Assembly (NCBI RefSeq): GCF_000332215.1
Contig: NZ_ALWB01000032.1
Coordinates: forward strand, 1 to 32,735
Direction: 5' to 3'
DNA: 32,735 nucleotides
Source: Pseudanabaena biceps PCC 7429
GTDB lineage: Bacteria; Cyanobacteriota; Cyanobacteriia; Pseudanabaenales; Pseudanabaenaceae
How positions within the stretch are numbered: position 1 is the stretch's first letter; each line of letters starts with the position of its first letter. A model generated the notes under the pieces. It ran no database searches. It worked only from the letters and a program-made list of their open reading frames with translations, and was not told the DNA's origin. A program made the translations under genes and the position numbers. Below, piece after piece: positions 1 to 32,735 of this stretch.

Positions 1-56
1 GTTTGCTACGCAAACCCTTTCTCGAAGCCCGTTTCAAATTATCCCGAACTCACGTT
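1..56 (+). repeat. Family A palindromic element, right end (truncated by window edge)
   Basis: The last ~36 bases nearly match the ends of the copies at 17437-17583 (same orientation) and 7068-7204 (inverted). All three share the core TTCAAATTATCCCGAA and end in CACGTT. Here only the right half is visible; the rest lies before position 1. It is the left boundary of the pilin/glycosyltransferase block. No transposase is present, so if mobile the element is non-autonomous. Confidence 0.75.
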
Positions 57-81
57 GTATTAGCACAGCACATAAAAAAAG

Positions 82-120
82 AGGTTTAATTTTGTCCTAA
101 CAAGACTAGCAGCAGCTATA
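82..120 (-). repeat. Solo end of a palindromic element
   Basis: Read on the minus strand, this stretch matches the left end of the composite element at 21082-21240: TATAGCTGCTGC, then CTTGTTAGGACAAAATTAAA with few differences. No partner arm or GC-rich hairpin lies nearby, so it looks like a leftover half-element. It sits in the 5' region of the pilin gene. Confidence 0.55.
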
Positions 121-258
121 TGTTGTGATAAGGAAGATTGCTTCAATATCGAAGCATTAAAATATTTTTTGATCGTTGATATCATTCCGTTTTTTTGTGG
201 GTAAGTTACTTTCACAACCAAACGGTTAACGTTCTTGACATACACGGGATAAAGAATC

Positions 259-900
259 ATGAAATCTGAATTCAAGACCAAGCTCATTCAACACATCCTC
301 AACAAGAAGAATGGCGAAAAGGGCTTCACCCTAATCGAACTTCTCGTTGTTATTATCATCATCGGTATCCTTGCTGCGATCGCTCTTCCTTCTTTCTTAA
401 ATCAAGCTTCTAAAGCTCGTCAATCTGAAGCTAAAACCTATGTTGGCTCTCTAAATCGCGGTCAACAAGCATACTACTTAGAAAAACAACAGTTTGCTCC
501 TAGTCTCGCTACTTTAGCTGTAGGTGTTGCTTTGACTACTGCTAACTATGGTTATACCACTGGTTTCGACACCACATCTGGTGCTCTTGTTGCGGGTAAG
601 AACCAAAGTACCGTTACTAGCGTTGCTATTCCTGGTGCGAGCCAAAATACTCCTGGAGCTTTGGCTGGTGCAGCTACATCAAACCTCAAAGGTTATATTG
701 GCGGTGTAAGTATTTCTACTCCTACTGGCTCCAACGAAGCAACATCCTTGGCAACATTGTGCGAACAAAATCTTGCCCCTGTTAACTCACCCGCTGCTAC
801 TGCTTTATATACAACTAGCTCTGCTTTGACCTTTGCCGCAGCCAGTGCACCTGCTTGTACTATAACTGGTCCTGCAGTACCTTCTACTTCAATTCAATAG
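259..900 (+). CDS. pilA: Type IV pilin (cyanobacterial major-pilin-like prepilin)
   Basis: Structural subunit of a type IV pilus, inserted in the inner membrane and assembled into a fibre used for motility, adhesion or DNA uptake. The prepilin has a 22-residue charged leader ending in Gly22, then the mature N-terminus FTLIELLVVIIIIGILAAIA. The invariant Glu5 and long hydrophobic helix mark a class III signal cleaved by PilD. Two cysteines near the C-terminus could form the D-region disulphide. Mature length would be about 191 residues. The globular part is very rich in Ala, Ser, Thr and Gly, as expected of a heavily O-glycosylated surface protein. It carries one HIP1 site at about 374, the last before an 8-kb HIP1-free stretch. 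Hairpins follow the gene, so it is probably a separate transcript. Two glycosyltransferase genes lie immediately downstream. Family assignment is secure; which pilin paralogue it is remains unknown. Confidence 0.92.
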   Translation: MKSEFKTKLIQHILNKKNGEKGFTLIELLVVIIIIGILAAIALPSFLNQASKARQSEAKTYVGSLNRGQQAYYLEKQQFAPSLATLAVGVALTTANYGYTTGFDTTSGALVAGKNQSTVTSVAIPGASQNTPGALAGAATSNLKGYIGGVSISTPTGSNEATSLATLCEQNLAPVNSPAATALYTTSSALTFAAASAPACTITGPAVPSTSIQ

Positions 901-950
901 TGTGATTTAAATTGGGAAGTTTAATTGGAAGATATTTGTTCGAGTTAATA

Positions 951-974
951 AACAAGTAAAAATATTTACTTGTT
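951..974 (+). terminator. Hairpin after pilA
   Basis: A 10-bp perfect stem (AACAAGTAAA / TTTACTTGTT) with a 4-nt loop, followed by TTAAATT. It is AT-rich and about 50 bases past the pilin stop, so it may be a weak terminator or an mRNA 3' stabiliser. Confidence 0.45.
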
Positions 975-1067
975 TTAAATTCATTCTCCTAATTATTAGT
1001 TTTCCCTCTTTCTAAATCACTTATCATCTTGAAAAATATAATGCTCAAGAGTAATTTATAGATTACT

Positions 1068-1115
1068 ATTAGTTTTGAGAAGCGTATTAAACTAGCTTCT
1101 CAAAACTAATTTTTT
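1068..1115 (+). terminator. Rho-independent terminator downstream of pilA
   Basis: A 16-bp perfect stem (ATTAGTTTTGAGAAGC and its complement), an 11-nt loop, then TTTTT. It separates pilA from the glycosyltransferase genes and implies that they have their own promoter between about 1115 and 1198. Confidence 0.8.
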
Positions 1116-1198
1116 ATGTTTGCATGAAAAATATATTTAATTTTTCTCGGAAACAATTCTAGTGTAAGCTTCTCATTTTTTACTATTCATTAACCTAA

Positions 1199-3409
1199 AT
1201 GTCTTTTCCTTACGAAACTGATTGGGAAAATAACGCTGATAAACTCTTACTTAGTGAAGAATATGCTAGTGCAGCAAAAATTTACGAAGATAAGATTTTA
1301 GTTGAGCCAAATGTTAAGTCGCATTACTGGAAACTAGGAATTTTGCTGCTTCTCCAAGGGCAAGAACTAGAAGCCCATTTTGCTTGGTCGTTGGGAATAG
1401 GCGAAGCTACTTTAGAGGAAGTTAATGAATGGACTGAAGACTTATGTAAGCTCCTCTTGAAAGAGGCTTTAAGGCAAGAAGATTTAAAAAGATATCGCAA
1501 TGCTTGGTTAATTCGTCAACATATTCGTGAAATCGATACAGATAACTTTGATAATTTAGTCCAGATTATTTATCTTTCCCTTCATCTAAAAATACTAACC
1601 GATGAATTGATTCAAGATCTGAAGATACTTGAGATATTAGAGTTAAATCATTCGGGCACAAACATTGAAAATAATTCTGTTCTTCAATTAGTTCAGAATG
1701 TTTTAGCTTCAGATTTGAATTATGAATTACAGCTAGAGATCGTATCTTTAACATTGCCCTATATTAAAGATGTAAGTTGCTTTATTGAATTAATAGCACC
1801 CATAGCCTACAAGCTCAGTGATGTAAATCTAGAAATTGCAACAAAATTTATAAATATTGGTTTAAAAATCAGTCCCAACAACCAAGAATTAATTGGTTAT
1901 CTAGTTGGGTTTTACCTACAATACCAGCAATTCTCAAAAGCTCTAGAAGTTGCTAGAAAAGCTACATCTCGAAATGATAATTTAATAAACAAAATACTGG
2001 CTGATTTTTGTCTTCTAAATGCCCTAGTTAGTGCTGGCGGTAGATGGGAAGAGATCCTATCAGTTTCCCAGCACCAAAAGACTCTTCTTCCATTACTAGA
2101 TTATCAAAATTTTAATGATATAAGTTCTCACCTATTCATTTCTAGATTTTTTGCTCCTTATATTGACGATAATCCCAAAGATATACGCGTAAATCAAAAT
2201 CAAATTTCTAGTCTATGTCTCGAAAAAGTTCAACAGGTTTATCAACAACCAGTTGATTATTTCAAATCTCAAAACCTTTCAAAAAGAAGTAACAGAATTG
2301 TTAAACCTCTAAAAATTGGCTATCTGTCTAATTGTCTGAGAAAACATTCAATTGGTTGGCTTGCAAGATGGTTATTTAGTTTTCATGATCGTGAACAGTT
2401 TCAGATTTACGGTTATTTCCTCAATTACCATCAAAATAACTCAGACCATTTGCAAGAGTGGTACTCAAAACAAGTCTATAAATCTTATAGAGTCGGCATA
2501 GAGTCAATAGGAAGCACTCTTGATATATGCAATCAGATTTCTCAAGATGGAATTGACATTCTTGTCGATCTTGATAGTCTTACCTATATGAATTCTTGTG
2601 AAATTGTCTCTCTTAAGCCTGCTCCTGTTCAAGTAACTTGGTTAGGCTTTGATGCATCAGGAATTCCAGCCATAGATTATTTCATTGCCGATCCCTATGT
2701 TTTACCTGAATCGGCTCAAACATACTATTCTGAGAAAATATGGCGATTACCCCAAACATATATTGCTGTTCAAGGATTTGAGTGTGGTGTTCCTACAATA
2801 CACCGCAGTCAATTAGATATCCCTGAAGATGCTGTTATATATTTCACTGGGCAAAGAGGATATAAGCGTCATCCTGATAATATCCGTTTGCAAATGAAGA
2901 TTCTTAAGAATGTGCCTAATTCTTATTTGTTAATTAAGGGTGTGTCAGATGCTAACTCTACAGAAGAATTGTTTTTTAGACTTGCTGAATCCGAGGGAGT
3001 AGATTGTGATCGCCTAAAATTTCTTCCACTTACTATGTCTGAACTAGAACACCGAGCGAATTTAACAATTGCTGATGTGGTTTTAGATACTTATCCCTAT
3101 AATGGAGCTACTACAACTTTAGAGACTTTATGGATGGGAATTCCGATTGTGACTCGCGTTGGTGAGCAATTTGCCTCAAGAAATAGTTACACAATGATGC
3201 TGAATGCTGGTTTGGTAGAAGGTATCGCTTGGACTGATGAAGAGTATGTTGAATGGGGTGTCAAACTGGGTACAGATAGCCAATTGAGGCTAGAAATTAC
3301 TTGGAAGCTTAAGGAGTCTCGTAAATCCGCTCCGATTTGGAATGCTAGACAGTTCGCGAAAGAAATGGAAAAAGCTTATCAGCAAATGTGGGAGATTTAT
3401 ACAAATTGA
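1199..3409 (+). CDS. TPR / GT41 glycosyltransferase (OGT-SPINDLY-like), first copy
   Basis: Predicted cytosolic glycosyltransferase of family GT41, the family of O-GlcNAc transferase, SPINDLY and bacterial HMW1C. Such enzymes transfer a sugar from a nucleotide donor to Ser/Thr or Asn of a protein. The first ~360 residues are helical, with a TPR-like pair near residues 10-65. The catalytic half starts near residue 370 (KIGYLSNCLRKHS, containing the His expected in the acceptor site). It continues with DILVDLDS (~451), PAPVQVTWLGFDASG (~475), YKRHPD (~554, the conserved Lys of the donor site) and EHRANLTIADVVLDTYPYNG (~616, conserved His and Asp). The next gene is a paralogue starting 2 bases after this stop, so the two are co-translated. 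No clear Shine-Dalgarno is visible. It is AT-rich and free of HIP1. Sugar and acceptor are unknown; the adjacent pilin is the obvious candidate. Confidence 0.88.
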   Translation: MSFPYETDWENNADKLLLSEEYASAAKIYEDKILVEPNVKSHYWKLGILLLLQGQELEAHFAWSLGIGEATLEEVNEWTEDLCKLLLKEALRQEDLKRYRNAWLIRQHIREIDTDNFDNLVQIIYLSLHLKILTDELIQDLKILEILELNHSGTNIENNSVLQLVQNVLASDLNYELQLEIVSLTLPYIKDVSCFIELIAPIAYKLSDVNLEIATKFINIGLKISPNNQELIGYLVGFYLQYQQFSKALEVARKATSRNDNLINKILADFCLLNALVSAGGRWEEILSVSQHQKTLLPLLDYQNFNDISSHLFISRFFAPYIDDNPKDIRVNQNQISSLCLEKVQQVYQQPVDYFKSQNLSKRSNRIVKPLKIGYLSNCLRKHSIGWLARWLFSFHDREQFQIYGYFLNYHQNNSDHLQEWYSKQVYKSYRVGIESIGSTLDICNQISQDGIDILVDLDSLTYMNSCEIVSLKPAPVQVTWLGFDASGIPAIDYFIADPYVLPESAQTYYSEKIWRLPQTYIAVQGFECGVPTIHRSQLDIPEDAVIYFTGQRGYKRHPDNIRLQMKILKNVPNSYLLIKGVSDANSTEELFFRLAESEGVDCDRLKFLPLTMSELEHRANLTIADVVLDTYPYNGATTTLETLWMGIPIVTRVGEQFASRNSYTMMLNAGLVEGIAWTDEEYVEWGVKLGTDSQLRLEITWKLKESRKSAPIWNARQFAKEMEKAYQQMWEIYTN

Positions 3410-3411
3410 TT

Positions 3412-5637
3412 ATGAGTAATGATATTTCAACAACACAGGCATATTATTCATTAACAGCAGGAGACTATATCCATGCTCAAAGTTTATATGAGATGCTAAT
3501 CTCTAGTGAACCTCAAATTAAGTCTCACTATTGGTATTTAGGACTTTCCTTACTACTGCAGGGCAAAGAAGAAGAAGCTCAGATTGCTTGGTTGTCAGGT
3601 ATAGAAGACGATGACATTAGTTACCATGTCGATGAGATCGAACGGTCGACAGAAGAGCTTTGTCAAGTTTTAGAGATTGAAGCTTTGAGGCAAGAGTCGT
3701 TGACAGATTATAAATTGTCTTGGCTTATCCGACAGCATATCAGGGAGATAAATCCCAATCAAATTAATAATCTTCTTAAGTTATTTATACTATCTATTGA
3801 GATAGGTAACTTCAATATTGAAGAGCTTAATGATTTTAGCTTAATTGAGTTAATGCAATTATCAGATAATCAGAATATTGACAGGTTGTTGCTATTAAAA
3901 CTTATTGCTAAAATATTAGAGATTGACCCAAGTAATCCATTATCATTTCAATTTATTTCACAATGCTCTGATTATTACATTTCAAACTCGAATGATTTTA
4001 TTAATGTAGTGAAACCTACGGCTCTTAAAATAGGTTTTGGTCTCAATGACTTTACCCTAGCTGAAAATATGACTGAAGTTTGTCTTGACTTACAACCACA
4101 AAACCTTGAATTGTTAAGTCATTTAGCTGCCTTCTCGCGGCGGAATCTTAATTATACTAAGTGTATTGATACAGCAAATATATATCTGTCTTTGGCTACG
4201 GATCTTCCAAATCAAATTATCGCTACACATCTAATTTTGGAGGCTTTAATGGCAGCAGGTGAAGATTGGGAATCAATTTTTACTGTCAGTAAATCCCAAT
4301 TAGAGTTACTACAAAAACTAATCGAAGACAAGCCTAAATATATAGATGTCAATGTGATTAGTAATTTATTTAATGCTACTTTTTTTCAATCTTATCTTAC
4401 AGATACTCCACAAGCTAATCATTCAATAAGACATAAAATAAACTCTTTATGCCAATCTTATGTTAATCTAATGAAACAGAATTTGCTAAATAAACGCAAA
4501 AAAATTAATATTAATGAAAAACTAGTTCATAATAATAAAATTAAAGTTGGTTACTTGTCTACGTGTCTTCGCAGACATTCCATAGGGTGGTTGTCAAGAT
4601 GGATATTTCAGCATCACGATCACGATCTTTTTTTGGTTCATGCTTATGCCATTTCACCCTTGCCTAACGAAACTGATTCAATCCAAGCGCAAATTGCTTA
4701 TTACTCAGATAAGGCTTACAGTCTTGACTCAAATGTTGAGAATATTATTAACCAAATTTGTCAGGATGAGATCGATATCCTCATCGATCTTGATAGTGTC
4801 ACTGGAGGCTTTATTTGTGAGGTTATGGCTCTTAAACCTGCACCGATTCAAGTCACTTGGCTAGGATTTGATGCTTCAGGTATTCCCGCTATTGACTATT
4901 TTATTGCCGATCCCTATGTCTTGCCGAAAGATGCTCAGGATTACTACTCAGAAAAAATTTGGCGATTACCTAATACTTATATTGCTGTAGATGGTTTTGA
5001 ATTTTCCATTCCCTCTATTTCAAGGGAGCAATTGAATATTCCTGATGATGCTGTTGTTTATCTCTGCACACAAACTAGCTACAAGCGTTTTCCAGATACA
5101 GTTCATCTACAAATGCAAATCATCAATTCCGTTTCTAATAGCTATTTTTTGATTAAGGGATGGGGCGAAGAAGAAGGAACCAAGAGATTTTTCATAGACA
5201 TTGCTAAAAAAGAAGGTGTAAGTGAAGATCGATTGAGGTTTTTGCCCCTAGCCGACAGTGAAGCGGAGCACCGTGCCAATCTAAGAATTGCTGATGTGGT
5301 TTTAGATACCTATCCCTATAATGGAGCGACCACAACGATGGAAACCCTTTGGATGTGTATCCCTTTAGTAACAAAGGTAGGACAACAATTTTCAGCAAGA
5401 AATAGTTATACAATGATGATGAATGTAGGAGTTACTGAAGGGATTTCTTGGACGGATGAGGAATATGTAGAATGGGGAATAAGATTGGGTAAAGATGAAA
5501 ACTTGCGAAAGCAAATATTTTGGAGATTGAAAGAATCTCGTAAAACTTCTCCACTGTGGGATGCAAAGCAATTTACAAAAGATATAGAAAATGCTTATCA
5601 ACAGATGTGGAGTAATTATCTAGCTGAGATAAAATAA
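3412..5637 (+). CDS. TPR / GT41 glycosyltransferase (OGT-SPINDLY-like), second copy
   Basis: Tandem paralogue of the preceding gene with the same layout: a TPR-like N-terminus (~residues 10-70), a divergent helical middle, and a GT41 catalytic half from ~375. It keeps KVGYLSTCLRRHS, DILIDLDS (~453), TWLGFDASGIPAIDYFIADP, YKRFPD (~556) and EHRANLRIADVVLDTYPYNG (~618). The catalytic halves are much more alike than the N-terminal halves, as expected if duplicated enzymes share a donor sugar but recognise different acceptors. I chose ATG 3412 (741 residues), 2 bases after the previous stop. An in-frame ATG at 3388 would only add eight residues overlapping the upstream gene. All catalytic motifs are intact, so neither copy looks like a pseudogene. 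The exact substrate is not known. Confidence 0.87.
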   Translation: MSNDISTTQAYYSLTAGDYIHAQSLYEMLISSEPQIKSHYWYLGLSLLLQGKEEEAQIAWLSGIEDDDISYHVDEIERSTEELCQVLEIEALRQESLTDYKLSWLIRQHIREINPNQINNLLKLFILSIEIGNFNIEELNDFSLIELMQLSDNQNIDRLLLLKLIAKILEIDPSNPLSFQFISQCSDYYISNSNDFINVVKPTALKIGFGLNDFTLAENMTEVCLDLQPQNLELLSHLAAFSRRNLNYTKCIDTANIYLSLATDLPNQIIATHLILEALMAAGEDWESIFTVSKSQLELLQKLIEDKPKYIDVNVISNLFNATFFQSYLTDTPQANHSIRHKINSLCQSYVNLMKQNLLNKRKKININEKLVHNNKIKVGYLSTCLRRHSIGWLSRWIFQHHDHDLFLVHAYAISPLPNETDSIQAQIAYYSDKAYSLDSNVENIINQICQDEIDILIDLDSVTGGFICEVMALKPAPIQVTWLGFDASGIPAIDYFIADPYVLPKDAQDYYSEKIWRLPNTYIAVDGFEFSIPSISREQLNIPDDAVVYLCTQTSYKRFPDTVHLQMQIINSVSNSYFLIKGWGEEEGTKRFFIDIAKKEGVSEDRLRFLPLADSEAEHRANLRIADVVLDTYPYNGATTTMETLWMCIPLVTKVGQQFSARNSYTMMMNVGVTEGISWTDEEYVEWGIRLGKDENLRKQIFWRLKESRKTSPLWDAKQFTKDIENAYQQMWSNYLAEIK

Positions 5638-5725
5638 TATCAAAATTAGCTAATAATGAGATTGTTAGTATTATTTAAACCTCTTTTATAAGATTGGTTA
5701 ATTTGCAAAAATTATAGATTTTAAA

Positions 5726-7033
5726 ATGATAGATCCAAAAGTTAAAATTGTACATGAACAGTTTGATAAGATTCCTTATCCGAATGCTGCTATTGACTTG
5801 TCCTTCCAAGATGATATTAACTCACTATTTAAGTACTGTATAACTACACCACATTATCGACGCTTTCAAAAGGTTGTAAATTCAGAGAAAAAATTAATTT
5901 TAGATGTTGCCTGTGGCACTGGTTTTTTGACTCAAGCATTAGTTCAAGCTAATCCTGGTGCAAAAGTTATAGGAATCGATATCTCGGAGGAATCAATTAA
6001 ATGGGCTAAAAGACGGCTAGAGTATCATGGATATAAAGACGTAGAATTCTATGTCATGCCCTTAGAAGATATACCAAAGTTAGGTTTGTTGTTTGATTTT
6101 ATCCATTGTAACGATACGCTTTATTTATTACCCAATCCAGTAGACGGCTTGAAGGTAATGCGGACGGTTTTAGCTCCTCAAGGAATTATTCAAGGTAATC
6201 TGCATAGTATTTATCAGAGACATTATTTTTATCAAGGACACCAGTTATACAGATTTCTGGGATTAATGGATGACTCGCCTAGCGATATAGAATTCTCTTT
6301 ACTTCGCGAGATTATGAATTCTTTAGATGATAGAGTTATGCTCAAAGAACTAACTTGGAAAGCTAGTTCTGATGATACAACTCTATCAGTCAACTATTTG
6401 TTACAGGAAGATAAAGGTTACACAATTCTACAAATGTTCGAAATAATAAGGGATTCTGAATTGGAATTTATTAGTATGACCAATTGGAATCAGTGGAATG
6501 TTAGAGATTTGTACAAAGATAGAAATAACCCTTCTGAGTACTTGGATATGGTTCTTTCAACCTCTTCTATTGAGGAGAAACTGCAAATTTATGAACTTTT
6601 ACACCCAGTAAATCGATTGTTAGATTTTTGGTGCGGTCATATTGGCGAAGGCGATGTTGTTAATCCTCCAGAAGAATGGACAGATGAAAATTGGCAAAAT
6701 GTTATGGTTTATCTTCATCCTAAGTTGAAACATTCTAAAATTAGAGAATCTTTAGATTTGGCGATATCGCTTTATGCACCATTTAATATTCATGTGTTTC
6801 TAAACATCAATTCTTCGCAGCCGATTAGTTTATATACAACATCTTGCGCTTGTATGCATTTGTTATGGGATAAATCTTTAACAGTGAAGGAATTGACACA
6901 AGAATGGTTAAGAATTAAACCTGTAAATTGGCTAACTAAAGAATCAATAACTGAAAGGCAAGCTTTTTCTGAAATTAAACAAACATTAATAGAGATGGAA
7001 TCACTAATGATCGTGCTACTAGAGATTAGTTGA
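5726..7033 (+). CDS. Class I SAM-dependent methyltransferase, two-domain
   Basis: Soluble methyltransferase with a Rossmann fold near residues 50-165. Motif I is LILDVACGTGF (Asp60 onward), the acidic ribose-binding residue is Asp85 in VIGIDIS, and a DFIHCNDTLYLLPNP segment occupies the motif-IV position. The C-terminal ~250 residues (including LLDFWCGHIGEGDVVNPPEE) form a second region that I do not recognise; bacterial methyltransferases of this layout are often found in polysaccharide or glycoprotein loci. It starts 88 bases after the second GT41 gene on the same strand, so probable co-transcription suggests methylation of the glycan or its acceptor. Codon use is AT-rich like the GT41 genes, with no HIP1. 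No convincing Shine-Dalgarno is seen. The methyltransferase call is firm; the acceptor is unknown. Confidence 0.85.
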   Translation: MIDPKVKIVHEQFDKIPYPNAAIDLSFQDDINSLFKYCITTPHYRRFQKVVNSEKKLILDVACGTGFLTQALVQANPGAKVIGIDISEESIKWAKRRLEYHGYKDVEFYVMPLEDIPKLGLLFDFIHCNDTLYLLPNPVDGLKVMRTVLAPQGIIQGNLHSIYQRHYFYQGHQLYRFLGLMDDSPSDIEFSLLREIMNSLDDRVMLKELTWKASSDDTTLSVNYLLQEDKGYTILQMFEIIRDSELEFISMTNWNQWNVRDLYKDRNNPSEYLDMVLSTSSIEEKLQIYELLHPVNRLLDFWCGHIGEGDVVNPPEEWTDENWQNVMVYLHPKLKHSKIRESLDLAISLYAPFNIHVFLNINSSQPISLYTTSCACMHLLWDKSLTVKELTQEWLRIKPVNWLTKESITERQAFSEIKQTLIEMESLMIVLLEIS

Positions 7034-7067
7034 TTGTCTATATCCGCAGATAGGTTTTAACTTAACC

Positions 7068-7204
7068 AACGTGAGTTCGGGATAATTTGAAGCGGGCTTT
7101 GAGGAAGGGTTACCATTCCTCAAAGCCCAAAAGTAAAGGCTTTGTTTAGCAATGCCTTTACTTTTGGGCTTTTAAAATTTGCCAACTTAACCTGAACTGA
7201 CGTT
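7068..7204 (-). repeat. Family A palindromic element, complete copy
   Basis: A 137-bp element filling the gap between the convergent methyltransferase genes. It begins AACGTGAGTTC and ends GAACTGACGTT, near-perfect terminal inverted repeats. Inside are two hairpins: one around GGGCTTTGAGGAA and one around AAAGTAAAGGC. It is inverted relative to the partial copy at 1-56 and the copy at 17437-17583. Its end overlaps the stop codon of the FkbM gene at 7203-7205. The same two-hairpin architecture with different stem sequence is seen at 17437-17583. Confidence 0.85.
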
Positions 7205-8192
7205 AACTAAATAAGTCTAAATTTGTGGCATGGTCTCGAATTCTCTTGATTACAGGCAAAGAGCTAAGCCCATCTCTAACTAAATCTGGAAATTGAGCTA
7301 ATCCCTCAATTATGTTGTCAGCAAAGTTATAGTTTGGATCTTTTCCATATTCCAGTGTCAGATATTCTAATATTTCTAAAGAATAGTCTGGGAAATTCAT
7401 GATATCAGCAATACAAGCTAACTTTAGCATACGAGATGGTGATTTTAGTTTTCTATCGATATCCTCGCGAATTAGATCGCAAAAATAGAAAGCGTCGCCC
7501 CAGAGTAACTGCCCTGCTCTTACTGTAGAACAAATCGGTGAGCAAGATCGAGGAATTCGATAAGATTTAGATAGATCAAATAACGTGAAATCATATTTTC
7601 TTAAGAATGTATCAACATCAGCAAATAAGGGTTGATTAGTATATAAATGCGAAAATTCAACTTCTATTTGGACAGCTAAAGTACTATGACTTAAGATATT
7701 CTTAGCACCTTCCAAAACATCAAGATCAGCTCCCTGAACATCGATTTGTAGAAAGTCAATTTCACTTATTCCTTCATCTTGACAGAATTGATCTAAAGTT
7801 ATTGTGTCAACCTCAAAGCTGAAATCCAGATTGACAAGTTCTGGAAGTTCCGCTAGTCGCGCTAAATATGGTTCGTTTGGTGGATATAGAGAACTACACA
7901 TGGGATCTTTTGTGACGTAAAGAGTTCTCTCTTCTATGGATTTACCAAGCACTAAAGGAATATGAATTTCTTTCCAGTTGATTTGTCTTGTCTCAAGTTC
8001 AGCATTAGCGGCATCACAAGCATCGGCATCGGCATCAAATCCATAAATACTGAGATTGGGAATAAATATTTGCCACCCCTGACTCGCATAGTCATCTTGA
8101 CTAACTAACTTTCGAGATCCAACATTACAAATCGTCATATGAATTTGATCTAAGATGCCACTCTTTTTTAAACTTGGAAGAAATACTGACAT
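7203..8192 (-). CDS. FkbM-family SAM methyltransferase
   Basis: Predicted FkbM-type methyltransferase, a family that methylates hydroxyls of sugars or natural products. A degenerate motif I (ICNVGSRK) lies near the N-terminus. The FkbM hallmark IDFLQIDVQGADLDVLEGA lies near residue 145, followed by QIEVEFSHLY. The ~100 residues beyond the core contain an extra helical extension. I chose ATG 8192 (329 residues) because AAAGGA lies 7 bases upstream on the coding strand; an in-frame TTG at 8267 would overlap the preceding gene. It lies 43 bases after that gene, another FkbM protein, so the pair is an operon. The stop codon TAA is completed by the adjoining family A repeat. No HIP1 site occurs in the gene. 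The substrate is unknown; the location suggests a surface glycan. Confidence 0.82.
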   Translation of the reverse strand: MSVFLPSLKKSGILDQIHMTICNVGSRKLVSQDDYASQGWQIFIPNLSIYGFDADADACDAANAELETRQINWKEIHIPLVLGKSIEERTLYVTKDPMCSSLYPPNEPYLARLAELPELVNLDFSFEVDTITLDQFCQDEGISEIDFLQIDVQGADLDVLEGAKNILSHSTLAVQIEVEFSHLYTNQPLFADVDTFLRKYDFTLFDLSKSYRIPRSCSPICSTVRAGQLLWGDAFYFCDLIREDIDRKLKSPSRMLKLACIADIMNFPDYSLEILEYLTLEYGKDPNYNFADNIIEGLAQFPDLVRDGLSSLPVIKRIRDHATNLDLFS

Positions 8193-8235
8193 ATACAAAT
8201 CCTTTAACTTTTTTGAATGGTTAGCAAAAACATGA

Positions 8236-9822
8236 TTATTGAATAATGATTCTCTGAGGTAAAGCAATTATATTTAGTCTATTCTGAAAATCACCATTAA
8301 CATCAACAGAAATCAGCTTTTGTAAATATGGCTGATAGCGAAATAGCTGATAACCGATACTTCTAAGAAAATCTGCAACAGGCAAATTACTGCCTTGAGA
8401 ACCTGCAATATTTTCATAGAGAATAATGGGTTTAAATTCAGTAAGAAGGCGATCGCTTCCTTTCAAAACTTGCAGTTCATGCCCCTCGGCATCAATCTTG
8501 AGAAAGTCAACTCGACTTACACCATATTTTTCAATGAGGCTATCTAAAGTAAAACATTCAACTTCTTCAACACTACTCTCGTCTCTAGCTTGTCCATCCT
8601 CTTCAGAAATAAGCTCATTAAGCTCACTGGCTGAGCTAAGAGATAGTTTTGCCCTGCCATTACGATCGCTAGCTGCCCCCGCACAAACTTTTACCCAATC
8701 TAGTTGATTAATTAGGCAAGTTTCGTTTAGATGGGCAACACATTGTGAAAATGGTTCAATAGCTAATACTAAACCCGTTGAGCCAACTCTTTTGGCAGCA
8801 CTGAATGTATAAACGCCAGCATTAGCCCCAACATCAATCACGGTCATTCCTGCTTTAATCCCATTTCGCCAAAACTCCATCTCTCTCTCAAACCAGTCAC
8901 CTTGAGCAACCAGCACTGTCGTCACAATACTATGAAAACTTGGCTCAATAGATAAGACTAAATCTTTTTCAAAATCAACGTAAGTATTTTTGCTTTCTAA
9001 TGCTAATTGCGTCCATTGCCATGCAGCAGTATCACTATTTTGATTTAGACGAATATTATTTGCAGCTTCCAACCAATATCTAGACTTATTGAGATCTCCA
9101 ATACCACGATAACCAAGGTAAAGTGCTTGTAAAATTGGCACATAAAGTGGATGCAATTGTATAGCATGGTGTAAGTGGACAAGTCCTTCGACCTGACCGC
9201 TCATCAATTCTGCAATACCCAGCATTAAACTAATAGTGGGGCTATCGGGAGCAAGTTGATTGGCTAGCCTTAAAAAGCGTATCCCTGAAGAATTGTAAAA
9301 TATAAACTGCGATCGCCATAAAACTTCAGCAAGTAACATTAATGCCTGAGCATAACCGTTGCTTGCATTAAGAATTGACTCAAATTCTATCGATCTTCTA
9401 ACAGACAAAGGTAAGTAAATTAATACTGTAGAAATACTTTCAGAAGATGTATAGATAGGTTGAAATAGATTAACAGCGGTATTTAAAGCTAGGGAGACTG
9501 CCTTACTATCTTCCCCTAACATACTTTGAATAAGAACATAGTGGGCAGCACAATGTGGACTTTGATCTATGCTAAACCCTCTTTCAAGATTCTCTTTTGC
9601 TGATTGAATGAAATTGGCTTTTAGTTCTAGATTTTCAGATTGTTCTGCTTCAATTAAATCTATAACAGCTAAGTTATTCCAATCTGTCGAAGTCTCAGGA
9701 TTATTCCAGTTCGTATTGTCAAAGATTGATTCGAGGAATGACAAAATGTTTGCATCAATGTCAGGGTAATGACTGAAAAGATATTCAAGATAGGTTTCAC
9801 TAGGGGAAGAAAACAATTCCAT
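8236..9822 (-). CDS. TPR-like / FkbM methyltransferase fusion
   Basis: A 528-residue protein in two parts. Residues ~1-300 are alpha-helical with TPR-like periodicity (for example a repeat around LRLANQLAPDSPTISLMLGI). Residues ~305-520 are a full FkbM methyltransferase: TVIDVGANAGVYTFSAA (motif I, ~327), AIEPFSQCVAHL (motif II) and VDFLKIDAEGHELQVLKG (~440). The helical region may bind a protein acceptor, echoing the TPR plus catalytic domain design of the GT41 enzymes on the other strand. It is first in a two-gene minus-strand operon with the FkbM gene that follows. HIP1 sites reappear here (about 8449 and 9310), so this gene looks more native than its left neighbours. ATG 9822 is the only reasonable start. 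Substrate unknown. Confidence 0.85.
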   Translation of the reverse strand: MELFSSPSETYLEYLFSHYPDIDANILSFLESIFDNTNWNNPETSTDWNNLAVIDLIEAEQSENLELKANFIQSAKENLERGFSIDQSPHCAAHYVLIQSMLGEDSKAVSLALNTAVNLFQPIYTSSESISTVLIYLPLSVRRSIEFESILNASNGYAQALMLLAEVLWRSQFIFYNSSGIRFLRLANQLAPDSPTISLMLGIAELMSGQVEGLVHLHHAIQLHPLYVPILQALYLGYRGIGDLNKSRYWLEAANNIRLNQNSDTAAWQWTQLALESKNTYVDFEKDLVLSIEPSFHSIVTTVLVAQGDWFEREMEFWRNGIKAGMTVIDVGANAGVYTFSAAKRVGSTGLVLAIEPFSQCVAHLNETCLINQLDWVKVCAGAASDRNGRAKLSLSSASELNELISEEDGQARDESSVEEVECFTLDSLIEKYGVSRVDFLKIDAEGHELQVLKGSDRLLTEFKPIILYENIAGSQGSNLPVADFLRSIGYQLFRYQPYLQKLISVDVNGDFQNRLNIIALPQRIIIQ

Positions 9823-9874
9823 AATTTTGAAATTAAATTGTAGATTGGCTATTCAAAAGCATACTAATCAAGAA

Positions 9875-9903
9875 TTGAGCCAGAAATGAGAAAACCGTAT
9901 AAT
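9875..9903 (+). promoter_or_regulatory. Sigma70-type promoter of lnt
   Basis: TTGAGC and a perfect TATAAT are separated by 17 bases and end 39 bases before the lnt ATG, in the 120-bp divergent gap between lnt and the FkbM operon. Confidence 0.55.
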
Positions 9904-9942
9904 TACCATACAAGATAATATCCAAGATAGTCTGGCTTTCCT

Positions 9943-11538
9943 ATGCAAAATTTGCAAAATCTTCTGTTTGCTGCCCTTGGGGGGCTGTTGATGGGACTGA
10001 CTCCCGATCCCTTTGGTCAATGGTGGCTGGCGTGGATTGCGCTGATGCCTTTGTGGATGTTGGCTCAAAGGCTGAAAGTGAAGGCAGCGATCGCAATGGG
10101 AGTGATGTGGGGATTTTGCTATCACAGTATGGCTTTATTTTGGATTACATCTGTACATCCAATGGAGTGGATGGGTGTGCCTTGGTGGAATAGTTTTTTG
10201 ATTGCTACATTAGTTTGGTTGTTGATTGCGGGATGGGGGGCAGTATTATCGGGGTTATGGGCAGGGGGGATGGCATTATTTACTCAGAAATTGAAGGTGC
10301 CGAGTCGGCTGGTTATTGCCTGTGCGATCTTTAGTGGTTTGGAGATTGTTTGGAGCTGGGGACCTCTCTATTGGACAGCACTAGGTTATACCCAGAGTCC
10401 TCACGATCTATTACTTCTGCAAGTCAGTCGTCTCTCTGGTCAGCAAACTATGACTTCCGCGATTGTGGCTGTTAATGGATTGTTGGCAGAAACTCTTTTG
10501 CAGAAAACTTGGCGCGATCGCTTTGCCTCAGCAAATCATCAGGTAATAATTACGCCGTTGCTTGGTTTTGTAAAACAATGGCGCTATGCGATCGCTGTAA
10601 TTTTGCTTGTATTAGCAATGGCTGGTTATGGCGCATGGGAAATGCAAAGCGATCGCATGGCAAGCACAAATGGCAAAGCGATCAAAGCAGGTATTATTCA
10701 GGGTAACTTCCCGAATATCCTGACGGTTTTACCAAGAGGATGGGAAATTGCCGTTGATAACTATACTAAGGGCTATGAAAAGTTGGCTCAATCTGGAGCG
10801 GAAATGATCGTTACACCTGAAACGGCGATTTCCTTTCTCTATCCAAATTACGATGCGCGTCGCGAACCTTTCGATCGTGCGGTTGAGAAATATCGCGTGC
10901 CCGTATGGCTAGGAGGTTTTGGTAAGACCCGCAATCCGAATACTGAAGATCCAAATAATTACACAAATAGTCTCTTTCTAATTGATGGTTCTAATCAGAT
11001 TCTCAGTCAATATGACAAGGTTCGCCTCGTGCCAGTAGGCGAATATATTCCATTTAAAGCAATTTTAGGAGGTCTAATTAAGCGTCTATCACCACTGCGC
11101 GGAGAAGTGGAGGCTGGTTCGAGCGAGCAACTGGTCGATACACCTTGGGGGCGGTTTATCTTGGGAATCTGTTATGAATCCGCCTATCCAGCTACCTTTC
11201 GATTTCAAACTGCCGCAGGTGGGAAGTTAATTCTCTCCGCTTCCAACAATGCTCATTTTGCTTCCTACATGTCAGCCCAACACCATGCCCAAGATGTCGC
11301 TAGAGCCATCGAAAGCGATCGCTGGGCGGTAAGGGCTACCAATACTGGCTATTCAGGCTTTGTCGATCCCAATGGGCGGACGATCTGGCTCTCGCAGGTC
11401 AACACCTACGAAACCCATGCAGAAACAGTCTATTTAAGGGATACGAAGACTCTCTATGTGCTCTGGGGCGATTGGATGACCCCTTTACTTGGTGTCACGA
11501 GTATTGCTATTTATGCCAAACATCGCTTTATGAATTAA
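9943..11538 (+). CDS. lnt: Apolipoprotein N-acyltransferase
   Basis: Inner-membrane enzyme that adds the third acyl chain to the N-terminal Cys of lipoproteins, the last step of lipoprotein maturation. The N-terminal ~230 residues carry several hydrophobic membrane segments (MGLTPDPFGQWWLAWIALMP onward). A nitrilase-like periplasmic domain follows at ~250-500. The Glu-Lys-Cys triad is present: Glu in TPETA (~292), Lys in YDKVRLVPVGEY (~359) and Cys in GICYES (~410). Length (531) is typical. Cyanobacterial Lnt is often divergent, but all hallmark residues are here. It is monocistronic: divergent from the FkbM operon and followed by palindromic repeats. HIP1 is frequent in it (five sites). A lipoprotein gene with a clear lipobox lies 4 kb downstream. 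Confidence 0.93.
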   Translation: MQNLQNLLFAALGGLLMGLTPDPFGQWWLAWIALMPLWMLAQRLKVKAAIAMGVMWGFCYHSMALFWITSVHPMEWMGVPWWNSFLIATLVWLLIAGWGAVLSGLWAGGMALFTQKLKVPSRLVIACAIFSGLEIVWSWGPLYWTALGYTQSPHDLLLLQVSRLSGQQTMTSAIVAVNGLLAETLLQKTWRDRFASANHQVIITPLLGFVKQWRYAIAVILLVLAMAGYGAWEMQSDRMASTNGKAIKAGIIQGNFPNILTVLPRGWEIAVDNYTKGYEKLAQSGAEMIVTPETAISFLYPNYDARREPFDRAVEKYRVPVWLGGFGKTRNPNTEDPNNYTNSLFLIDGSNQILSQYDKVRLVPVGEYIPFKAILGGLIKRLSPLRGEVEAGSSEQLVDTPWGRFILGICYESAYPATFRFQTAAGGKLILSASNNAHFASYMSAQHHAQDVARAIESDRWAVRATNTGYSGFVDPNGRTIWLSQVNTYETHAETVYLRDTKTLYVLWGDWMTPLLGVTSIAIYAKHRFMN

Positions 11539-11548
11539 AAAAATAATT

Positions 11549-11645
11549 AAAACCTAAAATATTGTTGCCGCGCTCCGCGCGGCAACAATATTTTAGGTTT
11601 TAGGAGTCCCAAAATGGCGTTGCCATTTTGGGAATTGGTATTTCC
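11549..11645. repeat. Palindrome pair after lnt
   Basis: The first palindrome (11549-11601) has arms AAAACCTAAAATATTG plus CCGCG around a short GC loop. It is followed by a family C remnant (CCCAAAATGG / CCATTTTGGG) ending in AATTGGTAT. It lies immediately downstream of the lnt stop and could act as a bidirectional terminator between lnt and the convergent psaD. Confidence 0.7.
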
Positions 11646-11660
11646 TGATACGGTTGCTAT

Positions 11661-11700
11661 ACAAAAGCTGCCTCAACCTTGCGATCGCGACAGCTTTTGT
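11661..11700. repeat. Hairpin downstream of psaD
   Basis: Ten-bp arms ACAAAAGCTG / CAGCTTTTGT enclose a 20-nt loop that contains a HIP1 octamer. No T-run follows on the minus strand, so terminator function for psaD is only possible. Confidence 0.5.
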
Positions 11701-11749
11701 AAAAATTAAAAATAAATGAGAGCGATAGGGTAATAGCTTTAGCTATTAA

Positions 11750-12193
11750 TTAGACATCGTAAGTAGCCTTACCAGTAAACTTAACGCTTACGGGGTTAGG
11801 ATTATCACCAATCTTGCGGCTGACGCTATTTGCGGCAACACGACCAGCATTCACCTTCTCAGGGAATACACCATCGCTAGGATGTAGATAAACTTGGTCG
11901 CCATTGGGAAATTCGCGCCAAATCTTATAGTTGGTGATCTTAAATTTACGCAACTGTGTACCTAAAGCTAATGCTTGCTCTTTCTTAGCTAAGTAAAGCA
12001 AGTTATCGCCTTTGACCATAGTCGCAGCACCGCCTGTAGGCATTTCAAATACTTGTTCTTTGGGGCTGTCCCAAGAGATCAGGTACTTTTCTTCGGTGAA
12101 GGCTGCGTTGAGCAAACCACCAGTGCTACCGCCCCAGATAGGAGTTTTACCCTTGGGGGTAGGTGCAGTCGCTGTTGCTTGTTCTTCTGACAT
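11750..12193 (-). CDS. psaD: Photosystem I reaction centre subunit II (PsaD)
   Basis: Stromal/cytoplasmic extrinsic subunit of photosystem I that, with PsaC and PsaE, forms the ferredoxin docking site. The sequence is unmistakable: [20 protein letters not shown], then [51 protein letters not shown] and a C-terminal [10 protein letters not shown]. At 147 residues it is near the cyanobacterial norm, with a short Thr/Pro/Ala N-terminal extension. GGGAGAA lies about 7 bases before the ATG and fixes the start. It is monocistronic, convergent with lnt. An inverted repeat upstream (12267-12300) may belong to its light-regulated promoter, but no regulator can be named from sequence. Confidence 0.98.
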
Positions 12194-12266
12194 TGAGATT
12201 TTCTCCCAAATTGCGTATACGCCTTTGTTATCATTTGCAAAGATATCATTCCTATATACCCCTGCT

Positions 12267-12300
12267 TCAAGCTTACTTAACGTTACTTTACGAAGCTTGA
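12267..12300. promoter_or_regulatory. Inverted repeat upstream of psaD
   Basis: Eight-bp arms TCAAGCTT / AAGCTTGA are separated by 18 bases, about 75-107 bases before the psaD start. On the coding strand, TATATAGG follows within 10 bases and could be part of a -10 region. An operator is possible; the binding protein is unknown. Confidence 0.35.
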
Positions 12301-12359
12301 CAAAACTTTTGGAGAAAACTGGTGGTTAATATATTGTTTTCTTGTTTATGGGTTTTCCT

Positions 12360-12408
12360 AAATAGGTAAGAATGGGTGGCGCAAAGCAACGCCCATTCTT
12401 ACCTATTT
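12360..12408. repeat. Palindrome between psaD and yqgF-like gene
   Basis: Arms AAATAGGTAAGAATGGG / CCCATTCTTACCTATTT enclose a GC-rich centre. It ends 3 bases before the stop codon of the yqgF-like gene on the minus strand, so it sits at that gene's 3' end. It shares the architecture of the palindrome at 15380-15416 (TAAGGAT arms). Confidence 0.75.
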
Positions 12409-12410
12409 AT

Positions 12411-12812
12411 TTATGAACTAATGAGACGGCTAAGATAGCGTTCGATGAGGATGGCAGCCACGATATCATCGATGGGGCGATGGGGCGATCGCATTCCGAG
12501 GGGGACTAATTTCATTAAGCCTTGGGCGGGATAAATTTGCCAAAACCTTTGACGCGCCTCTTCGCTGCTAAAACGCTCGTCTACGGTGATGATCCGCAGG
12601 TCGGGGAATGTGGCTTGTAATTCGGCTTTCCATTGCTTAGAGGCAGTCTGATCGCCCATCACCATCAACGAAATGGGATAGCTCTCTAATAAATTGCCGA
12701 CTTTGGCGATCGCTTCTAGGCTGGGGATGACTGCCTGAAAATGCAGCTTACGATCTAAGCCCATGACAGCGACACCGCATTTTTGTTTTCCTGGATCGAA
12801 ACCTAGTAGCAC
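12411..12812 (-). CDS. YqgF/RuvX-family RNase H-like nuclease
   Basis: Small protein (133 residues) with an RNase H-like fold like YqgF, which trims the 5' end of pre-16S rRNA (older name: RuvX, putative Holliday junction resolvase). Acidic active-site candidates are Asp6 in LLGFDPGKQ, Glu79 in TVDERFSSEEAR and Asp115/116 in RPIDDIVAA, the order expected of the family. The start is GTG; no in-frame ATG lies upstream. It is a divergent, cyanobacteria-style member rather than the canonical E. coli type; a second YqgF may exist elsewhere in the genome. It is preceded by heptamer repeats and a family B element, so it is probably transcribed alone. Confidence 0.75.
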   Translation of the reverse strand: MLLGFDPGKQKCGVAVMGLDRKLHFQAVIPSLEAIAKVGNLLESYPISLMVMGDQTASKQWKAELQATFPDLRIITVDERFSSEEARQRFWQIYPAQGLMKLVPLGMRSPHRPIDDIVAAILIERYLSRLISS

Positions 12813-12825
12813 GGATGAGTTTGGT

Positions 12826-12906
12826 AGTTTAAGTTTGGTAATTGGGGATTGGCTTTTAGCTTTTGGCTTTTAGCTTTTAGCTCTTAGCTCTTAGCTTTTG
12901 GCTCTT
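12826..12906. repeat. Short tandem heptamer-like repeats (STRR type)
   Basis: An imperfect array of units such as TTTTAGC, TTTTGGC and CTCTTAG, preceded by TTTGGTAATTGGGGATTGG. The same two components, a GGTAATT stretch and TTAGCTTTT-type units, recur between groES and groEL at 27783-27911. Confidence 0.6.
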
Positions 12907-13008
12907 AAGTACCTCAGCATAATTAAAATCCAGATCTAGAACCTGCGGCGCACGCGCAGCGTGCGCCGCAGGTTCTAGGGGTTTATAGTTAATTAAGCCC
13001 ACTTACTT
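12907..13008. repeat. Family B element (102 bp)
   Basis: Terminal inverted repeats AAGTACCTCAGCATAATTAA and its near complement (AATTAAGCCCACTTACTT on the plus strand) enclose a perfect hairpin, CTAGAACCTGCGGCGCACGC and its complement around GCAGC (12936-12978). Size and ends match the copies at 14017, 25207 and 31628, but the hairpin stem is completely different. Confidence 0.8.
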
Positions 13009-13094
13009 ATTTATTAGTTAGTTAGTAATTTTTGATATTGCTTTCTACTTTCTACAATATAGCCTTTCGAGAAATAGCTTTTTGAGTAAAATAG

Positions 13095-13982
13095 CTAGGT
13101 CTTCTGGACAAATTCGCTAATCCCAGTGCGATAGGTTTCGAGAGAATCTAGGAAACCGCCGTTATGATCGCCTTTGATTTTAATTAGTTTTTTAGGCAGA
13201 TTGGCAGATTGGAAGTTTCTCTCGCCATGATGAAATGGAATGATTTCATCATCGATACTGTGAATTATCAAGATGGGAATCTTGATTTTGGGTAGGCGAT
13301 CGATGGAGTTGTAGGAAAATTGTGATAGTAGGCGAATTGGCAGAAATGGGTAAAGCTCGGCGGCGCGATCGCTAGCAGAGGTAAATGTTGACGCAAGTAT
13401 CAAGCCTCTTGCTGCATTTTTATAGTCTTGTCCATAGTCCTGTGAAGTTTTTTGCGCGAGATAAGAAGCGATCGCGCCACCTAGGGACTCGCCGTAGATA
13501 ATAATTTTCTTGGGCGGAATTTTTTTCTCTTGGGTTAGGTATTGCCAAGCAGCCTCAACATCGGCATAGGTTCCTTCTTCGGTGGGTTTTCCATCACTTT
13601 TGCCATAGCCGCGATAGTCAAATAAGAGGGTGGATAATCCTAAATCCCTGAAAATTGGTAGATAACTCACGCGATTGCTGATGTTGCCGCCATTGCCGTG
13701 ACAAAACAAAATTATGCTTTTACCAATGGGATCGCTGTCGGTTGCAGGTACGAACCAGCCATCTAAATTAATATTGTCTTTGGTGGTTAGTTGAATATCT
13801 TCAAATTTTAATCCATTGTCTTTTGGGGTTTCTAATAGATCTTTGCTCGGCATATAGATGAGATTGGATTGCCCGAAATATAAAGCGATCGCTAGACCAA
13901 GATAAGCAAATACCAAAATCCGAATTACGGGCAGTAAAAAACTCTGAAATATTTGTACTAACGACCGTAGATTCTGGTTCAT
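13095..13982 (-). CDS. Alpha/beta hydrolase, membrane-anchored (BEM46/YfhR-like)
   Basis: Serine hydrolase of the alpha/beta fold. One N-terminal hydrophobic segment (LPVIRILVFAYLGLAIALYF, residues ~17-36) anchors it in a membrane. The oxyanion region FCHGNGGNISNR is followed by the nucleophile in YGESLGGAIA (Ser ~165). The acid is in HSIDDEIIP (~242) and the His in GDHNGGF (~273), giving a complete triad. Length (295) suits the BEM46/YfhR group, whose substrates are poorly known; esterase or thioesterase activity is plausible. It is monocistronic and flanked on both sides by family B elements. HIP1 is frequent (three sites). Confidence 0.85.
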   Translation of the reverse strand: MNQNLRSLVQIFQSFLLPVIRILVFAYLGLAIALYFGQSNLIYMPSKDLLETPKDNGLKFEDIQLTTKDNINLDGWFVPATDSDPIGKSIILFCHGNGGNISNRVSYLPIFRDLGLSTLLFDYRGYGKSDGKPTEEGTYADVEAAWQYLTQEKKIPPKKIIIYGESLGGAIASYLAQKTSQDYGQDYKNAARGLILASTFTSASDRAAELYPFLPIRLLSQFSYNSIDRLPKIKIPILIIHSIDDEIIPFHHGERNFQSANLPKKLIKIKGDHNGGFLDSLETYRTGISEFVQKT

Positions 13983-14016
13983 GTCTTTAAAATCTCATGT
14001 TTTTAACCAAAGTAAC

Positions 14017-14117
14017 AAGTAGCTAGGCATAATTAATTACAGAGCCAACCCTGTAAAGTTGCGCCCCGCAGGGGCGCAACTTTACAGGGTTCCGTAATTT
14101 ATTTTGCACAAGTACTT
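14017..14117. repeat. Family B element (101 bp)
   Basis: Ends AAGTAGCTAGGCATAATTAA and its near complement enclose a perfect 21-bp stem AACCCTGTAAAGTTGCGCCCC with a GCA loop (14047-14091). It lies 35 bases upstream of the hydrolase start, in its 5' region. Confidence 0.82.
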
Positions 14118-14139
14118 ATACAGCTATCCTAAATGATTT

Positions 14140-14353
14140 GAAGAGAGGCTTCGACTTTGTTCAGCCATCGGGTTATGTTCGCTGATCGAAGTCGAAACCC
14201 TATTTTTCTCCTATAGCAACGTAATACCAAGCTAAATACCAAGCTAAGAAATGGCTACGCCATTTCTTAGCTTGGTAGATGAGTGGCGGCGCTTCGCGCC
14301 GCCACTCATCTTTGGGGTTTTGATTCGTTCTAGAGATCTCTTACGTTGCTATA
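14140..14353. repeat. Composite palindrome array in the trpC-hydrolase gap
   Basis: Most of the 424-bp gap 13983-14406 is repeats. After the family B element comes a hairpin around CTTCGACTT / AAGTCGAAAC (14150-14200). Then an outer inverted repeat, CTATAGCAACGTAA (14212-14225) and TTACGTTGCTATA (14341-14353), encloses two palindromes. These are a family C core (TACCAAGCTAAGAAATGG / complement, 14237-14277, with an 11-bp duplication CCAAGCTAAAT at its left edge) and GATGAGTGGCGGCGC / complement (14278-14310). No gene is visible. Confidence 0.72.
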
Positions 14354-14406
14354 ACCCTAGACGAAAGTAGCGCCCGCATAGCGGGTGGTGCGCTCTCTGT
14401 TTTTGC

Positions 14407-15270
14407 TTAGTTGCTTAGTAATTTATTAACTGCTTCTGCAATATTCTCTTGTTTAATTAAAGACTCGCCGACAAGTACGGCACTTGCACCGCAGGTTTGC
14501 ACAAAATCTAAATCTTGACGGGTATAAATGCCAGATTCGCTGACCCAGAGATATTGATTTCTCGTTTCTGGAGTTATCCCATCCATTAAGATTTTGGTTT
14601 GTTCGAGTTCTACGACAAAATTTTCTAAGTTGCGATTGTTAATGCCAATTAAACGTACATCGGGAATATGTAAAATTCGATCAAGTTCCGATTGTGTATG
14701 CACTTCGACCAGAGCCGTCATACCTAATTGATGGATTAACGCTTGCAATGTGGTTAACTCCTCATCGGTGAGGATAGCGGCGATTAATAAAACTGCATCT
14801 GCCCCACACGATCGCCCCAGATAGATTTGATAGGGATCGATAATAAATTCCTTGCACAATAGCGGTAAATCAATGGCTTGACGTACCAGTTGCAAATATT
14901 CAAAGCCCCCTTGAAAAAACTCGCGATCGGTCAAAATTGAAAGGCAACTCGCGCCACCTTGGGCATAGGCTTGGGCGATCGCAACGGGATCGAAGTCTTG
15001 CCGAAATATGCCTTTACTGGGGGAGGCCTTTTTGACTTCGGCAATTAAGGCGGGTTGAGTCTGTGAATTTTGCAAGCTGCCATAGAAATCTCGCGTCGAT
15101 CGCCCCACTCTATTTTTAATGGATTCTAGAGGCTCCTTGGCATACATTTGCGCGACCTCCCGTTCCTTGTGCCAGACAATTTTTTCTAAAATATTTTGAG
15201 GTGCGTCAGTGGGATCGGCGATCGCATAGCCTTTAGGACGAGCAGTTTCAGATTGGCGGCGTACTTGCAT
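14407..15270 (-). CDS. trpC: Indole-3-glycerol-phosphate synthase
   Basis: Cytosolic TIM-barrel enzyme of tryptophan synthesis; it converts CdRP to indole-3-glycerol phosphate with loss of CO2 and water. Conserved residues are in place: Glu78 and Lys80 in IAEVKKASPSKG, Lys140 in LLCKEF, Glu189 in ALVEVHT, Asn211 in GINNRNL and Ser244 in VSESGI, plus the C-terminal phosphate-binding GESLI. Length 287 includes the ~25-residue N-terminal extension usual in cyanobacteria. It stands alone rather than in a trp operon, as is normal for cyanobacteria. Confidence 0.97.
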   Translation of the reverse strand: MQVRRQSETARPKGYAIADPTDAPQNILEKIVWHKEREVAQMYAKEPLESIKNRVGRSTRDFYGSLQNSQTQPALIAEVKKASPSKGIFRQDFDPVAIAQAYAQGGASCLSILTDREFFQGGFEYLQLVRQAIDLPLLCKEFIIDPYQIYLGRSCGADAVLLIAAILTDEELTTLQALIHQLGMTALVEVHTQSELDRILHIPDVRLIGINNRNLENFVVELEQTKILMDGITPETRNQYLWVSESGIYTRQDLDFVQTCGASAVLVGESLIKQENIAEAVNKLLSN

Positions 15271-15379
15271 TGATGGGGAAATTTTTGAGCATGAAAATTA
15301 TAACTTTTAGCATAGAGCAATTTACTCAAAAGCCGCCTAGAGTTGCTTTGGCAGTCTTAATTTGGATGGTAATCATATG

Positions 15380-15416
15380 GTAAGGATGGGCGGCGCGAAG
15401 CGCCGCCTATCCTTAC
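15380..15416. repeat. GC-rich palindrome upstream of trpC
   Basis: GTAAGGATGGGCGGCGC pairs with GCGCCGCCTATCCTTAC around GAA, with a single mismatched pair. It lies in the divergent gap between trpC and the lipoprotein gene and is related to the palindrome at 12360-12408. Confidence 0.7.
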
Positions 15417-15536
15417 TTATTTAGCAATACCGTTACTTTTTCGTAAATTGTTTTATAAATTATGGGTTTTCTTTACAAGCAAAGCGCTCATTTTTCGGTA
15501 TATTTGCCTGTGTAATGTGAGTTGAGCATAGTTTTT

Positions 15537-17438
15537 ATGAGCGCGATCGCAAACTCTAACCAACCCGAAGGCAAGCAAAAAACTTCGCGAGTTAAAGCAT
15601 ATTGGCAAAGTATCCCTTGGAAAAAGTTATCCAGTTTGTTGTTGGCGATCGCCCTGTGCTTTTACCTCACAGCCTGCGGTGGGGATAGTAAGCCAGAGAG
15701 TAAAAATTCCGATCGGAAAACGACCCCTAGCGCCAGCCTTGTTGAGGTTTCTCCACCTACCGAAATCCAACGCTTGAGCCGATTTCTCGAAAAATATACG
15801 CCACAGGTCAGTATCGTTAGCCCAAAACCTGATGAGGTGATCCCTAGCACTGACGTATCGGTCAAATTTGACGTAAAAAACTTACCAATTTTTAAAAATG
15901 CTGAGTTTGGACTTGGTCCCCATGTCCATGTGACGCTGGATAATCAAGAGTACCAAGCTCTCTACGACCTCAACCAAACCGTAACTTTCGATCATCTGAG
16001 TGCGGGAACTCATACGATCCGCGCCTTTGCTTCTCGACCTTGGCATGAGAGTTTCAAGAATGAGGGTGCTTACGCCCAGACCACTTTTCACGTTCTGACC
16101 AAGACTGGCGAAAATGCTCCTGAAGCAAAAGTCCCCTTGCTAACCTATAGCCGTCCCGTGGGAACCTATGGGGCAGAGCCGATCATGCTCGACTTTTATG
16201 TGCAAAATGTACCTTTACCTGTGCTAAGTAAAGACGATCTCGCGATCGATGACTGGCAAGTCCGAGCGACGGTTGACGGACAAAGCTTCACCTTCGATCG
16301 CTGGGAACCGATCTATCTCAAGGGATTTAATGCAGGACAAAACTGGGTTAAATTGGAATTGATCGAGCCAGATGGGGATGCGATCGCCAATGTATTTAAC
16401 AGTACCGCTCATGTAATTAACTATCAACCCAATGGCACTGATACCCTAGCCCGTCTTGTTCGTGGTGAAAAGATTGCTAATATCGACTTGATTGTCAATC
16501 CTGACTATGTTGCTCCTACCCCAACACCTGTCGAGTCGGCTAGTCCTGTTCCCGTAACTGATGCACCCTTGACAACCTCCAAAGAGGAAAATGCTAGCTC
16601 TCCATCTACTGTCGTCGAGCCCCTGAAGCAAGAAGTCAAGCCAGCGGATTCTCCTAATAACGATAAAGACGCTAAAGCTACGAGCGTAATTCCCGTAGTG
16701 CCTGTTCCCGTAGCCCCACTTACAAAATCCTTGCCTATCGAGCCAGTTAAGGTTGCGCCGATTAAAGTAAAATCTGCTCCAGCATCGCCAATAACTGCTC
16801 CTGCAAATACAATAGCACCAGCGATCAAAGTGGCTCCGAAGAATGCCCCTGAAGTCGAAACTGTGAAGCCACCCGCACCGATTTCGGTAAAAACTGCACC
16901 CGTCACACCTGCGAAAACTTCTCCTACCATCTTTCGTAGCAAGTATGCACCTATAACCGAACCTGCTAAGGCGGTTACTCCCGCTCCCTTGCCCAAGGTA
17001 TCGACTGAGCCATCCGATGGCGCAACCTCTAAGCCTACAACTTCTGAGCCTGCAACTTCTGAAACTGCAACTTCAGACAAAGACTCGAAGGCGATCGCGC
17101 CAAAAGCCTCTTCTAACTACTTCAAAAACTTCAATTTTGATACGAGTAAGTTTTTCCCTACTAAACCTGAAGCAACTAAACCTGAAGCAACTAAACCTGA
17201 AGCAACTAAACCTGAAGTCTCTTCAGCCAGTGAAAAGCCATCCTCTAAGCCTCTTGATAAGTCTTCCGACCTCGGCGCAAATGTCAAAGCAATATCAAAG
17301 TCAACGTCAGATGCCAAATCAGATGCCAAATCAGATGCCAAGGTGGAAAATAAATCAGCATATCAATCCACTGATAGTTCTTTAGCTGTCACCGATTTAT
17401 CGGCAACCTCCGCACCTGTCAAGGTATTAACTAAATAA
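15537..17438 (+). CDS. Lipoprotein with Pro/Ala/Lys-rich low-complexity C-terminal half
   Basis: Secreted lipoprotein of unknown function. From ATG 15537 (633 residues) a long basic n-region leads to LLLAIALCFYLTAC, a lipobox with Cys47. A TTG 15 bases upstream is a less likely start. Residues ~75-190 form a compact domain (SPKPDEVIPSTDVSVKFDV, then GPHVHVTLDNQEYQALYDL and HTIRAFASRPW), and residues ~200-320 a second beta-rich part. The pattern suggests Ig-like or jelly-roll folds, but I do not recognise a named family. From ~325 the sequence is Pro/Ala/Ser/Thr/Lys-rich with exact tandem repeats: TKPEA units (15 bp) and SDAK units (12 bp). Such tails span the periplasm or bind wall polymers. 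The stop codon is completed by a family A repeat, so the true C-terminus may have been cut by that insertion. Confidence 0.75.
   Translation: MSAIANSNQPEGKQKTSRVKAYWQSIPWKKLSSLLLAIALCFYLTACGGDSKPESKNSDRKTTPSASLVEVSPPTEIQRLSRFLEKYTPQVSIVSPKPDEVIPSTDVSVKFDVKNLPIFKNAEFGLGPHVHVTLDNQEYQALYDLNQTVTFDHLSAGTHTIRAFASRPWHESFKNEGAYAQTTFHVLTKTGENAPEAKVPLLTYSRPVGTYGAEPIMLDFYVQNVPLPVLSKDDLAIDDWQVRATVDGQSFTFDRWEPIYLKGFNAGQNWVKLELIEPDGDAIANVFNSTAHVINYQPNGTDTLARLVRGEKIANIDLIVNPDYVAPTPTPVESASPVPVTDAPLTTSKEENASSPSTVVEPLKQEVKPADSPNNDKDAKATSVIPVVPVPVAPLTKSLPIEPVKVAPIKVKSAPASPITAPANTIAPAIKVAPKNAPEVETVKPPAPISVKTAPVTPAKTSPTIFRSKYAPITEPAKAVTPAPLPKVSTEPSDGATSKPTTSEPATSETATSDKDSKAIAPKASSNYFKNFNFDTSKFFPTKPEATKPEATKPEATKPEVSSASEKPSSKPLDKSSDLGANVKAISKSTSDAKSDAKSDAKVENKSAYQSTDSSLAVTDLSATSAPVKVLTK
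17160..17343 (+). repeat. In-frame tandem repeats within the lipoprotein gene
   Basis: Four copies of the 15-mer ACTAAACCTGAAGCA (last one diverging; TKPEA units) start at 17160. Three copies of the 12-mer TCAGATGCCAAA (SDAK units) cover 17308-17343. Both periods are multiples of three, so unit gain or loss would keep the frame and vary tail length. Confidence 0.85.
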
Positions 17439-17583
17439 CGTCAGTTCTGATTAAGTTAGCAAATTTTAAAAGTCCACAAGTAAAAGCCTTGCGTAGCAAG
17501 GCTTTTACTTGTGGACTTTGAGAAAGGGTTTGCGTAGCAAACCCTTTCTCAAAGCCCGTTTCAAATTATCCCGAATTCACGTT
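17437..17583 (+). repeat. Family A palindromic element, complete copy (147 bp)
   Basis: It begins AACGTCAGTTC and ends GAATTCACGTT. Two internal hairpins are AAGTAAAAGCCTTG / complement and GAGAAAGGGTTTG / complement. Its first two bases are the last two of the lipoprotein stop codon TAA (17436-17438), mirroring the copy at 7068-7204. The flanks read TA on both sides of ACGT...ACGT, compatible with a TA target duplication. Confidence 0.85.
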
Positions 17584-17586
17584 ATA

Positions 17587-17623
17587 CCAAAGCTCAAAAT
17601 GGCAACGCCATTTTGAGCTTTGG
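17587..17623. repeat. Family C core palindrome
   Basis: CCAAAGCTCAAAATGGC pairs perfectly with GCCATTTTGAGCTTTGG around AAC. It directly follows the family A element and precedes the cyclase terminator. Confidence 0.75.
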
Positions 17624-17629
17624 AGCTAT

Positions 17630-17656
17630 AAAAGGCGGCGCATTGAGCCGCCTTTT
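17630..17656. terminator. Bidirectional terminator at the cyclase 3' end
   Basis: A 10-bp stem AAAAGGCGGC / GCCGCCTTTT with a 7-nt loop. Read on the minus strand it begins at the cyclase stop codon and ends in TTTTATAG; on the plus strand it ends in TTTTATTTATTT. Confidence 0.75.
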
Positions 17657-19601
17657 ATTTATTTGCAAAATTTGTAGGACTGCGTTGATTAGTTCTTTTT
17701 TGAATATCTAATACCCGATAAATTCCTGTTTCCTGTGTTTTACCCTTAAGGGCATATTTGCCTACAAACTCAGTTTGAAAATTGTTATCCAAGCGCTTAT
17801 AGGTCTCTTCACTGATCAAAATATGATGGGGTCCCCCATCCACCTCTTTATTAAAACTCTCCAATCTTGCCGCAATATTCACCGTATCTCCTAAAACTGA
17901 ATATTCCAAGCGCTCGGAACTGCCTAAACTGCCAGCGATGACAATGCCAGAATTAATGCCAATCCCCGTACTAACAGGCGGTAATCCTTGGGCAGTCCAA
18001 ACATCATTCATGGCAGCTAGTTTGTGGGCGATCGCTAGAGCCGCATCGACCGCACATTGGGCATCGCGAGTGCGTTCCGTCTCATTGCCGTGGGGGATCG
18101 GTACGCCAAACACCGCCATTACTGCATCCCCAATATATTTATCGACCATGCCGCCATGGGCTAAAACCTCATTGGCGATTGCGCCTAAATAGTTATTGAG
18201 CCAATTCAAGGTTTCCCCAGGAGCTTGTGCCTCGGCAGCCGTACTAAAGTTGCGCATATCCGTAAATAGGACGGTCACATAAACCTCTTGCCCTGTGATC
18301 CTGCCCTCCTGCATAAACTGTTCGCGGTTCGCCCAAATAATATCGACTAATTCCTTAGAGACATGACGCGAAAATAAACCCATTAATACTTTGCGTTCAG
18401 ATTGTTGGATCGCTAACTGATAAGCCATGACCAGTACATTTGCCGAAATCAAGCCCAATAGTGACGGAAATAAAGGCAGCCACAGAGCTTGACTGAACGC
18501 GAAGTAACTAAATCCAAATAGTCCGCCAGAGATAATCGCTAAAAGTCCCATATTTTTAACAGCATGGGTTATGAGGGCCGCCATTGCCCCACCGACGATC
18601 GCCCAAACCACAATCCAGATACTTTCGAGATCGTTTGACCAAACTTGGATAAAACGGCGATCGTCTAAAGTAGCCCCAATTAATTGGCTGATGATATTGG
18701 CGTGGATTTCTACCCCATACATTACTTCTCCATCCGTAGTGACTGGGGTAGGGTAACTATCTTTCAGGCTTTCTGCGGTCACCCCAATTAAGACTATACG
18801 CTCCCGCAATCTTTCAGGCGCAACAAGCCCATCGATAACATCAGCCGCTCGAATATGCTCGAAAGATCTTGGGTGACCTCGATAGCGAATTAGCATTTGA
18901 TAACCGCCATCATCTTCCTTGCGGTATGCGCCATAATTAGCAGTTAGTCGAGGAATAATTTGTTTTCCCGCTTTAAATTGAATGGTATTGGGATTAAACT
19001 CCAATTGTCGATGGTAGAGATTCTGCAAATATAGATTGGAGATCTCAAAGGCAAACGAACCCGAATCCCCTACTACCGAAGCACGTCGGACGATCGCGCC
19101 CTTGTCTGTGAGGAAATTGACAAAACCATACTTGCTAATCTTCTCTAGATCTGGAGCAGCATCGACCCCTTTTCTTCCTTCAACCGTGGCAACAAACTGA
19201 GCATTAATCACATTGCCTGCATTTTTAACGGCGGCAACTAATTCATCGCGACCTTCGAGAACGGGGATATCAAGGTATTTATCAATGCCGATCGCGGCGG
19301 GTTTGGCAGATGAAATTTGGTTGATTAACTTGGCAAATAGGCGATCGCTAAAGGGCCAGCGAAATCTTTGAATATCTGCTTCGGAAATTTCGACAATAAC
19401 AATGCGGCGATCGGTTGGTTCATGGAGTTGCGATCGCATCAAACTGTCGTATACCCAAAGCTCTGCTTCTTTAAAACTGCCGATTTGCCTCAGCCCAATT
19501 AGTCCTAAAGACAAAGAAAAAGTAATCAACCCAGCCACTAGCTGCTGGTGATTGCGCTTGCAAAAAGCTCCAAAATTAACCAAAGTGGCAGGAAATTTCA
19601 T
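17655..19601 (-). CDS. CHASE2-domain adenylate/guanylate cyclase (class III)
   Basis: Membrane sensor that makes a cyclic nucleotide. An N-terminal membrane segment (~20-38) precedes a periplasmic CHASE2 domain (~40-310, with RRIVIVEISEADIQRFRWPF and the FEHIRAADVIDG region). Then come about three membrane helices (~330-410) and a class III cyclase domain (~440-640). Metal ligands are Asp448 (LFTDMRNF) and Asp492 (GDAVMAVFG). The purine-selecting Lys488 (DKYIGD) favours ATP. The partner position in YSVLGDTVN is Ser rather than Asp, which points to the class IIIb, bicarbonate-responsive group. The transition-state Asn and Arg (TVNIAARLE) are present, so the enzyme should be active. A 14-bp direct repeat spans the start codon. 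The input to CHASE2 is unknown. Confidence 0.92.
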   Translation of the reverse strand: MKFPATLVNFGAFCKRNHQQLVAGLITFSLSLGLIGLRQIGSFKEAELWVYDSLMRSQLHEPTDRRIVIVEISEADIQRFRWPFSDRLFAKLINQISSAKPAAIGIDKYLDIPVLEGRDELVAAVKNAGNVINAQFVATVEGRKGVDAAPDLEKISKYGFVNFLTDKGAIVRRASVVGDSGSFAFEISNLYLQNLYHRQLEFNPNTIQFKAGKQIIPRLTANYGAYRKEDDGGYQMLIRYRGHPRSFEHIRAADVIDGLVAPERLRERIVLIGVTAESLKDSYPTPVTTDGEVMYGVEIHANIISQLIGATLDDRRFIQVWSNDLESIWIVVWAIVGGAMAALITHAVKNMGLLAIISGGLFGFSYFAFSQALWLPLFPSLLGLISANVLVMAYQLAIQQSERKVLMGLFSRHVSKELVDIIWANREQFMQEGRITGQEVYVTVLFTDMRNFSTAAEAQAPGETLNWLNNYLGAIANEVLAHGGMVDKYIGDAVMAVFGVPIPHGNETERTRDAQCAVDAALAIAHKLAAMNDVWTAQGLPPVSTGIGINSGIVIAGSLGSSERLEYSVLGDTVNIAARLESFNKEVDGGPHHILISEETYKRLDNNFQTEFVGKYALKGKTQETGIYRVLDIQKRTNQRSPTNFANK

Positions 19602-19850
19602 TTTGACAATTTCATTTTGACAATTGATCAGGAAAGAGAGTGAGATTACTTTCTATCGTCAAATTTGGCAGGGCTAGTTACCACAATAGCAACTGGATAT
19701 CATTGCTGTAACAGTTCACTTTTCCTCACAAATAAGCATTTGACTAGAATTTGCTGGGAATTTGCTGGGAATTTGTGTGATTTTTACTCCATCTAACTGC
19801 ATTTTGATAGGTCTGGACATCAGCGAAATAGCGGTATTTCGGTACAATCA

Positions 19851-19907
19851 CATTCACAAAAAAAAGAGAGGCAGATGCTTTGCACCTGCCTCTCTTTTTT
19901 GTGAATG
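19851..19907. terminator. Terminator of gap2 (bidirectional)
   Basis: A long hairpin with arms CATTCACAAAAAA and AGAGAGGCAG pairing with CTGCCTCTCT and TTTTTTGTGAATG, loop ATGCTTTGCAC. It lies 17 bases after the gap2 stop. The rest of the 322-bp gap 19602-19923 shows only AT-rich sequence and the cyclase promoter region. Confidence 0.85.
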
Positions 19908-19923
19908 TGGGGAATTTTAAATT

Positions 19924-20937
19924 TTATTTCCAGTTTTTGGCAACAACTTCTGCCAAATCAACAACTCGTTGGCTATAGCCCCATTCGTTGTCGTACCATG
20001 CCACAACCTTAACCATATTGCCACCCATAACCATGGTTAGGGAAGAGTCAACAATTGAGGATGCATCTGTACCGCGATAGTCGATAGATACGAGAGGCAA
20101 TTCGTTATATTCTAAAATCCCTTTCATGGAGCCTTCCGCAGCTAAACGGAATGCTTCGTTAACTTCTTGAGCGATCGTGTGTTTTTCTACTTCAACCACG
20201 AAGTCTACCACGGAAACGTTAGGGGTTGGCACGCGCAAGGCAATACCGTTAAGCTTACCTGCTAGTTGAGGCAGTACTAGGGCAACCGCCTTAGCAGCAC
20301 CTGTGGAGGTAGGTACGATGCTCAGCGCCGCCGCTCTAGCCCGACGCAAATCGCGATGGCTAGCATCTAACAGACGTTGGTCGCCAGTGTAGCTATGGGT
20401 GGTAGTCATTACACCCTTGACGATCCCAAAGTTCTCTAAAAGTACCTTGGCAACGGGGGCTAGACAGTTAGTCGTACAGCTAGCATTACTGATGATGTTA
20501 TGGACATCATGATTGTAATCTTTCTCATTTACGCCGACTACAAATGTGCCATCTTCATTTTTTCCAGGAGCGGTGATTAATACTTTTTTCGCCCCTGCGC
20601 CAATATGTCTGCTAGCACCAACTTTGTCAATGAAGACACCTGTAGATTCGATAACTAGATCGATACCCCAATCTTTCCAAGGTAAATTGTCGGGATTGCG
20701 ATCAGAAACGGTCTTAATGGTTTTGCCATTGACGGTAATGGTTGTGTCATCGGCACTAACTTCACCAGCAAATTTGCCCAACATGGAGTCGTACTTGAGC
20801 AAGTGAGCGTTGGTTCGGGGATCAGATGTATCGTTAAGTCCAACTATTTCTATGTTTGTTTCTGTGCGTCCAGCCCAGCATCTTAGAAAGTTACGTCCGA
20901 TACGCCCAAATCCGTTAATCGCTACCCTGATAGTCAC
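19924..20937 (-). CDS. gap2: Glyceraldehyde-3-phosphate dehydrogenase, photosynthetic Gap2 type
   Basis: Calvin-cycle GAPDH that uses NADPH (and NADH) to reduce 1,3-bisphosphoglycerate. It has the N-terminal dinucleotide fold ([15 protein letters not shown]), [20 protein letters not shown] (the Gap2-type sequence rather than the Asp-rich NAD-specific Gap1 form) and catalytic Cys154 in SNASCTTNC. It also has [20 protein letters not shown] and the C-terminal [17 protein letters not shown]. Length 337 is normal. The start is GTG with AGGGCGAT about 5-12 bases upstream. No HIP1 lies in the gene, typical of a strongly expressed gene here. Monocistronic with its own terminator. Confidence 0.97.
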
Positions 20938-21081
20938 TGCTTATCGCCCTTTATATAAATTTAATTTTTTACTTTAATCTGATGTTTATGATACCGAAAA
21001 ACCGTCACCAATTTATTCCCACTTCAATCAAAATTTTGTCCTTAGTCTCAAGGATGTTTATCGCTGTCGCAAGTCATGTTA

Positions 21082-21240
21082 TATAGCTGCTGCCAATCTT
21101 GTTAGGACAAAATTAAAACCCAAAATAGGGTTGCCGCGCGTAGCGCGGCAACCCTATTTTGATGCATTAAACCGAAGAGGAGGATGGCGACGCTTTGCGC
21201 CGCCATCCTCCTCTTCGGTTTTGATTTTGTCTTAATCCAA
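21082..21240. repeat. Composite palindromic element between apcE and gap2
   Basis: Outer inverted repeats CTTGTTAGGACAAAATTAAA (left) and GGTTTTGATTTTGTCTTAAT (right) enclose two independent hairpins: CAAAATAGGGTTGCCGCG / complement (21121-21161, perfect) and AAACCGAAGAGGAGGATGGC / complement (21169-21221, few mismatches). It fills half of the 316-bp gap 20938-21253; the remainder is the gap2 upstream region with no further feature seen. Confidence 0.75.
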
Positions 21241-21253
21241 GACGAGCTAAAAA

Positions 21254-24022
<2,769 letters not shown>

Positions 24023-24189
24023 TTAAAGGGTATGTAAAAAGTCGAAATAATAACTACCCAGTATAGGGTTTTCCAACTAAATATCTAACTCTATCTCATC
24101 AGAAAATGCCGCGTTTACAGGTATTTCAAGCAAAAACTAACGATAAGTTTTGTAAAGCAATCTTCCTGATGATGCTATAGCATCAAAAC

Positions 24190-24236
24190 CAAAGATGAGT
24201 GGCGACACGAAGCGCCGCTACTCATCTTTGGGGTTT
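24190..24236. repeat. Decayed copy of the GATGAGTGGCG palindrome
   Basis: ACCAAAGATGAGTGGCG faces CGCTACTCATCTTTGGGGT. Unlike the perfect copies at 14278 and 29299, at least three stem pairs mismatch, so this copy seems to be eroding. It lies 34 bases downstream of the DUF1995 stop codon, in the gap between apcE and that gene. Confidence 0.7.
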
Positions 24237-24269
24237 TAAACTTACGCTGAACTGCTTATCATTACATTC

Positions 24270-24980
24270 TCATCTTGCTAGGGCATTAAAAAACTGTTGC
24301 AACCGTCCTAGAAATGAGCCTGATTGTTTACCAGTCTTCTGGCGAAATAGGCGATCGATATCGTCACTAGATGGGCGTTGTTCTACTTCTGCGAGCTTTT
24401 GCATTCCCTCTTCGGTCTGGTTCCAGACTTGCCATGTTTGCGGATAGCAACGCCACAAAGCACCCAGTTCTAAAGGTTTGATGTAGTAGGCAGTCTCGAA
24501 GGTACTTAAAAAGCGATCGCGCATTTGTCTGGCGGCTAAGCCTAAACCCACTTCACTATTCTCCAGACGCGGATTGAGCATGACAAAGGGGCGATCACCA
24601 GCGAGTTGAACTAACTTTTCCACTTGCTCGACTTCGATGGAAGTTGGTTCGATTAATAGAAATGCGCGATCCTCTTCCCGAATTGCCCTACGACCTTCGT
24701 TGACACCACGTACGGATACGTTTAGATCCACCCATTTGCGTTTGGCGAGAGCTGCGGCTCCTGCATCTGAAAAGATTGCCTGCCATGCTTCGCCATACTG
24801 TTGATTAAAACTCGCCGCAAACTCATAGGCGATCGGCATCGCTTTTAATTCGGGAAATCGCAGATCGGCAAGTACACGCGTTGCACCGCTAGCGATCGCT
24901 TGATGAGTAGCTGCGATCGCCTGTTCGGTGGCATCTTCTAAATTATTTGGTAGTAGGATTGACTCAGTTAATTGAGACAT
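24270..24980 (-). CDS. DUF1995-family protein (LPA3-like)
   Basis: Soluble 236-residue protein of the DUF1995 family, found in cyanobacteria and plastids; the plant relative LPA3 assists photosystem II assembly. Family-like stretches include TRVLADLRFPELKAMPIAYE, FSDAGAAALAKRKWVDLNVS, DRAFLLIEPTSIEVEQVEKL, PFVMLNPRLENSEVGLGLAA and ETAYYIKPLELGALWRCYP. No signal peptide or membrane segment is seen. It is upstream of apcE on the same strand but separated by 265 bases containing a palindrome, so it is probably a separate transcript. The role here is inferred only from the plant homologue. Confidence 0.8.
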   Translation of the reverse strand: MSQLTESILLPNNLEDATEQAIAATHQAIASGATRVLADLRFPELKAMPIAYEFAASFNQQYGEAWQAIFSDAGAAALAKRKWVDLNVSVRGVNEGRRAIREEDRAFLLIEPTSIEVEQVEKLVQLAGDRPFVMLNPRLENSEVGLGLAARQMRDRFLSTFETAYYIKPLELGALWRCYPQTWQVWNQTEEGMQKLAEVEQRPSSDDIDRLFRQKTGKQSGSFLGRLQQFFNALAR

Positions 24981-25027
24981 AAAAGCGAATTATTTTTAAA
25001 ATTAAGGATAGATCTTTATAGATCCTA

Positions 25028-25072
25028 ATACCAAAGCACAAAATGACTAAGCCATTTTGTGCTTTTAAAACC
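25028..25072. repeat. Truncated family C element
   Basis: AATACCAAAGCACAAAATG and its complement form the core; AAAACCC...GGGTTTAGTTTTT follows as in full family C copies, but the conserved 3' hairpin ending in TTGGTAT is missing. It is first of three elements filling the 401-bp gap 24981-25381. Confidence 0.65.
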
Positions 25073-25103
25073 CTGACTGGGTTTAGTTTTTATAACTACA
25101 GTC

Positions 25104-25209
25104 ACTTACTACTCCCTTCCCAGTGAAGAATTAGACGTTGCGGCGCTTCGCGCCGCAACGCTAATTATTGGTTTTTGATGTCTATTTCTTTGGTGGGAAG
25201 GGAGTAAGT
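25104..25209. repeat. Palindromic element with ACTCCCTTCCCA ends
   Basis: Outer arms ACTTACTACTCCCTTCCCA and TGGGAAGGGAGTAAGT enclose a perfect CGTTGCGGCGC hairpin (25136-25160). It is the second element in this gap; its right end shares AGT with the next element. Confidence 0.75.
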
Positions 25210-25307
25210 AGTTCGGCATAATTAAAAACCAAAACCAAAGAGCATACCGCCCGCTGCGCGGGCGGTATGCTCTTCTAGGTTTTAAGTTTACTTATGTCTA
25301 GTTACTT
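25207..25307. repeat. Family B element (101 bp)
   Basis: Left end AGTAGTTCGGCATAATTAAA, right end matching it less well, and a perfect 16-bp stem AGAGCATACCGCCCGC with a TGC loop (25239-25273). It begins 2-3 bases inside the preceding element, so the two are fused end to end. Confidence 0.8.
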
Positions 25308-25381
25308 CAAAAGTAGGCACTTTACAGATTTAGTACGCAAATAATAGTATTTGCCTTTAAATAGAATCGAGTTAATCATCC

Positions 25382-25945
25382 ATGACAAATTCTATATCCG
25401 CCGAAAGTTATCACGTCACTGCGGTTATTGCTCATTCCGTCAAACGCAATCTTGAAAAAGAATATGAAGATTGGTTGCGGGGAATTGTCCCAGTTGCCAA
25501 GTCCTTTGATGGTCATCTAGGGGTGCAAATTCTTCGCCCCCATCTAGAAGAAAATACGGAATATGTAATTGTCTTGCATTTCGATCACCATCAAAATCTC
25601 AAGAGGTGGTTGGAGTCGGAGGAGCGTCATAAATGGATCGAGCTTGTACAGCCCCTAATTCAACAACCTGAAAATGTACAGGTTCTGACTGGTTTAGAAA
25701 CATGGTTTGAGCTACCAAAGCGACCCCAAAAATATCCTCCTAAACGCTATAAAATTGCATTGATAACTTGGTTGGGGGTGTTATTTTTATCATTAGTTGT
25801 TGGACGCATATTAAATCCTCTATTAGAACCTTTGCCTTGGTTGCTTAAGCAAATTATTACCAGTGGATTAATTGTATGGCTGCTTGCTTATTTTCTTATG
25901 CCCCAATTAACGCGCCTATTCTATCGGTGGCTATATCCAAAATAG
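25382..25945 (+). CDS. ABM-domain membrane protein
   Basis: A 187-residue protein with an N-terminal antibiotic-biosynthesis-monooxygenase (ABM) fold (~8-115), seen in VTAVIAHSVKRNLEKEYEDW, FDGHLGVQILRP, YVIVLHFDHHQNLKRWLES and LTGLETWFELP. Two hydrophobic membrane helices follow (~125-145 and ~155-175), then a basic tail. ABM domains are dimeric ferredoxin-like folds used in quinone or haem oxidation, but many members have no known reaction. This membrane-tethered form is widespread among cyanobacteria and alphaproteobacteria and lacks an assigned role. It is flanked by repeats on both sides and appears to be monocistronic. No good Shine-Dalgarno is visible. Confidence 0.78.
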   Translation: MTNSISAESYHVTAVIAHSVKRNLEKEYEDWLRGIVPVAKSFDGHLGVQILRPHLEENTEYVIVLHFDHHQNLKRWLESEERHKWIELVQPLIQQPENVQVLTGLETWFELPKRPQKYPPKRYKIALITWLGVLFLSLVVGRILNPLLEPLPWLLKQIITSGLIVWLLAYFLMPQLTRLFYRWLYPK

Positions 25946-26004
25946 ATAGGGCTTTGATTTTTCCCTAACACCAGCGGCTAAGAATGCAATTAGGATATAA
26001 CCCC

Positions 26005-26047
26005 CCAAAGATGAGGGGCGGTGCTTTGCACCGCCCCTCATCTTTGG
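26005..26047. repeat. Perfect palindrome, GATGAGGGGCGG variant
   Basis: CCAAAGATGAGGGGCGGTGC pairs perfectly with its complement around TTT. Compared with the GATGAGTGGCGGCGC copies, stem positions have changed on both arms together, so pairing is kept. Confidence 0.8.
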
Positions 26048-26060
26048 TATTAGGGTTTTC

Positions 26061-26098
26061 AAGTTAAGAAATGGCGTAGCCATTTCTTAACTTGGTAT
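26061..26098. repeat. Family C core palindrome downstream of groEL
   Basis: AAGTTAAGAAATGGC / complement around GTA, ending in TTGGTAT. The same core sequence recurs in the nested element at 30499-30601. It lies 18 bases past the groEL stop codon on the minus strand and could serve as its terminator hairpin. Confidence 0.75.
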
Positions 26099-26115
26099 AA
26101 AAAGTGAATGATGGA

Positions 26116-27911
<1,796 letters not shown>

Positions 27912-28223
27912 TTATTCAACGATCGCGAGGATATCTCTTTCCGCGAGTAGCAAATAATCTACGTTGTCAATTTTGACTTCTGTGCCTGCATACTTGGAGT
28001 AAAGTACTTTGTCGCCTGTTTTAACTTCTAGAGCTACGCGAGTACCTTTGTCATTACGCGAGCCAAGACCGACGGCTGTAACTTCACCAATTTGTGGCTT
28101 TTCTTGAGCTGTATCTGGTAAGAAAATACCGCCAACAGTTTTTTCTTCTTTCGTTGCTACTTTTACCAATAGGCGATCGCCTAGGGGTTGTAATGTACCA
28201 GTATTTAGGGTTAACGATGCCAC
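27912..28223 (-). CDS. groS: 10 kDa co-chaperonin GroES
   Basis: Heptameric lid of Gro[14 protein letters not shown], the mobile loop [40 protein letters not shown] and the C-terminal [12 protein letters not shown] are all diagnostic. Length is 103. The start is GTG: AAGGAGG, a perfect Shine-Dalgarno, lies 9 bases upstream; the ATG just after that Shine-Dalgarno is too close and runs into a stop after two codons. First gene of groES-groEL, repressed through the CIRCE element about 95 bases upstream. Confidence 0.98.
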
Positions 28224-28318
28224 TATGTCATACCTCCTTAAAATCTAATCAGAGTGGACTCGGCAAGGTATGGCTCAAGCTAGGAATTTAAACCCGCTTT
28301 AGTTATATCTTGCGTGCT

Positions 28319-28345
28319 TTAGCACTCTGTCTCACTGAGTGCTAA
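28319..28345 (-). promoter_or_regulatory. CIRCE operator of groESL
   Basis: TTAGCACTC, nine bases, GAGTGCTAA: an exact match to the CIRCE consensus bound by the heat-shock repressor HrcA. On the coding strand TATATT overlaps its upstream edge and may be the -10 box, so HrcA would block RNA polymerase directly. Confidence 0.95.
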
Positions 28346-28410
28346 TATACTGCGAAATGAGTAGGGAACTAGATCGGCTTACCGTACCAAAGAAATTGCA
28401 ACCTGTCGCC

Positions 28411-28576
28411 AAGTGTACTAGGACATAAACCCCAAGAATTGATTGGCAGCGCGAAGCGCTGCCAATCAATTCTTGGGGTTTGAGTAGCGCCCGCGCAGCC
28501 TGCGTCTCTTGGGGTTTGAGTAGCGCCCGCGCAGCCTGCGTCACAGCTTTTTGGGTTGTAATTATGCCCAGTTACT
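28411..28576. repeat. Family B element enlarged by a 36-bp tandem duplication
   Basis: Ends AAGTGTACTAGGACATAAAC and (complement) TAGTAACTGGGCATAATTAC. The core hairpin is AAACCCCAAGAATTGATTGG plus CAGCGC, with its complement around GAA (about 28427-28482). Then the 36-mer beginning TCTTGGGGTTTGAGTAGC occurs twice exactly (28471-28506, 28507-28542). The right end provides the TAG stop codon (28575-28577) of the cyclo-ligase gene. Confidence 0.75.
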
Positions 28577-29141
28577 AATCTTTATTTGTGTCGTACTTTT
28601 CGGTAATAACTGCATCTAAGGGCATGTCCCAAGGATCGCGAGGCAACTCATCCACATAAAATTCATCGAAAATAATTCCTACTTTCAAGCCTATCGAATG
28701 AGGCAACCACCGATCATAAAAGCCCCCACCATAGCCCAATCGATAACCTTGGCGATCGCAAGCTACCGCAGGAATCAAAATTAGATCGATACTTGCTAAA
28801 TCGATCAGCTTTAAGTCATGGCGAGGTTCGAGGATCCCAAAAGCACCCGATCGCATACTGTTCTCAAAATCTGCGATCGCGACGTGATGCCAAAGCAAAT
28901 TTTTTTCAAGGCAACGGGGAAATCCCCAATTTTTGTCAGGAAATCTTTGCCAAAGCGGGCTTAAATCTGGTTCTAGCCGAAAGCTGGTAAAAGCGAGAAT
29001 ATTTTGCGCCTGTTGAAATGGTTGCCAATTTGCAAGGCGATCGCCAATTGCTCGACTTTTTTGCATCCAAATCTCACGATCAATTTGGCTGCGAAGTTTA
29101 AGTAATGTCTTTCTGAGTTGCCTTTTAAGTTGGCGATTCAT
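28575..29141 (-). CDS. 5-formyltetrahydrofolate cyclo-ligase
   Basis: ATP-dependent enzyme converting 5-formyl-THF to 5,10-methenyl-THF in one-carbon metabolism. Family signs are the basic N-terminus (LKRQLRKTLLKLRSQI), LAFTSFRLEPDLSPL, the ILEP segment, LILIPAVACDRQGYRLGYGGGFYDRWLP (quoted in part: the glycine-rich YRLGYGGGFYDR is the nucleotide-binding signature) and the final PLDAVITE. Length 188 is normal. Its stop codon lies inside the end of the flanking family B repeat, so the last few residues (KYDTNKD) could reflect that insertion. Monocistronic. Confidence 0.93.
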   Translation of the reverse strand: MNRQLKRQLRKTLLKLRSQIDREIWMQKSRAIGDRLANWQPFQQAQNILAFTSFRLEPDLSPLWQRFPDKNWGFPRCLEKNLLWHHVAIADFENSMRSGAFGILEPRHDLKLIDLASIDLILIPAVACDRQGYRLGYGGGFYDRWLPHSIGLKVGIIFDEFYVDELPRDPWDMPLDAVITEKYDTNKD

Positions 29142-29199
29142 TCGGTGATTGATTTGGCGATCGTTCCGATCAGGATTTGTCGTATCGATTTTACTAGTA

Positions 29200-29298
29200 A
29201 TACCAAAATTAAAAATGGCTACGCCATTTTTAATTTTGGTATTACTAGGTTTGGTTTTTAATTTACAAAAGTGTTGTCACACTTTCGTGAATTGGTAT
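29200..29298. repeat. Family C element, complete copy (99 bp)
   Basis: ATACCAAAATTAAAAATGGC, complement, then CTAGGTTTGGTTTTTAATTT and the conserved hairpin AAAGTGTTGTCACACTTT, ending GAATTGGTAT. Ends form ATACCAA/TTGGTAT terminal repeats. It lies just upstream of the cyclo-ligase gene. Confidence 0.82.
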
Positions 29299-29353
29299 AA
29301 ACCCCAAAAGATGAGTGGCGGCGCTTAGCGCCGCCACTCATACTTTGGGGTTT
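29299..29353. repeat. Palindrome abutting crtW 3' end
   Basis: AAACCCCAAAAGATGAGTGG plus CGGCGC and its near-perfect complement around TTA. It starts exactly where the family C element ends and stops 22 bases before the crtW stop codon, so it is a candidate terminator hairpin. Confidence 0.78.
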
Positions 29354-29375
29354 GAATTTTCAGTGAAGCACTGCC

Positions 29376-30149
29376 TTACCGATGAACTTTTGGCAGTCTG
29401 AACCAAGGGGTTTGGGGATATTCGTGATGCTCCCAATGATAATGACCGAAGTTATAACAACTCAGAAACGACCATAAAATCGTATAAAAATTAGACTCAA
29501 GGCGAGGAGAAAAATTGGGATTTTGATGGATTTGACAGTGTGGAAGATAAGTCCCAAAGAAAAATAGCTGCAACGAGCTAAGTACAAGGGGAAAGAGCCA
29601 GAAGAGAATTAAGTTAACGATTGAAACCTTGCATAGCATGATCAAAGCGCAGAATATGGCGATCGCGATCGCCAAGAAAAGAATTAGCGATCGCCATGAA
29701 AAGTACTCGCTCAGAAACTTGCAATACCAAAATACTGGATGGGAAAGGTTGCCATGAAAATCAGGATCGCCTTTTTGAGAAGGATAGCGATGGTGATTAG
29801 CATGGTTTACTGCGCAGCGATCGTAATTAAGAGATGCATAAATTCCCACCATAAGACGACCGATGATCTTATTTAGAGTTCTATTACTGGGAATTAAATT
29901 TCCATGCATTGAGTCGTGGGCAAGAATAAATAAACCTGTATGAAGGTATGTCCGTCCCAAAATTAAAACAACGAGCCCTGCCCAAGAAATATCGAAAACT
30001 GAAACTGAAAGCAACGAATACAGACTAACAAACCATAGGCTGAGAATAGTAATGACGATTAATATTCCCAGCCAATCATCAGTTATGAATGCTTTTTTTT
30101 GCCAGAGATCAGGCGAATTATGCGATCGCAGATTACTGTAATTATTCAT
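29376..30149 (-). CDS. crtW: Beta-carotene ketolase, CrtW type
   Basis: Membrane di-iron oxygenase that adds the 4-keto group to beta-carotene, giving echinenone or canthaxanthin. It has four or so membrane helices and the three His boxes of the family: HDSMHG (His78, His82), HANHH (His116, 119, 120, followed by RYPSQKGDPDFHG) and HWEHHEYPQTPW (His238, 241, 242). Also typical are LQLFFFGTYLPH and FWSF-like LWSFLSCYNFGH. Length 257 matches CrtW and is shorter than most fatty-acid desaturases, the main alternative in this superfamily. The C-terminus ends RLPKVHR as in Nostoc CrtW. It lies downstream of ocp on the same strand, whose product needs exactly this keto-carotenoid, but 472 bases of repeats separate them. 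Confidence 0.85.
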   Translation of the reverse strand: MNNYSNLRSHNSPDLWQKKAFITDDWLGILIVITILSLWFVSLYSLLSVSVFDISWAGLVVLILGRTYLHTGLFILAHDSMHGNLIPSNRTLNKIIGRLMVGIYASLNYDRCAVNHANHHRYPSQKGDPDFHGNLSHPVFWYCKFLSEYFSWRSLILFLAIAIAIFCALIMLCKVSIVNLILFWLFPLVLSSLQLFFFGTYLPHCQIHQNPNFSPRLESNFYTILWSFLSCYNFGHYHWEHHEYPQTPWFRLPKVHR

Positions 30150-30271
30150 AATTTATCGCGAACGCCACTACAATTCTGGGAATATCGGGAAATATCAAGA
30201 AAACCAAATCGATTTGTTTTTGCCGCAAAGTCTTTTACAGCAATTTGCAATCAAATGAACTACTAGAAATG

Positions 30272-30304
30272 TGTTGAAAGTGCTGCTTTGCAAAACTTTC
30301 AACA
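30272..30304. other. Hairpin in the crtW 5' region
   Basis: TGTTGAAAGT pairs with ACTTTCAACA across a 13-nt loop, about 120 bases upstream of the crtW start. Function unknown: an operator or an end of a read-through transcript from ocp are possible. Confidence 0.4.
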
Positions 30305-30340
30305 TATTTCTTGGTTTGGCTTTGAGCGCAAAGCAATGTA

Positions 30341-30443
30341 ATACCAATTTCAAAAATAGCAACGCCATTTTTGAAATCTCAAAACCTTATTGGGTTTGTT
30401 TTTTAATTCCGTAAAGTGTTGGCTCACTTCACGGAATTGGTAT
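30341..30443. repeat. Family C element, complete copy (103 bp)
   Basis: ATACCAATTTCAAAAATAGC at the left; a variant 3' hairpin CCGTAAAGTG / CACTTCACGG at the right, ending TTGGTAT. Other copies have a different but still pairing stem (AAAGTGTTGTCACACTTT). Confidence 0.8.
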
Positions 30444-30621
30444 AAGTAGTTCAGTATAGTTAAAATTAAATCTAGAGAGCGTAATGCTAATAGGCGTTAT
30501 ACCAAGTTAAGAAATGGCGTAGCCATTTCTTAACTTGAAATCCCTTACTAGGTTTAGTTTCTAATTCGCAAAAGTGTTGTCACACTTTCGTGAATTGGTA
30601 TTACGCTCTCTAGGTTTAGGT
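30444..30621. repeat. Family B-like element split by a nested family C element
   Basis: It starts AAGTAGTTCAGTATAGTTAA right after the previous element. Stem halves CTAGAGAGCGTAA (30472-30484) and TTACGCTCTCTAG (30601-30613) are separated by a complete family C copy. It ends against the ocp stop codon. Confidence 0.75.
30499..30601. repeat. Nested family C element (103 bp)
   Basis: ATACCAAGTTAAGAAATGGC / complement, CTAGGTTTAGTTTCTAATTC, hairpin AAAGTGTTGTCACACTTT and end GAATTGGTAT. It lies in the loop of the surrounding palindrome, so it inserted later. Confidence 0.82.
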
Positions 30622-31581
30622 CTAGCGAATTAGGTTCAAAAGTTCTTTAGGAGATGCAAGGAGATCGATCGCCACAAAGAAAATCTTGTTGTTAGGATCG
30701 AGTAAAAATCTCCAAGATATATTCATCCCAACTCCAGATCCAAACCAAGGAGTTTGAACTTTACCTGTGATTTTGATTTGAGTATAGCCACCATCTGCTG
30801 GCTCAGAAATGCCTCTTTCTGGAACGAGTACTAGATTTTGACATTCTTCCTTAAAGAATCGCAGAACTGCATCCTTGCCAGCAATTGGTCTTTGGAATGG
30901 AGGCTGTAAAGCACCATCGGGGAGGAATAGATCGATCAAAGCGTCAAAATCATTAGCGTTTAGGTTATTCATGTATGACAATACGGTGGGATTGTCGATA
31001 CCTTCGATGCTAACCTGAGTGCGCTTTGAGACTTCTTTGGGAGCCATTACTGGTTCGGCAACGCGAGTATATCCACCCAACTTATTAGGATCAAATCCCA
31101 TATCTACAACTGAGTTACGTAGAATTGTGATTTGTTGACCTGGATCTAAATTCTTCAAGGTCTCTAAAACTGCCGAGGCGTTGGCGGAAAGGCGATAGCC
31201 TTCGGGAATAGGAGCGACAATTCCTTCTTCCATCCACTTGCCGAGTTGATACCAAAATCCTAATTTGATATTTTGAGACCAAATAGCATAGGTACGCCCA
31301 ATGGGGGTGTCGGCGCGATTGGCTAGGTCGCACATGACTTGAGTTTGTTGCTGGAAACTCATCTTCTTAATTTCATTCAATGTTAACTCAGCCAACTGCA
31401 TACTGGCAGCACCAGGAGCGGCGATCGTTACGGTTTTGCCCATTTCAAGGTAAGTAAACCAAATCCAAGCTAGTTGATCCTCAGGAGTGAGCTGGTTAAA
31501 TCTTGCGGTAGTAGCGGGTACGACATCAGCTGCTAGGGTGTTAGGAAAAATATTTCTGGCTGAGGAAATGGTATATGTCAT
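30622..31581 (-). CDS. ocp: Orange carotenoid protein (OCP1-like)
   Basis: Photoactive carotenoid-protein that, in strong blue-green light, converts from orange to red, binds the phycobilisome core and dissipates excitation as heat. The N-terminal helical domain (~1-165) and NTF2-like C-terminal domain (~196-319) are joined by a linker (~166-195). Key residues occupy the expected places: Trp41, Tyr44 and Trp110 around the carotenoid, Arg155 (interdomain salt bridge with Glu246), and Tyr203 and Trp290, which hydrogen-bond the keto oxygen (Tyr201/Trp288 in Synechocystis; two extra residues lie in the linker). Very close to Synechocystis OCP, hence OCP1-like. Upstream by 47 bases is a family B element, downstream a nested repeat and crtW; frp lies 645 bases upstream, same strand. 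Confidence 0.97.
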   Translation of the reverse strand: MTYTISSARNIFPNTLAADVVPATTARFNQLTPEDQLAWIWFTYLEMGKTVTIAAPGAASMQLAELTLNEIKKMSFQQQTQVMCDLANRADTPIGRTYAIWSQNIKLGFWYQLGKWMEEGIVAPIPEGYRLSANASAVLETLKNLDPGQQITILRNSVVDMGFDPNKLGGYTRVAEPVMAPKEVSKRTQVSIEGIDNPTVLSYMNNLNANDFDALIDLFLPDGALQPPFQRPIAGKDAVLRFFKEECQNLVLVPERGISEPADGGYTQIKITGKVQTPWFGSGVGMNISWRFLLDPNNKIFFVAIDLLASPKELLNLIR

Positions 31582-31627
31582 AGGAATGTTTTTGGAGTTT
31601 GACTGAAGGATTTAAGTTCATGTGCGG

Positions 31628-31729
31628 AAGTATTTGGGCATAATTAAAAACCAGTGTTGAAACCTGTAATGTAAGCACAGCATACACTATAGGTTTTTGG
31701 ATTTTAGATTTAATTGCGCATAACTACTT
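31628..31729. repeat. Family B element (102 bp), degenerate core, upstream of ocp
   Basis: Terminal repeats AAGTATTTGGGCATAATTAA and complement of AAGTAGTTATGCGCAATTAA. The core (AAACCTGTAATGT...ACACTATAGGTTT) pairs only partly, so this copy has lost its strong GC hairpin. It lies 47 bases before the ocp start, so it is in or next to the ocp promoter. Confidence 0.75.
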
Positions 31730-32033
31730 ACATGGAGGAATTCAATTCACTCCCAAGTTCTATATCGAACCTTAAAGTTATCAAGATTGCAGCCGATCAA
31801 GATCTCAATGGAGAACTTAAATGCTTGCAAATAACTTTTGCTTGGGGCGCTCAATGATTTCAAAGCAAAAATGCAATAAATCACTGCATTTTGCTGTTTG
31901 AGGTTTCCTGAGTATATATACTCACATTTTGATCGCTTTCTCAAAACCTCTAAGGGTAGATATTAAGAAAAACTTTAATTTTAATTTTTGTATTTCTTGT
32001 GTCTTAATGCATTCTTAATATATGCATAAAAAA
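31730..32033. other. Non-coding gap between frp and ocp
   Basis: An AT-rich stretch of about 300 bases. A 65-codon minus-strand frame (31747-31944) has no recognisable domain and no Shine-Dalgarno. The ocp promoter may extend into this gap. No RNA gene was recognised. Confidence 0.4.
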
Positions 32034-32068
32034 TATAACCCAAGGAAGATATCAATCCTTGGGTTATA
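32034..32068 (-). terminator. Hairpin downstream of frp
   Basis: A 13-bp perfect stem TATAACCCAAGGA / TCCTTGGGTTATA, 9-nt loop, about 160 bases after the frp stop; on the minus strand it is followed by TTTTTTATGC. A plausible terminator separating frp from ocp. Confidence 0.6.
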
Positions 32069-32226
32069 TGCCATGGCAAAATTTACTTTGGATATAAGTC
32101 CCCAAAGTAGTTTCAGAGAGTAGCCTAACCGCCATATTTGAGGCTTGATTTGCCCTAAACAAGGCTCAGAACTAGAGCTAGGAAACTTTTCAATACTTTC
32201 AAGCCAGAAGATTCTCTATTACTTAA

Positions 32227-32553
32227 TTACATGTAGGAAAGTGCCATAATTTTGGCGATTTTGTCTGAATTCAAACCTTCAAGTTCATTGACTGTAATCC
32301 ATCCGTCCTTAATCAACCCCGCAAATACGAAAACTAGCATGGGTAAATTATAGTCATAGCGTCCATCAACTTCGTGACGTTTAACACTCAAAAAGTCGTG
32401 CAAATGCCACATATCTTCTATTTCATTTAAGCAGCTTGCTTTACTGCGTACAGAATCGATAAGGGCATTAATTTCGCGTTTATAGGCAATATCAAAAGCT
32501 TTTCGAGCAACCTCTTCCTCAACTTGAGTCCAACCAGCATTCATCACTTGCAT
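32227..32553 (-). CDS. frp: Fluorescence recovery protein (FRP)
   Basis: Small dimeric protein that binds the C-terminal domain of red OCP, speeds its return to the orange form and releases it from the phycobilisome. The diagnostic core is WHLHDFLSVKRHEVDGRYDY, with Trp49, His52, Asp53 and Arg59 equivalent to the functional Trp50, His53, Asp54 and Arg60 of Synechocystis FRP. The rest (KAFDIAYKREINALI; LPMLVFVFAGLIKDGWI) follows the family. I start at ATG 32553 (108 residues); a TTG two codons earlier and an ATG three codons later are alternatives, and no clear Shine-Dalgarno decides. It is encoded upstream of ocp on the same strand but with its own likely terminator, as in other cyanobacteria where frp neighbours ocp. 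Confidence 0.95.
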   Translation of the reverse strand: MQVMNAGWTQVEEEVARKAFDIAYKREINALIDSVRSKASCLNEIEDMWHLHDFLSVKRHEVDGRYDYNLPMLVFVFAGLIKDGWITVNELEGLNSDKIAKIMALSYM

Positions 32554-32697
32554 TATCAAAACCAGAAAGAAAACATTTATTTATATAAAGAATAATAACA
32601 ACTTATGTCAGGATCGACCCGTTCCTACTAGATTTCTTTATTTTTTAAAGGCTTTCACCGCCATTGCTTTGCTTGCCTGTGTAACTAGGAAGAAAGC

Positions 32698-32735
32698 CCC
32701 CCAAAGATGAGTGGCGGCGCTTCGCGCCGCCACTC
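32698..32735. repeat. GATGAGTGGCGGCGC palindrome, cut by window end
   Basis: CCCCCCAAAGATGAGTGGCG, then GCGCTTCGCGCCGCCACTC to the last base. Same core as 14278-14310. The rest continues outside the window. Confidence 0.8.

Follow-up and report, generated by a model that had tools for sequence, protein, structure and literature searches.

Results

Gene content and layout of the locus

The window, that is the whole stretch of 32,735 nucleotides analysed here, stems from a genome of the Pseudanabaena group. At its left end lie six locus genes, every one of them an intact ORF of the stated family according to Pfam and TIGR profiles. This bears out the gene set of the initial annotation, which comprised a pilin, two GT41 proteins, a SAM methyltransferase and an FkbM pair on the opposite strand. 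The locus and its borders contain the following features:

1-57, plus strand: copy of a dispersed repeat at the contig start (repeat search), left border of the pilin-GT41-MT block
259-900, plus strand: type IV pilin of 213 aa (Pilin_GH, N_methyl), the inner, variable pilin of the cassette, covarying with GT41
1199-3409, plus strand: GT41a, 736 aa, with a helical-repeat (TPR-like) arm and a GT41 catalytic domain
3412-5637, plus strand: GT41b, the second GT41 protein, 741 aa (PF13844), falling in the split_b clade
5726-7033, plus strand: MT, class I SAM methyltransferase of 435 aa with the full-length PKMT/Rv2067c fold
7067-7111, minus strand: the dispersed repeat again, in inverted orientation with respect to 13-57, bounding the pilin-GT41a-GT41b-MT block on the right
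7203-8267, minus strand: FkbM1, FkbM methyltransferase (PF05050 and TIGR01444 above cut-off)
8236-9822, minus strand: FkbM2, FkbM methyltransferase (PF05050 and TIGR01444 above cut-off) whose N-terminus is extended by about 320 aa
9943-11538, plus strand: Lnt (TIGR00546), conserved right flank outside the cassette, 97% identical in the nearest relative

The repeat arms at 13-57 and 7067-7111 are 45 nt long and 93% complementary, and the repeat that borders the block has 145 core matches in its own genome. GC content is 31-40% across positions 1-10000 and mostly 40-50% beyond, dropping at the cassette border. Neither tRNAs nor RNA families at gathering score were found within the window, and a promoter and terminator scan of the window gave no surplus as compared to shuffles.

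The pilin matches Pilin_GH (E 8e-23) and N_methyl (E 3e-9), both above cut-off, and carries a GFTLIE cleavage site. It had been described as a Ser/Thr/Ala-rich type IV pilin. The assignment as a pilin stands; its richness in Ser and Thr is not extreme, with 44 such residues in a mature part of 191 aa. Counted after residue 25, the median Ser+Thr fraction is 0.232 for inner pilins (n=24) versus 0.178 for outer pilins (n=16), while inner and outer pilin of the window's own genome are almost equal (0.25 versus 0.24). The pilin has no C-terminal Lys, and 22 of 24 inner pilins of the genus have Gln or Asn at the C-terminal end. The outer pilin of the window's genome is found on another contig, C2 (59,472 bases), in its interior and not at the contig end. 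A contig break as the cause of the absent upstream outer pilin was therefore rejected. Since, moreover, the genes following the outer pilin on C2 do not match the loci adjoining the outer pilin of relatives, either the cassette has been relocated or the assembly is chimeric.

GT41a and GT41b match PF13844 with 196 and 189 bits, respectively (cut-off 25). The ATG of GT41b lies 2 nt past the stop codon of GT41a; in a related genome, G016, a GT41 ORF overlaps the inner pilin. By alignment, both proteins keep the catalytic and UDP-binding residues H383, K556 and H618, the reference residues being H498, K842 and H901 of human OGT. Tetratricopeptide repeats had been ascribed to both GT41 proteins. 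Pfam detected no TPR in either of them at E 0.01; for GT41a, the AF2 model (mean pLDDT 80) supports such an arm, a helical repeat spanning approximately residues 9-364, and matches full-length SPINDLY (SPY) and OGT entries with TMq 0.46-0.59. Rather than a second transferase, GT41b might be a partner or pseudo-enzyme of GT41a. Its counterparts in eight other tandem genomes have 619-651 aa and are thus about 100 aa shorter than the window's, and in G016 Asn replaces the catalytic His. The window's GT41b, full length and with every tested residue kept, makes such a role improbable here.

Linkage of GT41 and pilin genes

Related loci number at least 574, and of the 80 best, retrieved with a query built from GT41s already known near pilins, 75 have a pilin gene in the same orientation no more than 1 kb away. 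This set overlaps the genus genome set (L099, L112, L123, L129, L139, L140), and two of its loci (L105 and L113) belong to one MAG. A linked pilin is present in 24/25 cassettes of the genus and, within about 1.1 kb and as read by eye, in 9/11 GT41-bearing genomes of other families. GT41 profile matches scoring at least 350 are pilin-linked in 105 of 155 cases, counting second copies and cut-off loci. None of 30 matches scoring below 250, some of which are not GT41 whatsoever, is linked to a pilin. The check for pilin-GT41 linkage in cyanobacterial genomes, proposed together with the initial annotation, hereby yielded a conserved association.

The window's two GT41s are the only strong matches in their own genome, besides one partial match of 27 bits elsewhere. 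They might thus serve several substrates as a general OGT for other cytosolic or surface targets, the pilin being merely a neighbour. This is very unlikely in view of the phylum-wide pilin linkage, the selective co-divergence with the adjacent pilin described below, and the Ogt-dependent PilA glycosylation reported in excerpts of PMC12288463 and PMC9260433. Conserved linkage, co-divergence and intact catalytic residues instead make it very likely that the GT41s are dedicated to the pilin, as had been suggested for this locus. This is known in principle; a pilA-adjacent GT41 serving the pilin is an already published idea and no novelty.

Divergence and tree conflict of the cassette

As compared to the nearest relative (G004), Lnt of the window is 97% and ApcE 99% identical, GT41a only 54%. 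In species pairs with backbone DNA identity of at least 90%, the median identity is 57% for GT41 (22 pairs) and 69% for the inner pilin (19 pairs), and the flanking genes GH19 and AAA reach 91% (12 pairs) and 90% (16 pairs). Lnt reaches 96% in close pairs, partly by construction since Lnt itself enters the backbone measure; a fairer yardstick is given by the flank genes. Variability extends to the outer pilin (median 72% in close pairs) and, to a fair degree, to two left-flank genes (74% and 78%).

GT41 occurs in relatives in single, tandem (split) and fused double forms, at odds with the species tree, for which the DNA of two backbone genes, ApcE and Lnt, served as proxy; Lnt lies near the cassette in several species. 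Strain UWO311 (L123), a cultured Pseudanabaena, has the tandem form. The backbone tree omits G015, which is 76% complete and yielded no GT41, and G006, whose Lnt is split in two; G039 lacks a pilin on its contig piece, and the outer pilin of G000 was taken from contig C2. The ApcE+Lnt tree requires at least five changes of the fused form, and a poorly resolved tree from Lnt alone requires seven. The GT41 tree, which omits ten divergent GT41-like rows and includes Nostoc L080, sorts by form except for the long-branched N unit of G003 and three singles. That the fused form is nothing more than GT41a joined to GT41b was rejected, its C half being a separate, distant clade.

Instead of exchange, an ordinary, fast-evolving conserved pilA-ogt locus might have given rise to these forms by repeated fusion, loss and rate acceleration. 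Forms do cluster on the backbone tree more than shuffled labels, only 10 of 500 shuffles being as low for the fused form. Three findings argue against this reading, which we consider unlikely: the fused C unit forms a distant clade (branch 2.03) and is not a fused GT41b; GT41 and pilin of G018 are closest to those of the distant species G007 (backbone 78%, GT41 80%, pilin 88%), whereas split forms are present in G008 and G016, which are closely related to it; and GC content falls at the cassette border. A divergent core, conserved flanks and a tree in conflict with that of the species, as in a serotype-like exchange locus, were all found here.

GT41 divergence follows that of the inner pilin (partial r 0.71, 0/1000) far more than that of the outer pilin (0.18, 30/1000), also when restricted to the common 17 genomes (0.73 versus 0.20); nor does it go with the flanks. 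By form, the correlation is lower in genomes with split or single GT41s (r 0.40, 18/2000, n=11) than in those with fused ones (0.88, n=12). The TPR-like part (0.68) and the catalytic part (0.69) covary about equally with the pilin, so the signal is not specific to the arm. Joint transfer of neighbouring genes that are not functionally paired could likewise cause co-divergence.

The methyltransferases

In structure comparison, the model of MT aligns with Rv2067c of M. tuberculosis (8hkr_A, 378 residues) over 369 residues at Z 30.1 and with Rickettsia PKMT1 and PKMT2 over the full length at Z 21.6-23.4. Other structures reach at most Z 18.4 over about 190 residues. Sequence comparison with the PDB likewise ranks Rv2067c first (E 4e-13), although identity in the structural alignments with Rv2067c and the PKMTs is 13-18% and these enzymes have other substrates. 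The N-terminus of MT is a generic SAM domain, and its C-terminal part is shared with the PKMT/Rv2067c fold. We found no published account of this full-length match to protein lysine methyltransferases, a fold by which MT more likely acts on a protein lysine.

Of 61 named loci whose flank is long enough, 31 have a member of the MT family immediately upstream of the pilin. In a phylum sample of 30 MT loci, which includes the window itself (L225) and the overlapping pairs L222/L240 and L226/L239, 12 are beside pilins, 7 of them without GT41 in the short flank. This frequent position upstream of pilA elsewhere in the phylum makes MT a candidate pilin lysine methyltransferase. A C-terminal Lys as its target was rejected: Lys among the last four pilin residues shows no association with MT in the locus (23/40 versus 19/40, p 0.50), and inner pilins of the genus mostly end in Gln or Asn. 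Methylation of a glycan or small molecule would agree with this independence, with the absence of a C-terminal Lys from the window's pilin, with the generic SAM domain and with the Pseudanabaena loci read, where MT is near Lnt or FkbM2 and not upstream of the pilin. It agrees less well with the structural match, which extends over the full length for protein lysine methyltransferases only, and with pilin adjacency in loci short of GT41, and we regard it as a serious possibility somewhat below an even chance. From the model and gene neighbourhood, we give action of MT on a pilin lysine a nearly even chance.

FkbM1 is listed with a TTG start; its true start may be 12-19 codons further downstream, as alignment begins only at residues 13-20 for 7 of 10 full-length relatives. 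FkbM2 overlaps FkbM1, and the two likely form one operon. FkbM2 also has an RfbT match below cut-off (E 4e-4). Either FkbM gene occurs within 5.5 kb downstream in 18/68 named loci, a count including some ORFs of about 1,260 aa with FkbM as best profile; many cassettes have neither nearby. By family alone, FkbM1 and FkbM2 would fit sugar O-methylation. The first proposal, in which all three methyltransferases contribute to an O-methylated glycan, is not supported as stated, the fold of MT being that of a protein lysine methyltransferase; such a glycan on the pilin is putative.

Discussion

Pilin glycosylation in Pseudomonas aeruginosa and Neisseria is carried out by the membrane oligosaccharyltransferases TfpO and PglL, which share the substrate class with the system described here and differ from its GT41s. 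Closer is the Ogt-PilA locus of S. elongatus (Synpcc7942_0051) and Nostoc punctiforme, likewise with a GT41 gene beside a pilin gene. Excerpts of a 2025 review (PMC12288463, citing Khayatan 2017 and Suban 2022) place an ogt gene, involved in PilA glycosylation, beside pilA in many cyanobacteria, and Ogt-dependent glycosylation is reported for Synechococcus elongatus (excerpts of PMC12288463, PMC9260433 and PMC12647202). The present locus differs from it in having two GT41s (in relatives one, two or a fused double), an FkbM pair and a PKMT-fold enzyme nearby, and in exchange between species. Caulobacter FlmG, too, is a TPR-containing O-glycosyltransferase of the cytosol that is specialised for a filament subunit, and its substrate specificity derives from the N-terminal TPR domain (excerpt of PMC7591256); it acts with flagellin and pseudaminic acid, in contrast to a pilin and a predicted sugar here.

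We conclude that the locus belongs to the known pilA-ogt type of cyanobacteria, as a cassette for pilin decoration in exchanged form. That its GT41s decorate the adjacent pilin and that the cassette passes between species of Pseudanabaena in the manner of a serotype locus we hold with fair confidence; of pilin and GT41 as such a cassette in Pseudanabaena we found no published account. Before export, the cytosolic GT41s of Ogt type would bind the adjacent prepilin, probably via the TPR-like arm, and each would add sugar to Ser/Thr of the pilin globular domain, the two acting on different sites or sequentially. FkbM1 and FkbM2 may O-methylate the sugars and the PKMT-fold MT may methylate a pilin lysine. 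The sugar, the sites, the substrates of FkbM and MT and selection by phages or grazers are predictions. More tentative, and somewhat doubtful as a whole, is the combined proposal of exchangeable 'pilotypes', in which a pilin and its own GT41, be it single, tandem or fused double, would move jointly from species to species as matched pairs, together with the PKMT-fold protein as pilin lysine methyltransferase working on that subunit too.

Cyanobacteria use type IV pili to move, to take up DNA and to control biofilms. That Synechocystis PilA1 carries trimethylated lysine is known since 2011, and the excerpted literature on it shows no lysine methyltransferase for PilA1. A concrete candidate for such an enzyme is the protein with the PKMT fold; in Synechocystis, PMC12313861 describes sll1693 as a methyltransferase belonging to the pilA1 operon. 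Where a pilin is replaced together with its own cytosolic glycosyltransferase, nature supplies a series of enzyme-substrate pairs, some matched and some mismatched. Acceptor recognition by GT41 thereby becomes directly testable, which is relevant to OGT and SPINDLY too. Cassette exchange predicts serotype-like variation of the pilus, selectable by phages or grazers. If true, the glycan identity of the pilus would be switched by cassette replacement, in the fashion of an O-antigen.

Organisation and conservation of the locus

The six genes described in the initial annotation, i.e. a pilin, two GT41 glycosyltransferases, a SAM methyltransferase (MT) and two FkbM methyltransferases, are all intact ORFs of the families claimed:

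259-900, + strand, pilin
1199-3409, + strand, GT41a
3412-5637, + strand, GT41b
5726-7033, + strand, MT
7203-8267, - strand, FkbM1
8236-9822, - strand, FkbM2

A gap of 2 nt separates the GT41a stop from the GT41b start, and the mutually overlapping FkbM genes are oriented towards MT. Lnt and PsaD are the right-hand neighbours in the window. GC content is 31-40% over positions 1-10000; further to the right it is mostly 40-50%.

The proposed linkage of pilin and GT41 genes is present across cyanobacteria. Named genomes yielded at least 574 GT41 loci; of the 80 best, 75 have a same-strand pilin within 1 kb of GT41, a count biased towards one clade, the query alignment having been made from GT41s near pilins. 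Less biased is the count within the genus, where a pilin lies directly upstream of GT41 in 24 of 25 genomes with a cassette; the locus of the sole exception, G039, stops at a contig edge. In other families, 9/11 GT41 genomes carry a same-strand pilin about 1.1 kb or nearer to one copy, as judged by eye for the copies inspected. Counts for matches to the GT41 profile cover the low (<250) and high (≥350) score bands: a pilin is near 105/155 high-scoring matches, second tandem copies and cut-off loci included, and near 0/30 low-scoring ones, some of which are not GT41.

Cassette forms

The 25 genus cassettes comprise 9 tandem, 3 single and 13 fused forms. Each fused protein is about 1,500 aa long and contains two GT41 units; the C half belongs to a clade of its own, distant from the rest, and its donor-loop residues are altered. 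The mature inner pilin, which directly adjoins GT41, is longer in tandem cassettes (191-206 residues); in the 15 other cassettes it has 163-181 residues, apart from one of 197 (p 4e-4, uncorrected for descent). Upstream of the fused double GT41 at locus L049 (G020) lie three consecutive pilin genes (4929-7134). One protein near a single-GT41 cassette (L031, 11125-12915) matches both an exostosin-type GT47 and a methyltransferase, L049 contains a GT4 and other cassettes contain further methyltransferases; accessory content is therefore variable.

Residues aligned to the catalytic and UDP-binding positions H498, K842 and H901 of human OGT are kept in GT41a and GT41b, as is the TTT loop, and by these residues both enzymes look active. 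The AF2 model of GT41a (mean pLDDT 80, several active-site loops <50) combines a helical arm with a GT fold, its best PDB matches being SPINDLY and OGT. GT41b of G016 (L045, 9796-11655) has Asn at the expected catalytic His position and a helical arm shorter by about 100 residues; it is possibly an inactive partner.

Genome position

In 17/24 relatives the 2.5 kb upstream of GT41 also contain a second, outer pilin, preceded by a conserved block wherever the contig extends far enough. Unlike most relatives, the window genome (5.47 Mb, 464 contigs) has its cassette on contig C32, the window, and its outer pilin (L182, 10802-11380) with the conserved upstream block on contig C2, where different genes come next. 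The window contains three copies of a dispersed repeat:

1-57, dispersed repeat copy
7067-7111, dispersed repeat copy
17520-17583, dispersed repeat copy

Allowing at most 2 mismatches, the genome has 145 copies of its 24-bp core (reversed-pattern control, 0). The repeat seems to break the assembly, since at least 13 of the listed copies are within 81 bases of a contig start. Inverted copies of the repeat flank the pilin-GT41a-GT41b-MT block, and recombination between copies could have relocated this block; misassembly is another possible explanation for the separation of cassette and outer pilin.

Divergence between species and pilin-GT41 pairing

Between the window genome and its nearest relative, G004, identity is 97% for Lnt and 99% for ApcE versus 54% for GT41a, 41% for MT and about 70% for the FkbM proteins. 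Medians over close species pairs (ApcE+Lnt DNA identity ≥90%) are listed below.

Median identity in close species pairs
GT41: 57% (22 pairs)
Inner pilin: 69% (19 pairs)
Outer pilin: 72% (13 pairs)
Flanking GH19: 91% (12 pairs)
Flanking AAA: 90% (16 pairs)
Two further left-flank genes: 74% and 78%
Lnt protein: 96%, partly by construction

Within GT41, the arm is the most variable part (43%) and the C-terminal catalytic half the least (73%). On the backbone (ApcE+Lnt) tree the fused state requires at least 5 changes, and forms cluster above shuffled labels; the GT41 tree groups by form, except for the long-branched N unit of G003 and the three singles. The fused-form G018 is nested among tandem species on the backbone tree, but both its nearest GT41 (80%) and its nearest pilin (88%) are those of G007, at a backbone identity of just 78%. 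Together with the lower GC content of the first 10 kb, these observations point to probable exchange of the cassette between species.

With backbone similarity held constant, partial correlation and permutation link GT41 similarity to that of the adjacent inner pilin (r 0.71, 0/1000 permutations), weakly to the outer pilin (r 0.18, 30/1000) and significantly to none of eight flanking genes (partial r -0.23 to 0.27). In an identical set of 17 genomes, r is 0.73 for the inner versus 0.20 for the outer pilin; by subset, the inner-pilin value is 0.88 in fused (n=12) and 0.40 in tandem and single cassettes (n=11, 18/2000). This covariation is about as strong for the arm as for the catalytic part, hence the arm is not singled out as the matched part. 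Co-transfer of pilin and GT41 without functional matching is a possible alternative.

Methyltransferases

METHYLTRANSFERASES
FkbM1 (≥67% identity) is found in 11/26 genus genomes, in 10 of these at the GT41 cassette, and FkbM2 (≥43%, full length) in 12 of the 26, in 11 at the cassette; G014 is the single exception for both. Within 5.5 kb downstream, 18/68 named loci have either FkbM and 10/68 both. In 31/61 named loci with enough flank, the gene immediately before the pilin, on the same strand, is a member of the MT family; in the Pseudanabaena loci inspected it is not upstream of pilin, being located near Lnt or FkbM2 and, in the window, after GT41b. The family is present in 28 of 117 sampled phylum genomes; a same-strand pilin lies within 1.5 kb of 12/30 MT loci from this sample, and 7 of these 12 have no GT41 within the same short flank.

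The AF2 model of MT (pLDDT 91) aligns over its full length to Rv2067c (Z 30.1, 369 residues) and to Rickettsia PKMT1/2 (Z 21.6-23.4); for the other methyltransferases listed, Z is ≤18.4 over about 190 residues. Synechocystis PilA1 carries a trimethylated C-terminal lysine according to reviews citing Kim 2011 (PMC7076178, PMC4390875), and a 2025 letter describes Sll1693 of the pilA1 operon as a methyltransferase that may take part in methylating pilin (PMC12313861). Presence of MT in the locus showed no association with a C-terminal pilin lysine, and the window pilin lacks this lysine; both count against a C-terminal target. A second PKMT-fold methyltransferase, about 40% identical, is encoded in the window genome (L172, 3248-4633), on the 5.5-kb contig C282, where no pilin was recognised.

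Relation to known pilin glycosylation

Word searches of the open-licence literature found no report that pilin and GT41 are exchanged and diverge together, that double GT41s occur as fusions or that a pilA-adjacent methyltransferase has the PKMT fold. A 2025 review (PMC12288463, citing Khayatan 2017 and Suban 2022) places an ogt gene next to pilA in many cyanobacteria and gives it a role in PilA glycosylation. The contrast drawn initially with oligosaccharyltransferase routes is fair; it is not new, since glycosylation of PilA by Ogt in Synechococcus elongatus is already in print, as stated in PMC9260433 and PMC12647202, both citing Suban 2022. The locus is genuine and conserved, very likely serves pilin glycosylation and belongs to an already known type.
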